Shown here piece by piece: positions 1-51,537 of a DNA stretch of 51,537 nucleotides. The notes below the pieces were generated by a model that did no database searches, was not told the DNA's origin, and was given only the letters and a program-made list of their open reading frames with translations. Made by a program: the position numbers and the translations under genes. Within the stretch, counting starts at the first letter, position 1, and the number at the start of each line of letters is the position of its first letter. Source of the DNA: Bacteroidota bacterium (GTDB taxonomy: Bacteria > Bacteroidota > Bacteroidia > Chitinophagales > UBA2359); assembly GCA_020630215.1 (NCBI GenBank), contig JAHDBT010000003.1:1-51537 (forward strand), read 5' to 3'.

Positions 1-55
1 TCATGATTAACACGCCAATTACCGCTCTTGTCTTTTAGCTTCAAGGATAAACGGT
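1..55. repeat. direct terminal repeat, left copy (circular closure)
   Basis: These 55 bases are identical to the last 55 bases of the window. An exact overlap of this length is typical of a contig assembled from a circular or circularly permuted molecule. The minus-strand regulator gene reads through the join without a break, which supports circularity. It is less likely to be a real terminal repeat, because such repeats are usually longer and do not fall inside a gene. Confidence 0.93.
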
Positions 56-542
56 AAAGCCTTGTTTCGATTTTTTCAAGGCTGATTTTTTTCTCTATTA
101 TTTGAGCGACTACGGATGATTTAGAGTTATTGTACTCCAGTCCCATCATTTCGGCAAGTTCTTTTCTGCTATAACCCTCTTTACTTACTAGTCGAAAAAG
201 TAAAGACGATACCTTTTCTTTTTTTGCCTGTATTATTCGCTTCGTCTTGGCCGCCTTTTCCCTTATCTGTAACATGCTTGCTGTGTCATCATAAGAAAAA
301 TTGCTCCAGTTTATTTTTTTTCCTTCGTGTTTTTCGATTATTCTTTCTATTGTAATGATGTGCTTTTCGGGCAAGTCGTATGTCTTGCCTTTCATGCTCT
401 CATATTGTGACATCGCTGCTTTTTTTACCCCCAAAACACTATTTGCAAATTTTTCTTGCGACAACTCTTTTTCTAATCCTAATACCTCAATTGAATAATA
501 GTGCCTAAATTGGCGTAATCGTATTTGCTCTTTATATTGCAT
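1..542 (-). CDS. HTH transcriptional regulator, N-terminal 180 codons (continues at 51482 across the circular join)
   Basis: Minus-strand reading frame starting with ATG at 542 and open to base 1. When the ends are joined it continues from 51482 to a TAA at 51347, giving 225 residues. Residues about 20-50 (LSQEKFANSVLGVKKAAMSQ) look like an XRE-type helix-turn-helix, with a recognition helix around KKAAMSQYES. The rest is charged and helical, with a second HTH-like stretch near YSRKELAEMMGL. It lies after a terminator at 600-630 and has its own upstream region with an AAAAGT/ACTTTT dyad, so it may be an autoregulated phage regulator. The DNA-binding role is inferred from sequence pattern only. 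Confidence 0.75.
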   Translation of the reverse strand, partial: MQYKEQIRLRQFRHYYSIEVLGLEKELSQEKFANSVLGVKKAAMSQYESMKGKTYDLPEKHIITIERIIEKHEGKKINWSNFSYDDTASMLQIREKAAKTKRIIQAKKEKVSSLLFRLVSKEGYSRKELAEMMGLEYNNSKSSVVAQIIEKKISLEKIETRLYRLSLKLKDKSGNWRVNH

Positions 543-570
543 TTTCGGTTGTTTTTATGTGGTTTAGCAT

Positions 571-588
571 AAAAGTAATAAAACTTTT
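571..588 (-). promoter_or_regulatory. putative operator dyad upstream of the regulator gene
   Basis: AAAAGT at 571-576 and ACTTTT at 583-588 form an inverted repeat with a 6-bp spacer, about 30 bp upstream of the ATG at 542. On the minus strand a TACTTTTA sequence resembles a degenerate -7 box (TAnnTTTG). Similar AAAAGTTTA arms lie at several other early promoters, so this may be the binding site of a phage regulator, perhaps the adjacent gene product. Confidence 0.4.
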
Positions 589-599
589 CGTTATAGACA

Positions 600-630
600 T
601 AAAAAAAGACAGTAATATAAATTACTGTCT
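600..630 (-). terminator. rho-independent terminator
   Basis: Perfect 10-bp stem (AGACAGTAAT at 607-616, ATTACTGTCT at 621-630) with loop ATAA. On the minus strand it is followed by seven T residues (600-606). It sits 32 bases after the stop of the 662-1066 gene and separates that operon from the downstream regulator. Confidence 0.85.
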
Positions 631-661
631 AATACTTGACTAGTTTAGTGCTAGTTATTGT

Positions 662-1066
662 TTAGTTTGTTTTTACTATCGGTAGGGGCGCAAAGAACTT
701 GCCGTACCCCACTTTTATTTCAATAGTTTCATTTTTCGTATCAATTCGCATACAGGATTTTACAGGCAATGCCGATACACTGATGCCTGATTTTTTGCAG
801 GCCCTTACTAGTACTTCGCAAGGCTCGTAATCCACTCCTGTCACAATAATATCAATATTGCTATTGACATATTTTTCAACAATAATTTCTTGCAATTCCG
901 ACTTAAAAATCTCCAGTTGATTGGGGGTTATGTATAATCTTTCGGTTTTTGCTGTCACTTTTCCAAGCATATTGGTGAACCCATCTCCAATACACCAGTT
1001 ATCTAAGTCTGGATTTAATTGTTCGGCCCAAAAATTTGCAGCCGTTTCAAATAGTTTTTCTAGCAT
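662..1066 (-). CDS. hypothetical protein, 134 aa
   Basis: ATG at 1066, stop at 662, followed by a strong terminator, so it is the last gene of a minus-strand early operon that begins near 3500. I do not recognise the family. The protein is soluble, with an amphipathic helical N-terminal half (MLEKLFETAANFWAEQ) and a beta-rich C-terminal half containing IDIIVTGVDYEPCEVL, which could be an alpha/beta fold. No catalytic motif is evident. Confidence 0.7.
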   Translation of the reverse strand: MLEKLFETAANFWAEQLNPDLDNWCIGDGFTNMLGKVTAKTERLYITPNQLEIFKSELQEIIVEKYVNSNIDIIVTGVDYEPCEVLVRACKKSGISVSALPVKSCMRIDTKNETIEIKVGYGKFFAPLPIVKTN

Positions 1067-1091
1067 TACTTAATGATTTTAAATTAATTAA

Positions 1092-1316
1092 TTACCAAAT
1101 TTTAAGCTTCGGCACTGTATCGAAGTAAGCCGCCAATTTCTGTACATCTTCTCTAGTAACCGTTACACAGTTACTCCCTTCGTAGAGTTCAAGCAATTCT
1201 TCTTCCTGTTCGTACTGCACTTGAACTCCTTGTCCGTGCATATGAGAATATACTGTTCGGCTATTGGTCTCTATTGAAGTTAAGAACTCAAATTTTTCAT
1301 CCATTATATTAGTCAT
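1092..1316 (-). CDS. hypothetical small acidic protein, 74 aa
   Basis: ATG at 1316; a second ATG four codons in (MDEKFEF) is an alternative start. The protein is acidic (QYEQEEELLELYEG) with no membrane segment and no recognised domain. Its C-terminus (LKIW) resembles the C-terminus of the upstream gene product (FEIW), and the DNA around both stop codons shares an AATTAATTACCAAATTT sequence, which suggests a small local duplication. Confidence 0.65.
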   Translation of the reverse strand: MTNIMDEKFEFLTSIETNSRTVYSHMHGQGVQVQYEQEEELLELYEGSNCVTVTREDVQKLAAYFDTVPKLKIW

Positions 1317-1342
1317 AATATATTTTTAATTTTTTAAATTAA

Positions 1343-2419
1343 TTACCAAATTTCAAAACCAAACTTATTGCTTCGTTTTGGTTTTTCTATTTTTTTACCT
1401 TGCATGAAGTCAACTAATTTGCTAAAACAAGGCTTTATTTTTTCGACCGTTTCGGTACAATCAGTAAAAACTATTTTCGAGTGAAAAGGGGCTTTTGTGG
1501 GTATGAGCCAATAAGCCAAAATAAATTTTTCACCTGTTACTTGTTGTAATGCTTCTATATAAGCACTATCTTTTTTGATGTACAAGTCCTTTATTTGGTA
1601 CTTTGCTCGCTTCATATCTCCTACACTCTTAATGCTTAGATACACATTTGCGCCAATGTCCTTTTTAAATCCGATAAGGTCGGGGCGAAACTTGTAATAC
1701 TTGTTAGTTAAGTTTAATTCGCTATAACAGGCACTAATCATTTTTACGGTTTCGGGCGTATGTTGCTCCATATAGGCAATATCTTTGGCAAGGCCTTGGG
1801 CTGCATCGTAGGCTGCTTGACTTACTATGTTTTTGCTGCAGTACTCTTTTAATTTATAGAAGTGATTTTTTAGCCCTTTGGTAGAGGTAAAAATATTTTC
1901 ACCCATAAGGGCGGCCGCTTCTTTTGCTGCTTGGTTTTCAGCATCGGTACAAATACGCTCGTAAAAAGAAATACCGTCTTTGATAGTATCCTTTTTGTTC
2001 ATTGCAAAGCTTGGCTGTACAGTAAAGCTATTAGCATATTCGATAACCGTTTGAGCGCAAAAGCCTAATTCGTGTTTTGAACTATACTCGATTGCATCGT
2101 GCAAAAAAGTACCTTTTTCTAGTGCTTTTTTGTCGCCCGAAAAAGGCGGTTTATCTTTGTAGTAGCGAGGACTAACCGAAAAGGCTGCTATGTCTCCGCT
2201 ACTTTTTCTGCTGTCTGCCAAGTATGCCTCCATTTCACTTTCTGAAAATTTCCAGCCGTTTTTTTGTGGCAACTCGAAAAAGTAGCAAGATTTACCGTTT
2301 GACGGGTTAATATTTTCGATTTCGGCTTGAAGCTGGCTTTTTGTTTGGTCTTGGTCTTTTTCTAGTAAATTAGACCAAAATTCGTCTGTTCCTTTTTGTT
2401 CCTTTGTAAGTGCTAACAT
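1343..2419 (-). CDS. RecE/ExoVIII-like PD-(D/E)XK exonuclease
   Basis: The 358-residue protein has the layout of RecE/lambda-exonuclease-type nucleases. KGTFLHDAIEY (His107) matches the KGxxxH motif near the N-terminus, SELN (Glu234) and FRPDLIGF (Asp247) form the acidic site, and LSIKS (Lys264) supplies the catalytic lysine. The family normally has an acidic residue two before the lysine; here it is Ser262, so activity could be altered. Such enzymes resect double-stranded DNA 5' to 3' for annealing-type recombination. The downstream neighbour at 2490-2951 could be the single-strand binding partner, and the coiled-coil protein at 50171-51262 carries a C-terminal domain often seen with phage recombinases. 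No RecT or ERF annealase was recognised. Confidence 0.72.
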   Translation of the reverse strand: MLALTKEQKGTDEFWSNLLEKDQDQTKSQLQAEIENINPSNGKSCYFFELPQKNGWKFSESEMEAYLADSRKSSGDIAAFSVSPRYYKDKPPFSGDKKALEKGTFLHDAIEYSSKHELGFCAQTVIEYANSFTVQPSFAMNKKDTIKDGISFYERICTDAENQAAKEAAALMGENIFTSTKGLKNHFYKLKEYCSKNIVSQAAYDAAQGLAKDIAYMEQHTPETVKMISACYSELNLTNKYYKFRPDLIGFKKDIGANVYLSIKSVGDMKRAKYQIKDLYIKKDSAYIEALQQVTGEKFILAYWLIPTKAPFHSKIVFTDCTETVEKIKPCFSKLVDFMQGKKIEKPKRSNKFGFEIW

Positions 2420-2489
2420 TTGCTTTAAAAAATAAGCTCAATACAAAAAAAATTAAGTATTGGGCATTGTGATAAAATAGGTTTTGTGT

Positions 2490-2951
2490 TTATGCGTCAA
2501 TTAATTGGTGGATTTCAAAAGACTGCATTTTGTTCCCCTTGCTTGTCTTTTTGATACCTTTGTAGTGTACGTTTGCTTTGTACCCGCTTTGCTTGCTTGC
2601 AAAATGTGTTATTAACATGTGTGTGCTGTTTTTCCAATATTGCCCCTCTTGGTCGATAAGAACTACTGTTGGCAAATATTTAACTTCTCCAGTTTCGGGT
2701 TCTATGCGTTCGTCAACAAAACGCCCTGCATAGGTAAAACGAATTTCGTCTCCCTTAGACAGTTGCTCGTCCACTTCAAAATAAGGTATACTGTCGGGGC
2801 TAATCATGCCCTTTTTGGCGGTTTTCATTTTCTTAGCCTCCTCGACTAAGTGCGCCAATACTTTAGCGTTTAATGTTTCGTATCCATTATTTACTGTTGG
2901 TGCTGTTACTGCACCGTTTCCGTCTAATACTGTTAAATCGTTATTACTCAT
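2490..2951 (-). CDS. possible OB-fold ssDNA-binding protein, 153 aa
   Basis: I take the ATG at 2951 (MSNNDLTVLD) as the start; an upstream in-frame ATG would add a hydrophobic leader that reads like untranslated AT-rich DNA. Residues 60-153 are beta-rich with alternating hydrophobics (DEIRFTYAGRF, TVVLIDQEGQYW, KANVHYKGIKKTSKGNKM), a pattern compatible with an OB fold. It lies between a RecE-like nuclease and another early gene, which fits a recombination or replication role. There is no acidic SSB-type tail. Function is inferred. Confidence 0.6.
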   Translation of the reverse strand: MSNNDLTVLDGNGAVTAPTVNNGYETLNAKVLAHLVEEAKKMKTAKKGMISPDSIPYFEVDEQLSKGDEIRFTYAGRFVDERIEPETGEVKYLPTVVLIDQEGQYWKNSTHMLITHFASKQSGYKANVHYKGIKKTSKGNKMQSFEIHQLIDA

Positions 2952-3006
2952 AATAAAATTGGTTAAAATTAAAAAAATATAAAAAAATAAAGTTTGCACC
3001 CAAAAG

Positions 3007-3034
3007 CCCCGTGCCGAACTAACGACACAGGGGG
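3007..3034 (-). other. intergenic CCCCG hairpin
   Basis: CCCCGTG at 3007-3013 pairs with CACAGGGG (one bulged base), just upstream of the 2951 start. It belongs to a family of at least six CCCC...GGGG hairpins found between minus-strand genes of this genome, usually preceded on the plus strand by CACCCAAAA or CCAAA. It could be an RNA-processing site or attenuator in the leader of the next gene. Confidence 0.5.
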
Positions 3035-3062
3035 TAAAATGCTAACTAAAAACACTCAAAAA

Positions 3063-3500
3063 TTATGCAGATAATTGTTTTTTCTCTTGCATTGCTTCTT
3101 GTATTTTCGCAACCGTTTCTAAAAACTCGTATTCTAGTATTAGTAATGCTGTCTTGGCTTGGTCTTGACTTATGCTCAATCTTACATCACACGAAAGATA
3201 AGTAGTTGTTTCGAATTGGTGGATTTCAAAAAATTCATCAAATGGACTAAAAGCTTCTTCTAGTGCTTCAACGCCTTGTATTAACAGAATAGGGTAGTCA
3301 GCCCTTAGTTCGTAACTACAGCTGCTATATCGAATGATGCCGATGTTTACTAGGCTGTTTTCTTGGTCTTGGCTTATATTCCGTTCTTCTGCTAATGTTA
3401 TTAGCTTATCATTAAACGCATCTTGTAAATCGCTTAGGCTTTCAAAGCCTGCGAACTTAATTATTTCGGTTTCAAGTCGTGGGTCAAATTTCTCACACAT
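3063..3500 (-). CDS. hypothetical protein, 145 aa
   Basis: ATG at 3500, about 55 bases downstream of a canonical promoter (TATCTTTG with TTTG 19 bp upstream), so it is the first gene of the 3500-662 early operon. The protein is acidic and mostly helical, with SISQDQAKTALLILEYEF near the C-terminus and a Cys pair (YSSCSY). I do not recognise the family. Confidence 0.72.
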   Translation of the reverse strand: MCEKFDPRLETEIIKFAGFESLSDLQDAFNDKLITLAEERNISQDQENSLVNIGIIRYSSCSYELRADYPILLIQGVEALEEAFSPFDEFFEIHQFETTTYLSCDVRLSISQDQAKTALLILEYEFLETVAKIQEAMQEKKQLSA

Positions 3501-3554
3501 AATATTTTGTTTTTTTTGGTTTTAAATCAATACCGTTTCCCTAACGGCTTGATG

Positions 3555-3601
3555 CAAAGATAGTAATAAAAGTTTAATTATCAAAAGAAACTTAAACTTT
3601 T
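3555..3601 (-). promoter_or_regulatory. canonical Bacteroidota promoter with 10-bp inverted repeat (operator candidate)
   Basis: On the minus strand, TTTG (3582-3585) lies 19 bp from TATCTTTG (3555-3562), an exact match to the Bacteroidota -33/-7 elements. AAAAGTTTAA (3569-3578) and TTAAACTTTT (3592-3601) form a perfect 10-bp inverted repeat with a 13-bp spacer that encloses the -33 box. A dimeric regulator bound there would block transcription of the 3500-662 operon. Confidence 0.75.
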
Positions 3602-3609
3602 ATTGTTTT

Positions 3610-3753
3610 TTATTTGGTTTCTTTTGGCTTTTCTGTAACATCCAAAACCATCTTAAAGTCAACCCAATAAACCCTTATTAGCCTGTTTTGTCTCTTTTTT
3701 TTGGTTGCTCTACCGAAAAGCTTTTTGTAAGCTTCATTAGTTCTAATACTCAT
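3610..3753 (-). CDS. hypothetical small basic protein, 47 aa
   Basis: ATG at 3753 overlaps the last 11 bases of the upstream gene (stop at 3743), an arrangement typical of translational coupling. The 47-residue product (MSIRTNEAYKKLFGRATKKK at its start) is strongly basic in the middle (KKKRQNRLIRVYW). It ends just before the 3569-3601 operator. No family recognised; it could bind nucleic acid. Confidence 0.5.
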   Translation of the reverse strand: MSIRTNEAYKKLFGRATKKKRQNRLIRVYWVDFKMVLDVTEKPKETK

Positions 3754-3994
3754 ACTTAATTCCTCCTATTTTTTGACTTAACGACGGCTTGTTTTTTCCT
3801 ACATACCGCCTATAAGATTTTATTTTCTTGACATGCTCTCTTTTCGCTTTTCTTGATTTCCGTTTTTCTTTTCGGGCAACTTCTGCTGTTGCGCTGTTGT
3901 AAGAAAGTATTAGGACCAAAGCAATTATAATAGGTGCCGCTAACTGCAAGGGCCAAAGCTTCATGCCTTTAGCATGGTTTCTTGTATCTTTCAT
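3743..3994 (-). CDS. small membrane protein with basic tail, 83 aa
   Basis: A single hydrophobic segment at residues about 14-34 (LQLAAPIIIALVLILSY) is followed by a very basic region (ARKEKRKSRKAKREHVKK). The charge pattern predicts the basic tail in the cytoplasm. It is transcribed divergently from the membrane-protein cassette starting at 4102, through a shared 107-bp promoter region. Family unknown. Confidence 0.65.
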   Translation of the reverse strand: MKDTRNHAKGMKLWPLQLAAPIIIALVLILSYNSATAEVARKEKRKSRKAKREHVKKIKSYRRYVGKNKPSLSQKIGGIKYEY

Positions 3995-4050
3995 AAGAAA
4001 ATTAAATTATTGAATGATTAAATCAATATCACGCCATAAAGATACGTAAT

Positions 4051-4096
4051 AAGTTTAATAAAAACTATAAAAAGCAAACTTTTTTATTTATCTTTG
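4051..4096 (+). promoter_or_regulatory. promoter of the 4102-7441 cassette, with AAGTTT/AAACTT arms
   Basis: TATCTTTG at 4089-4096 is an exact Bacteroidota -7 box. The ATG at 4102 is only five bases beyond it, so the transcript would be nearly or fully leaderless. AAGTTT (4051) and AAACTT (4076) form an inverted pair resembling the operator-like arms at other early promoters. On the minus strand, TATCTTTA (4037-4044) may serve the divergent 3994 gene. No TTTG is seen at -33. Confidence 0.6.
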
Positions 4097-4101
4097 TTGG
4101 T

Positions 4102-4839
4102 ATGAAAGCGCAAATATTTATTTTATTGGCAGTTCCGTCGATAGCATTGGCGGTAAAAATAATCAATTCAAAACCGATTTTTTCAATACGGCACAGGGTG
4201 GACTTTGCCTATGCAAAGTTCATTCTTTCAGTACTCGTAATAATTTCTCATTGTGTTATTTTGTCGAACATTGTAAACGATAGACTGATGGTAAAAACAC
4301 TTTCTTTTGTGTACGGTGCTGGTAGTTGTCTTGAATTGATGGACGGCTTAGATTTGGCTCGTGGAGGTTTTGGTTTGCTAGATATTCTTTTGCTTGGGCT
4401 TTCTGCTGCAATAATGATAACAGGCATTATTGCACCAAAAAACCAAAACGATAGGGAATTAAAAAAGGAAATTGAAAAACTTAATTATCGAATTGCAAAA
4501 AATGCCAAAACCGTAACAGATGCAAAAAAGCAACTGGCAGAAAACGCAAAGGCAAAAAAAGAAATTGCAAAAAGAAAAAAAGTCAAACAAGCCAAAAAAC
4601 AGGACTTGTATATTAAGGCAAAAGACTTGGCGAACAATGCAGAAATCGGCGGTACCGTTATTACTTATAATAGTAAGGCATACAGAGAGGCGGTCGAGTT
4701 TGCGATTAAAGGCGACTACAATACACAATACTTACCGCTTTCAGAAATAGCCGAAAAGGAAATAAAAATAATTAACGAATTAGATAAATACAAAAGATTA
4801 GGCAACACAAAAAAATTCGAAATATGCAAAGAGAAATAA
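4102..4839 (+). CDS. membrane protein with three TM segments and basic coiled coil, 245 aa
   Basis: Hydrophobic segments lie at about residues 3-19, 38-58 and 90-111. They are followed by a lysine- and alanine-rich coiled coil at about 115-175 (KKEIEKLNYRIAKNAKTVTD) and a short mixed domain. It is the first gene of a five-gene cassette, and its 3' end overlaps the next gene by 16 bases. No known family. The layout suggests an inner-membrane anchor with a cytoplasmic stalk. Confidence 0.75.
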   Translation: MKAQIFILLAVPSIALAVKIINSKPIFSIRHRVDFAYAKFILSVLVIISHCVILSNIVNDRLMVKTLSFVYGAGSCLELMDGLDLARGGFGLLDILLLGLSAAIMITGIIAPKNQNDRELKKEIEKLNYRIAKNAKTVTDAKKQLAENAKAKKEIAKRKKVKQAKKQDLYIKAKDLANNAEIGGTVITYNSKAYREAVEFAIKGDYNTQYLPLSEIAEKEIKIINELDKYKRLGNTKKFEICKEK

Positions 4840-5243
4840 ACGACATTACCTATAAGGAGTTAGAAAATCTTATAGGCATAATGAAAAAAAACAGGCTTCG
4901 GGCAAATCCATCACTAAGGATTAAGGAGGCGATAGAGGCTGTTTATTCGGGCAAAGACATTTCTATTGATGTGATAACTAAGGAAAGAAATTATTTGCCC
5001 TTTACTGAATTGGATATTCATTCAGCAAGAAGCCAAAAAACAGGCGAACAAATATCTTATTTCCAGCTTACAGAAAATGATATTTATTTGTTTGGAAAAT
5101 GTCCTGGTGTGAAAGTTTCTTTATTGATACTAAAAAGCAAGGGTAAAAAAATAAGGTGTGAAGTTCAAGCAACTAAAATTGATTTGAAAAATCCGCACAA
5201 AGCAATAGAACCTTTTTTAAAAGAATGCAACTTTATTAATTAA
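4824..5243 (+). CDS. hypothetical soluble protein, 139 aa
   Basis: The start overlaps the upstream stop by 16 bases, implying coupled translation. The protein has no membrane segment. A helical N-terminus (TYKELENLIGIMKKNRLRAN) leads into a beta-rich C-terminal half (DIYLFGKCPGVKVSLLILKS). It is the only soluble product in the membrane cassette, so it could be a cytoplasmic partner. Not recognised. Confidence 0.7.
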   Translation: MQREINDITYKELENLIGIMKKNRLRANPSLRIKEAIEAVYSGKDISIDVITKERNYLPFTELDIHSARSQKTGEQISYFQLTENDIYLFGKCPGVKVSLLILKSKGKKIRCEVQATKIDLKNPHKAIEPFLKECNFIN

Positions 5244-5263
5244 CTAGAAAAATCAATACGATT

Positions 5264-6022
5264 ATGGCAAATTATTTAACCCCGTCGCTCCCACTTGACA
5301 CGGAAGACGGTGGAGACACAGAAAACAACGATTTAATCGTTTTGGATGATGCAAAAAACAAAAAAAACGCCAAGCCCCCTACAAAGAAAAGACCGAAAAG
5401 GCGAAAAAAATCAAGCACATCAATATCAAAAGCAGTTGATAATCACACCGACACGACTGTTAGTTTTAGTTTTGGCGTGATCCGTATGCTTATGATATGG
5501 TGTGCAGTGGCTTTAGTGGTTATGGCGGTATTTCTGCTGATAGGATTAAGTTTTTCCCATTCGGTTAAGTCTGTTTTTGCTGTTTTGCCGATGGCTTACG
5601 ACGTTTTAAGGTACGTTTTTGCAGTTTTGGCGATGCTTTTGCTCGTTTATTACGGTTATTTGCTTTCTCCTGCAATATCGGAAATAGCACGAAGTGAGGT
5701 ATATAACTGGTATGATTTGTTTTTTAATATCGCAAAAGGAATACCTGTCATGATGATAATTGCAGTAATAAGTTACTCGTTTCCGCTTCTCACTTCGTCA
5801 ATGAGTAGAAGTAGTGATATTTTTGCAAACCCACAGGACGCACAAGCGACTACAAACGGGCTGAAAAATCAAGCGACAATACTTCCGCACGAAGAACTAA
5901 TCGGATCCATATCGAGCAAAGTGTCTGGCTTGCTTGATGTTGCTGATAGCTTAATGGTAGTAGAAGACAAGGAGTTAAAAGCAAGAAAAGACAGCTTGCT
6001 AAACGTAAAAATCAAAAAGTAA
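5264..6022 (+). CDS. membrane protein with basic N-terminal cytoplasmic region, 252 aa
   Basis: Residues 1-65 are hydrophilic, with an acidic start and a run of KKRPKRRKK. Three hydrophobic segments follow at about 73-96, 113-134 and 155-175, then a soluble C-terminal tail (180-252) with helical character. The stop overlaps the next start (TAATG at 6020-6024). Part of the 4102-7441 cassette; family unknown. Confidence 0.75.
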   Translation: MANYLTPSLPLDTEDGGDTENNDLIVLDDAKNKKNAKPPTKKRPKRRKKSSTSISKAVDNHTDTTVSFSFGVIRMLMIWCAVALVVMAVFLLIGLSFSHSVKSVFAVLPMAYDVLRYVFAVLAMLLLVYYGYLLSPAISEIARSEVYNWYDLFFNIAKGIPVMMIIAVISYSFPLLTSSMSRSSDIFANPQDAQATTNGLKNQATILPHEELIGSISSKVSGLLDVADSLMVVEDKELKARKDSLLNVKIKK

Positions 6023-6405
6023 TGTTGGAAATATTATTATTACCACTTACCCTGTTTGCCTTTGCAATCGTCTTTTTAATTGGCGCATTTGCTTTGGATT
6101 ATTTTCTTTACTTGCGGAACTTTTCGCAAGTACAAGAATACGAAGAACAGGACGAGTACGGAGAAGAACAGGACGAGTATGAGTTTTACACGCTCGTCAA
6201 CACTTACAATAAAAAAGAAACCGTCCTTACAGTTGAAAACGGGCTACTTGTGTATGCAGGCACCGAAACATCTGAAAAGCGGTTTTATACTGATATTCCT
6301 GTTTTTACTTATGAAGAAAACGGATTGTTTATTTTCGAGTTCTTAGGGCAAAAAGCAAGTACAGTATTGAATGGGAATGGGAAATATTATATCGTATCAA
6401 ATTAA
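6022..6405 (+). CDS. single-TM membrane protein with acidic repeat, 127 aa
   Basis: One N-terminal hydrophobic segment (about 3-29), then an acidic tyrosine-rich stretch containing a short duplicated EEQDEY unit, then a beta-rich domain (ETVLTVENGLLVYAG, NGLFIFEFLG). The start shares a base with the upstream stop. It could be an anchored extracytoplasmic or cytoplasmic beta domain. Family unknown. Confidence 0.7.
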   Translation: MLEILLLPLTLFAFAIVFLIGAFALDYFLYLRNFSQVQEYEEQDEYGEEQDEYEFYTLVNTYNKKETVLTVENGLLVYAGTETSEKRFYTDIPVFTYEENGLFIFEFLGQKASTVLNGNGKYYIVSN

Positions 6406-6421
6406 AACACATACAAGAACA

Positions 6422-7441
6422 ATGAAAGCAATCACAATTTCAACCATTGCAAAGGCTTTGAACACAAGCCACGGCAAAGCAAGGAAACTGATAAACGGCA
6501 AATCAGTCGAAGTATATGCCGATACCAAAACCGTACTGCCACTTTCAAAAGTGGCGGAAGTTTTCATTAATGAAACACCCGAAACAATACAAGCGATCAA
6601 AGCAGCATCAATTGATGTTATCGCACTAACAGAAATAAAAGAACTTTCGTCAGCTTCCAAAAGAGCAGAAAAGTACTTTCAAGAAAATAAGGCATTACTA
6701 AAAGAACTTTCAAAAAAAGACGAAGCACTTTCGGGGTACAAGGTAAGACTTGAAAGTGCTATTCAAAATGCCAAAAGTACTTTGGAGGAAAACGAAGCAT
6801 TACAAAAAGAACTTTCAAGAAAAAACGAAGTACTTTTGCAAAATGAAAACAAATCAAAAAGTACTTTCAAAAATACCAAAAGTGCTTTGCAAAAACTTGA
6901 AGTAATTGCAAAGTCCAAAGAGGACAGGATAGAAGCACTTTCGGCAACTGCAAGAAATATCGAAAGTGCTTTGCAAAAATCCGAAAAGCTAAACGAAGTA
7001 CTTGCAACCGAAAAGGCTGATTTGCTACTTACAATCGTGGAGCTTGAAAGCAAGGTGCAAAAACCAAAAAGCCCCGAAAAAACACTAAAATATACAATTT
7101 CTGTTATTACAGTATTCACAGTCATAAGCATATTTTTTGTATTTGGTCGTGAAGTATGGAGGTATGAAACCTTATTTGCTGCTTGTACCGCTGCTGTTTT
7201 CGTTTCCTATATGGTATCGGCTATCCGTTCAATGTCTTCAAACATTGAACAATGGAAAAAAAGTCTTATCTTAGCAGTAGCAGCATTATTTGGATGCTTC
7301 GAGGTGGTAATGCACTATCTTTGCTTCTCTAAAAGCATAAGCCCCGATATAGTAGGAAACGTTGGCTTTTTCTCCTTTTGCTTGGCTTTACTTCTAAGTT
7401 TTGCTAACTGGTCATCAATTTTGGCAATAAAAAAAGATTGA
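6422..7441 (+). CDS. HTH-coiled coil-membrane protein, 339 aa
   Basis: I place the start at ATG 6422 (MKAITISTIAKALNTS), 16 bases after the previous stop. Residues 6-28 (ISTIAKALNTSHGKARKLIN) resemble a helix-turn-helix. Residues about 70-205 are a long coiled coil with two internally repeated blocks (KELSKKDEAL and KELSRKNEVL, each followed by KST/KSA-L units), encoded by recurring AAAAGTACTTT and AAAGTGCTTT words. Four hydrophobic segments follow, at about 214-334. The combination could link DNA to the membrane. It closes the cassette and is followed by a terminator. Confidence 0.75.
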   Translation: MKAITISTIAKALNTSHGKARKLINGKSVEVYADTKTVLPLSKVAEVFINETPETIQAIKAASIDVIALTEIKELSSASKRAEKYFQENKALLKELSKKDEALSGYKVRLESAIQNAKSTLEENEALQKELSRKNEVLLQNENKSKSTFKNTKSALQKLEVIAKSKEDRIEALSATARNIESALQKSEKLNEVLATEKADLLLTIVELESKVQKPKSPEKTLKYTISVITVFTVISIFFVFGREVWRYETLFAACTAAVFVSYMVSAIRSMSSNIEQWKKSLILAVAALFGCFEVVMHYLCFSKSISPDIVGNVGFFSFCLALLLSFANWSSILAIKKD

Positions 7442-7471
7442 TTTTTCATAATAAATTTTTGGCTGTATACT

Positions 7472-7506
7472 GGCTGTATTGAGTTTTCTCAATGCAGCCT
7501 TTTTTA
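7472..7506 (+). terminator. rho-independent terminator
   Basis: A 12-bp stem (GGCTGTATTGAG at 7472-7483, CTCAATGCAGCC at 7488-7499, one G-T pair) with a TTTT loop is followed by a T-rich run. It lies 31 bases after the membrane cassette and insulates it from the capsid operon. Confidence 0.85.
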
Positions 7507-7588
7507 TTTTACCCCATTTAGCCCCATTTTGCACAAAGGGGGTTGATTGGGATTTTTTTTATTACTACAATTACACTTAATTAACAAA

Positions 7589-7603
7589 CAAGGCAAAGCC
7601 TTG
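7589..7603. other. small dyad in the capsid operon leader
   Basis: CAAGGC and GCCTTG flank AAA, about 43 bases before the protease start. The 140-base region 7507-7645 must hold the promoter or entry signal for the late head operon, but I find no good TAnnTTTG box there. A phage-controlled late promoter with a different sequence is possible. Confidence 0.3.
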
Positions 7604-7645
7604 ATTTAAAAAGCACTATTGCGAAAAACCAAATTAATATCATAA

Positions 7646-8635
7646 ATGATTAGATTTTGCCTATACGATAGCAGCGTTTTGGATGCTTCGCACGAACGAG
7701 TTTTGGTAGAGGGTATGGACTTAAAGCGTTTTGAGAAAAACCCGATTATGCTTTACAACCATAGAACATGGTCTAATTTGCCAATCGGATATTGGGAAAA
7801 CATAACCAAGTCGGACGGTAAGCTTTTTGCTGATGCTGTTTTCGATAGTGGTGACGATTTTGCAATGGAGATTGAGCGTAAAATCGAGAACGGAATAATC
7901 AGAACAGCAAGTATCGGTTTCGCTGCAATTGCCTACTCGGATGATCCCGAAGATATGCTTGCAGGGCAAAAGCGGTCAACAGTAACGAAGTCGGAATTGT
8001 ACGAAGTTTCTATTGTTCCGATTCCTGACAACCCAAATGCAACCGTGCAAAAAGAAGCGCATAAAAATGAAAAGGGAATTTCAAAAAAGACCTTTTCTTA
8101 TATTTCATTACAAACAAAAAATAACCCTAAGCCTATGAGTTTAGTTGAAAAGCTAGAAAAAGCCTTTAGTGGGCTTTTCAAAAAAGAGGACAAAAGCGTA
8201 ATTGCGGAGGCATCGAAGTCTATTGCGCAAATTGTAAAAGAATACATTGCATCTAACGAAAATCAAGAAAGCAATTTTGATATTGATGCAATTGCCGAAA
8301 AAGCAGCCGTACTAGTAACTGTACCAAAACCTGACGTTTCTGAATTTGCAACGAAATCGGAGATTGAATTTTTTGCAAAAAATACAGACCTTGAAACGCT
8401 CGAAAGCAAAATTAATGTCTTATTAGAAAAGAAATTAAAAGAAACTAACGAAGCAATTGAAAATAGCATTAATCCGCTTATTGCGGAAATTGCGACAATT
8501 AAAGCAGGCAAGGGCGTGTCAAGTAAAACACCAGTTATAAAAAAAGAAACTTCACCGATTGACAAAGGCGGAAAAAGTACCGTTTCTAGTTTCGGAGGTG
8601 TATCATTGTCTAACATGGGAATTAAACGTAACTAA
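7646..8635 (+). CDS. HK97-family prohead protease fused to scaffold-like region
   Basis: Residues 1-145 match the Caudovirales prohead protease pattern: LYNH (His39) as candidate catalytic histidine, RTASIGF with the candidate serine at 89, and SELYEVSIVPIPDNPNA as the hallmark strand. Residues 164-329 are charged, helical and coiled-coil-like, as in a scaffold. An in-frame ATG at 8135 (MSLVEKLEKAF) could give a separate scaffold from an internal start. It is the first gene of the head operon, three bases before the next gene. The protease would cleave the scaffold during capsid maturation. Confidence 0.88.
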   Translation: MIRFCLYDSSVLDASHERVLVEGMDLKRFEKNPIMLYNHRTWSNLPIGYWENITKSDGKLFADAVFDSGDDFAMEIERKIENGIIRTASIGFAAIAYSDDPEDMLAGQKRSTVTKSELYEVSIVPIPDNPNATVQKEAHKNEKGISKKTFSYISLQTKNNPKPMSLVEKLEKAFSGLFKKEDKSVIAEASKSIAQIVKEYIASNENQESNFDIDAIAEKAAVLVTVPKPDVSEFATKSEIEFFAKNTDLETLESKINVLLEKKLKETNEAIENSINPLIAEIATIKAGKGVSSKTPVIKKETSPIDKGGKSTVSSFGGVSLSNMGIKRN

Positions 8636-8638
8636 TAC

Positions 8639-9979
8639 ATGAACACAATTAAAATTAATAGCCTAGATAGTAAATTTGGGCAAATAATGAACCAAGCGCA
8701 CGGATGCTGTGACGGTTCAAGCGATAATGCCTGTTTTTGGTTTACAAAAGACACTGATACTGGTGACTTGGTTTTTGACTTTAAAGGCAGTACCGATGGG
8801 TTAGTTTCGCTTAGTTATTCTGCTGTTGACCATGAAAGTGGAATTTACAGCAATGGCATTAAAATTTCTGAATTTACTGGAAGCTTTACGATACCTTATG
8901 CAGAAATAAGCACACGGCTAAACGAAAATGCTGCCTGCTGGACGATTAGAGTAAAAGCAACTTACGAAAATGGTAGCAGCGACGAAAAGATGGTTCGTTT
9001 TCGTTATGGTAATTTTTCGGGTATTGGGTATGCTCAAGATTGCGAACCCGATGCCGAAACTTGCGACCAATGCGAACTGGCACTAACAGACAGTACAGGA
9101 ACGACTATTGAACCCGAATTAGACCGTACTTACATTATTGACCCCGAAGACATTATTACTGTATCTTTTTCAGATTGTGATGGTGTTGTTGAGCAAATCG
9201 TAAGCGGTACAATTGCAACAGATGACGATAAAACACCTAGACCTGTAACGCCCGAAAATGGAGTTATTGTAATTCCTACTGATGTTGTAGATAGTGGCAC
9301 TTATACAATCACGGCACAATCTGAAAATTGCGACGCTTCAGTAACTATTACAATTCCCTGTACTACTAGTGCAACAATTACAGGCTACAAATCGCCTCGT
9401 GTTATTAATTTCGATGCAAGCGGTGCAACTTCTGGCAACCTTATACGCATTGGTGGCAGTAATGATGGTACTACATGGACTTACGGAATAATAGCAGGCG
9501 TTAGCGGTACTCCTTATGATGGTCTTATTAATTTTGACGACTTAACTGCTGATATTATTACTAGCGGCACTTATATTCGTGTCGAAGTTAGTTGTGATGG
9601 TGGCGTTACTTGGAGTGAGGACGTACGACGCATTGCAACTAGTAATATTACCGAAACTTTACCGAATGAGGTTGGTGTAGACCCATTAGTTTATACATTA
9701 GAAAACTTAACGCCCGACACGGAAAACCCATTATTTACAGGCACTTGTTACCAAGTTACTGTTGCGGTGGGTAGCGATACTTATAGTATACCTGTTTTCG
9801 ATGCTACTGCTGCGCCTGATCTAACTGGAATACCAGCTTCTATTACATGGAATGGTACAGGTATTGAGTATGTGGGTGTTGATGATTTTGAAATCATACT
9901 TCGTGCTACAAACAAATATAGTGACGGTGTTGAGCTAGGGGATAACGAGGGTGCGCAAGACGATTGGGTTGCCCCTTAG
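8639..9979 (+). CDS. multi-domain beta-sandwich structural protein (capsid fibre or decoration candidate), 446 aa
   Basis: The protein is beta-rich throughout, with several Ig-like segments rich in Thr, Ser and Gly (TYENGSSDEKMVRF, GTYTITAQSENCDASVTI, GTYIRVEVSCDGG). Residues 1-30 and 145-160 carry cysteine clusters (CCDGSSDNAC, CEPDAETCDQCE). It lies between the protease and the capsid gene, where decoration or head-fibre genes are often found. The exact role is inferred from position and composition. Confidence 0.6.
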   Translation: MNTIKINSLDSKFGQIMNQAHGCCDGSSDNACFWFTKDTDTGDLVFDFKGSTDGLVSLSYSAVDHESGIYSNGIKISEFTGSFTIPYAEISTRLNENAACWTIRVKATYENGSSDEKMVRFRYGNFSGIGYAQDCEPDAETCDQCELALTDSTGTTIEPELDRTYIIDPEDIITVSFSDCDGVVEQIVSGTIATDDDKTPRPVTPENGVIVIPTDVVDSGTYTITAQSENCDASVTITIPCTTSATITGYKSPRVINFDASGATSGNLIRIGGSNDGTTWTYGIIAGVSGTPYDGLINFDDLTADIITSGTYIRVEVSCDGGVTWSEDVRRIATSNITETLPNEVGVDPLVYTLENLTPDTENPLFTGTCYQVTVAVGSDTYSIPVFDATAAPDLTGIPASITWNGTGIEYVGVDDFEIILRATNKYSDGVELGDNEGAQDDWVAP

Positions 9980-9987
9980 ATTTTTTG

Positions 9988-10018
9988 CTGTTTATTTTTG
10001 TGTAAAACAAATAAACAG
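9988..10018. other. intergenic hairpin in the head operon
   Basis: CTGTTTATTT (9988-9997) and AAATAAACAG (10009-10018) form a perfect 10-bp stem with an 11-base loop. No T-run follows on either strand, so it is probably not a terminator. It could set mRNA processing or stability between the fibre-like gene and the highly expressed capsid genes. Confidence 0.45.
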
Positions 10019-10061
10019 TGCTGGTAAAATCATTTAGGTAATTTTTAAAACAATATATATT

Positions 10062-10442
10062 TTGATACAAATAGTAAAAGTAAAACGACCAACAGCAACA
10101 ACTATAAATGCCCGTGCATGGTCTTATGACCCCGATTTTGTAATAGAAACACAAGAAGTAGGCGAATTGCTTAATACGAGCAAAGGTGTTGCTGTTTTTT
10201 TGGGCGGTGTAAAAGCTACTATACCTAACAAAATCTTAGGCTCTGATTTTATGGGTAAAACATTTGACATTAATGGGGTTATAGTAACATTTGACATGGA
10301 CGATGATGGTGTAGACAAGGAGTGGACAGAGCTTGTTGTTGAAGGAGAATCCAACATCACATTATATAAGGACGGAAAAGGTCGCTTAGGCGGTTTCACG
10401 GATAAAGGCGACTTGTTTTATGCCGTCGAACAAGCAGCCTAA
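10062..10442 (+). CDS. small structural protein next to capsid gene, 126 aa
   Basis: No ATG fits the N-terminus. The frame opens after a TAG at 10035 and the best start is TTG at 10062. The protein is beta-rich (GVAVFLGGVKATIPNK, GVIVTFDMDDDGVDKEW) and ends in EQAA. It sits 38 bases before the major capsid gene, a usual place for a decoration or capsid accessory protein. Family not recognised. Confidence 0.65.
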   Translation: MIQIVKVKRPTATTINARAWSYDPDFVIETQEVGELLNTSKGVAVFLGGVKATIPNKILGSDFMGKTFDINGVIVTFDMDDDGVDKEWTELVVEGESNITLYKDGKGRLGGFTDKGDLFYAVEQAA

Positions 10443-10480
10443 TCCAAAAAAAATAATTTTAACAATTTAACAATAATAAT

Positions 10481-11698
10481 ATGGCTTCTTTTTTAACATT
10501 CCATCAACCCGATGCAGCAACATTGGTTGGTGGAAGCTTTAACGTGCAGACCGTTTCGGACTTGGCCATTGCGCCTAGTTTGAAGTCTGCTATTAACACA
10601 AATCTGCCTCTTTTCCGAACAAATCACACCGTTTCGGGCGAAAAGGGCTGGAGTATGACTTACATGCAATCGAACGGCATTGCAATACAAGGCGGCTGTA
10701 ATGATTGCAAGCCCAACCCGATCGGCAACGTTTCGGCAAAAACTCGAACCCTTACTACTTGCTGCTTTAATATTCACGACGAGATTTGCTTGAATACGGC
10801 CGTACAAGGGTGTACCGACTATCTTTCAGGCTATGAAATCGACGGAGAACCAACCGACACGGAAATCGGACAGGCTATGTTTACTGGCTACTGGAAACTA
10901 AAAGAAAACGATGTTGTCGATAACATTGCGGCCATCACTTGGCTCGGTAATACTCGCTATGTTCGTGATGACTTCAATAATGCCTCACCCGTTTCGCTTA
11001 ATACTGCTCAATCTGTATTTGCTGACCGTGCGCACTCTTTACTGTCTTACTGTAACGGATTTTTTGCAGACATTCAATGTACCGAAGGCGGTGACATGAT
11101 AGCAAGCGACGACTTGCATCAATACCACAACGACCAATTACCCGATGGTGAGTGGATTAATGAGTTTTTCTATTCCCTCAAGAATGGAACTAATAACAAC
11201 AGTAAGCGAATTACTAAGCGATTACCACGAAACCAAGCAGCTTTTTATGTAACGCAATCATTTTACGACCGTTACTACGACTACTTGCTTGCTTGCTTTA
11301 AGAATATTCCACAAGGCTATATGCTGCAAGTTGAAGGCGTAACCGCAACCGTAAACGGAAACCCTGTTTTATTGTGGCGTGGTATTCCTGTATATTGGAT
11401 GTGCGAATGGGATGACTTATTGTGCCGATACTTGGGCTACGATACTGCTCATGTTGCCATTTATAGTGCGAACGGAAACCTTGCAATTGGTAGCGATATT
11501 CAAGCTTGGAGAATTGCAGGGAATGGCAATGCTGTAAGTAGTGACATGAATTATGTTGGGCCAATGTTGAAAATTCATCGAGGAACTGGACGAGACCATA
11601 AGGTTTTGTTCATGGATGGCAAGTTCCGATTAGGTACAAAAGTCGCACAACCCGAACTGCTAACAGCAGCATTTTCTTTTAACCTTTGCAAAAACTAA
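10481..11698 (+). CDS. major capsid protein (probable), 405 aa
   Basis: Length, position after the protease and before the portal, and late features such as PVLLWRGIPVYWM, HVAIYSANGNLAIGSDI and GPMLKIHRGTGRDHKVLF fit an HK97-fold major capsid protein of Bacteroidota phages. It carries 12 cysteines, including GGCNDC and TTCC, which is unusual for a cytoplasmic capsid and could mean disulfide or metal cross-linking in the virion. The gene is less AT-rich than its neighbours, as expected for high expression. The assignment rests on context and pattern, not on a verified match. Confidence 0.78.
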   Translation: MASFLTFHQPDAATLVGGSFNVQTVSDLAIAPSLKSAINTNLPLFRTNHTVSGEKGWSMTYMQSNGIAIQGGCNDCKPNPIGNVSAKTRTLTTCCFNIHDEICLNTAVQGCTDYLSGYEIDGEPTDTEIGQAMFTGYWKLKENDVVDNIAAITWLGNTRYVRDDFNNASPVSLNTAQSVFADRAHSLLSYCNGFFADIQCTEGGDMIASDDLHQYHNDQLPDGEWINEFFYSLKNGTNNNSKRITKRLPRNQAAFYVTQSFYDRYYDYLLACFKNIPQGYMLQVEGVTATVNGNPVLLWRGIPVYWMCEWDDLLCRYLGYDTAHVAIYSANGNLAIGSDIQAWRIAGNGNAVSSDMNYVGPMLKIHRGTGRDHKVLFMDGKFRLGTKVAQPELLTAAFSFNLCKN

Positions 11699-11701
11699 GA
11701 T

Positions 11702-12319
11702 ATGCCAACAGGTGTAAATATAACAAAATCCACTCTTTGCGGTGGTCAGGGCGGTATCAATAAGTTATGGTACATTTGCGCTGATGAATTAGATAACTCT
11801 ACGGCAGGTCAATCGGCAGTAACCCTTGATAATTCGACTTATTCTTGTGCTTGTGTTGCAAGTTTCAATCTTGATGCGTCGGCACCAGGTTCGACCCCAG
11901 GGTTTAGGTATATTCAGTTTGAAAAAGATACTGCATTTTTCACAAATACAGCCAATATTCCACGAGCAGGGGCGTATAACTTTACAACAACTGTACAATG
12001 GGATATTAACCGAATGAATATCGAAACACGCTGTCAATTAGATTGCCTTTTTGAGTATGCGAATTGTTGTAGTGAAGGCTTGATTATGATTGTAAAAGAT
12101 AATAATGCCGAGTACCATGTATTAGGCTTTTACTACTACCAAAGCAAAGCAGAGTACAGCTTCTTTGGGCTTACAGTCGGTGCAGGCACACAACAACAAA
12201 CAGGTACAGTTGCGGCTACTGACATTAACGGCTATACGGTTGCACTTACTACAACAGTACCCGGACTTATTCCTCAATATTGCGGAAACGAAGCAAGTAT
12301 ACCTGTTTTCGCACCTTAA
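11702..12319 (+). CDS. cysteine-rich structural protein, 205 aa
   Basis: Starts three bases after the capsid stop. It contains nine cysteines (SCACVASF, CQLDCLFEYANCCSEG) and is beta-rich with Thr/Gly-rich loops (TVGAGTQQQTGTVAATD). Probably a virion component expressed with the capsid, such as a decoration or minor head protein. No family recognised. Confidence 0.6.
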   Translation: MPTGVNITKSTLCGGQGGINKLWYICADELDNSTAGQSAVTLDNSTYSCACVASFNLDASAPGSTPGFRYIQFEKDTAFFTNTANIPRAGAYNFTTTVQWDINRMNIETRCQLDCLFEYANCCSEGLIMIVKDNNAEYHVLGFYYYQSKAEYSFFGLTVGAGTQQQTGTVAATDINGYTVALTTTVPGLIPQYCGNEASIPVFAP

Positions 12320-12331
12320 AAGTAATCAATA

Positions 12332-12601
12332 ATGCAAAATAAATTTAAGCCGAAAGGCAAAAAGATAATTTCAAACGGCAAAAAGTACGTTTTTTTAGGT
12401 AGCGAAAACAGCACAAGTTATCCTGATGCAAGTCAGGACGACTTGGAGAAAATCTACAATCTACCAAACGGACATTTGCACGTAACGCCTCCAGAGGGGT
12501 ATAAAAAAGAAAATACAGAAACACCTAAACCGATTAACTTTGAAGAAAAGGAAAAAAACAAGGTCGAAAAGGTCGAGAATAGCAAGAAAGCACAGCAGTA
12601 A
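12332..12601 (+). CDS. hypothetical small charged protein, 89 aa
   Basis: ATG at 12332. A basic N-terminus (KFKPKGKKIISNGKKYVFLG) and a Glu/Lys-rich tail (EEKEKNKVEKVENSKK) surround a short beta region ending LPNGHLHV. It lies between head genes and the portal. It may be a head accessory protein; there is no known domain. Confidence 0.6.
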   Translation: MQNKFKPKGKKIISNGKKYVFLGSENSTSYPDASQDDLEKIYNLPNGHLHVTPPEGYKKENTETPKPINFEEKEKNKVEKVENSKKAQQ

Positions 12602-12623
12602 GAATTTATCTTTCTCTAGTAGT

Positions 12624-13964
12624 GTGCCGTCCGAAAATAAAGTAAATGTAAAAACAGGACGGTACACTATAGAAGAATTTTATACTGGACGTGACTTTAC
12701 GGCTTTTCTTAATGATGTAGCAGAACTTTCACCAACTCGACTTGCTGTAATTTCGTCGAAAACGACGAATACTTTAGGCAGCGGATTTGTGGTAAATGCA
12801 GGGGAGCAAAACAATATTTTCGCCAAGATAACCAATATGGTCAAAAATATATTAGGTCAGGACGAAGAAAAACAGGTTTGTGATTTTGCAAAAGACAAGT
12901 CTAAAAACCTAAACAACCTTAACTTGTTGTCTTTTTTAGAATTGGCATTAAGGGAGTTTTTCACAATCGGAAATACTGCGGTAATAATGCACCGAACAGA
13001 AGTCTCGGGTCAAAAGCAATTTCGATACTGGCGTGAACCTTTCGAGCATTGTAAACTAATACGAAAAGATGACCGTTCAGATATTCGTTTTTTTGCCATA
13101 AGTGAGGACTTTGCAAAAGGTTGTGTTTTCGCAGGCAATGCAATGATTGTTTCTGAATATCCGTATTGGACTGAAACGGACAAGGGAGAATACACCGTAA
13201 TTCATGTAAAAAATATGATTTCGGGCAGAAGCTTGTACGGACTACCAATCTCTATTGCAAGCATATATCACCAAATGACGGAAGCACTAGCACCGCAAAG
13301 TCATAATACTGATATTGAAAACGGATTTATCCCTAAGTTCTTAATCGAATCCGTAGAGCCTGAAAGCAGTCAGGATCAAATGGAGGCTACATTCAAATTA
13401 ATGTGTGACCGATGGACTGGAGGACTAAAAAATTCTAAACTAAAGCCGCCTTTTATTTATCGTGAAGTTGACAACAAAGACTGCTTTTCTAGTGTTCAAA
13501 AATTCGACAACAAGCCCGACTTCAACTACTTCAAAGGACTTTCGCAAGAAAATGAAAGACAAATATTGAAGTCTGAAATTTGGCATAGGTCATTAATCGG
13601 AGTTGGTAATGATGGTGGAATTGGCAATAATTCGCAAGAAAACATCCAAGCTTTTCGTAATGCAAGCCGTGCTGTAATAGAACCGACTCGCACCAAGTTT
13701 CTTTCAGAAGTTATAAACGTCATAATTGACGAATATTTTAAACACGAAAAGGGAATTGAAATTGGTCATTACTTAACACTACAAAATAGTGCTGATAGTG
13801 CGCTAGGCGAAATTAATGCAGGGCAAGCACTTACCGTTAATGAAGTAAGGCAGTTTGCAGGGCTTTCGCCTCTAGCAATTGACGACAAAAGGGGTAATAT
13901 GCTAATCGGAGAAATTACAAAAGTATCATCTAACTACCAAGAAAAACTAACAGATGAAACGTGA
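12624..13964 (+). CDS. portal protein
   Basis: The 446-residue protein has features of phage portals: an N-terminal region with TRLAVISSKTTNTLGSGF, a central FTIGNTAVIMHR...WREPFEHC section, GRSLYGLPISIASIYHQM, and a C-terminal clip or crown with GINAGQALTVNEVRQFAGL-type residues common in portals. No ATG is available. GTG at 12624 lies after the previous stop; TTG at 12540 is an alternative but would overlap the upstream gene by 62 bases. The dodecameric portal forms the DNA channel at one capsid vertex. Confidence 0.82.
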   Translation: MPSENKVNVKTGRYTIEEFYTGRDFTAFLNDVAELSPTRLAVISSKTTNTLGSGFVVNAGEQNNIFAKITNMVKNILGQDEEKQVCDFAKDKSKNLNNLNLLSFLELALREFFTIGNTAVIMHRTEVSGQKQFRYWREPFEHCKLIRKDDRSDIRFFAISEDFAKGCVFAGNAMIVSEYPYWTETDKGEYTVIHVKNMISGRSLYGLPISIASIYHQMTEALAPQSHNTDIENGFIPKFLIESVEPESSQDQMEATFKLMCDRWTGGLKNSKLKPPFIYREVDNKDCFSSVQKFDNKPDFNYFKGLSQENERQILKSEIWHRSLIGVGNDGGIGNNSQENIQAFRNASRAVIEPTRTKFLSEVINVIIDEYFKHEKGIEIGHYLTLQNSADSALGEINAGQALTVNEVRQFAGLSPLAIDDKRGNMLIGEITKVSSNYQEKLTDET

Positions 13965-14472
13965 AACAAGCTTTACAGGATTGCAGCAGTCAATTTCAAA
14001 AGCAAGCAATCCCTGTATTAATGACCAAAATGAAAACTGTATGGACTTAAATTGTGATTTATGCGAATTGATCGGAAGTAGTATCGCAGAGGTAAATACA
14101 AATTTACTTGCCATACTCGATGCTATCAATAACCCAACAACGGAAGTTGTACAGCACAATATAGTAAGAAAACTACTAACTGCTTCAAGTCCTGTTGCCG
14201 ACAAGAAAATTCCGCAAGGTGCAATACACTTTAATATTATTCCATCAAGCATAAATATCGACACCAGCAGCCCAAATTTCGGGCAGTCGCTAAGTATTGC
14301 AGAACTCAAAAACCGTGTTAAGGACGTACAGGGGAACTGGTCTCCTTTGGTTGGCGTTTCAAGCTTCAACAGCAACGACGACCGCACAAGCAACAACAAA
14401 ACCTCTTTATTACCTGTTGACATCGAAATTGATGTAACAGGATTTGTAATCATTGAATATACTTTACCATAA
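13954..14472 (+). CDS. hypothetical structural protein, 172 aa
   Basis: Overlaps the portal gene by 11 bases. The N-terminal part has a cysteine cluster (NPCINDQNENC and DLNCDLCELIG). The middle is helical and the C-terminal half is beta-rich, ending FVIIEYTLP, with SLLPVDIEIDVTGF. Possibly a head-completion or decoration protein. Family unknown. The next gene starts inside its stop codon (TAATG). Confidence 0.6.
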   Translation: MKRETSFTGLQQSISKASNPCINDQNENCMDLNCDLCELIGSSIAEVNTNLLAILDAINNPTTEVVQHNIVRKLLTASSPVADKKIPQGAIHFNIIPSSINIDTSSPNFGQSLSIAELKNRVKDVQGNWSPLVGVSSFNSNDDRTSNNKTSLLPVDIEIDVTGFVIIEYTLP

Positions 14473-15347
14473 TGAAAAAATTATTTTATTTATCACTGCT
14501 TTTTATTTTAGCAGCCACCTTTACCCTTAACGCCCAAAGCGAGGGGCAAAATATCGTAAACCAATCGAACGGACTTGATTTGTGCGTGGTTTCAGGAACC
14601 GACACTATTAATGCTGTTATGATTGTTGATGTTTTTTCGGGTACAGTTAGACAAATCAAATTTTTTGACCTACAGCCTACGCCCGTCGAACTGACCGCAG
14701 TAACTTACGAGGACGTAGTGCCTTGTCCTAATTCGGTACAAGATGTTAATATATTTTATCAAGATACTATACCAACTATTCACAAAGTAAGCGGTACAGT
14801 AACAGATACTACTAAGGTTATTTCTTACGATAGATGCTTGCTTCGTGCAGCCGATACATTAGAAGTATCAGTACATATTAGCGAGCATACTGGCGAAATA
14901 GTACGGGTATTAGATTGTAATGATTTAACAGAAATAACCGTGCTTGCAAGCGAAACGCTAGAAAAGTGCATTGATACAACCACGGTTGAAGTCGTAGAAG
15001 AAAAAAGGCGTATTGTATATGTCAGGATTGATGCTAATCAAGCAGGAACGTCTACGTTATATGAAGCGGTCACGTCAGGAGGTACGGCAGGAGTTATAGG
15101 CAATACCTTTACTTTGGATTTTGATTTTAAATCATTTTCTATACAATGGCTAAGAGACACAGCACTCGACGGACAATTAGATGTGAACCAAAGGAGATAC
15201 CTAGCAGGCCCCAAAGTTGGCACAGCAGGCTATGTTGAACAATTGCCCTATGCGCTTTCCTACAATGACGAAGTATATACAGAAGACTATGTGTTCACAG
15301 CGACTTCGGGCGGTGTGCTTGAAATACAAATCGAACTGGAGCAATAA
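14472..15347 (+). CDS. secreted protein with Sec signal peptide, 291 aa
   Basis: Residues 1-22 (MKKLFYLSLLFILAATFTLN, then AQ) form a textbook Bacteroidota signal peptide. The mature part has two related units, one around residues 30-80 and one around 105-155, each with a DTxxxxVxVxVxxxTGxV...C pattern, then a beta-rich C-terminal domain. It starts in the portal-linked operon by a TAATG overlap. Export to the periplasm or surface is predicted. A phage head module normally encodes cytoplasmic proteins, so this placement is odd. Function unknown. Confidence 0.72.
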   Translation: MKKLFYLSLLFILAATFTLNAQSEGQNIVNQSNGLDLCVVSGTDTINAVMIVDVFSGTVRQIKFFDLQPTPVELTAVTYEDVVPCPNSVQDVNIFYQDTIPTIHKVSGTVTDTTKVISYDRCLLRAADTLEVSVHISEHTGEIVRVLDCNDLTEITVLASETLEKCIDTTTVEVVEEKRRIVYVRIDANQAGTSTLYEAVTSGGTAGVIGNTFTLDFDFKSFSIQWLRDTALDGQLDVNQRRYLAGPKVGTAGYVEQLPYALSYNDEVYTEDYVFTATSGGVLEIQIELEQ

Positions 15348-15874
15348 TGAAAAATTTATTCGAAATATTATTCTTGCTATTATTTTGCATTAGCCTAAAG
15401 GCTCAATCTTACAGTCAGCAGTTTCTTTTTCAGGACAACAGAACTAATTCTATTTTTGCTGGAAACGTTTCGTCATCAGCAAACGTAAATGCAAATTCGA
15501 TTGTGCTTGATTTGTCGGAAATATACAGCGACGGATCGAGCTGGTCGTTATCAACAGGTAACACTTTGCAGTTTTCTGGAAACCCCAGTATCGTAAAGAT
15601 TTCTGTAAACATTGCTTTTACCTCTGCATCAGCAAGGACAAATCCGAAAATAACAATAAAAGAAGTATCCGGATCGGTCAGGGTAATAGGGGCTGCATCG
15701 CATTCATACGCAAGAAATGCAAATGGACACAACGAGACGAGCTCAAATATTACAATAATAGACCCGTCACCGCCTGCCAACCCTATCTACATAATAGAGT
15801 CTAGCAGGGAAGCCAATTCAGGAAACGTGACAATACAAACACCGTCCACATTCTGGGCAGAAGCAATTTTTTAA
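15347..15874 (+). CDS. secreted protein with Sec signal peptide, 175 aa
   Basis: Residues 1-20 (MKNLFEILFLLLFCISLKAQ) are a signal peptide. The mature part is Ser/Asn-rich and beta-rich (SWSLSTGNTLQFSGNPSIVK). It is the second of four consecutive exported products, linked to both neighbours by TAATG overlaps. No family recognised; an extracellular beta-sandwich is likely. Confidence 0.72.
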   Translation: MKNLFEILFLLLFCISLKAQSYSQQFLFQDNRTNSIFAGNVSSSANVNANSIVLDLSEIYSDGSSWSLSTGNTLQFSGNPSIVKISVNIAFTSASARTNPKITIKEVSGSVRVIGAASHSYARNANGHNETSSNITIIDPSPPANPIYIIESSREANSGNVTIQTPSTFWAEAIF

Positions 15875-16728
15875 TGAAACACATACTTATTTTAATATCG
15901 CTGATTTTTTCAATTAGTGCATTTTCTCAGTCGTACAAAAACCAATCACTTGTTTATACTTGTGATTGTTCAGAACTTGTGCCGTTCGTTTCTAGCATTG
16001 ATGATGGCTTAATTTCGTCAACGCAAGATGTATTAATCGAGGGTGCAGGGTTTACGAGTTCGGTTTCAGTAGTAGGATTTGGCTTTACTGTCAATAGCAT
16101 TACTATTATTAATGGAAACGAATTGATTGTAAATGTAACGACAGGCACACAAGGAGTTTACTCTCTTATAATCAGTAACGAATGTGGAGAAACTCAATCG
16201 TTCTTAAATGTAGTGGACTTGATTTGCTTAGTTGGTGGCGATAATTCCGCATGGGAAAATATTAATAATGTTATCGTTGGTACTGGATCAATTCAAAGAA
16301 ATGCCATTGGCGCAAACGGCTGGTCTAACGGTGCCAGCTTCGGAGGTCTTTCAGGTGATTTTGAACTGGTCTTTACAGTCGCAAGCCTATCGGTCGGAAA
16401 TTCTGCACTAATGATTGGTGCATCGGATGTTGATATAAATCAAAACTACAACACCATCGACCATGCCATTTATTTGCTTAAAGCTGGAGCAAACTCGACA
16501 AGGGTTTACGAAAACGGTGCTTTTTCTTGGGGTACTGGAACTTATACTACTGGTGACATTTTCACAATTAGGCGAATAGGCACTAGTATTGATTATCTTA
16601 AAAACGGTACATCTTTTCATACTTCTACGTCAACAATAGACCCTGTTATTTTCGATACATCTTTTTATTATTCGGGCAGCTATAGCGGTACATCTATTAT
16701 TAACAACATTGAACTATGCGAAATATAA
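15874..16728 (+). CDS. secreted adhesin-like protein: Ig/TIG-like and lectin-like domains, 284 aa
   Basis: Signal peptide at residues 1-19 (MKHILILISLIFSISAFSQ). Residues about 40-110 resemble an IPT/TIG Ig-like domain (DVLIEGAGF, ELIVNVTTGTQGVYSLIISN). Residues about 125-280 resemble a jelly-roll domain of the SPRY/LamG kind: GTGSIQRNAIGANGWSNGAS, the GDIFTIRR strand, and DYLKNGTSFHTST. Such domains bind glycans or proteins at the cell surface. It may be displayed on the infected cell or assembled onto the virion. Confidence 0.7.
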   Translation: MKHILILISLIFSISAFSQSYKNQSLVYTCDCSELVPFVSSIDDGLISSTQDVLIEGAGFTSSVSVVGFGFTVNSITIINGNELIVNVTTGTQGVYSLIISNECGETQSFLNVVDLICLVGGDNSAWENINNVIVGTGSIQRNAIGANGWSNGASFGGLSGDFELVFTVASLSVGNSALMIGASDVDINQNYNTIDHAIYLLKAGANSTRVYENGAFSWGTGTYTTGDIFTIRRIGTSIDYLKNGTSFHTSTSTIDPVIFDTSFYYSGSYSGTSIINNIELCEI

Positions 16729-17105
16729 ACTTTTTTCTGAATTTAGTAATCTTACTTTTTGCTTGCTTGCCTGTTTTTTCGCAAGAAATAATTAGCATTT
16801 GTATTAATCCCAATAAGGTACAGATAGAATACCAGGAGGACCTTCTGCCAACAATCGTTACTTACAAGGGCGATACTTATAAGGAAGGTGTTTTGATAGT
16901 AAAGAAATACTTATGCGGTGATGAAAAAAACGTTTCAGTATGCGAACTTTCGGAAGAAGAAATGGAAGATTTTATAACAAAAAAAGGTGTTGTAGCATTT
17001 ATTGCTGAGAACAACCTACCAATTGAACCCCGAAAAGAAAACGGCAAATTAAAGAGTAAAAAAGAATTAATTAAAGATATTAAAAAATATTGTGATGATA
17101 AATAG
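16716..17105 (+). CDS. small secreted protein, 129 aa
   Basis: Overlaps the previous gene by 13 bases. Residues 1-22 (MRNINFFLNLVILLFACLPV) are a signal peptide ending near FSQ. The mature protein has a beta N-terminus (VQIEYQEDLLPTIVTYKGD) and a basic helical C-terminus (KLKSKKELIKDIKKYCDDK). Fourth exported product in a row, directly before a holin-like gene. Function unknown. Confidence 0.7.
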   Translation: MRNINFFLNLVILLFACLPVFSQEIISICINPNKVQIEYQEDLLPTIVTYKGDTYKEGVLIVKKYLCGDEKNVSVCELSEEEMEDFITKKGVVAFIAENNLPIEPRKENGKLKSKKELIKDIKKYCDDK

Positions 17106-17406
17106 TTTCCTTCTTGTTTTTCTTGCTGCCATAGTTGGGCAAATTTCCCAAATCGTACTGTCTGCAAAAGATTACTTTTTAGGCACGGCAGACGAACCTT
17201 TCGACATTAAAATCCTAGTTTCTGAAAACTTAAAAAGTTGGATTTATGGAGCAATTGTAATTTTCGGGCTTCTTTTTATTTCGACATTCATTCCCGAAAG
17301 CGCAAAAATAATCGGAGGCATTATTGGCTTCGATGTATCAAGCGAAAATCTTTTCCAATCCTTTTTGTTTGGGTTCGCAATTAATAGGATAATCAAAAAG
17401 CTATAA
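17095..17406 (+). CDS. holin-like membrane protein, 103 aa
   Basis: ATG at 17095 overlaps the upstream stop; a GTG one codon earlier (17092) is an alternative. Two clear hydrophobic segments at about 3-24 and 47-66, and a weaker third at 70-95, plus a basic C-terminus (INRIIKKL), give the size and topology of a phage holin. It is the last gene before a terminator. The endolysin gene is far away (39258), so the lysis genes are split. The holin role is inferred. Confidence 0.55.
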   Translation: MINSFLLVFLAAIVGQISQIVLSAKDYFLGTADEPFDIKILVSENLKSWIYGAIVIFGLLFISTFIPESAKIIGGIIGFDVSSENLFQSFLFGFAINRIIKKL

Positions 17407-17437
17407 GGCATTTTTTTGTATTGATTTTTTATTTTAC

Positions 17438-17472
17438 AAAAGCAAGGACAGTTTTTTGTTCTTGCTTTTTTT
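17438..17472 (+). terminator. rho-independent terminator
   Basis: AAAAGCAAGGACA (17438-17450) pairs with TGTTCTTGCTTTT (17457-17469, one G-T pair) and a T-run follows. It ends the long head/secreted-protein operon. Confidence 0.85.
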
Positions 17473-17490
17473 ACGAAAACACAACTAATT

Positions 17491-18303
17491 ATGAATAAAG
17501 ATAAAGTTGAAAATTACCACCCCATTTTAAAGACATGGGCCGCAAAAGTTGCGGTTTATTACTGTTGTGTATTCAACCAGGAAATAAAATTGTTTTTCGT
17601 TTTAATTTTCAGTATTTTAGGCGGTCAAACTTTCGACTATGAATTTTTTAATACACCAAAATTAATCGCTATGACATTTTATATTTTAATGCTTAGTGCC
17701 GTCGCTATATTTGCTTTTTTGCGCTTTTTATATAAAGAGGACAATTATCAAAGTATCATATTAAAAGGCATGGGAATAAAGCCGGCTCTAATGTTAGTAC
17801 TTGGAACGGCTGCAATAGGAGGTAATGTTGCCAATGGAGCAATAAACGGAATAGTGAACGAAGCAAAGGCACAGAATTATGAGTTTTTTTCAGAAAATAG
17901 CGACGAGGTTAAGTCGTGCGAAAATACGGCATCAGCTTCTTTAATATTCAGAAATTGGAGCGAAATATCTAACGAGCCGCAAAGTGACTGGGAAATATTT
18001 GTTAAGGAATTTTGGTCTTACTACTACGATTATTTTCAATACGGCATGAGTAAGAAAGATTTTTTTATTGTCGGTATCGAGTGCAGCTTAAATAATTGTA
18101 AGGAACTGTCAAGCAAAATTGAACTAATACAAGCATCTTATCCGTTAGATACGTTTTATATTTATTCGCTACCTAATGATAAATATTTTGTCGAAATTCA
18201 AAAAACTGAAAGCTTAGAAAAGGCAAACGATACCGTTCAAGATATTACGCTTCATGAAAGAATAGAGGGGGCAAGGATAAAAGAAGTAAAAAGGGAACGA
18301 TAA
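17491..18303 (+). CDS. membrane protein with C-terminal SPOR-like domain, 270 aa
   Basis: Hydrophobic segments lie at about residues 33-46, 58-80 and 99-115. The C-terminal region, about 190-270, resembles a SPOR peptidoglycan-binding domain: FFIVGIECSLNNCKELSSKI, then KYFVEIQKTESLEKANDTVQ, then ERIEGARIKEV. SPOR domains bind denuded glycan strands. A membrane anchor plus a periplasmic SPOR-like domain could act in late lysis or in cell-envelope remodelling. It follows a terminator, so it needs its own promoter or read-through. Confidence 0.6.
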   Translation: MNKDKVENYHPILKTWAAKVAVYYCCVFNQEIKLFFVLIFSILGGQTFDYEFFNTPKLIAMTFYILMLSAVAIFAFLRFLYKEDNYQSIILKGMGIKPALMLVLGTAAIGGNVANGAINGIVNEAKAQNYEFFSENSDEVKSCENTASASLIFRNWSEISNEPQSDWEIFVKEFWSYYYDYFQYGMSKKDFFIVGIECSLNNCKELSSKIELIQASYPLDTFYIYSLPNDKYFVEIQKTESLEKANDTVQDITLHERIEGARIKEVKRER

Positions 18304-18331
18304 AATATTTTTATTTTTAAACAAAATAGCT

Positions 18332-18339
18332 TATCTTTG
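18332..18339 (+). promoter_or_regulatory. -7 box of first non-coding unit
   Basis: TATCTTTG is an exact Bacteroidota -7 element. No TTTG is seen at -33. It is followed by about 90 bases without any ATG and then a terminator. Confidence 0.5.
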
Positions 18340-18344
18340 CGTTA

Positions 18345-18430
18345 CTGTTACTCCTAATCTGCTTTGTGTTTTCCTCAAAAAAACCAAGCAAACAAAAAAA
18401 CCTGTAAAATCTCACCTGTACGGGTTTTTG
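18345..18430 (+). ncRNA. candidate small RNA 1
   Basis: Starts just after TATCTTTG and ends in an intrinsic terminator: AAAACCTGTA (18397-18406) pairs with TACGGGTTTT (18419-18428, one G-T pair), followed by more T. There is no ATG in the unit. It lies at the meeting point of plus- and minus-strand operons, so the terminator alone could be explained by convergence, but the promoter box in front of it could not. Confidence 0.42.
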
Positions 18431-18454
18431 TACTTTATGGTGAAAAATTAAGTA

Positions 18455-18486
18455 TTTGCAATTGTAAATTATAATAACTATATTTG
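18455..18486 (+). promoter_or_regulatory. canonical promoter of second non-coding unit
   Basis: TTTG (18455-18458), 20 bp, then TATATTTG (18479-18486): an exact match to the Bacteroidota -33/-7 consensus and spacing. It is one of the best promoters in the window, yet no convincing plus-strand gene follows. Confidence 0.7.
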
Positions 18487-18491
18487 CATTG

Positions 18492-18580
18492 TGATTTTGT
18501 CCTTTTATTTTGTTTTTGTACTTTGCTTTTGTTCTGTATAATAAAAAATCCGATACTTGATTTAAGTATCGGATTTTTTT
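18492..18580 (+). ncRNA. candidate small RNA 2
   Basis: About 50 U-rich bases without an ATG, then a perfect 16-bp stem (18543-18558 with 18564-18579, loop GATTT) followed by T. The hairpin works on both strands and also ends the minus-strand operon coming from 18912. The strong promoter directly upstream implies that a short transcript of about 90 nt is made. No RNA family recognised. Confidence 0.45.
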
Positions 18581-18669
18581 CGTTTAGTGTATTGAAAAAT
18601 GGCTCGGAACTGCCTGCTTCCTCTATGTATGTTATTTTTGGTATCGGTATTGGTGGAATAATTGCTTTC

Positions 18670-18912
18670 TTAATAAGTCCGCCTGCCTCTATTGTACCGC
18701 AAAAACATCAGTTCCAGTGCCTCCATTGCGCTCTTAAATTCTTTAGCGGCTTCAATCGCATCATTAAGGTCAGTAATTATTTCGCCATAGCATTTTATTT
18801 TGGCACTTAGATTGGCTTTATTTTCTAAGTCAAGGTTGGCGTTTTTCAGCTCCTCAATAGATGCGTTTTGTTTTTTACAGTACTTTTCGATTAACTCGTT
18901 TATTTGTTTCAT
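18670..18912 (-). CDS. small coiled-coil protein, 80 aa
   Basis: ATG at 18912. Strongly helical throughout (INELIEKYCKKQNASIEELK, AIEAAKEFKSAMEALELMF). The last residues (RYNRGRRTY) look unlike the rest. If one T of the TTTTT run near 18696 is skipped, a different frame stays open past this stop, reading CGTIEAGGLIKKAIIPPIPI, so the true C-terminus may be longer. Family unknown. Confidence 0.6.
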   Translation of the reverse strand: MKQINELIEKYCKKQNASIEELKNANLDLENKANLSAKIKCYGEIITDLNDAIEAAKEFKSAMEALELMFLRYNRGRRTY

Positions 18913-18971
18913 TTGGCTTTTATTTTGATCCTGGGGTTTAATAATTGATATTGCTTTTATTGTCGGAAGAA

Positions 18972-19148
18972 TTACCCCAAAGCTTCTAGTTCAAAAATAA
19001 GTACTTTAATCCTTTTTTTCTCATTCTGTTTAAACTTATTTACAGTAATATCGCCATTAAGCACCCGAACCTTATCGGCTTTGTACCCTTTTTCGTAATC
19101 AGCAAAAAGTACTGCTTTTGCTTTGATGTATTCTTGTTTAGCTAACAT
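18972..19148 (-). CDS. hypothetical small protein, 58 aa
   Basis: ATG at 19148, stop at 18972. The product begins MLAKQEYIKAKAVLFADYEK and has the mixed charged composition of the neighbouring genes (KFKQNEKKRIKVLIFELEAL). It fills an otherwise empty 260-base gap in a compact minus-strand operon. Family unknown. Confidence 0.6.
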   Translation of the reverse strand: MLAKQEYIKAKAVLFADYEKGYKADKVRVLNGDITVNKFKQNEKKRIKVLIFELEALG

Positions 19149-19175
19149 TTGATTTATTTTATTGTGATTTAATTT

Positions 19176-19607
19176 TTATTTCGCATGAAAAACATTATCT
19201 ACAATAAGACCGTCTCGGTCAATTGTTCCTGCTCTGCTTCTCCATGACAGGTAGACGTTTAATAATTGAGGTCTATTTACTTTTGGATTTGTATTAAATT
19301 TAACCATGAAATTATTTGATTTTGACAAATAAACTTCTGCTTGCCATTTTTTAGAAAGCACATCGCCAGTAAAAATCTCATTTCCTTTTACGTCTTTCTT
19401 TCCAGTAAAAACACTTAGTGTACTAAAATCCACTTCTGCGAAATGAGCAAACAAATAGGACCCATTATTTTTTAAGTCGGGTATGGCACTTTGGACTATA
19501 AAGTGTTTTTCTTCATAATGAGAATAAACATAAAACCCTTCCCACCAGCTAGGCTTGTATTTTGAAACTGCACGATATTTATAAGGCTTAATACTTTTGC
19601 TTTGCAT
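19176..19607 (-). CDS. YopX-like phage protein, 143 aa
   Basis: Residues about 67-90 contain FTGKKDVKGNEIFTGDVLSK, which matches the YopX-family signature (TGLKDxNGKEIYEGDxx). The N-terminal part (PYKYRAVSKYKPSWWEGFYV) fits the typical family start, and the C-terminal part is a small beta barrel (EVYLSKSNNFMVKFN). YopX proteins are common in phages of Firmicutes and Bacteroidota and their function is unknown. Confidence 0.75.
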   Translation of the reverse strand: MQSKSIKPYKYRAVSKYKPSWWEGFYVYSHYEEKHFIVQSAIPDLKNNGSYLFAHFAEVDFSTLSVFTGKKDVKGNEIFTGDVLSKKWQAEVYLSKSNNFMVKFNTNPKVNRPQLLNVYLSWRSRAGTIDRDGLIVDNVFHAK

Positions 19608-19628
19608 TTTGATTTATTTTATTGTGAT

Positions 19629-19817
19629 TTAAAAAGGCAATTCCTCCTCAGAAAAGCCTCTGTTTAATTTTTCGGCTTCTTTTCTTATTGCTTCGTTCTC
19701 GGACATAAGGCACTCGGAACAAACAGCCGTTTCCCTTGATTTGTGGAAGTCAACTTGGCTCATTGTTTGCACCAAGTTTTCGCAATTGAATACTTGGCAA
19801 GTATTTTGGTCTTTCAT
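19629..19817 (-). CDS. small protein with Cys pairs and SSB-like acidic tail, 62 aa
   Basis: Four cysteines, Cys7, Cys12, Cys33 and Cys36 (CQVFNC and CSEC), could bind zinc. The C-terminus GFSEEELPF closely resembles the conserved SSB tail (acidic residues then PF) that recruits replication and repair proteins. The protein has no OB fold. It could mimic the SSB tail and attract or block SSB partners. Its start overlaps the upstream reading frame by four bases (ATGA). Confidence 0.65.
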   Translation of the reverse strand: MKDQNTCQVFNCENLVQTMSQVDFHKSRETAVCSECLMSENEAIRKEAEKLNRGFSEEELPF

Positions 19818-20110
19818 GTTGTTGTTTTATTTTCAATTACTGCCTTAAAAAAAGCTAAAGTGTTTAGGTTTTCATCCCTTATTAATTGATCCCTAAGAAG
19901 TTCTCCCTCTATTGAAATTGTGAAAAAACCATTTGACTTATCAAGATAGAGTTGCAACCAATCGCAATCATTGGTTTCAAGTGATGCGTAGTCCTTGCAA
20001 TTATTAAAGACAAAATAAGGTTTTTTATACTCGTCTTATTTCATGTCTTCAATAATATCTTTAACAACTTTTTTCGATAAAACTATTTTGGCTAAAGCTA
20101 AAGCTTTCAT
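19814..20110 (-). pseudogene. 98-codon reading frame interrupted by an in-frame TAA
   Basis: ATG at 20110 begins MKALALAKIVLSKKVVKDII, reaches TAA at 20036-20038 after 24 codons, then stays open for 73 more codons (DEYKKPYFVFNNC, then WLQLYLDKSNGFFTISIEGE) to a TGA that overlaps the next start as ATGA. The downstream part has normal coding composition and the coupled stop-start overlap expected of a real gene. One base change (TAA from CAA, AAA or GAA) explains it. Alternatives are two separate small peptides or stop read-through. There is no ATG after the TAA. Confidence 0.6.
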
Positions 20111-20161
20111 AAGCTATTTGATTTTAAGATTTAATAAAAATAAGTATTTTGTTTTTAGGTA

Positions 20162-20683
20162 CTAAATATAATCAGCACAAATTAAAGTAATAATCTTATC
20201 GAAACTCGGCAAAGACCTGGTTTCCGTGCTAAAGCCATCGTAATCATGAAACACAGCACTATACACCAAATCCATACCCTTTTTTCTCACCTCGTAAGTT
20301 ATCATATCGTAACAGTACTGGTCAGCCTTATCGGTAAAAACTATTTGCTCACTAGGAAAAACAAAGCCACATTTCCGCATATGTTCTATGGCAGTAAATG
20401 TTGACATTACTCCGCCTGTGGCATGATAGGGCATTTTTTCACAAAAAATCAATTCACCGTCAATTGCATCATAAATATCGTTCGTCTTTTCTTTGCTCAA
20501 TTCCATACTAAGTGTATCGTACCTAAATCTAATATAAAACATTCTGCCGTCCTTTAATTTTCCTTCCCATTGTGAGGGGAAAGCAATGGAAGTTTGATTG
20601 AACTCGACAATATTTTTAGGTTCTACTTTTTTAGGTTTCTCTTTGATAGAAAAAAATTTAAATATTCTGCTTATTAATCCCAT
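20162..20683 (-). CDS. hypothetical protein, 173 aa
   Basis: ATG at 20683. A short basic amphipathic N-terminus (MGLISRIFKFFSIKEKPKK) could associate with the membrane. The rest is an alpha/beta domain with YIRFRYDTLSMELS and CYDMITYEVRKKGMDLVYSA. Not recognised. It lies in the minus-strand accessory operon. Confidence 0.68.
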   Translation of the reverse strand: MGLISRIFKFFSIKEKPKKVEPKNIVEFNQTSIAFPSQWEGKLKDGRMFYIRFRYDTLSMELSKEKTNDIYDAIDGELIFCEKMPYHATGGVMSTFTAIEHMRKCGFVFPSEQIVFTDKADQYCYDMITYEVRKKGMDLVYSAVFHDYDGFSTETRSLPSFDKIITLICADYI

Positions 20684-20704
20684 GATTTAGTTTTTGTTTG
20701 TGAT

Positions 20705-20857
20705 TTAATTATTGTCTTTTTCTTCTTTTTTTTCGGCTTCATTGGTACATATACGAATACTTATTTTAAGCACAGCAAGTAAACAATCTAGGGTATCCCT
20801 AATTTTAACTAGCAATACAAAGCAAAAAAATAAGAATATCATCGTTATTAATTCCAT
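20705..20857 (-). CDS. small single-TM membrane protein, 50 aa
   Basis: ATG at 20857, stop at 20705. A hydrophobic N-terminal segment (about residues 2-18, LITMIFLFFCFVLLV) and a Lys/Glu tail (EAEKKEEKDNN). Size and composition resemble small phage membrane proteins. It fits tightly between the 20878 and 20683 boundaries. Function unknown. Confidence 0.5.
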   Translation of the reverse strand: MELITMIFLFFCFVLLVKIRDTLDCLLAVLKISIRICTNEAEKKEEKDNN

Positions 20858-20877
20858 AATTTTGTTTTTTTTTAAAA

Positions 20878-21003
20878 TTAAAACTCATATTTTTTGCCGA
20901 AATAATAAAAATCAAAATCTACATGATAACCGTTTTTTACTTTAGTCACAGGCATCACATTCGTTCCGCCTTTTTCCCTTGAAAACCCAAAATTAGTATT
21001 CAA
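20878..21003 (-). CDS. hypothetical small protein, TTG start, 41 aa
   Basis: The frame starts with TTG at 21003, sharing bases with the TGA stop of the upstream gene (TTGA), and ends at 20878. The product reads like a genuine protein (NTNFGFSREKGGTNVMPVTK, then GYHVDFDFYYFGKKYEF). It could instead be the detached C-terminal part of a once longer protein. Family unknown. Confidence 0.42.
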   Translation of the reverse strand: MNTNFGFSREKGGTNVMPVTKVKNGYHVDFDFYYFGKKYEF

Positions 21004-21224
21004 TTTACATGTTTTTTATTATAACACCACGGCACAACAAACACCGTTTCACCAACTTTCAAATCTTTTAAAGTTGGTTTTTCGGTCATAGTTCCAGACG
21101 TTTCTATTTTTGGATTTTCCTTGCTTTTAAAAACAAAGCCACACACAAGTACCAAAACTTTTAGCAATAACGCTATAATTACATATCCATAAGACCAAAG
21201 AACAATGCGTTTAAAACAATTCAT
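21000..21224 (-). CDS. small membrane protein, 74 aa
   Basis: ATG at 21224. One hydrophobic segment at about residues 10-34 (WSYGYVIIALLLKVLVLVCG), then a hydrophilic tail with KDLKVGETVFVVPWCYNKK, which resembles a short beta barrel strand pair. Located after a terminator and before several other small membrane-protein genes. Confidence 0.65.
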   Translation of the reverse strand: MNCFKRIVLWSYGYVIIALLLKVLVLVCGFVFKSKENPKIETSGTMTEKPTLKDLKVGETVFVVPWCYNKKHVN

Positions 21225-21245
21225 AATTTTGTATTAATTAGATTT

Positions 21246-21276
21246 AAAAAAAGCCGTCAGCAATACGCCAACGGCT
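21246..21276 (-). terminator. rho-independent terminator
   Basis: On the minus strand AGCCGTTGGC pairs with GCTGACGGCT (with G-T pairs) and a run of seven T follows. It is 37 bases after the stop of the 21313-22134 gene. Confidence 0.75.
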
Positions 21277-21312
21277 CAAAAAACAAATGACAAATCAAGT
21301 ACCAAAAAAGAT

Positions 21313-22134
21313 TTATTTTGTTAGGTACGCATTGCCATTGAAAATGCTTGGCATTGCTTTTTCGGCTTCGCTCATAGTGTAAGTTTCGATAAGAAAACCG
21401 TAATTATCATATACACCTACTGTTTTCTTGCTTCCTGTATCAAAACCGACAAACCAAGCAGAAGCATATTCAAAAGAAACACTACCTTTTGTTTGAACAT
21501 CAATCATCGACTGTATGTCGGCTTGAATTTCCTTTGTAGTTTTTTCGGGTATCTTTAACGCCAATATTTGACAAATTAATTCTTTCTGTATCTCGGTCGC
21601 TCCCTCGATTACAGGGTAAAAAAGAGAAAAGTCACTTTCCATTATATCAAGTATCTCAACAGCCATCAATGTTTCGCCCTCCTCGTTTTCTTGATTTTCC
21701 TTGATGCCATTTCGCATTTCTCGGTACTTATCAGAAATTAAATCAATTTCGTTATCTGACTCGATATTCATTAAGCAGTCAGCAGCCTTTAGTGTTTTAG
21801 TAAACTGCTTTTCTAGTGCTTGGCGGTGGTATAAACAATCAATCGCACGAGATTTGGCACGATGTAGTTTTATCTTTTGCTCACTAGTTAGACGTATATT
21901 TGCCGTCCAGCTTCCAACACGAAAAGCAATGCCGTTTAATTCTGCTTGTGGTAACTGGTCCGGTACTCTAAGCGGTTCATCTGTAGTATTTTCTAATCTT
22001 AGTACTACTTCTTGACTAACTGGAGCAACTTCAACTACAAATTCATCTCCTACGACTTCCACACTTTCAACTTCTACTTCTCCTAATTCGCCCAAATGAA
22101 TTGTTTTAGGCTCTAAATTTTTTTCGTCTGTCAT
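21313..22134 (-). CDS. hypothetical acidic protein, 273 aa
   Basis: ATG at 22134, overlapping the nuclease gene by 29 bases. The first 60 residues are very acidic and beta-prone (GELGEVEVESVEVVGDEFVV). A helical middle follows (LTSEQKIKLHRAKSRAIDCL) and then a C-terminal domain with EYASAWFVGFDTGSKKTVGV. It is followed by a terminator. Co-transcription with a PD-(D/E)XK nuclease suggests a DNA-related role, but no family is recognised. Confidence 0.7.
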   Translation of the reverse strand: MTDEKNLEPKTIHLGELGEVEVESVEVVGDEFVVEVAPVSQEVVLRLENTTDEPLRVPDQLPQAELNGIAFRVGSWTANIRLTSEQKIKLHRAKSRAIDCLYHRQALEKQFTKTLKAADCLMNIESDNEIDLISDKYREMRNGIKENQENEEGETLMAVEILDIMESDFSLFYPVIEGATEIQKELICQILALKIPEKTTKEIQADIQSMIDVQTKGSVSFEYASAWFVGFDTGSKKTVGVYDNYGFLIETYTMSEAEKAMPSIFNGNAYLTK

Positions 22135-22636
22135 GACACTTTGTATTTTTATTAAGTAATGATTTTTTTATTTGTGGCCAAGTATCGCACCTTAACCATG
22201 CTTTTTTGCATCCACCCTCAAAACCAAGTCTTTTGCCGAACTTGGTTAGTAACGAGTAGTATTCGTGCGGGCCAACAACTTGCAATATCTCCCTACCATC
22301 GTACTGTCCGCCTCCTATTTTTTTGGAAACATAGTCGGGATTTTGCAGGGTTAGCCTTATTTTTTTTCTGTCTGAATGGTGGAAAATTCCTTTTATTTCG
22401 ATAATGAAACGGCTGCCGTCATTTCTTTCGACAACCAAATCAGGCAAATACATTTTATTTTCATCTTTGAAGCTAAGTAAGTATTTTTCATAAAATACCG
22501 CCTTATACTTGCCTTTCTCGATTTGGTACAAGACGTACCGTAATACATCCATTTCCCACATATAAGCAGTATACGCTACTGCTGTACCTTTACACCGTAA
22601 AACTCTAGTCACTTTTTTTATTGATTTATTACCCAT
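22106..22636 (-). CDS. PD-(D/E)XK endonuclease (TnsA-N/resolvase-like), 176 aa
   Basis: I use the ATG at 22636 (MGNKSIKKVTR). Upstream in-frame residues form a hydrophobic stretch unlikely to belong. The active-site pattern is clear: LPDLVV (Asp66) and FIIEIKG (Glu80, Lys82), the PD-X13-ExK spacing typical of small endonucleases such as TnsA-N and T7 endonuclease I relatives. A preceding Glu28 in the first helix could complete the site. The role could be Holliday-junction or branched-DNA cleavage before packaging. It has a 190-nt leader holding a strong hairpin. Confidence 0.75.
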   Translation of the reverse strand: MGNKSIKKVTRVLRCKGTAVAYTAYMWEMDVLRYVLYQIEKGKYKAVFYEKYLLSFKDENKMYLPDLVVERNDGSRFIIEIKGIFHHSDRKKIRLTLQNPDYVSKKIGGGQYDGREILQVVGPHEYYSLLTKFGKRLGFEGGCKKAWLRCDTWPQIKKSLLNKNTKCHDRRKKFRA

Positions 22637-22805
22637 ATACGCAAGATAAGGAATAATAAGAAAAAAAGCAACAGGTAAAAGTTTCAAAAATACACGTAAT
22701 TAGCTTAAAACAATGCGAAATTAGCGATTTAAAGAACTTTAGGCGTATCTGTGTTGGTAAGTGCAAAAAAAGCCTATACGGTTAAATTAAGCTTTCACCC
22801 AAAAA

Positions 22806-22831
22806 CCCCACTACGAGCAAACGTAGTGGGG
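22806..22831 (-). other. leader hairpin upstream of nuclease gene
   Basis: CCCCACTACG (22806-22815) and CGTAGTGGGG (22822-22831) form a perfect 10-bp stem with loop AGCAAA. It lies between the promoter at 22868 and the start at 22636, is preceded by CACCCAAAA like other family members, and on the minus strand is followed by five T. It could act as an attenuator in the nuclease leader. The remaining leader, 22637-22800, holds no gene that I can support. Confidence 0.6.
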
Positions 22832-22867
22832 AAAAACAAAATATATGAAGTAAATACCTTACAAAGG

Positions 22868-22875
22868 CAAAGATA
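22868..22875 (-). promoter_or_regulatory. -7 box for the nuclease operon
   Basis: TATCTTTG on the minus strand, with an AAAACTTTTTT stretch just upstream that resembles the operator arms at other early promoters. No TTTG at the expected -33 distance. Transcription would run left into 22636-18670. Confidence 0.5.
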
Positions 22876-22915
22876 CATAAAAAAGTTTTAAAAAAAGATT
22901 ATTCAGTAAACTTTA

Positions 22916-23778
22916 TTAAAATCCACAATAGCCGCTATCGCAATTAACCATATCAATATTTTTGCCAAACATATCAATCGGAAAGCTACTGTTTTTGATT
23001 TTATCGTAAGAAATATTTTTTTTCCAATACCCTTTTGCCCCCCCCCCTCTTGTTTGCTAAACCAATTATACTTTTTAGGGTGGTCAATTGACATTTTCTT
23101 TAAAAGTATTGCTTTGCGATGGAAGCACCCCACACAATTATTTAGCTCTGCAAACCTTACAGGCTTACCTTGCCAATAAGCCTCAATGTCTGACTTAAAA
23201 AGCCTGCTTTCAATTAGTGGGAAGTAGGGTTTTCGCCATCCTATGTTTTCCCATTTGTTTTTTCCGACATGCCTGCCGTCCGTGTGTTTTTCAAAAGTTG
23301 CTTTGTATTCAGATAAACCCAAATCGTTTAATTTCTCATACATTTTTTTGGCTCTACGCCACTCGTTGGCCCTGTAACCGATTGCCATTTCAACAGGGGT
23401 AAGATTGTATTTTTCTACCCACCAATAAAATATTGGGTCAATCTTTAGCCAGGTTGTGCAGTATCTGCGCAAAACCGATGGCAACCAAGTTCCTTTTTGC
23501 TCGATAACTTGTTCAAAAGTTAATCCCGAAACAATGTCTATTTTTCTTCCTAAAAATTGCTCTAAATCCAATATGGTATCGACAATAACATCATCTTCCA
23601 AAGTTCCGATAAACGGCTTTTGTATCCTATCCTCAATTATTGCGGCTTTTTTCCTGTCTTTGTACATCAAATCAGGGTCACTAGTCCTGACAAGTGCGAA
23701 AACTAAATCGTCGTAATCATAATTTGCAGCGATATAAGCAGAAGTCTTACCGCCCGAAATTGATACTACCTTTTTCAT
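22916..23778 (-). CDS. PAPS reductase-like protein (adenine nucleotide alpha-hydrolase fold), C-terminus out of frame at a G10 tract
   Basis: SISGGKTSA (residues 6-14) is the PP-loop of the PAPS reductase/ATP-sulfurylase-like family, and YCTTWLKIDP (107-114) and NNCVGCFHRK (Cys215, Cys218) also fit. At 23038-23047 there is a run of ten C (ten G in the gene). As read, the frame continues from there to a stop at 22903 with an unrelated tail. With one more G it continues as KGYWKKNISYDK and ends NCDSGYCGF at 22916, restoring a second Cys pair (280, 285) expected for a metal or Fe-S site; the protein would be 287 residues. Either a homopolymer error or length variation that switches the protein. 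Phage members are common but of unclear role. Confidence 0.72.
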
Positions 23779-23798
23779 AAATTTGTTTTTTTTGTTGG

Positions 23799-25055
23799 TT
23801 ATTTATTTTTGCTTTCATTCTCTAGCTTCTCCACTTCTCTAATCAAAAACTCATTATCAGCACTAAGTTTATAAACACTTATAATCAAATCAGCTTTTGA
23901 TTTTGGGTCAGAACAATTATTGTATTTCTCCAAAAGTAAAGCCCTTTCAGCTTCCCTTGCTTTTTCTTTATTTTTTTGCACCTCCTTTTCTCTAGCTGCT
24001 TTTTTCTTTTCCTTTTCTGACGTTGGATTAAAACCTTGTCGTATTTTCAACAAAGCCTCCTGGACTTGCTGCTCCGAAACTTTAGTTGTTTTTTTCGGAA
24101 CTGGCACATCTGCCACCTTGCAAATATGAAACTCGCATTTGTCGATTAAGCAAGAATAGTTGCCGAGTGTAGGAACTTGTTTTATTATACTCCTAGCCTC
24201 CGAAATAACCGAAAGCGCATGATTTAATATTGAACGATATATAGGAGCAGCGGTGGGGCAAACTTTTTGGACCTCATCAAAAACTAATTTACTTTTTTTG
24301 ATTTCAACGTACTTGTTTCGCAATATTTCAATTCTATCCTCAACTGCTTTTATTGCCTCAAAAGGTGGCACTTTTTTGTAGTTGATCCCGACAACCTCCG
24401 CCATAAATGCAATCATTATTTTGTGCATCTTTTTTTCATTTGGCTTTTTTGGTGCCGAAATGCCTCTTTTTGTGCTTGACGTTATCAGTACAAAATCGAA
24501 CATCCCGAAAATTCGGTCAGCAATACGCTTATCGTATCGTTCTGAAAACCCCTTATAGTCTCCTGTACTAAGGTTTGAAGTCAATACAATTTTACAATCT
24601 TTTCCCATACTGTAAAGGGCATAGGCATTGTCAATAAAATCGTAATGAGTGTCAATTTTGTTTCCGTAGTTATTTACAATCTTATCCTGTCCTAAGTCAT
24701 CGACGATCACTTCTTTTACAGCAGAAATACGCTCCGAACTTTTCGCTCTATGAAAGTCAATTTTTCGCCCAAAATAACGAGCAACAAACGCACCTATTTT
24801 TGTAATTACTGTTTTCCCTACACCATTACTGCCAATTACGCACAATCCTTTCCGTCCTTTTTCGAAACTTGCAAAATACTTAATTATTTGCAAGTACTGG
24901 GGCATATTTTCAGGATTAAAACCGCCATCTATGCAGCAAGAAAATAAATCCCCTATTAATCTTTCAAGGCTTCTATCTGAAATTGAAGCCGACTGAACTC
25001 CATTCGTTAGGTACTGCCGCATCTGCTTTGGTATTGTTATTTTGTGATTTTCCAT
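23799..25055 (-). CDS. DnaC/IstB-like AAA+ ATPase (helicase loader), 418 aa
   Basis: I use the ATG at 25055 (MENHKITIPKQM); the upstream in-frame stretch overlaps the initiator gene and is not protein-like. Walker A GSNGVGKT (75-82), Walker B VIVDDLG (117-123) and sensor VLTSNLS (157-163) are in the order of DnaC/IstB proteins. The C-terminal 230 residues, rich in Lys and Glu (KEKKKAAREKEVQKNKEKAR), extend past the usual 250-residue family length. It follows the replication initiator with an 83-base overlap, like lambda O and P, and probably loads the host DnaB helicase. Confidence 0.82.
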   Translation of the reverse strand: MENHKITIPKQMRQYLTNGVQSASISDRSLERLIGDLFSCCIDGGFNPENMPQYLQIIKYFASFEKGRKGLCVIGSNGVGKTVITKIGAFVARYFGRKIDFHRAKSSERISAVKEVIVDDLGQDKIVNNYGNKIDTHYDFIDNAYALYSMGKDCKIVLTSNLSTGDYKGFSERYDKRIADRIFGMFDFVLITSSTKRGISAPKKPNEKKMHKIMIAFMAEVVGINYKKVPPFEAIKAVEDRIEILRNKYVEIKKSKLVFDEVQKVCPTAAPIYRSILNHALSVISEARSIIKQVPTLGNYSCLIDKCEFHICKVADVPVPKKTTKVSEQQVQEALLKIRQGFNPTSEKEKKKAAREKEVQKNKEKAREAERALLLEKYNNCSDPKSKADLIISVYKLSADNEFLIREVEKLENESKNK

Positions 25056-25953
25056 TTGTTTTATTTTGATTTTGTTTTTTGATTTCAATATTACAGAACC
25101 GTTCGAGCATATTAATAACGGCCCCGACTGTCCTAAAATAATTATCTTGATTATATAGTGCAAAATTTTCTAATACGTCCGCCCAACAAAGGTTCTTCGT
25201 TTTTTCTTCAAAGTCATTAGTAAAAATGATTTGTCCTTCGTCCGTTTTAAAAAATTCTTTGACAACCAATTTTAAATATTTTCTTTCTTTTTTTATTTTG
25301 GTCTCTTTTAAAAAACTTTCTAAACCTTTATTACTAACCTTTATTACTAAAGAACTTACACCGTCCTTTTTACTGTCCTTTTTACTGTCCTTTTTACTGT
25401 CCTTTGGGCTTGTTTTTTCGGCTTCAATTTCGCCCGTAACCTCTTGATTGTCAAGGGTTTGCGTTGGTTCGTTTACTGTCCTTTTTACTGTCCTTTTTAC
25501 TGTCCTTTTTACTGTCCTTTTTGCACCCTCTTCTGTTCTTGCTTCTGCTGTAACTTCTTGATTGTCAGGGGCTTGTGTGTCCTTTTCGTCTTGTTTTTTG
25601 TCTGAATAGAACACGCTTTGATACTTTTCGTAATTGACCAATGTAATGATGGAGTTGCTAATAATTATTGTTTCGCGATCAATAAGTGCCTTTGTGAAAT
25701 TTTGCACTTTGCACTTTGATTTCCACCTCCAAGCACGTTGCAAGTCTCTAATAGAAACTGCTATTTGACCTCTTTTGCATTGCAACCACTTACGCCCAAC
25801 CTTTACTTTTCGGGGCTTTGTAGTGTATTGAGCGTTTTCAATAAGCCATAAAAAAGCCTCCCTTTTGGTGAGCGGCTCGCTATCAAAAAGGGGGTCATTG
25901 AAAAGAAAGTTTCTTTTTATTTTATAGTACCCGTGATTTGTTTTTTGAGCCAT
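24973..25953 (-). CDS. replication initiator (winged-helix, O-like) containing iteron arrays, 326 aa
   Basis: Start at ATG 25953 (MAQKTNHGYYKIKRNFLFND). Residues 1-110 match the N-terminal helix-turn-helix domain of phage replication organisers: LTKREAFLWLIENAQYTTKP, RGQIAVSIRDLQRAWRWKSK. The middle is low complexity, with KRTV repeats and KDSK repeats encoded by one 12-bp unit in two frames, separated by a duplicated DNQEVT(A/G)E segment. The C-terminal part (about 190-300) is helical and would contact the helicase loader encoded next. Repeats inside the initiator gene mirror the lambda O gene, where they form the origin. Confidence 0.78.
   Translation of the reverse strand: MAQKTNHGYYKIKRNFLFNDPLFDSEPLTKREAFLWLIENAQYTTKPRKVKVGRKWLQCKRGQIAVSIRDLQRAWRWKSKCKVQNFTKALIDRETIIISNSIITLVNYEKYQSVFYSDKKQDEKDTQAPDNQEVTAEARTEEGAKRTVKRTVKRTVKRTVNEPTQTLDNQEVTGEIEAEKTSPKDSKKDSKKDSKKDGVSSLVIKVSNKGLESFLKETKIKKERKYLKLVVKEFFKTDEGQIIFTNDFEEKTKNLCWADVLENFALYNQDNYFRTVGAVINMLERFCNIEIKKQNQNKTNGKSQNNNTKADAAVPNEWSSVGFNFR
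25361..25408. repeat. 12-bp tandem repeat array A (4 copies), origin candidate
   Basis: Four head-to-tail copies of CTGTCCTTTTTA (first copy CCGTCC, last CTGTCCTTTGGG). They encode KDSK units in the initiator. Together with array B, the spacing and position inside the initiator gene fit replication iterons. Confidence 0.8.
25476..25523. repeat. 12-bp tandem repeat array B (4 copies), origin candidate
   Basis: Four copies of the same CTGTCCTTTTTA unit as array A, 67 bp away, but translated in another frame as KRTV units. Conservation of the DNA unit across two reading frames points to selection on DNA, not protein, or to slippage-driven expansion. Confidence 0.8.
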
Positions 25954-25990
25954 ACATTGGTTTTTAAATAAAAAAAGGCGAACGCATACA

Positions 25991-26067
25991 GTCGGGGGTG
26001 TACGGTTCGCCAATTAGTTTTTACTATGAAAATCTATCTTTATTTTTGTAATCACAAGCCCCCCGAC
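25991..26067 (-). other. long-loop inverted repeat in the initiator leader
   Basis: GTCGGGGG (25991-25998) and CCCCCGAC (26060-26067) are complementary and separated by about 60 bases. Both lie between the 26079 promoter and the initiator start at 25953. In the transcript they would close a large loop carrying much of the leader, which could limit initiator translation. Confidence 0.45.
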
Positions 26068-26078
26068 CGATTACTTTG

Positions 26079-26086
26079 CAAATATA
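26079..26086 (-). promoter_or_regulatory. -7 box for the replication operon
   Basis: TATATTTG on the minus strand, with AAAGTTAA (26094) and TTAAACTTTG (26117-26126) as operator-like arms just upstream. It would drive the initiator, helicase loader and PAPS reductase-like gene. No TTTG at -33. Confidence 0.55.
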
Positions 26087-26160
26087 AATATAAAAGTTAA
26101 GAAAAAAAAGCACCGATTAAACTTTGTTGTATAATATAGTGATTTTAATTTTTATTGCAG

Positions 26161-26168
26161 TATCTTTG
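26161..26168 (+). promoter_or_regulatory. -7 box for the terminase/tail operon
   Basis: TATCTTTG, 36 bases before the ATG at 26204, in a 250-base divergent region shared with the replication operon. No TTTG at -33. The rest of 25954-26203 holds operator-like arms and the leader inverted repeat, and no gene. Confidence 0.6.
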
Positions 26169-26203
26169 TATTAATAAGTTTAACAAAATCAAATACAGAA
26201 AAA

Positions 26204-26431
26204 ATGGTAAACAAGAAAGAAGCACGAGAAATGATAATCGCTTTTCATAAAGGAGTGTTAGAAAATGCAGAAAAAGAAAAGTTGGCTACCGAGCGTTTTG
26301 TCGGACACCTTAATGTTAATAAAAACATTGGATTACTTAATTCTTTAACAATAAAAAACACGTTAAGGCTTCAGTCCGATTTAGTCAATACTTACAAAAC
26401 CGTCATATCTGAACTTTCTAACGAAGAATAA
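26204..26431 (+). CDS. small helical protein, 75 aa
   Basis: ATG at 26204, first gene of the terminase/tail operon. All-helical and charged (KKEAREMIIAFHKGVLENAE). The stop shares a base with the next start (TAATG). No family recognised; it may regulate or assist packaging. Confidence 0.68.
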   Translation: MVNKKEAREMIIAFHKGVLENAEKEKLATERFVGHLNVNKNIGLLNSLTIKNTLRLQSDLVNTYKTVISELSNEE

Positions 26432-27099
26432 TGACAGGCAACGAAATTATTGAAAAATATCAGCGTTTAATTGTCGTATTGCAAGATACTATCAAGCAAT
26501 TAACGTCCGGCATAAATCTACCACAAAGCAGGAAGCAACTCGCTTCGCTGCTTAGGAAAAAGCAAGAAAGGAAAAGAGAAATTTTAATTTACTCTAAATT
26601 TATCGAAGAAACAAATTCTTTAATAGTTAAGAAAAACGAGCATAAAATGAGAAAAAAAATAACAGACAGGGAGCTAAGAAAATGGGGTAATAGCAAAATA
26701 CAAAACGGTATCCTAAATAAAAGGCATATTTCAATACTGTCTGTTTTGGAGCAAAATCAAGAAAAGCAACTTTGGTTGAGTTCGGAAATATGCGCTAAGA
26801 CTGAAACTTCGCCTGCGTTAATGGCTATGAAATATGCAAAAGAAATGATTTTTTTTGGCTATGTCGGTGCATTTGTGGCTACAAAAGACTTTGCAAGTAA
26901 TCCCGAAAAAGCCAATTATTTCTTAGAAAACTTGAATAAACTTTCAAGTAGGAAAAATTCAAGGTTCTTGTTTATAACAAAAAAAGGACTTGATGCGTTA
27001 AAGGAGCATAAAGAAAAAATAAAAATGGCAAAAGAACGGGCGGCTAATTATTCTAATTCAGAGATTAAAAAAGTTGCAGATTTGCCTAAAAAAGCTTAA
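26431..27099 (+). CDS. winged-helix DNA-binding protein (small terminase candidate), 222 aa
   Basis: An N-terminal coiled coil (about 1-75, rich in Lys/Arg) is followed by a winged-helix-like domain at about 95-200: NKRHISILSVLEQ, then LWLSSEICAKTETSPALMAM, and the wing FLFITKKGLDALKEH. Small terminase subunits combine DNA-binding helices with an oligomerisation coiled coil and lie just before the large subunit. An alternative is a transcription regulator of the late operon. Confidence 0.55.
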   Translation: MTGNEIIEKYQRLIVVLQDTIKQLTSGINLPQSRKQLASLLRKKQERKREILIYSKFIEETNSLIVKKNEHKMRKKITDRELRKWGNSKIQNGILNKRHISILSVLEQNQEKQLWLSSEICAKTETSPALMAMKYAKEMIFFGYVGAFVATKDFASNPEKANYFLENLNKLSSRKNSRFLFITKKGLDALKEHKEKIKMAKERAANYSNSEIKKVADLPKKA

Positions 27100-27108
27100 A
27101 TTGGCAGT

Positions 27109-27372
27109 ATGTCACTATTTAATACAGATGAAAATATTGAAAAAATAGAAGGAGCAAGTCAAGATGAAATTAAAGATATACTAAGCGGTCTAGTGTTCGA
27201 TGAAATTAAAAAAATTAAAGAGAATATAATCAAACTAAGTTGGACGCAAAGACTTAATTTTGTCTTAAAAATATTGCCCTTTATTCTATCAAAACCCGAA
27301 GCTTTACAGCCTAAAACAGGCGAAAATCCCGAAATAATTAAACCAAAACCGCAAATTGAAAAGCGCAGTTAA
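27109..27372 (+). CDS. hypothetical protein before terminase, 87 aa
   Basis: Residues about 20-65 (ILSGLVFDEIKKIKENIIKL, then SWTQRLNFVLKILPFILSKP) resemble a helical motif seen in small proteins that precede large terminase genes in Bacteroidota phages, so it is another candidate for the small terminase or its accessory. The Pro/Lys-rich C-terminal tail overlaps the terminase start by 17 bases. Confidence 0.6.
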   Translation: MSLFNTDENIEKIEGASQDEIKDILSGLVFDEIKKIKENIIKLSWTQRLNFVLKILPFILSKPEALQPKTGENPEIIKPKPQIEKRS

Positions 27373-28780
27373 AACAATTGATGTATCTAATCCGGACCTG
27401 TACAATGACTACGTACTGGAAAACGATTTGCACAATTTCCGAAAGCGTTTTTTATTAATGTTTGGTGGTCGAGGTGGTGCCAAATCAAAGGAGGAGGTGC
27501 AAAAGTCTGTTATTGAATTAATGACTTTGCCGTTTCATCGTATTGTGTTAGTGCGAAAAGTGTACGATACCATCAAAGATAGTATCTTTGCAGAATTTGT
27601 TGACCAAATTGATGAATGGAATTTGCGCCAATTTTTCCACATTACAACAAGTCCATTGTATATAAAATGCAAGTTGACTAATAATGTTGTTTTATGTCGG
27701 GGTATGGATAAGCCAAGCAAAATAAAATCCTTAAAGGACCCGACTAAGTTTATTTTGGAGGAGGCAGACGAAAACCCGTATGAAGCTTTTGGGATGATTA
27801 ACGGCTCATTAAGAACGCCCAAGGCTGTTTACTTGCAAATGGTTCTTTTGTTCAATACTTCGTCAAAGCAACATTGGATATATAAGCGATTTATCAAGGG
27901 TCGTGTTTTCCAAACTGGCAAGCTGCTAACTTATGATAATGTAGGGTTAATACACTTAACGCACAAGCAAAATAATTTTCTTCCTGACTCTTTTCATGAA
28001 GAAATGGAGGATTTAAAAAATCACGATTACACCGCATACCGTCTTGATGCTTTAGGAGAATTTCTCGAAACTAATGACGATAGGTGTATAGTTACAATTG
28101 ATGCTGTTGACGATTTACCTTACAATAGCTACATTTTGCCGACTAGGAAAAATGAAAACCTGTATATGAGTGCAGATATAGCAGCACTAGGACAAGATAA
28201 ATTTGTTATTTCTATCCGTGATGGCTTATGTTTCATTCACATTTCTATTTTTGATGTTATTGACCATGACGAAATAATAGCAGAAATTAAGAAACTGGAG
28301 AAAAGGTACCAAATAAGGCGGTCACATATTATCTATGATGCAACAGGTGAAGGTGCATTTGTTGGGGCATACTTAAAGGGAGCTTTTGCTTTTCAAGGTT
28401 CACTTGCTGCAATTGAGCGAACAGGAGAAAATAAAACCTATTTCAATTTACGTTCGCAAGCATTTTTTGAACTGGCAAGGCTCATAAATAATAGGGAGGT
28501 TTACTTTTTGCCCGAAGTACAAAATACTGCATTCGTCCATAATGGCGAAAAAAGTACTATAATGGAGGAAATTAAAAAGGAGCTTAAAGCAATATTGCAA
28601 GTACTTAGTTCGAGCAAACTAAGGGTTTGCGGTAAGTTAAAAATGAAAGAAATATTACAAAGAAGTCCTGATTTAATCGACACGATTTCGATGTCAGTTG
28701 TTTATGAAATGGCAGACATTAAGGAATTACAAAAAAAATTCGGTTACAAATCGTCTTCTAAACGTTCAAGATTAATTTAA
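27356..28780 (+). CDS. terL: terminase large subunit
   Basis: The 474-residue protein has Walker A GGRGGAKS (37-44), Walker B FILEEADE (132-139) and the coupling motif LLFNTSS (164-170). The C-terminal nuclease domain has MSADIA (Asp274), IIYDATGEG (Asp328) and a late DLIDTISMSV acidic site. This matches the Terminase_3 (PBSX-like) family. The start is TTG at 27356; there is no closer ATG. TerL translocates DNA into the prohead and cuts the concatemer. Confidence 0.93.
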   Translation: MKSAVKTIDVSNPDLYNDYVLENDLHNFRKRFLLMFGGRGGAKSKEEVQKSVIELMTLPFHRIVLVRKVYDTIKDSIFAEFVDQIDEWNLRQFFHITTSPLYIKCKLTNNVVLCRGMDKPSKIKSLKDPTKFILEEADENPYEAFGMINGSLRTPKAVYLQMVLLFNTSSKQHWIYKRFIKGRVFQTGKLLTYDNVGLIHLTHKQNNFLPDSFHEEMEDLKNHDYTAYRLDALGEFLETNDDRCIVTIDAVDDLPYNSYILPTRKNENLYMSADIAALGQDKFVISIRDGLCFIHISIFDVIDHDEIIAEIKKLEKRYQIRRSHIIYDATGEGAFVGAYLKGAFAFQGSLAAIERTGENKTYFNLRSQAFFELARLINNREVYFLPEVQNTAFVHNGEKSTIMEEIKKELKAILQVLSSSKLRVCGKLKMKEILQRSPDLIDTISMSVVYEMADIKELQKKFGYKSSSKRSRLI

Positions 28781-28786
28781 ATAAAT

Positions 28787-29242
28787 ATGGACTTAAAAAA
28801 ACTTTATAAACAAATATCAGAAGCAGAACCCAAAAACGGGAGTGAAAAGCTTTTGATTTTAGAATTATCGAAAGCTTTTAATAAGTTTGACGGTGATTTT
28901 TCCGTAATTGGCAAGTCTTATGCCAAGATCAAAACATATAATCCGGGCGAACGGGCTAAGGAACGAAACGATTTAAAGTTGAAAGCCACGACAGCGGAGG
29001 CGGATGTTGTGGCGGTTAATAGTACTAAGCCTGTAATTGAAATACCCGAAAACATTGCAAATATGGCAAAAACACTAAAGTCGGTTGCCCAAATAAAAGC
29101 GATGCTAAAGGGGTTAAGTAAAGAAAATACACCCGAAAGCCTTTTGGGGCTGGTAAAAACTTTGGCCGTAATGCTTCAAGTACAAAGCAAAGCAGCAACT
29201 TTTGAAGGTGTAGCGAAAGCGATTTTAAGTAAAAATAAATAA
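28787..29242 (+). CDS. hypothetical protein, 151 aa
   Basis: Six bases after terL. Helical, with a basic NPGERAKERNDLKLKA segment and an Ala/Leu-rich C-terminal region (TLKSVAQIKAMLKGLSKENT). Position suggests a head-tail or tail assembly role. No family recognised. Confidence 0.65.
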   Translation: MDLKKLYKQISEAEPKNGSEKLLILELSKAFNKFDGDFSVIGKSYAKIKTYNPGERAKERNDLKLKATTAEADVVAVNSTKPVIEIPENIANMAKTLKSVAQIKAMLKGLSKENTPESLLGLVKTLAVMLQVQSKAATFEGVAKAILSKNK

Positions 29243-29269
29243 TCATTTTTTTAAAAAAAAATACATTAA

Positions 29270-29752
29270 ATGTCTAACAAAATTAAAATTCTTAATCCTA
29301 AAGAGTTAAGCCCTATCAAAAAAACAGGATTAAGCGAATTAGTGCGATTAAGTAAGCAGAAAAACGAAAAACAATTACTGTTAAAAGGGCTTGATAATCA
29401 AGCAAAGGGAATTGTCGATGCTATGCAAAAAGTAGACCACGCCTTTGGTGATGAAATGCGAAAAGTAATCGCCAAAAAGTTCAAAGGATTTTTCAAAGGG
29501 GGTTATTTTACGTTAAAACAAAAAGCGTTTGACGAGTTCCCAAGTCTTGAGGCTGCAAAAGGTCAGCGATTTATCCCTACTGATAATGGCTACGGGGTTG
29601 CAACAAAAGACGACGAAAGTTTTTTATTTATAAAGCTTAGAACCGATAAAAGCCTTGTCGATTGGTTTGGACTTAATTCGTTAAGTGAAATAATAGTACC
29701 GATTGATTATTTAGTATTCCATCGTTCCAACGTAGTAAAAGCATCTAAGTAA
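29270..29752 (+). CDS. hypothetical tail-region protein, 160 aa
   Basis: ATG at 29270; its stop shares a base with the next start (TAATG). A basic helical N-terminal half and a C-terminal domain with GYGVATKDDESFLFIKLRTD and EIIVPIDYLVFHRS, which resembles an alpha/beta fold. It directly precedes the tail assembly chaperone. Not recognised. Confidence 0.65.
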   Translation: MSNKIKILNPKELSPIKKTGLSELVRLSKQKNEKQLLLKGLDNQAKGIVDAMQKVDHAFGDEMRKVIAKKFKGFFKGGYFTLKQKAFDEFPSLEAAKGQRFIPTDNGYGVATKDDESFLFIKLRTDKSLVDWFGLNSLSEIIVPIDYLVFHRSNVVKASK

Positions 29753-30378
29753 TGAATAAGGAATTTATCGTACCAACTTCGCTAAATGATGTATCTTTTG
29801 AAAAATATATCTACTTTCACAAGCAGATAAAAAAACAGCCCCAATTATCGGGGCTGATGTTGGCAGTTAAGGTTGTGCAGTTAATGTGTGATATTTCCGA
29901 TGCTGATATTAACAATATGCCATTGTCGGATATAAAAAACGGTGCAGCGCATATTTCTAGTATTTTAAATGTTTCTAATATACAGTATAACGAAAACGAA
30001 ATCGAAGTGCTTAAAGTAGGCGAAAAGATGCTGTATAAGCCAAAAGATGCTTTTCGTTTATTTGCCGACCCGAAAAAACTAGGACACGAAACTTTAGGTA
30101 CTTTTGTTGACTGCATGAATATACATAAATACATGGCGCAATTAGACAAAGGAAACGATATTTCGGCAATACCGTACTTAATAGCAATATTGTTCCGAGA
30201 AAAAGGCGAGTTTTTGCCAATTTCCGAAAACGAACGAGATTACTACATACACAAGAAAGCAAAGTTAATTGAAAAGGAACTAACAGCATACCAAGCGGTG
30301 TTGGTCAGTTTTTTTTTAGCTATTCAGTCGAAAGCGTCCAAGTTAGTCACCCTAATCTATTTGGAGAGTTTAAAATAG
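29752..30378 (+). CDS. tail assembly chaperone, frame-0 product, 208 aa
   Basis: The N-terminus EFIVPTSLNDVSFEKYIYFH matches the start of Bacteroidota-phage tail assembly chaperones, which begin with a short strand and an amphipathic helix. The rest is helical. The frame crosses a run of nine T at 30309-30317 and stops at 30378. Just beyond, another frame is open to 30584 (next entry), the arrangement of lambda gpG/gpGT. The chaperone coats the tape measure protein during tail assembly. Confidence 0.7.
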   Translation: MNKEFIVPTSLNDVSFEKYIYFHKQIKKQPQLSGLMLAVKVVQLMCDISDADINNMPLSDIKNGAAHISSILNVSNIQYNENEIEVLKVGEKMLYKPKDAFRLFADPKKLGHETLGTFVDCMNIHKYMAQLDKGNDISAIPYLIAILFREKGEFLPISENERDYYIHKKAKLIEKELTAYQAVLVSFFLAIQSKASKLVTLIYLESLK

Positions 30379-30584
30379 ACAACAGTAGCCCAGAGGCAAG
30401 GCAAGCAAGTCTTGAAGCAAAAGCAAGGGCTGCTGATATTTGGAACATTTACGGCTGGTTTAATTTAATCCACGCAACAGTAAAGCATGGGTATTTTAAC
30501 GGTCTTGGAAAAACACCGCACGAAAGCGCAATAATTGCACCGCTTTATGATGCACTTACTTATCTCGACAAAGAAAGTTTATAA
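30317..30584 (+). CDS. -1 frameshift extension of the tail assembly chaperone (GT-like product from 29752)
   Basis: If ribosomes slip back one base on the T9 run (30309-30317), translation continues as FSYSVESVQVSHPNLFGEFK and then KARAADIWNIYGWFNLIHAT to TAA at 30582-30584. That stop overlaps the next ATG by one base, as is usual in this operon. The fusion would be 277 residues. No start codon of its own is seen, and 200 bases would otherwise be empty in a tightly packed operon. A sequencing indel is the alternative, but -1 slippage at this gene is a conserved feature of tailed phages. Confidence 0.75.
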
Positions 30585-31246
30585 TGAGTGATTTATATTT
30601 TTATCAATTATTTGCAGAAATTGCAAGGGCAGAAAATAACCAACACGGCTGTAAGAATATTAATGCAGTTTTCGTTGGCTTGCTCCATGACTTGCAAAGC
30701 AAAAATCTAAGCAAGGGAAACCGATACAAAGATAAAGGGTATTATTTCAATAGGTCTTTGGAAAGTGGAGGCAAAGATTATTCTTTACCATGCCTAATGG
30801 TCGAGCCGTTCACTATTTCGGGCGGTGTTCCGAAAATGGAGGTGATTTGCAAAAACGGAGTTCCGACTTCTGTGTATACTGAAAGAAAAGTTAATTACAG
30901 GACTAAGCTTTCTTTGCTTGATATTGAAAAGAACAACTGTTGCGGTCGGTCCGGATATTGTGCCGAAAGAACTAAGGAACAAATCATAAGCGATTGTACA
31001 ATATTGCTTACTTCTTTTGTTGACAGATTTTTTGCACTAAATGAGATTGCTAGAGCAAACGATCCGACCATAAAACCGATTGTGCAAACTAGTGATTTTC
31101 GTATAATGCCCGATATTACGTTTTCCTTTACCTCCGCAAATTACGGGGGTGTTGTTGGTGTACTGGAATTTGAGGTTGTCGAATGTAAAACAATTAATAG
31201 CGTAGAAACCAGCGAACTAATTGCCATTAGAAAAAATTGCTGTTAA
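30584..31246 (+). CDS. tail-region structural protein, 220 aa
   Basis: ATG at 30584, coupled to the preceding stop. Contains a Cys-rich loop (NNCCGRSGYC) and ends KNCC. The C-terminal part is beta-rich (TSDFRIMPDITFSFTSANYG). It lies between the chaperone and the gp10-like connector gene, so it may be a connector or tail-terminator protein. Family not recognised. Confidence 0.6.
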   Translation: MSDLYFYQLFAEIARAENNQHGCKNINAVFVGLLHDLQSKNLSKGNRYKDKGYYFNRSLESGGKDYSLPCLMVEPFTISGGVPKMEVICKNGVPTSVYTERKVNYRTKLSLLDIEKNNCCGRSGYCAERTKEQIISDCTILLTSFVDRFFALNEIARANDPTIKPIVQTSDFRIMPDITFSFTSANYGGVVGVLEFEVVECKTINSVETSELIAIRKNCC

Positions 31247-31770
31247 TGGATTTGATTAGACTAAAAAGCGTTAAAGAAATTGCCAACTTCATAATAAAAG
31301 AAGCACGGCAAGAACTCGAAATACAAGGGCATAATAATACGGGCGAACTTTCAAAAAGTCTTGCCTCTGAAATTATATTGCTTGGCAATGATTTGGAGGT
31401 CGAAATTTCTGCTTTTTTATATGGAGTTTTTGTTGACCAGGGTGTAAGAAAAGAGCGGTTCAAAGGCGGACGGCTTTACATCGAAGTGATAAAAGAATGG
31501 ATAGTACAAAAAGGACTTGCTAATAGTGAAAAGGAGGTTAAAAACTTTGCCTTTGCGATTAGGGCGAAACATCAAAAAGAGGGTATTCCAACACTTGCTA
31601 GTTCATCGCATAGTCAAAACGGAAAGCGGCTCGGATGGTTTACAGATACCTTTAAAAGTATAGAACCGCAAATATTGGCAAAAATGGAACGAGTGTTAAT
31701 TGACTTTTCAGAAAGTGCAATTGATGACGTGTTGAGCCAAGCGGCCGCAGAATTTAGAAAAAATAATTAA
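31246..31770 (+). CDS. HK97 gp10-like head-tail connector/tail completion protein, 174 aa
   Basis: Start at ATG 31246, sharing a base with the upstream stop. EISAFLYGVFVDQGVRKERF, then a helical AIRAKHQKEGIP segment and HSQNGKRLGWFTDTFKS, follow the HK97 gp10-like pattern (Y-x-x-x-x-E/D-x-G in the first strand, then a hydrophobic C-terminal helix). These proteins join tail to head. The family call is moderate. Confidence 0.65.
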   Translation: MDLIRLKSVKEIANFIIKEARQELEIQGHNNTGELSKSLASEIILLGNDLEVEISAFLYGVFVDQGVRKERFKGGRLYIEVIKEWIVQKGLANSEKEVKNFAFAIRAKHQKEGIPTLASSSHSQNGKRLGWFTDTFKSIEPQILAKMERVLIDFSESAIDDVLSQAAAEFRKNN

Positions 31771-31791
31771 ATCAAAAATCAAAATACAATA

Positions 31792-32712
31792 ATGTCAAAA
31801 ATAGAAATAGACCTAAAAGACGACTTCGAAACAATCAAAGACAGTAAAGGCTACTTACTGCCAAAATACAACGTAATCGACGGCAAAGGTATTGAAAAAA
31901 CAGGCGAAAAACTAAAGCTTGAATTTGTAAAAGGCAGTAGATTAGGCTGTGAAAATATCGAAAAGAACGACGGTATTTTACATGAAACTTTACTTTCTGT
32001 AATGATAGTAGACTTAAAAAACAAGAACAAATTAGTTCCTAGTGACGAAACGATTGCTGCTATTAATTATTTAGAAAGCGCATTGTTTCAATTATACAAA
32101 CGCCAAATTAACAGGGCAAAAGATGGCATCTTAGGAACTTATGCAAAAGTCAAGGCAGAAAAAACAGACTTTGATTATTTGCATGAAGTTAGGAGTACTA
32201 TATCTAAAATAGAACTTCCATTGTATATAAAAATACAGCCAAATCCTGCTAATTCGGAATTTGGGGAAAACACAAAAAATACATATTCTATTTTAGTTGC
32301 ATTCCAAAAGTCACTTAAAGGAAAATATTTAGAGAGTTGCTGGGTTCAAGCAAGCGAATTACATCAAGAGTTAAGAGATACACTTGCCTACACGAAAAAA
32401 ATACATCCCGAATTGTTTTTGGATAAAAAAGAAAACAAACCCAAAGAACCGAAAGAAAAAACAGAGGAGGATTACATAATGGAGCTCGATAAAATAATCA
32501 AAAAACATCCTCTTGGGTTTATTAAGTTAAGCAAAACAAAGGCAGGCGAGTCTGAAACGGACAGTTTTTTATACAAAATAACTTTTTCTGTTTATAGTCA
32601 TATTTACGGGAAATTAGATTATGGAAAAGACTCTATACAGGCAAGAGACTTAAAGGACGAACTAAAACAAATGCTTGATCGTGCAGGTGTATCAAAAACA
32701 AAACAGCAATAG
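31792..32712 (+). CDS. protein with Acb2/Tad1-hairpin-like region, 306 aa
   Basis: Residues 44-120 follow a pattern I associate with phage proteins annotated as Acb2/Tad1 hairpin: a EFVKGSRLGCENI entry, then LHETLLSVMIVDL (64-76), then AINYLESALFQLYKRQINRA (90-109) and GILGTY (112-117). Proteins with that signature include sponges that sequester cyclic nucleotide signals of CBASS or Thoeris defence. Residues 121-306 are a further helical and basic domain with KENKPKEPKEK as linker, not usual for small sponges. Its location among tail genes could also mean a structural role. Confidence 0.5.
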   Translation: MSKIEIDLKDDFETIKDSKGYLLPKYNVIDGKGIEKTGEKLKLEFVKGSRLGCENIEKNDGILHETLLSVMIVDLKNKNKLVPSDETIAAINYLESALFQLYKRQINRAKDGILGTYAKVKAEKTDFDYLHEVRSTISKIELPLYIKIQPNPANSEFGENTKNTYSILVAFQKSLKGKYLESCWVQASELHQELRDTLAYTKKIHPELFLDKKENKPKEPKEKTEEDYIMELDKIIKKHPLGFIKLSKTKAGESETDSFLYKITFSVYSHIYGKLDYGKDSIQARDLKDELKQMLDRAGVSKTKQQ

Positions 32713-32740
32713 GTGTTTTTTAAAATCAAACTAAAAAATA

Positions 32741-33130
32741 ATGTATAAACTTTCAATTTTACTAATTTTATTAATCATGCAGACGGTTCAACAATGCGAT
32801 ATTGTTGTTCCTGACTTGAAACATGTATCTTTAGCATCGTGCGAATTATCTGAAAACGACCGATACCGCATAAAAATAAAAGCAAGTGGCTACCATATAG
32901 CAGGAAAATTCACAACAAAAACTGGCGTTTACCATTATTCATACGAGAACATGGGGAGCGATTGGGCTAATGATACTTTGCACTTGTCTTTTCTTGCCTC
33001 AAAAGTGCCGTCTCTTTTTGATGGCTTTAACCATGTTGCCGTTTCATTTATCGACACGGCAAAAAACGATACGTCAAGGCACGAGCTTTACAAAGATGAA
33101 TTAACTAACTGTTTTAATATTAGACAATGA
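32741..33130 (+). CDS. small exported protein, 129 aa
   Basis: Residues 1-18 (MYKLSILLILLIMQTVQQ) are a hydrophobic signal peptide. A Cys at 19 could be a lipid attachment site, but VQQC is a poor lipobox. The mature part is beta-rich (YRIKIKASGYHIAGKFTTKT) with a Cys near each end (34, 125). The next gene overlaps by four bases (ATGA). Family unknown. Confidence 0.62.
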   Translation: MYKLSILLILLIMQTVQQCDIVVPDLKHVSLASCELSENDRYRIKIKASGYHIAGKFTTKTGVYHYSYENMGSDWANDTLHLSFLASKVPSLFDGFNHVAVSFIDTAKNDTSRHELYKDELTNCFNIRQ

Positions 33131-33339
33131 TACCAATTAACGAAAAAGAAAAAATACAAGAAGCCGTCGATAACTGGAACGATAGTGGAATGGAAATTGC
33201 GGAAACAAACAAGTCTGTAATTTACGAACGAAAAACAGTCTATTACACTCAATTAGTAGTATCAATTGATATTGCAGAAAATTGGGATAAGATGACCGAC
33301 GAGGAAAAAGAAGCAATTTTTCAAAAAAAAATAAACTAA
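33127..33339 (+). CDS. hypothetical small acidic protein, 70 aa
   Basis: Overlaps the upstream stop (ATGA). Helical and acidic (EKEKIQEAVDNWND, ending in MTDEEKEAIFQKKIN) with a central beta pair (RKTVYYTQLVVSIDI). Seven bases before the next tail gene. Not recognised. Confidence 0.62.
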   Translation: MIPINEKEKIQEAVDNWNDSGMEIAETNKSVIYERKTVYYTQLVVSIDIAENWDKMTDEEKEAIFQKKIN

Positions 33340-33345
33340 AAAAAC

Positions 33346-34452
33346 ATGGCTTCTATAGTCTTACAGCCTAATACACCTGAATTACAAGCGAGCGGCCGTC
33401 CGATATGCTTCAAGGTTCAAGGGTCAGCAACCACTGTTTCGCAAACTGCTGAACTTACGGTAATTACTGTAAACGGAAACAAGACCTTTGAACTTCCGAG
33501 AACTTATAGCGAGATGGGTTTGTTTACTTGGGATTTTTCGCAAGCAATAAAAGACTTTTTTTCTGAATACAATATGACATTTAATCCTTTGGGCGGTGTT
33601 AGTGTTCAGAATGATGATAGGTTTATTGTTTTTTCTGTAATGTTTACGGATTGGGAACTCGATGCAACCACAGGGAAAAAAGAACCAAACTTGCAAACTC
33701 AAAGCGTTTCTAGTTTGATTTATGTTGCTAATAGTTGCATCGAACATCCTTTAAACGGGTTTACTTCTGAGCAATTGGTCGGGGGCGAATTTCTTACAAA
33801 TAAGGAACGGGGCGAAATGTGTCCGAATAGTACAGAATGGCTAACAGCATTAAATCCAACTGGATCAACCTTTGTAATTATCGGTTTTCGTGATAGTACT
33901 GGAGCGGTAACTGGTGTACATATTGCGCCAATGGATTTAACAATCGGCAGTTATAATGTAGGCCCGACAAATCCTGACATAACAGTTCCACCTAATACTG
34001 CTTACTATATAGTAACTACAAGCAACGGACTACAAGAAATAAGGTATTCTTATAATAATAAATGCTGCTGCGATATAAAAATCCATTTTCTTAACTGCTA
34101 TATGGCAGCCGATACCGTTAATTTTTGCGACTTATTCAGAAGCCCAAAAGGTACATCAAAGCAGTTTCAAAAATGCTTGCCGAAAGTAATTAGTAATACT
34201 TTGCAAATTGGTACAGGTCGCTATAACATAGACTTCAAAAATATCTACAAGGCAGCAAAAGAAAATGTACAACAAAGGGAATTGCAATGGCTTGATGACC
34301 TACTAAGTACAAGGGCGGCTTACTGGGAAAAAGACGGATTGCAGTTACCTATTGTCGTACTTGATACGGCTTCAAACGAATATAATAAACGCCAAAGGCT
34401 AAGCTCTTTTGAAGTCAGCTTCCAACTGGCAAACACCAAACCAACATTTTAA
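33346..34452 (+). CDS. tail structural protein, 368 aa
   Basis: Beta-rich N-terminal two-thirds (TAELTVITVNGNKTFELPRT), a cysteine cluster (NNKCCCDIKIHFLNCY) and a C-terminal domain with FKNIYKAAKENVQQRELQWL. The last part resembles baseplate or distal-tail proteins of Bacteroidota siphoviruses. It precedes the large tail-tip gene, so a distal tail or major tail role is likely. Exact role not certain. Confidence 0.6.
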   Translation: MASIVLQPNTPELQASGRPICFKVQGSATTVSQTAELTVITVNGNKTFELPRTYSEMGLFTWDFSQAIKDFFSEYNMTFNPLGGVSVQNDDRFIVFSVMFTDWELDATTGKKEPNLQTQSVSSLIYVANSCIEHPLNGFTSEQLVGGEFLTNKERGEMCPNSTEWLTALNPTGSTFVIIGFRDSTGAVTGVHIAPMDLTIGSYNVGPTNPDITVPPNTAYYIVTTSNGLQEIRYSYNNKCCCDIKIHFLNCYMAADTVNFCDLFRSPKGTSKQFQKCLPKVISNTLQIGTGRYNIDFKNIYKAAKENVQQRELQWLDDLLSTRAAYWEKDGLQLPIVVLDTASNEYNKRQRLSSFEVSFQLANTKPTF

Positions 34453-34472
34453 AATAATTAAATCAATACAAA

Positions 34473-34850
34473 TTGAAACAAAGTAAAAGACAAAAACGAC
34501 TTTCTGAAAAGAAAAAATACACCATTCAGCCAAAATCAAGCCGTACAAAGTACAGGCTTGTTTTCGTGTTAGAGGACGGTCGCAAAGTGTACGTAACCGA
34601 TAACGGAAAACTGGCAAAGGTAACAAGTAAGCTTGCCGAAAAATTTAAAGGTCAAAAACTAGGGGCGTATACTTCTAATCTTTCGGCTTATTATAATAGT
34701 ATTGCAATAAAAAGCCTATCCAAAAAATATGCCAATACACTTGTAAAAGTAGTTTCTTTTAGTGCCGAACCAACGACTGCAAAAATTGACGAAACGGCTT
34801 TTGTACTTGGTGGTCATAATGTTGTGGATTTTATGGAGGGGTTAAAATAA
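34473..34850 (+). CDS. hypothetical basic protein, TTG start, 125 aa
   Basis: The best start is TTG at 34473; no ATG fits. A highly basic N-terminus (KQSKRQKRLSEKKKY) leads into a small alpha/beta domain (KYRLVFVLEDGRKVYVTDNG). It lies between two tail genes. Not recognised. Confidence 0.6.
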   Translation: MKQSKRQKRLSEKKKYTIQPKSSRTKYRLVFVLEDGRKVYVTDNGKLAKVTSKLAEKFKGQKLGAYTSNLSAYYNSIAIKSLSKKYANTLVKVVSFSAEPTTAKIDETAFVLGGHNVVDFMEGLK

Positions 34851-34859
34851 AAAGTCAAA

Positions 34860-37784
34860 ATGATTAAAATACTAATAGACGGCAAACAGTTCGTTTTTTC
34901 AAACGACATTCTCGACCAAATTTCGTTAGTTTCGGAAATTGACAATAAAGGTATCTTGCATAGCGGAAGTAAAAGGGCAATGTCTTTTAATCTGCCTGCT
35001 GTTGGTCAAAACGTAGAGGGTTTAAATTGTGAACTTTCAGAAACAATTGTCGAGGTCGGAGGCAATGAGATATTTGTCGGAATTGGCAAGCTTGATACAA
35101 TAGCAAGCACAAGCAAGATGCAGCCAATGCTGTCTTTTCAAGCTTGGGCGGCCGCTAAATGGTCACAAGCATTAAACAGCCCTATTTGTGACTATATGCC
35201 CGAACCGTTTGTGTGGAGCAAAGCAAATATTGATAACACCATGCTTCAAACAGCAAGCGTAAATCCTTATGATGCTGGTTTTGATGTTGTGTACTATCCT
35301 GTTGTATACGGTGGTCAAAGTTACGGGCGTTGGAATTATGCCGATATGTTGCCGCATTTACCGATATTGCAAATTTTGGAAAAGTTCTTTTGTGCTTGCG
35401 GTATTACTATCAAGTCCGAGTTTCTTTTTTCTGACTACTTTAAAAGACTTACAATCCCTTTTGTTTGGGGGCGTTTTGGGAACAATAACGAGTATTACAA
35501 GAACAATGTAAACGCATACATAGGACAGCAGGGTATTTATGGGATTTACTCGTTAGACCCTGCTATACAGCATATTTTCCCTATGAATTTTAACAATCAA
35601 AGCGGTATTTATTACGACAATGGCGGTAATTTTAACACGCTTAATTATACATACACTTTTCCCGAAAATGGTGTTTATTGTATAGCGGTCGATATGCAAA
35701 CTAACTTCGTAATGACTTACAATACAGTACGTTTTTATGCCGTAATTGATGGAGTAGAAATTACGCAAGGTGCATTTTTTACCAATGATAGTTTAAATAC
35801 TTCAATAAGTTTACGGTTTGATAATATGACTTTTTTAGCGGGGCAAACTATAACTTTCAATATTGCTATAGAAAGCTACCATTATTTATACGGCTACGAC
35901 CCTAGCCAAGAATCCATACTTTTCGGCTTTGAGTTTTACGATGCTTCTTTATTAATCGAAAAAAAGCCACGTTACGAAATAGGCGACACGATCAACTTCA
36001 AAAGATTTATTTCGGATGAAATACCAATTTCTAAGCTTTGGGGTGCTATCAAGAAACGGTATAACTTACATACGGAATACAACGAAGCAAAAGGTATTGT
36101 TTGTATTGAGCCAAAATTTAATTGGCAAGAAAATACAGGCGAAATTGGCGACGGTTTTATATCTGAAAATATGGGTACGATTAATCTTGATGAAAAAATT
36201 GATTATTCAGTACAATATACAAAAAAGGTTTTCGATAGCATTAAGCAAATCCAATGCTTTCGGCATCAGTCCGATAGCAAAGATGCTTACCTTACTAATA
36301 TTGAAAATACTTATGTACAAACACCGCACAAAGTCCGTTATAATTTTTCAGAGCGTTACGGACAGGGTGAAGACACTACAAAGGACGATTTTGCACCAAC
36401 GGTTCACACGATAATAGGAGGGGCGCAATATCCTGTTATGATTAGAGAGGCTAACGAGGAGATAGGTACCGGAACTATCACAAAGGAACTTGATTTTTCA
36501 GCATGGAAAATATTGTATTATGCAGGTGAAGCTTCGGGAAATTGGGGTTTTAATGCTACAGTACTAACTACATACCCGAAGGCTTTTTTTGTAGATTACT
36601 TGGACGAAAACGGCACAAGCCCCAATCTTGGTTATGCCAATTTGGAAATAAACGGCAACGATGTAAAGGGGCTTTTTGATATTTACCATCATAGGTCTTT
36701 GTTTTCGATGCGTGGCAAATATTGGGAAAATATAAATTTACTCTTATCAAATACGGATTTTGCAACATTCACGCATAGGCAACCGTTCGCAATTGAAGGA
36801 ATGAGATATTTTGTAAGTGCCATTAAAAACTTCCGTCCTACTTCCGAGTGTTCCACAAAAATACGTGCTTATAAAATAGATTACCCAACAATCCAAGACT
36901 GCGACAATGTTAATAATAGCAGCACACCAACACTAGTAACCTTACCCGTCGATGACTGCGAATGTGATTTGCGTTTTTCTTGTGAAACAAAAACTGTACT
37001 AGGTGTACCGCTTGTGTGTATTACGGCAAGGGTTTTTAATTGCACAGGGAGAAAAGGTCCGGATATTTATGAGTGGGATGGAACGGAATATATACTAAGT
37101 ACTTACACTGTAGAAACCCAGGGTTATACGAGATGTACGCAGTTACCGCTTGATTTGTGCGAACTGGTAGAAGCTGACAGGCAAACAGTAAACATAACCC
37201 AAAGCGGCTTCGATAATGCCACTTTTGATGGTACAACTTTTGTTTTTTCTGTTGATGCAGTAACTTTAAGCAACCCAAGCGAATACGAGGCAGTAAAATT
37301 GAATATTCAAAATTGTGTAAACTCTAGCGAGCAACTACTTCGCCTATCATTATTTATTCAGTCAGGGGGTTTCTTGATGCGATTCAATGGTGTTTTTTAC
37401 GTACCAAACATAACAAACTTAATGTTTGACGACATAAATCAAACTATTAGTTTTGATTATGATACAACATTTGTTTTTTCGGGCGTTTGCGAGGACGTAA
37501 TAAATACCCAACTAAATGATGGTCATACCGCACTTTCTGACTTGCAAGCATTAGGTGCGACGGGATCAGGTAGTTATAATCGTGTATTGACTAGGTGCTA
37601 TTCATACGAACAACCAACAATACAACCCATTAAATTTAGGCTTCAATATTGTGAAAGCTTGGAAGAAAACACAATAAAACAATCCGATTACAGCATAAGT
37701 TTTGAAGACTTGTCAGACCCGTGCAGTAGCTACATCGTTACTAAAGTAAACTCAATTGTAAGCGTAGAAACCGAAATTGAATAA
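34860..37784 (+). CDS. large tail-tip/baseplate protein, 974 aa
   Basis: One of the two largest genes. N-terminal residues 1-110 (LIDGKQFVFSNDILDQISLV) resemble the hub-like start of baseplate proteins. Residues 150-400 hold beta-rich modules, and residues 690-760 a Cys-rich stretch (DDCECDLRFSC, FNCTGRKG). The size and position before a lipoprotein gene and upstream of the tape measure module suggest a tail-tip hub or receptor-binding protein. No single family is confirmed. Confidence 0.65.
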   Translation: MIKILIDGKQFVFSNDILDQISLVSEIDNKGILHSGSKRAMSFNLPAVGQNVEGLNCELSETIVEVGGNEIFVGIGKLDTIASTSKMQPMLSFQAWAAAKWSQALNSPICDYMPEPFVWSKANIDNTMLQTASVNPYDAGFDVVYYPVVYGGQSYGRWNYADMLPHLPILQILEKFFCACGITIKSEFLFSDYFKRLTIPFVWGRFGNNNEYYKNNVNAYIGQQGIYGIYSLDPAIQHIFPMNFNNQSGIYYDNGGNFNTLNYTYTFPENGVYCIAVDMQTNFVMTYNTVRFYAVIDGVEITQGAFFTNDSLNTSISLRFDNMTFLAGQTITFNIAIESYHYLYGYDPSQESILFGFEFYDASLLIEKKPRYEIGDTINFKRFISDEIPISKLWGAIKKRYNLHTEYNEAKGIVCIEPKFNWQENTGEIGDGFISENMGTINLDEKIDYSVQYTKKVFDSIKQIQCFRHQSDSKDAYLTNIENTYVQTPHKVRYNFSERYGQGEDTTKDDFAPTVHTIIGGAQYPVMIREANEEIGTGTITKELDFSAWKILYYAGEASGNWGFNATVLTTYPKAFFVDYLDENGTSPNLGYANLEINGNDVKGLFDIYHHRSLFSMRGKYWENINLLLSNTDFATFTHRQPFAIEGMRYFVSAIKNFRPTSECSTKIRAYKIDYPTIQDCDNVNNSSTPTLVTLPVDDCECDLRFSCETKTVLGVPLVCITARVFNCTGRKGPDIYEWDGTEYILSTYTVETQGYTRCTQLPLDLCELVEADRQTVNITQSGFDNATFDGTTFVFSVDAVTLSNPSEYEAVKLNIQNCVNSSEQLLRLSLFIQSGGFLMRFNGVFYVPNITNLMFDDINQTISFDYDTTFVFSGVCEDVINTQLNDGHTALSDLQALGATGSGSYNRVLTRCYSYEQPTIQPIKFRLQYCESLEENTIKQSDYSISFEDLSDPCSSYIVTKVNSIVSVETEIE

Positions 37785-37800
37785 TTTAAAAAATACCAAC

Positions 37801-38115
37801 ATGAAAAACCTTTTATTTTTTTTAGTCTTATTGTCCTGTCTGTTTTTTTCTTGCGATAAAGAGAACGTACCCGAACACATCGGGCTATGGTGTGCAGGGA
37901 ATTACTGTATTGAGTTTAGCGAATATGAAATGGATAGTTATACTTTTGAGAATGGCGAAATTGTAGGCGAAACATTATCAGTTTATTATAAGCTAATCGG
38001 AACGGTACTTTATGCCTCCACAACTTTAAATGGTCAATATTTTTATTTTTCGGAATTGGAAATTGACAAGGATAAAATGCTGCTTTATGGATTAGAATTT
38101 GAACGGCAACAATAA
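37801..38115 (+). CDS. lipoprotein (superinfection-exclusion candidate), 104 aa
   Basis: I start at ATG 37801; an in-frame ATG at 37777 would overlap the tail gene. Residues 1-18 are a signal peptide ending in a lipobox (LFFSC, Cys19), then DKEN. The mature part is a small beta-rich domain (GLWCAGNYCIEFSEYE) of about 85 residues. It directly follows the tail-tip gene and precedes a terminator. Phages such as T5 place a receptor-blocking lipoprotein next to the receptor-binding gene, so the same role is plausible here. Confidence 0.72.
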   Translation: MKNLLFFLVLLSCLFFSCDKENVPEHIGLWCAGNYCIEFSEYEMDSYTFENGEIVGETLSVYYKLIGTVLYASTTLNGQYFYFSELEIDKDKMLLYGLEFERQQ

Positions 38116-38118
38116 AAA

Positions 38119-38152
38119 AAGCCCCTGTTAGGTATTATCCTAACAGGGGCTT
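38119..38152. terminator. bidirectional rho-independent terminator
   Basis: Perfect 14-bp stem (AAGCCCCTGTTAGG at 38119-38132, CCTAACAGGGGCTT at 38139-38152, loop TATTAT). On the minus strand it is followed by a run of T. It separates the plus-strand tail operon from the minus-strand lysis operon that ends at 38185. Confidence 0.9.
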
Positions 38153-38184
38153 GTACTTTCTACTAAGAAAACTCACTATATTTT

Positions 38185-39261
38185 TTATCTGTAAGCACTT
38201 TCGACAACTGTTGCATCGACAAGCGCATTTCTTATGAAATTATTAATGTCGGTTAATTCCTTTTTTGTTAGCCCTAATTGATGCGCTCGGATAGCATTCT
38301 TTATTGTTTTCTCGCTGCTATTGTGCATATAAAAACCGTCAAAAGGTAGATTTATTAATGTTGGTGCTTTTATTTTATCAGCTTTAAAATCGCTTTTGGC
38401 TATTTTTTCAGAATAGTGATTGTTGCCAAGTGCAGGGCTATTATGGCACGAGATACATTTACCTAAGAAAACACGCAACCCCCTAAGTTCCGACATATTG
38501 AGCGTATTTTTACCCATCAAAAACTGATTAAAAGGAGTAAAAGGCGTGCGGTCAATTTGTTCTTTTACCACTATCGCTTGTACAATCCTGTCTTTATTTA
38601 CCAACGTATCGCCAAAAGCAAGTTTGAAATATTGCTTCAATATCGGTTCTTTTTTGCATCGTTCAAAATCAAGGTTATGCACCTTACTTCCTTTTGCTGC
38701 TTGCAGTTCGATACCGTTGTAACCTTTATTGCAAAGCCCTGCTATGTCCGAGTGTTTCTCTAAAAATAAAGGACTTTCACAATTTAGCGAGCCATCCCAA
38801 AGCACACCGTTTTTACTGTAAATACTGTTTACGTGCGTTGGTGTTGCTACTTTTTGGCTGTCTACAAGTTCTGTAAATTTTTGCCTCCACTCACCAACAC
38901 CTGTTGCGCCTTTTCCGTAACCAAACCGAATGCCTGCAAACCCTGCTTTTGCCCTATTATGGCAACTTGCGCAACTCGTAAAGCCTTGCCCAATTGTGAC
39001 TAAAGGATTGTTAAAAATAAAGTCGCCTGCATAATAAGCCCATAAAGTATCAATTTCCATTCTTACCGTAAGGTCTAAGTCTTGATAATTTTCGGCAATT
39101 ATCAAATTGTATGGTTCGGCAGACTTTCGTAAACTATCGGCAAGTACTCGGTGTGCTTTGGTGTACCTGTATTCTTTATTTTGGGGAAAAGAATAAAACG
39201 ACATCAAGGTAATGATGCCGAAAATTAATGCAAAAGAAAGTATTATTTTGTTGTTTTTCAT
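38185..39261 (-). CDS. di-haem cytochrome c peroxidase-family protein
   Basis: Two c-type haem motifs: CASCH (97-101) and CISCH (269-273). An N-terminal hydrophobic segment (residues 5-24) acts as signal peptide or anchor. Family landmarks include ATPTHVNSIYSKNGVLWDGS (139-158) and APTLINLPFDGFYMHNSS (299-316), where Met312 could be a distal haem ligand. At 358 residues it has the normal family length and no breaks. CcpA/MauG-type enzymes reduce peroxide or oxidise protein side chains in the periplasm. It overlaps the amidase gene by four bases (ATGA), so it belongs to the lysis operon. It depends on host cytochrome c maturation. Confidence 0.9.
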   Translation of the reverse strand: MKNNKIILSFALIFGIITLMSFYSFPQNKEYRYTKAHRVLADSLRKSAEPYNLIIAENYQDLDLTVRMEIDTLWAYYAGDFIFNNPLVTIGQGFTSCASCHNRAKAGFAGIRFGYGKGATGVGEWRQKFTELVDSQKVATPTHVNSIYSKNGVLWDGSLNCESPLFLEKHSDIAGLCNKGYNGIELQAAKGSKVHNLDFERCKKEPILKQYFKLAFGDTLVNKDRIVQAIVVKEQIDRTPFTPFNQFLMGKNTLNMSELRGLRVFLGKCISCHNSPALGNNHYSEKIAKSDFKADKIKAPTLINLPFDGFYMHNSSEKTIKNAIRAHQLGLTKKELTDINNFIRNALVDATVVESAYR

Positions 39262-39989
39262 AATGTAGAGTTTAAGTATTGTAATCCAAAATAAGACACC
39301 GCACCCTGTATAAGTGCTTTCATTGCTGACTTTTGGCGTTCTTGATTTAGTATTATTTCTAATTCGCTAGGGTTGTCGTAATGATGAAACTCTAGCATCT
39401 TTGCAGGCATTTTGGTTTCTCTAAGTACCCCTAGATTATATTCAAAATCCATGTCACCGTCGCCAAAATCCCTATTAACTTTAAATCCATTTTTTATAAA
39501 AAACGGTTCAGTAATAGTTGCCAATTCGTCGCTTTTTGTTTGCCCAAAATAAGTTATTAACTTGATGCCCGTACCTGTATGTGTTGTTGTAGCATCGTGA
39601 TGTATTGATAAATATATACAATTACATTCATCATAACCCCCCATTTTGTAAGCTGCATTTGCTTTCCTTACTCTATCCGAAATACTATTGTCTTGGTAAA
39701 TGTCACTTACTACCAAGTAAGGGAGATTGTTTGCTACACATTCGATAATAGCAAGTCTTAAAAGGTTTCTATTTAGCATACCCTCATATAATACTTTTCC
39801 GTCCGCATGTTCAAACTCTCGGCTAGGCGTTTGATTAATTCCTGTATTTGGGTCTACTCCACCATGACCAGCATCTAGTATAACTAACACGTTAGGTACT
39901 TCGTTTTCTACGAGCTTGGTTAAGCGGTCTATCTTTTTACTTAGCACTCTTATTGGAGACATGCTAAAGGTATCTTTTGTTTTACTCAA
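39258..39989 (-). CDS. N-acetylmuramoyl-L-alanine amidase (Amidase_3), endolysin
   Basis: Zinc-binding and catalytic residues are in order: DAGHGG (His42), YEG (Glu69), SIHHDA (His130 or 131) and LEFHHYDN (Glu200). DQDxSIxDRVRKAN follows the Amidase_3 pattern. At 243 residues it is essentially one catalytic domain with a short basic N-terminal helix (KKIDRLTKLVEN) and no cell-wall-binding repeats. It hydrolyses the bond between muramic acid and the stem peptide. No signal peptide, so release would need the holin-like protein. Confidence 0.9.
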   Translation of the reverse strand: MSKTKDTFSMSPIRVLSKKIDRLTKLVENEVPNVLVILDAGHGGVDPNTGINQTPSREFEHADGKVLYEGMLNRNLLRLAIIECVANNLPYLVVSDIYQDNSISDRVRKANAAYKMGGYDECNCIYLSIHHDATTTHTGTGIKLITYFGQTKSDELATITEPFFIKNGFKVNRDFGDGDMDFEYNLGVLRETKMPAKMLEFHHYDNPSELEIILNQERQKSAMKALIQGAVSYFGLQYLNSTL

Positions 39990-40203
39990 AATTAGTTTTT
40001 ATTTTATTAGTTCCCTTGTTTTTGCCTCCATAGGTACGGCAAGTTTTTAAGGTTAAATTATAATCACGATGGTAACGAAAACCGCTTTTTTCGGCAATGG
40101 CTACATTTGCGGTTGTCCTAGTTATTAGGTGCGTTGTAGTTTTTCCGTAATTGGTATTAATTACAATATCACCTGTATTTATTTTCTTTAGTTTTTTTCT
40201 CAT
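39982..40203 (-). CDS. hypothetical small basic protein, 73 aa
   Basis: Start shares bases with the upstream stop (TAATG); its end overlaps the amidase by eight bases. A small basic beta-rich protein (TGDIVINTNYGKTTTHLITR) that may be an SH3-like barrel. Its place before the amidase suggests a role in lysis or DNA binding. Not recognised. Confidence 0.62.
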   Translation of the reverse strand: MRKKLKKINTGDIVINTNYGKTTTHLITRTTANVAIAEKSGFRYHRDYNLTLKTCRTYGGKNKGTNKIKTNFE

Positions 40204-40751
40204 TACATGCCAATGTTTAGGGCAATATTTCGCCTGTTTATGAAAAATCCTAACATTTCAGACCATACGCTTATTTTTGCCTCCGCTACTTCTTTTTTTA
40301 TTTTGCCTCTTTTCACCCATACTGGGTAATATTTGTTTCTTGCATCAAGTTCAGTTTTCAGAACTTCGCAATATGCGTTTAATCGGTCGCCTGTAATTGG
40401 GTAATGATTAAATCGGTTAATATCCTTTAGGGCAACACCTATTGAAATAAGCGTGTTTATTTTATCGACTTTTGGCTTTTTTAAGTTTCGTTCAAAACCT
40501 ATTTCATCCTTTAAAGCCCTAGTATATAGACCGTGTTCCAACTTCGACGGCTTCAAGCTGTATTCCCTGTTAAGGAACTTTTCGGCATTCTTTTTTTCTT
40601 TAAAGCTTTCGATTAAGACAAGCTCCTTGTTTGCTTCGCTATCAATAGCGACAAACTTACTTTTGTCTTGACTTGGGAAAATTACTCTTTGTGGGGGCGT
40701 TTTTTCAGAAAAGGCTATTTTGGTAGCTTCTTTTGATGTGATTTCTTGCAT
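40203..40751 (-). CDS. hypothetical protein, 182 aa
   Basis: ATG at 40751, first gene of the lysis operon, divergent from the tape measure gene. Contains an alpha/beta N-terminal region (KSKFVAIDSEANKELVLIES) and a helical basic C-terminal region (KRGKIKKEVAEAKISVWSEM). No family recognised. Confidence 0.65.
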   Translation of the reverse strand: MQEITSKEATKIAFSEKTPPQRVIFPSQDKSKFVAIDSEANKELVLIESFKEKKNAEKFLNREYSLKPSKLEHGLYTRALKDEIGFERNLKKPKVDKINTLISIGVALKDINRFNHYPITGDRLNAYCEVLKTELDARNKYYPVWVKRGKIKKEVAEAKISVWSEMLGFFINRRNIALNIGM

Positions 40752-40819
40752 TGTAATTGTATTTTGTTTGATTTAATTTATACGTGAATTTAATACAAAA
40801 AAGGCAAAAAGTCAAATAA

Positions 40820-40851
40820 TTTGCTTATGTAAGTTGAAAAGTTTATATTTA
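40820..40851 (+). promoter_or_regulatory. promoter of tape measure operon
   Basis: TTTG (40820-40823), 20 bp, then TATATTTA (40844-40851), one base from the -7 consensus. It lies 21 bases before the ATG at 40873. An AAAAGTTTA sequence (40837-40845) overlaps the -7 box and could be an operator half-site. Confidence 0.65.
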
Positions 40852-40872
40852 CGTAAACGCACCAATATAAAA

Positions 40873-43800
40873 ATGGCTAAAGAAAAAACTATACTTGCAA
40901 GATTGAAGTTTGTCGGGATCAACGAGGAGCTAAAAAATCTAGGAGATGTAAAGGCAAGAATAAAAGAAATAAGAAAAGAACTTGCAGTAAGAAGCGAGGA
41001 CGGGGGCATAACTGACCCCGAAACTTACGCCAAGCTTACTGAAGAAATGGCAAGGCTAAAATCAATAGCGAGTGTTACAAATAAGGAAATAAGATTACAG
41101 GCAAAAGAGTTTGAAAGTTTGCAGTTTTCGTTAGGTAGTTACAAGCAATTATCAGCCGAGACGGCAAGGCTTAGAGATAGCTTAAAATCTTTGCCGATTG
41201 ATGCAGCAACGGAGGACTTCGAGAAGTTGAAAAGCAAAATAACTGAAAATTCAAAAAAGCTTCGTGACTTTGACCGTGCTGTTTCGGGCAATAATACATT
41301 AGTTGGCGAATACACAAGGGGCATTGCTGATTTTTTTAATGAATTTGGAGGCATTGATTTATTAAAAAAACAATCAAAGGATCTTGCCAAAGAGCAGCAA
41401 AACTTGATTGAAAAATCAAAAGCCGTCGTTAGTGAATTGGTAAAAACAAAAAAAGGCACAAAGGAATATGAAGTACTAGAAGCACAAGCAAGGGATTTAT
41501 CAAAGGAGCTAAAAAGAGTAGATAAGCAAATTGACAACATAAATAATTCTTTTGAAAAAACAAGCAAAGGCAGCAAGATACTGGAGGGTGCATTGCTTGG
41601 TATTGGCTTCACTATATCGCAGCAACTACTAGGGGTAATCAAGGACTTTGCCACAGGTAGCCTTAAAACTTTTGCAGGGTTTGAACAGGAATTGACAAAC
41701 GCAGGGGCTATTGCAGGGGCAACAAGTATTGAGTTTGAAAAATTACGAACCAAGGCACTGGAACTTGGAGGAGATACTCAATTTTTGGCACAAGATATTT
41801 CAAGGGCAGAAACGAACCTTTCAAGACTTGGTTTTTCTGCCAATCAAACGGTTGATGCACTTTCGGGAATTGTCGATGCTTCTACAGCAACAAATAACGG
41901 AATTGATGAAACGGCTGATGTAATCGGAACAACTATAAAGGCGTATAAGGAAAATGCAAGCGAAGCAACTAATTTATCGGATGTCATTGTAAAGGCTTTC
42001 AATACTAGTGCGTTGTCATTAGAAACTTACCGAGAAAGTTCAAAGCTTATTGCTCCAATTGCAAATATTTTAAAAATATCATTTGAGGAAGTGACCGCAG
42101 CACAAGGTTTACTTGCAGATAGCGGATTAAGCGGTACAATCGCCACACAAACGATAAGCAGCGCACTTTCAAGACTTGCAGATGACAATAAGAAAACAGC
42201 AAAAGCCGCTAAGGAATTAGGTGTTGAAGTATTCAACCAGCAGGGCGAATTTGTAGGGCTTGCGAAATTACTGGAAAATGTAGAAAAGGCAACCGAAGGC
42301 TTTGCCGACAAGCAAAAACAAGCAGCAATATCGCAGATTTTCGGACAAGAAGCATCTAAGAATTTTAGTCTACTTCTTACAGCACAAAAAAAGGTAATAA
42401 CAGAAACTGGCGAACAAGTATTGGTCGGGTCTAATGCCTTACGTGGATACACAAAAGAGCTTGAAAACGCAGGGGGTACAGCAGCAAAAACAGCAGCAAT
42501 ACAAAGAGACACATTAAATGCACAATTTAATATCTTCCTTTCTGCTATTCAAACATTACAGATTGAACTTGTATCGTTATACGAGGGCGGCTTACGTGAT
42601 GTGCTTGGCGGATTAACTGAGCTAGTTAATAGCTTTACTGATTTTATTAAACTGCCTGTATCTGAAAAACTACGAGAAGAACAGGCGGAACTAAACGGAT
42701 TAGTCGGCTCAATAACACTTGTTAATGATAATCAAGAACTAAGAAACGACTTAATTAGTGATTTACAGACACAATACCCTGATTTCTTAGGAAAGCTTAA
42801 TGCCGAAACGGTTACAAACGAGCAATTAAGGGCCAAGCTTGCAGAAGTTAATAATGAATATGAAGCGAAAATAATCTTACAGTCACAAGAAGAACGAATA
42901 AAGGATGCTGCCGACAAGCAGACAGAAGCATTTTCAAGACAAAGAGACGCTTTAAAAGAACTGGGTAATATTATAGAGACTAAAGTAAGGCCCGAACTTG
43001 AAAAACAGGGTATTGTGTTAATTGATAGTAACGATGCTGTTGAATTGGCACGAGACGCTATTGAAAAATACAAAAATACTAGAATTGGTCTTTCAGATTT
43101 TCTTAGTACTGATACTTCATTAACAGGTGAAAGAAAAGGATTTACTGACCTTTTCGGGGGTACAAGTAAGGAACTTGAATTGTTAATCCGTGAAATTGGC
43201 GGAGCAAATAAAGCTTATGATGAAGCAGCGAGCCTTGTAAAAAACAGACTAGAAGAACGAACTGCATTACAGAACCAATATGGACAGGCAGCGAACAAAA
43301 GCACTTCGGAAATTGAACGATTAGGTGCAGAACTTGAAAGTCTAAAAGTAAAAATTAACAGCGGAGACGGCTCGCTTATTGATGAAAAAAGATACAAGCA
43401 AGTAGCAGATAAAATTGCCGAGCTCAAAGAACAAGCAACGCCCGTTAAGGTAGATGTTGATCCGATTATAGATAACAAAAAAACAACATCGACTGCAAAA
43501 AAAGCAGGGAAAAATGCTGCAAAAACTTACACCGACGAGTTTAATAAACAAACGTCAAAAGCAGAAATTGTTGCTCCAAAAATTGAGGACAGCATAAAAG
43601 GCATTATTCCGATACTTGAAAAAAGCATTTCGGACTTAGAGGCACAAATAAAGTCTGTTAGCGATATAGACGAAACACTACCTTTGCTCGAGCAACTTTC
43701 AGAACTTGAAAGTCAGCTTTCGGACGTTAAAAAAGGCGTTGAGTTACTAAAAGATGCTAGTACAGGAATTTCACTTTCGGACGATGCAGCAAGCAATGTT

Positions 43801-45210
43801 GAAAAATTAACTAACACCCTGGAGGGCTTAGAAAATCTAAAAGCCCAACAAATAGAAATTGGTGCGAGTACTGCCAATATTGACAAGGCAATCGAGAAAG
43901 TAAATGCACAGCTTGAAAGCGAGCAAATAAAATATGATGTAAAAATTGATGCTGCTATTGGCGACCTTGACAGTTTTCAGAACGAACTGGAGGAGGGTAT
44001 CGACGAGGTTTTGACCGAAACAATATCAAACGAAGTATTTGACCTTAGTATTGATTTACGTGCTGGCAACATAAGTGCCGACGAAGCAAAACAACAGGTT
44101 TCCGATTTAATTTCGGAATTAGAAGCAACTATTGGCGAAAACTTAGGAAACGAACTTTTCGACATTGACCGAGCAAACGAACAGCTTGCAGCTTTACAAT
44201 CTGAATTGTCAACAATCGACATTGCGAGTACTGATATAACAGGCTTTTCGGACTTCGGGCAAATAGACGAATTTGCAGAACAGGCAGGGAGCAAATTGGA
44301 GGAGCTGAAAGAACTTTATAATTCCACTGACGATCCTTTGCTAAAATTTGAGATTAGCGAGAATATCGACGAAGTAAATGCCAAAATTGACGGTTTAAAT
44401 CTTAAAAAAATAGAACTTGGCGCAAAGGCTTCGGCACAAGCTTTCGGGTCATTAAATAGTGGGCTTTCTCAAATAGCAGGAACTTTTGAAGAGGGAACGA
44501 AAGCGCAAAAGGCGTTCACAAAAGCAGCCGAGATTGCAACAGTTGCCCAAAATGCGGCCGCATTAGCAGCGACCGTTTCGAGTATCGCCCAAGCAGGGTT
44601 GCAACCATTTCCTGCGAACTTGGTAAGCATTGCAACGGTTGCGGCTCAAATATTAAGCACAATTGCAAGTGCTAGAAAAGCTTTTGCACTTAGCGATGGG
44701 GGTGATTTGGAGCAAATAAGCAAAAAGGGTAAGTTGCCGAAAAGCGGCGGAATGATACAAGCAGGCTCGCATAGTTCGGGTGACGACTTACATTTTCGGT
44801 ATGCAGGTACCGATTTTCGTGCCGAGGGGGGCGAGTTGTTTTTGATTAACAAAGACGGCAGCCCGTTTGTAATTAACAAGCAACTTTCGGGGCAAATGAT
44901 GGCTGACCCTGTTATGGCTGATTTTCTTACCTCAAATGGTTATAATTTTAGTGGTTTTTCAGTTCCAAAAATTGCATCAACCAAGCTTGCAAATGGTGGA
45001 AACATTGGCGAACTTGCTGCTAGGATACCGTCCTTTTTGGGGTCTATTGTCAACAATAGCACAACAAATGTTATTTCTAATAATAGCGACAATCGCATTA
45101 GAGACATAGCAGGGCAAGAAATACAGCGAACTGTTTACGTTAATCCTGTTGCCGAAACAATCGAAGTTGCGGAAACAATAAGCACAACAAATGAAGCATT
45201 CCGAGTATAA
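40873..45210 (+). CDS. tail tape measure protein, 1445 aa
   Basis: I use ATG 40873 (MAKEKTILARLKFVG); TTG at 40834 is upstream of the promoter. Residues about 270-505 match the TP901 tape-measure core: NAGAIAGATSIEFEKLRTKA, ETNLSRLGFSANQTVDALSG, LSRLADDNKKTAKAAKELGV. Long coiled coils flank the core, and a short hydrophobic helix near 1225-1260 fits the membrane-active part. At about 0.15 nm per residue the predicted tail is near 217 nm. The gene ends overlapping the next by 20 bases. Confidence 0.93.
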   Translation: MAKEKTILARLKFVGINEELKNLGDVKARIKEIRKELAVRSEDGGITDPETYAKLTEEMARLKSIASVTNKEIRLQAKEFESLQFSLGSYKQLSAETARLRDSLKSLPIDAATEDFEKLKSKITENSKKLRDFDRAVSGNNTLVGEYTRGIADFFNEFGGIDLLKKQSKDLAKEQQNLIEKSKAVVSELVKTKKGTKEYEVLEAQARDLSKELKRVDKQIDNINNSFEKTSKGSKILEGALLGIGFTISQQLLGVIKDFATGSLKTFAGFEQELTNAGAIAGATSIEFEKLRTKALELGGDTQFLAQDISRAETNLSRLGFSANQTVDALSGIVDASTATNNGIDETADVIGTTIKAYKENASEATNLSDVIVKAFNTSALSLETYRESSKLIAPIANILKISFEEVTAAQGLLADSGLSGTIATQTISSALSRLADDNKKTAKAAKELGVEVFNQQGEFVGLAKLLENVEKATEGFADKQKQAAISQIFGQEASKNFSLLLTAQKKVITETGEQVLVGSNALRGYTKELENAGGTAAKTAAIQRDTLNAQFNIFLSAIQTLQIELVSLYEGGLRDVLGGLTELVNSFTDFIKLPVSEKLREEQAELNGLVGSITLVNDNQELRNDLISDLQTQYPDFLGKLNAETVTNEQLRAKLAEVNNEYEAKIILQSQEERIKDAADKQTEAFSRQRDALKELGNIIETKVRPELEKQGIVLIDSNDAVELARDAIEKYKNTRIGLSDFLSTDTSLTGERKGFTDLFGGTSKELELLIREIGGANKAYDEAASLVKNRLEERTALQNQYGQAANKSTSEIERLGAELESLKVKINSGDGSLIDEKRYKQVADKIAELKEQATPVKVDVDPIIDNKKTTSTAKKAGKNAAKTYTDEFNKQTSKAEIVAPKIEDSIKGIIPILEKSISDLEAQIKSVSDIDETLPLLEQLSELESQLSDVKKGVELLKDASTGISLSDDAASNVEKLTNTLEGLENLKAQQIEIGASTANIDKAIEKVNAQLESEQIKYDVKIDAAIGDLDSFQNELEEGIDEVLTETISNEVFDLSIDLRAGNISADEAKQQVSDLISELEATIGENLGNELFDIDRANEQLAALQSELSTIDIASTDITGFSDFGQIDEFAEQAGSKLEELKELYNSTDDPLLKFEISENIDEVNAKIDGLNLKKIELGAKASAQAFGSLNSGLSQIAGTFEEGTKAQKAFTKAAEIATVAQNAAALAATVSSIAQAGLQPFPANLVSIATVAAQILSTIASARKAFALSDGGDLEQISKKGKLPKSGGMIQAGSHSSGDDLHFRYAGTDFRAEGGELFLINKDGSPFVINKQLSGQMMADPVMADFLTSNGYNFSGFSVPKIASTKLANGGNIGELAARIPSFLGSIVNNSTTNVISNNSDNRIRDIAGQEIQRTVYVNPVAETIEVAETISTTNEAFRV

Positions 45211-45481
45211 AACAAACTGGCATTTTGTAGAAGCGACTTTTAAAATGTCAGAAAAAAGCGTTATCAAGATACACGAACTTTTCAAAGAGTACGTTAAAAA
45301 AAGAACTGACGACAATATAGCAAGGGAAATATCAAAGATAATCGAGGAGCAAACGGGCAAAAAGCACAATGTCGGCTGCTCGATGTGTTTACAAGAAATG
45401 ATGCAAGAAATACAATTAATAATCAATATAAGAAAATACCCAAATGTTTACAACGAAAAATACAGACCTAGAGAATTATAA
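45191..45481 (+). CDS. hypothetical small protein, 96 aa
   Basis: Overlaps the tape measure stop by 20 bases. Helical, with CSMC (Cys pair) and a basic KEYVKKRTDDNIAREISKII segment. It overlaps the following gene by 38 bases. Probably a tail accessory gene; family unknown. Confidence 0.6.
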   Translation: MKHSEYKTNWHFVEATFKMSEKSVIKIHELFKEYVKKRTDDNIAREISKIIEEQTGKKHNVGCSMCLQEMMQEIQLIINIRKYPNVYNEKYRPREL

Positions 45482-45707
45482 ACAAGCTGGAAAAGTTATT
45501 GACGAAAATCCTAGTTTTGGGATAAAAAATAACTCGTCAAACAGGCAATTTATAGGCTACCTTAGAAAACTAAAAATTATTAGGGGGCTTGAATACCCTC
45601 CACTGGTTCACGAAAAGGACTTGCAAAATTTCTTTTTATTTGCCAAACATTGCTCTAACCCATTATTAATAGAAAAAATTAAAGAAATTGAAAAAGAAAC
45701 TGACTAA
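45444..45707 (+). CDS. hypothetical small protein, 87 aa
   Basis: ATG at 45444 inside the previous gene. A compact helical protein (NRQFIGYLRKLKIIRGLEYP, then QNFFLFAKHCSNPLLIEKIK). Overlap with the next gene is 20 bases. Not recognised. Confidence 0.6.
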   Translation: MFTTKNTDLENYKQAGKVIDENPSFGIKNNSSNRQFIGYLRKLKIIRGLEYPPLVHEKDLQNFFLFAKHCSNPLLIEKIKEIEKETD

Positions 45708-46389
45708 ATCTTGCGAAATTGAGTGCCTGATCCCTGTAGGCCCAAACTATGATTTTTCTAAAATATGCCTTTTTATACCAATTGCCGAAAATGAAATATT
45801 TAAATGCTTAGGCAAAGATTTGTTTAATGATTTTTGCAACTCGCTAAATCCTGTATTTTACAGCTCGTATAAGTTGGCAGAAAAATGGAACGAAAACAAG
45901 CAGTACAGTGTAGATGATTTTGTGATTAGTGACGGATTGCTTTATAAGTCCCTAATTAATGGAAATACAAACGAACCTGATTTGGTTTCATGGGAACAGG
46001 TGCCGAAATTCTTAAATCCATATTACAATGAATTGTGGTATTGTGGATTAGGCGACCTGATCGGGTGGTTATCTTTGTATCATTCTTTGCCGACTACATG
46101 GGTACAAAATACAAATTCAGGATTAACTAAGGCAAAAACTGAGTTTGTAGAAAGTGCCGAAATAGGAGACGTAAAGGTTTTGCGTTCAAGCTATAAAAAA
46201 GGTATTGAAACTTACTGGGAAAAAATAAAGGACGAATTAAAAAATAAAGAGCATTTTCCGTTGTACCCTCCAAATCAAAGCGAGTGTTCGACGGATGCCG
46301 ATTGTGAAGTAAAGCCACGCAAACACAGTGGTTTTGCATTTCTTAATGAAAATAAATCAAACAAAAATGGATGTAATGGGTGTAATTAG
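45688..46389 (+). CDS. tail protein with carbohydrate-binding-like motif, 233 aa
   Basis: Start TTG at 45688 (KKKLTKSCEIECLIPVG). Residues about 64-103 (KWNENKQYSVDDFVISDGLL and then DLVSWEQ) match the chitin-binding type 3 (CBM5/12) pattern of spaced aromatic residues, found in phage tail and adhesin proteins. The C-terminus is Cys-rich (SECSTDADCE, GCNGCN). Downstream of the tape measure, this could be a glycan-binding tail component. Confidence 0.62.
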   Translation: MKKKLTKSCEIECLIPVGPNYDFSKICLFIPIAENEIFKCLGKDLFNDFCNSLNPVFYSSYKLAEKWNENKQYSVDDFVISDGLLYKSLINGNTNEPDLVSWEQVPKFLNPYYNELWYCGLGDLIGWLSLYHSLPTTWVQNTNSGLTKAKTEFVESAEIGDVKVLRSSYKKGIETYWEKIKDELKNKEHFPLYPPNQSECSTDADCEVKPRKHSGFAFLNENKSNKNGCNGCN

Positions 46390-46696
46390 TGGGCTTTTAG
46401 ATTTGGCTCACGTTCCGATTAGTATGCAAAAAATCCTTGCAGAAAAGGCAGCGAAAACATTTGGCATTAAGGCTTCGGATGATGTTGCAAAAAAAAGGAT
46501 TGATACTTGCAATGGTTGCGATGTGCTAAATCCAAAAAATAGAAAATGCGAGGAAAGCAGGGGCGGTTGCGGTTGTTTTGTCGATATAAAAGCAATGTAT
46601 TCGCACTTAGATAAAAACATAAAAGATCCTTTTAGTGGCTCGATTGTTGTTGATGCAGAACTGGAAGAGGTAGAATGTCCTAAGAATAAGTGGTAA
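46346..46696 (+). CDS. zinc-ribbon-like small phage protein, 116 aa
   Basis: Several in-frame starts are possible (ATG at 46346, 46367, 46376; GTG at 46328); I show 46346. The C-terminal half has CNGC, KCEESRGGCGCF and a final EECPK-type Cys, a compact metal-binding pattern that I have seen in tail-region proteins of Bacteroidota phages. The N-terminal half is helical (ISMQKILAEKAAKTFGIKAS). It ends at a strong bidirectional terminator. Function unknown. Confidence 0.62.
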   Translation: MKINQTKMDVMGVISGLLDLAHVPISMQKILAEKAAKTFGIKASDDVAKKRIDTCNGCDVLNPKNRKCEESRGGCGCFVDIKAMYSHLDKNIKDPFSGSIVVDAELEEVECPKNKW

Positions 46697-46697
46697 T

Positions 46698-46744
46698 AAA
46701 AAAGCCAAAATACTATCGGTATTAACGATGGTATTTTGGCTTTT
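46698..46744. terminator. bidirectional rho-independent terminator
   Basis: A 19-bp stem with one G-T pair (from AAAAGCCAAAATAC to GTATTTTGGCTTTT) with loop GTATTAA, and T- or A-runs on both sides. It separates the plus-strand tail operon from the minus-strand early region. Confidence 0.9.
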
Positions 46745-46755
46745 CAAGGGATTAG

Positions 46756-46896
46756 TTACCAGAAATTTTCTTTATAGTGTTCCTGGTAACAGTCTTTCCA
46801 TGCTTTAATTTTTTTTGAACGCAAAATTCTTTTATTCTCTAATTCAGCAATTAGTTCTTGATGTCCGTCTTTCGATGCTTTTTTAGCAATATCAAT
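46756..46896 (-). CDS. possible small ORF with ATT start or decayed gene, 46 aa
   Basis: A 46-codon open frame (IDIAKKASKDGHQELIAELE at its start) with normal helical charged composition, ending just before the terminator. No ATG, GTG or TTG is in place; the only start-like codon after the upstream stop is ATT at 46896. The gene may use a rare start or have lost its 5' end. Confidence 0.35.
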   Translation of the reverse strand: MDIAKKASKDGHQELIAELENKRILRSKKIKAWKDCYQEHYKENFW

Positions 46897-46946
46897 ACTG
46901 CCTACTTACCTTGCTTTTTTTGATTTAAAAATTAATCCTTTCACCA

Positions 46947-46983
46947 CCAAATCCCCGAACCATTTACGGAACGGGGTGTTTGG
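46947..46983 (-). other. intergenic CCCCG hairpin
   Basis: CCAAATCCCCG (46947-46957) pairs with CGGGGTGTTTGG (46972-46983) apart from a bulge. Same family as the hairpins near 3007, 48171, 48463 and 49515. Confidence 0.55.
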
Positions 46984-47001
46984 GGTTTTAAACATAGCGT
47001 G

Positions 47002-47211
47002 TTATCCAGAATACTTTACAATATTTCGGTTTTTTTGCTGCTCAATATAGGCATGGGTTGGCTGATTGTTTTCGTCAGTAATCTTAAAAATGTTTGAAGC
47101 ATTTTTTGCTTCTAATGACTGGTAGCAATTATGCCCCTCTAGTCGGTGTTCTTTTATCTGACTGGCACTCAAAAATTTTGATACTGGGTAAGATGCGATT
47201 GTTTTGTTCAT
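47002..47211 (-). CDS. hypothetical small protein, 69 aa
   Basis: ATG at 47211. A soluble alpha/beta composition (SKFLSASQIKEHRLEGHNCY, then NIFKITDENNQPTHAYIEQQ). It sits between two other minus-strand early genes with AT-rich spacers. Not recognised. Confidence 0.6.
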   Translation of the reverse strand: MNKTIASYPVSKFLSASQIKEHRLEGHNCYQSLEAKNASNIFKITDENNQPTHAYIEQQKNRNIVKYSG

Positions 47212-47256
47212 TTTTGTAAATATTAAAAAAGTTAAAAAAAAGTAATTGTATTAGTG

Positions 47257-47652
47257 TTAATTGTTGTGGTATTTTTTAGCGATATTGTTATAATGCGAAA
47301 CGCTTTTTACATTTTTCATGTCAATATCAAGCCTTAGGTGTATATGTTCAGTTTTCCTTGTTTTGTAAACATTGCTCCATCCGTTCCATTTGGCGACAAT
47401 TTGAGCCGCCTCTTTTTTGGTTATTTTTACTAAAATTAGCTTAGGCTGCGCCCCTAGTGTGTAGTTAGCCACAGTTGCCGCTTCGTCGGCAAAAGGACAG
47501 CTATCTAGTTGCGCCTCTATGTGTTCAGGAATATCTAAATGCAAATTGCATTTTTTGATTACCCTATTTCCTTTTACTGCTATTAATTGACAGCCATCAT
47601 GCTGCCATTTGTAATAAATTTCCATTTTTGTTCCTGCTTTTACTAAAGTCAT
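47257..47652 (-). CDS. hypothetical protein, 131 aa
   Basis: I use ATG at 47652 (MTLVKAGTKMEIYYKWQHDG), which matches the MTL starts of the 49472 and 49999 genes. An upstream in-frame region belongs to the duplicated promoter block and is not protein-like. The protein has a Cys-rich middle and a basic HIHLRLDIDMKNVKSV end. Driven by copy 1 of the duplicated promoter. Not recognised. Confidence 0.62.
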   Translation of the reverse strand: MTLVKAGTKMEIYYKWQHDGCQLIAVKGNRVIKKCNLHLDIPEHIEAQLDSCPFADEAATVANYTLGAQPKLILVKITKKEAAQIVAKWNGWSNVYKTRKTEHIHLRLDIDMKNVKSVSHYNNIAKKYHNN

Positions 47653-47778
47653 AATATCTTGTTTTTTTAAAGAAAGCGTCATTACTTCCTTACGATACTC
47701 AAAGACAAGGCTAATAATTATAAAAACCAAACAAAAACAAATAAAAGTTTACTTTTCTTTTGAAAAAACAACAAAAAA
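47643..47778 (-). repeat. duplicated promoter block, copy 1 (136 bp)
   Basis: Nearly identical to 49990-50124 apart from a few substitutions and one T. It contains TTTG (47728-47731), a 20-bp spacer and TGTCTTTG (47700-47707), one base from the consensus, plus the AAAAGT/ACTTTT dyad (47743-47756). The start region of the gene (ATGACTTTA) is part of the repeat. Confidence 0.88.
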
Positions 47779-47793
47779 CAAGCAAAAAGAAAA

Positions 47794-48132
47794 CTACCCA
47801 GGATCAACCGCTGCTGCTAGTTTTTTCCTAGCATTTCTTTTTCCTGCCTTAGTGGTTACGGTTATTTTCCGTTCATCCAAAACGGCAAAATAAGAAACTT
47901 CAACCTCCACCAATACGGATTGAACTGTAAGGTCAGGGGTTGAGTACTTTTCAGCTCTTTGGATTGGTATTTTCTCGTAAGTTCCTTTTTTCTCAAAGTC
48001 TTTTCTTATACAAGACTTGATGTATAATTGATGTAAAACCAAAGGGCAGCTTTTGTCCTCCTTTGCATCCTTTAGGCTTTCAAATATTACAGCCTTACCG
48101 TTCCACTCAAATAAAAATGCTTTCCTTTTCAT
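47794..48132 (-). CDS. hypothetical protein, 112 aa
   Basis: ATG at 48132. N-terminal beta region (AFLFEWNGKAVIFESLKDAK), a central basic part and a C-terminal VSYFAVLDERKITVTTKAGK end. The gene ends next to the copy-1 promoter block. Not recognised. Confidence 0.62.
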   Translation of the reverse strand: MKRKAFLFEWNGKAVIFESLKDAKEDKSCPLVLHQLYIKSCIRKDFEKKGTYEKIPIQRAEKYSTPDLTVQSVLVEVEVSYFAVLDERKITVTTKAGKRNARKKLAAAVDPG

Positions 48133-48170
48133 CGGTCTATTTTTTTAGTTTTAAATTAATGATTGTACTG

Positions 48171-48205
48171 CCAAAGCCCCGAACTGTTAAGGTACGGGGT
48201 TTAGG
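48171..48205 (-). other. intergenic CCCCG hairpin
   Basis: CCAAAGCCCCG (48171-48181) pairs with CGGGGTTTAGG (48195-48205) with small mismatches; loop AACTGTTAAGGTA, nearly the same as the loop of the 48463 hairpin. Lies between two minus-strand genes. Confidence 0.6.
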
Positions 48206-48212
48206 TTTTGGT

Positions 48213-48425
48213 TTAATGTGCAATAGTTTCTTCTATAAAAAAATACTGTTTTTCTTCGTCAGCTTCTGTTTCGCTATAACAAACTTGTATCTTTGGGTTT
48301 GTTTTTTTGGCGTATTTTTCTGCTTTTTTTAGGTTGCCAAAAACACCAACAATACTTTTAGTGGCATTATTAATAAACGTCTCTTTAAATAACTTTTGAA
48401 GTACAAATGCTTTTTTCTTTGACAT
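48213..48425 (-). CDS. hypothetical small protein, 70 aa
   Basis: ATG at 48425. Basic and helical at first (FGNLKKAEKYAKKTNPKIQV), then acidic (SETEADEEKQYFFIEETIAH). Bounded by CCCCG hairpins on both sides. Not recognised. Confidence 0.6.
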   Translation of the reverse strand: MSKKKAFVLQKLFKETFINNATKSIVGVFGNLKKAEKYAKKTNPKIQVCYSETEADEEKQYFFIEETIAH

Positions 48426-48462
48426 GATATTTTGATTTTGATTTAAAAATTAATTCTTGCAC

Positions 48463-48497
48463 CCAAAAGCCCCGAACTGTTAAGGAACGGGGTTTGG
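48463..48497 (-). other. intergenic CCCCG hairpin
   Basis: CCAAAAGCCCCG (48463-48474) pairs with CGGGGTTTGG (48488-48497); loop AACTGTTAAGGAA. It is preceded by CACCC on the plus strand, as in the 3007 and 22806 members. Confidence 0.6.
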
Positions 48498-48513
48498 TTT
48501 TTCGGGGTAATGT

Positions 48514-48915
48514 TTATTTTGCAGTATCAAAATAACCCCAGCCTTTACTGTTGTTGGACTGTCTTTTTAGGCTTGAGCGCGTTACGCAATGCCCTGCAGA
48601 TTTCATTTTAAGCGCATCGCATTCAAACTTGGAAATCAAGTTGAGTATTTCTTTTTTGGTTTTATTTTCTCCGTTTCCAATCAATGAGAATGCCTCACCA
48701 ATCCTAACAAAAAAGTCTTTTCTTGGGTCATTCTCTTTGCTTCTTTCGGAAATATATCCCCTTAAATAGTTTTGTCCTAACGCCAGTACTAGTCTAACAC
48801 TACCGACTGGCTTTTCGAAAAATCTAACACCAAAGCCTTTTTTTGTTGTGTTTTGGTAATTCGATGCCAGTATTAGTAATATTAATTCCTTTCGTTTTAC
48901 GTTCTTGAAATCCAT
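48514..48915 (-). CDS. hypothetical protein, 133 aa
   Basis: Its start shares a base with the upstream stop (TAATG at 48915). Helical N-terminus (KRKELILLILASNYQNTTKK) and a basic C-terminus with RSSLKRQSNNSKGWGYFD. The C-terminal part suggests an HTH-like or nucleic-acid-binding end, but no family is recognised. Confidence 0.62.
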   Translation of the reverse strand: MDFKNVKRKELILLILASNYQNTTKKGFGVRFFEKPVGSVRLVLALGQNYLRGYISERSKENDPRKDFFVRIGEAFSLIGNGENKTKKEILNLISKFECDALKMKSAGHCVTRSSLKRQSNNSKGWGYFDTAK

Positions 48916-49472
48916 TACTTGCGATTTTTTAAGGTTAATTTATAAGCTTTTTTAGCTGCTTTTTTATTGGCAATGTATGATTTTTTGCTTAAAAAATCAT
49001 TTATGGTTTTTAGGGCATCGCTGTTGTATACACTAACTTCTTTTGCCTCGCTTGTGTCTTTTGGTATGATTAAGTAGCAATAATTTGCATATCCACATTG
49101 TCGGCTCGGATGGTTGCTTTCAAGCAGAACAATGTAATCATAATCGTAGCCTTTAATTCGCTCCATATATTGCGATACGGTTTCGCCCTTTTCGCTTATT
49201 CTTTCGCCACGATTGCCGTATTGGCTATAGCTATCCCCACCTATCAAGGTTTTTCGGGGTAATTCTATTACCTTACCGTCCTTTATTAATTTGACCGCAT
49301 CTAAGCAGTCGTTATTTACGTAAGCAAAATTATTTTCAAACATTTCAGTTTTGAGTGCTTCGGCTAATCTTTGACCGCTTGGCATATACCAAAAAAGGTC
49401 ATTATTTTTAAAATCATTGTTTTTAATTTCCGATGCAAAAGCCAATGTAATCTGTTTTGAACTTAAAGTCAT
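48915..49472 (-). CDS. hypothetical protein, 185 aa
   Basis: ATG at 49472 (MTLSSKQITLAFAS), the same start sequence as the gene at 49999. A central GGDSYSQYGNRGERISEKGE region and a C-terminal basic KKAAKKAYKLTLKNRK tail. Probably an alpha/beta protein. Not recognised. Confidence 0.65.
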   Translation of the reverse strand: MTLSSKQITLAFASEIKNNDFKNNDLFWYMPSGQRLAEALKTEMFENNFAYVNNDCLDAVKLIKDGKVIELPRKTLIGGDSYSQYGNRGERISEKGETVSQYMERIKGYDYDYIVLLESNHPSRQCGYANYCYLIIPKDTSEAKEVSVYNSDALKTINDFLSKKSYIANKKAAKKAYKLTLKNRK

Positions 49473-49514
49473 AATTCTGTATTTTATTTTGTTTAAAAAT
49501 TATTGTTTCTACTG

Positions 49515-49550
49515 CCAAACCCCCGACTAATCTAATAGGACGGGGTTTGG
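49515..49550 (-). other. intergenic CCCCG hairpin
   Basis: CCAAACCCCCG (49515-49525) pairs with CGGGGTTTGG (49541-49550). The loop differs from the other members, while the stem sequence is kept, as expected for a conserved structured element. Confidence 0.6.
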
Positions 49551-49570
49551 GGTGGGTTAAAATAAAGCTG

Positions 49571-49999
49571 TTAAATATAATATTCATCTACTAGGTAATC
49601 AGTGTTTTCACTTCTTACTCCTCTTGACTTCAAATCACAAGCATCAAGCAGGTGGTTTGCTTGTACTCGGCTCATTTTTTCTTGCAATATTCGCTTTATT
49701 TTTTGGCGTAAAATTGTGCCTCCGTTGTCGATTATGATTTGCTTTACTTCCTGTATTTTCTCGTCTGAAAATTTAGTTACTTTTCTTACTCTAAGAGTAA
49801 ATGTTTCATCTCTGCCATTGTCGGCTCTATCATGGAATGTAATTTGATTTGCTGTTTTTATCGTGTGGTCTAATACGAAACTATACGAGTGAAAATAACT
49901 TACACTTAGGGTTGTTACTAATGATTTGTATTCGTTTTCGCTTGCATGTATGGTATTGAAATCTTTAGCGTCGATTTTGAAAATTGCTCCTAAAGTCAT
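49571..49999 (-). CDS. hypothetical protein, 142 aa
   Basis: ATG at 49999 (MTLGAIFKIDAKDF), right after copy 2 of the promoter block. A short upstream frame, MTLSLKNKIL, ends before this ATG and could act as a leader peptide. The product has RDETFTLRVRKVTKFSDEKI and a helical KRILQEKMSRVQANHLLDAC segment. Not recognised. Confidence 0.65.
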   Translation of the reverse strand: MTLGAIFKIDAKDFNTIHASENEYKSLVTTLSVSYFHSYSFVLDHTIKTANQITFHDRADNGRDETFTLRVRKVTKFSDEKIQEVKQIIIDNGGTILRQKIKRILQEKMSRVQANHLLDACDLKSRGVRSENTDYLVDEYYI

Positions 50000-50124
50000 A
50001 ATATCTTGTTTTTTAAAGAAAGTGTCATTACTTCCTTACGATACTCAAAGATAACACTAATAACTATCAAAACCAAACAAAAACAAATAAAAGTTTACTT
50101 TTCTTTTAAAAAAACAACAAAAAA
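49990..50124 (-). repeat. duplicated promoter block, copy 2 (135 bp), canonical promoter
   Basis: Contains TTTG (50074-50077), a 20-bp spacer and TATCTTTG (50046-50053), both exact matches, and AAAAGT/ACTTTT (50089-50102). It is nearly identical to 47643-47778. In this copy one T is missing in a T-run, so the small upstream frame closes before the gene start. Confidence 0.88.
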
Positions 50125-50153
50125 GCCCGAAACAATAAATGCTTCGGGCTTTT
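50121..50153 (-). terminator. rho-independent terminator
   Basis: Perfect 11-bp stem (AAAAGCCCGAA at 50121-50131, TTCGGGCTTTT at 50143-50153), followed on the minus strand by T. It ends the 50171-51262 transcript and lies just before copy 2 of the promoter block. Confidence 0.85.
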
Positions 50154-50170
50154 CTCTTAATTAGTGGCTT

Positions 50171-51262
50171 CTACTTGGTCGAAAAGGTCAAACCGTTTTT
50201 AGTTGTTATTTTTAGCCCTTTGATTTCTGTATTACCAAGTTTTACAAACTTATTTACTTCTTTTAGTTTAAGTGTCTTTTTTATGAATTGATCAGGCACT
50301 AAATCAATGTCAACCACCTCAACACTAAAACCGCTTTTTATGCCTTTTAATTTTTCGGCTTCAATCTTGCTTGCTTCTGCCTCCAGTTCTTGTTGCTTCA
50401 AGACAGCAGCGGCCCGTTTTTTACGCTCGGCTTCAATACGCACTTTTTCGGCTTCTGCTTCCTCCAGCTCTTGTTGTAGTCTTACTTTTTCCGCTTCGGC
50501 ATCTGCTTTGGCTTTTGCGGCTTTGGCTTCGAGCCGTCGAAGTTCGGCTGCTTGGGCCTTGTTTTCGGCTTCAAGCTTAGCGGCTTCTAATTCGATTTTT
50601 ACTTGTTCTTGTTTCGCTTCGATTAGGGTATTTACTGCGTTTTTGCAATTGTCAAGCATCTGCACTACTTCGTCGGTGCGTTCTTGGAAAATACTAGTGT
50701 GAACCCTTGCATCATTCAATGTCGCCTTTACTCGATTAGAAACGGCTTTAAATTCCGATGCTGTGCAGTTTTGCAAGCTTCGGTATATTTCAGTTAGTTC
50801 GCTTCTAAAAACGGTAATTTCCTGCGCCAAGTCATCCACTCGCTTTTGTTCGGCTCGCACTTTTTGGCGTTCCTTTTCAGCTTCGGCTTCAATCCGTGCA
50901 GCTTCTGCTTGTCGTTTTCTTTCCACTTCAATATCAAAAGCGGTAATTGCTGCCGTTTTTTCGGCAATGAGTGATTTTAAAGGGATTGAATTTTCCTTTT
51001 CGACCGCTATAATACTCTTGCCTAGTCTGTTTAGTGGTTTTCTTAGGTCTAAGCCTAAAGCTAAGTAGTTTTTTAGTTCCTTTTTAGCAGCACCGACTAA
51101 AGTTCGGGCCTCATTACGTGCCTCTTTGGTTTCTATTTTTTGTATAGCTTCAAGCTTAGCAATATGTACCGAAACGGCATCTTTGCCAGCATTAAAAGCC
51201 TTTGCTGCTGTTTTCAGTTCAGCAACTGTATTTCCTAAGTCCTCTTTTTTGATAATAGCCAT
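50171..51262 (-). CDS. long coiled-coil protein with DUF1351/recombination-associated C-terminal domain, 363 aa
   Basis: Residues about 110-310 are a coiled coil rich in Ala, Glu and Lys (EAEKERQKVRAEQKRVDDLA, KAAKAKADAEAEKVRLQQEL). The C-terminal 50 residues (GFSVEVVDIDLVPDQFIKKT, then NTEIKGLKITTKNG) match a short domain common at the end of phage early proteins that lie beside recombination genes. The N-terminal part is a helical bundle. First gene after the promoter at 51292. Likely an early recombination or replication accessory; function not established. Confidence 0.7.
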   Translation of the reverse strand: MAIIKKEDLGNTVAELKTAAKAFNAGKDAVSVHIAKLEAIQKIETKEARNEARTLVGAAKKELKNYLALGLDLRKPLNRLGKSIIAVEKENSIPLKSLIAEKTAAITAFDIEVERKRQAEAARIEAEAEKERQKVRAEQKRVDDLAQEITVFRSELTEIYRSLQNCTASEFKAVSNRVKATLNDARVHTSIFQERTDEVVQMLDNCKNAVNTLIEAKQEQVKIELEAAKLEAENKAQAAELRRLEAKAAKAKADAEAEKVRLQQELEEAEAEKVRIEAERKKRAAAVLKQQELEAEASKIEAEKLKGIKSGFSVEVVDIDLVPDQFIKKTLKLKEVNKFVKLGNTEIKGLKITTKNGLTFSTK

Positions 51263-51291
51263 AATAAATTTTATTTTGATTGTATGATATG

Positions 51292-51340
51292 CAAATATAA
51301 CAATAAAAGCTTAATAATTACACTTTTTATTAAACTTTTA
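51292..51340 (-). promoter_or_regulatory. promoter for the 51262 gene, with operator-like arms
   Basis: TATATTTG on the minus strand (51292-51299), 30 bases before the ATG at 51262. Just upstream are AAAAGCTTAA (51305) and TTAAACTTTTA (51330-51340), similar to the arms at the 3555 promoter. No TTTG at -33. Confidence 0.55.
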
Positions 51341-51346
51341 TTGTTG

Positions 51347-51537
51347 TTAATTTTTGAGTTTCTTAATTTCCGTATCAAGCTGTTTTACCAGTTCGCTTAT
51401 CTTTTCAATTATTTCGGCTCTTTTAGCCTTGTTTTCGAAATCGGATCTAGTGAACATCTTGTCGGATAGCCCCTCGATGTAATCATGATTAACACGCCAA
51501 TTACCGCTCTTGTCTTTTAGCTTCAAGGATAAACGGT
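51347..51537 (-). CDS. HTH transcriptional regulator, C-terminal part (5' part at 542-1 across the join)
   Basis: Open on the minus strand from 51537 to a TAA at 51347; bases 51483-51537 repeat bases 1-55. The C-terminal 45 residues are helical and charged (FTRSDFENKAKRAEIIEKIS, then ELVKQLDTEIKKLKN), forming a short coiled coil that may dimerise the regulator. The downstream region holds the promoter for the 51262 gene. Confidence 0.75.
   Translation of the reverse strand, partial: RLSLKLKDKSGNWRVNHDYIEGLSDKMFTRSDFENKAKRAEIIEKISELVKQLDTEIKKLKN
51483..51537. repeat. direct terminal repeat, right copy
   Basis: Identical to bases 1-55. It marks the circular overlap, so the true circumference is about 51,482 bp. 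Confidence 0.93.

Follow-up and report, generated by a model that had tools for sequence, protein, structure and literature searches.

A putative di-haem redox enzyme encoded next to the endolysin of a Bacteroidota phage

Does a di-haem protein gene that overlaps the endolysin gene of a phage encode a working redox enzyme, and what could such an enzyme do for a virus about to lyse its host? The window, that is, the whole stretch of DNA analysed here (51,537 nucleotides), is an entire contig that appears to be a complete, circular phage genome of 51.5 kb with identical ends of 55 nt, and it carries genes for the large terminase (TerL), a tape measure protein and a head protease. It belongs to a binned genome, a 7.4-Mb draft of 767 contigs with 5% estimated contamination, and the bin is likely the host of the phage. 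The di-haem gene lies among phage genes and overlaps the endolysin, as expected of an auxiliary or moron gene, and its base composition (GC 0.377, GC3 0.34) is like that of TerL and other structural-region genes of the phage.

The di-haem gene and its operon

The features of the locus are as follows.

38185..39261, minus strand: gene for a di-haem CCP/MauG-superfamily protein (ORF call, PF03150, PDB sequence matches)
39181..39261, minus strand: N-terminal hydrophobic segment, residues 1-27, probable export signal or anchor (hydropathy only)
38959..38973, minus strand: first CxxCH haem motif, CASCH, residues 97-101 (invariant in 46 aligned sequences)
38443..38457, minus strand: second CxxCH haem motif, CISCH, residues 269-273 (motif and alignment)
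39258..39989, minus strand: endolysin, N-acetylmuramoyl-L-alanine amidase, Amidase_3 (PF01520, 4e-14; phrog_435 'endolysin', 2e-15)
39982..40203, minus strand: 73-aa ORF without assigned function, overlapping both neighbours (ORF)
40203..40751, minus strand: 182-aa ORF without assigned function, first in the operon (ORF call)
38119..38152, no strand assigned: intrinsic terminator between convergent genes, its T-run partly on both sides (stem-loop, folding energy)

The ORF at 38185-39261 on the minus strand begins with ATG and encodes 358 aa, in which both haem motifs of the original prediction are intact. The profile search that had been proposed for di-haem peroxidase families gave a clear match to PF03150 (CCP_MauG; 50 bits against a gathering cut-off of 25.6), and PF00034 (Cytochrom_C) scores 23.9 bits over the C-terminal part. 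The nearest PDB sequences are the di-haem peroxidases 1iqc and 3o5c (E ~1e-15), and Foldseek ranks di-haem CCP/MauG proteins first, with weak AlphaFold models (pLDDT 48 and 54, TM ~0.3). Judged by the PF03150 match and the two haem motifs, the protein is a member of the CCP_MauG superfamily. The anticipated signal segment corresponds to an N-terminus that is hydrophobic (a Kyte-Doolittle value of 2.75 across the 15 residues starting at residue 6) and in which no lipobox was found.

The operon consists of four overlapping genes (182 aa, 73 aa, amidase and CCP), of which the CCP gene is the last, and lies on the strand opposite to the tail genes. The stop codon TGA of the amidase and the start codon ATG of the di-haem gene overlap by 4 nt as ATGA, and the terminator has a 14-bp perfect stem, a 6-nt loop and a T-run (-26.1 kcal/mol, z -6.1); both features agree with what had been read from the DNA. 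The description as a lysis operon holds in that this is a phage operon with an endolysin, but the operon is longer than was described and, since no holin or spanin was recognised among its four genes, it is the amidase by itself that carries the label. The 182-aa ORF has no match in Pfam, PHROG or NCBIfam, the Bacteroidota promoter pattern is absent in front of the operon, and the Rfam search gave no match.

Other genes of the window deserve mention in their own right. A small lipoprotein-like ORF without a family match (37777-38115, plus strand) is convergent with the CCP gene, and a small lipoprotein-like ORF (3649-3975) also lies near the di-haem gene of locus L039. The structural region includes a run of proteins with signal-like N-termini (14472-17105, plus strand), which is many for a 51-kb phage. 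The product of 22903-23778 (minus strand) has an N-terminus that by eye is like phosphoadenosine-phosphosulfate-reductase-like phage proteins, with no Pfam match at 0.001.

Active-site residues and the subfamily

Four residues of the predicted active site and electron path are informative.

38797..38799, minus strand: Trp155, aligned with the inter-haem Trp of canonical enzymes (Trp in 39/39 subfamily members and 3/5 canonical)
38701..38703, minus strand: Gln187, at the position of Q104 in CcpA and Q103 in MauG (invariant)
38677..38679, minus strand: His195, at Q+8 (invariant in the subfamily, which is without the canonical Glu at Q+10)
38281..38283, minus strand: His327, in the distal-ligand slot of the second haem by alignment (phmmer pairing, alignment)

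The expected CcpA/MauG landmarks are thus present as regards the superfamily, Gln187 and the haem motifs, but not as regards the distal Glu, the ligand slot and the scores against MauG and MbnH models, which are far below cut-off. In alignment A2, Glu occupies Q+10 in all five canonical CCPs of the binned genome and in none of the 34 bacterial and five viral subfamily members; the window protein has Leu197 at this position and a compact relative, L010, has Ile. The distal-ligand slot, 14 residues after His313, holds Tyr in the five canonical proteins, Lys in 33/34 bacterial and 5/5 viral subfamily members, and His in the window protein, L010 and a further relative, L202. Independently of A2, phmmer pairs His327 with the axial Met of 3o5c, presumably a haem ligand in that enzyme, and we infer that His327 is the distal ligand of the second haem, giving His-His ligation. 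The position of Trp155 we take to be that of the inter-haem Trp, as its role in the family suggests. That His195 stands in for the distal Glu is a guess.

The window protein retains 14 of the 18 positions that do not vary among 44 relatives (mean identity 28%), and the six residues that attach haem are all among them, a pattern that argues against debris, as the original prediction had held. The protein is, by its residues, a member of an uncharacterised subfamily, for which neither an assay nor a function was found, either in Bacteroidota or in the C48C1-type phages described below. L006 and its relatives make up a widespread subfamily of 450-aa CCP_MauG lipoproteins with Tyr-Lys at the distal-ligand slot and without the catalytic Glu, to which no NCBIfam model gives a name above cut-off.

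Apart from the phage gene, six CCP_MauG genes are present in the binned genome, along with two for cytochrome assembly (PF01578), so haem loading of the phage protein would be possible in this likely host. L006 (456 aa, a lipoprotein), the subfamily member of this genome, is 27% identical to the phage protein, and none of the CCPs of the bin is a near-identical copy of it.

Relatives in phages and mobile elements

Genome searches for relatives of the window gene covered about 1,300 genomes in total, with overlap, and two compact relatives stand out among them, with 29-35% identity to the window protein. L010 (33-35%) was found in a genome of the same family as the bin (G019) and L202 (29%) in one of the same order (G769). 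The L010 contig (6.4 kb) carries a phage-type RNase H and a DNA polymerase exonuclease subunit and is likely a phage, while that of L202 (5.5 kb) carries a phage-type integrase, a GIY-YIG protein and a phrog_25176 member and is likely an integrated element, both contigs being short. All three proteins are compact and without a lipobox, have one residue added behind the first CxxCH motif, and share His195-Asn196 and His327. They also form a clade in the tree (99/90), but all on very long branches for which the tree program warns of long-branch attraction, and the shared residues are the better argument for the grouping. L202 is without Trp155 and His313; these losses and the very long branches may reflect relaxed constraint. 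A pattern search of genome contigs gave 34 matches, of which only L094 was of use, being the same contig as L010.

Single-protein scans of IMG/VR with the window CCP, the amidase and TerL gave no matches, and neither did a two-row alignment or two motif patterns. The amidase-peroxidase pair, for which the original prediction proposed a search of related phage genomes, was not found in other phages, and amidase relatives in related genomes are without an adjacent CCP gene.

A second group of phages came to light only with the protein of GenBank Phage C48C1 and a wider alignment as IMG/VR queries. This phage (156 kb, filed under Kyanoviridae) encodes a 473-aa subfamily member annotated as hypothetical (WJE87955). 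The scan gave 23 close relatives of this protein and, with the wider alignment, 63 loci, 62 of which yielded a comparable protein (clusters of 48, 8, 4 and 2); 42 distinct long proteins are found among these relatives. Viral contigs with a C48C1-type gene reach 160 kb, a terminase is present on three contigs of 145-160 kb, and the neighbours of the di-haem genes include phage exonuclease, cytidyltransferase and endolysin families. The median dN/dS is 0.10 (43 pairs of the largest cluster; simple Nei-Gojobori, approximate because many dS values are high), and the C48C1-type genes are under purifying selection. In one contig (L168, 9872-11967; IMGVR_UViG_3300006802_000185), a radical-SAM/SPASM gene begins 2 nt beyond the end of the di-haem gene, and the two are a possible protein-modification pair; a peroxiredoxin (4997-5554) is encoded ~4.3 kb upstream of the di-haem gene. 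Matches to Salmonella and Escherichia 'phages' were left out of the count, since the records are either short and unannotated or as large as a chromosome, and the proteins look like common enterobacterial di-haem CCPs.

The C48C1-type clade is separate from the window clade (100/100) and adjoins two sequences from genomes of the same class (98/97). Since the two clades are separate, the subfamily would have been taken up at least twice by phages or mobile elements, if the tree is right. The original prediction named conservation in other phages, with the haem ligands intact, as support for a phage function. The subfamily shows such conservation on 62 viral contigs; for the clade of the window protein itself it is seen on no more than two contigs, both short, which carry phage-type or integrase genes. 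Absence from related phages combined with a near-identical host copy had been named as the sign of error; no such copy was found and other phages carry the subfamily. Because related genes occur in a second virus lineage, the gene looks like real but undescribed virus cargo.

Possible roles and comparison with known enzymes

We tentatively favour an exported di-haem peroxidase-like redox enzyme, carried as phage cargo and most likely reducing peroxide in the host envelope, a reading about as apt to fail as to hold. The protein would be made together with the endolysin through translational coupling and, by what is known of the family, probably exported by the host Sec system and loaded with haem by the host c-type maturation system. 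The second haem, predicted to be His-His ligated, would receive electrons from a cytochrome c or quinol chain of the host and pass them past Trp155 to the first haem, where H2O2 would be reduced, Gln187 and His195 doing the work of the Gln and Glu found in other enzymes. What the phage might gain is a stressed host that is kept respiring, or protection of envelope or virion parts, until lysis. The family assignment and the Foldseek ranking, with its weak models, speak for peroxidase cargo, and the retained invariant residues and the second phage lineage with its low dN/dS suggest it as well. Against it stand the absence of the distal Glu from the window protein and from the whole subfamily, and possibly also the very long branches of the window clade and the losses in L202.

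Published variants of related enzymes bear on this choice. BthA E277Q, in which the distal Glu is changed, is inactive (PMC6405878), which speaks against the usual peroxidase chemistry, unless the part of the Glu is played by some other residue, possibly His195. BthA Y463H loses the bis-Fe(IV) signal and keeps peroxidase activity, and MauG Y294H likewise abolishes the signal (PMC6405878). His327 would thus fit a peroxidase better than MauG-type chemistry. A MauG/MbnH-like modifying enzyme consequently seems unlikely; with H2O2 as oxidant, it would act on Trp or other residues in a protein of the phage or of the host envelope and might in this way alter a receptor or surface layer. The best named NCBIfam models are nevertheless of this kind (the His-Xaa-Ser-associated MauG-like TIGR03981, TIGR04039 and TIGR03791, all far below cut-off). 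Within L168 the radical-SAM/SPASM gene points to this chemistry and the peroxiredoxin to the peroxidase reading, and neither gene is seen in the window; no radical-SAM gene or substrate candidate was recognised beside the window gene, and a survey of the neighbours of bacterial subfamily members showed no constant partner gene.

An electron-transfer or haem-binding protein without peroxidase catalysis, for instance an electron sink or a blocker of a respiratory partner in the envelope, would account for the Glu missing throughout the subfamily, the predicted His-His second haem and the further losses in L202. We consider it quite unlikely, as a pure electron carrier would have no use for a distal pocket, yet the window protein and L010 retain Gln187, His195 and Trp155 together with the two haem motifs. 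The long branch and the failure to find a related phage with the amidase-CCP pair could also be expected of a host-derived passenger gene that drifts without benefit to the phage, but this is improbable: the frame is intact, haem and pocket residues are retained, the operon is an overlapping one, and members of the subfamily turn up repeatedly in mobile elements and in another phage lineage, where selection is purifying. Nothing was found for an assembly chimera of phage and host DNA beyond the fact that the window is a contig of a draft bin with some estimated contamination; the 4-nt endolysin overlap, matching GC, intact convergent terminator, identical contig ends and lack of a near-identical chromosomal copy make it highly improbable.

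On a broader scale, phages may have repeatedly recruited a di-haem enzyme for a role in the host envelope late in infection, and one mobile lineage may have remodelled it (His for Glu, His-His second haem), a redox function undescribed for phages; this picture is possible, though it would more readily prove wrong than right. Searches of open-licence PubMed Central brought up no phage-borne CCP or MauG gene, so novelty is provisional; some 'MauG' text matches in the auxiliary-gene literature were surnames (Maughan, Maughmer). Antioxidant genes as such have a precedent in viruses, since a nickel superoxide dismutase encoded by a virus is listed in a work in which 'cytochrome c peroxidase' refers to bacterial genes (PMC9448743). 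If active, the protein would be a c-type haem enzyme placed by a phage in the host envelope around lysis, and its residue pattern (missing Glu, invariant His, His ligand) leads to clear predictions that are testable with one purified protein.

By defining residues and curated cut-offs, the window protein is not a canonical CCP, MauG or MbnH. It shares with bacterial CCPs (CcpA/BccP; 1iqc, 3o5c) the two c-haem motifs in the same order, PF03150, Gln187, Trp155 and probable export, but differs in lacking Glu at Q+10 (E114 in CcpA), in having His instead of Met or Tyr at the ligand slot, in its identity of only ~25-28% and in being phage-encoded. MauG, MbnH and BthA belong to the same superfamily, and the models for MauG and MbnH score among the highest of the named NCBIfam families, but at roughly one tenth of the curated cut-offs (TIGR03791, 32.6 against 443.85; TIGR04039, 37.9 against 362.85); the window protein is without their Tyr ligand and Glu (Tyr294 and Glu113 of MauG correspond to His327 and Leu197), and no partner gene or substrate was recognised. 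The nearest chromosomal relatives are the 450-aa Bacteroidota lipoproteins (L006, L013, L020), which are alike in the invariant Q187-x7-H195, SCASCH and the missing catalytic Glu, whereas the window clade is ~100 aa shorter, without lipobox and C-terminal tail, and has one more residue behind the first CxxCH motif, Asn in place of Arg196 and His in place of Lys at 327. The C48C1-type proteins (WJE87955 and its IMG/VR relatives) are lipoproteins of their own clade, with Lys at the ligand slot and no amidase overlap seen, but they belong to the same subfamily as the window protein, are likewise phage-borne and carry both haem motifs.
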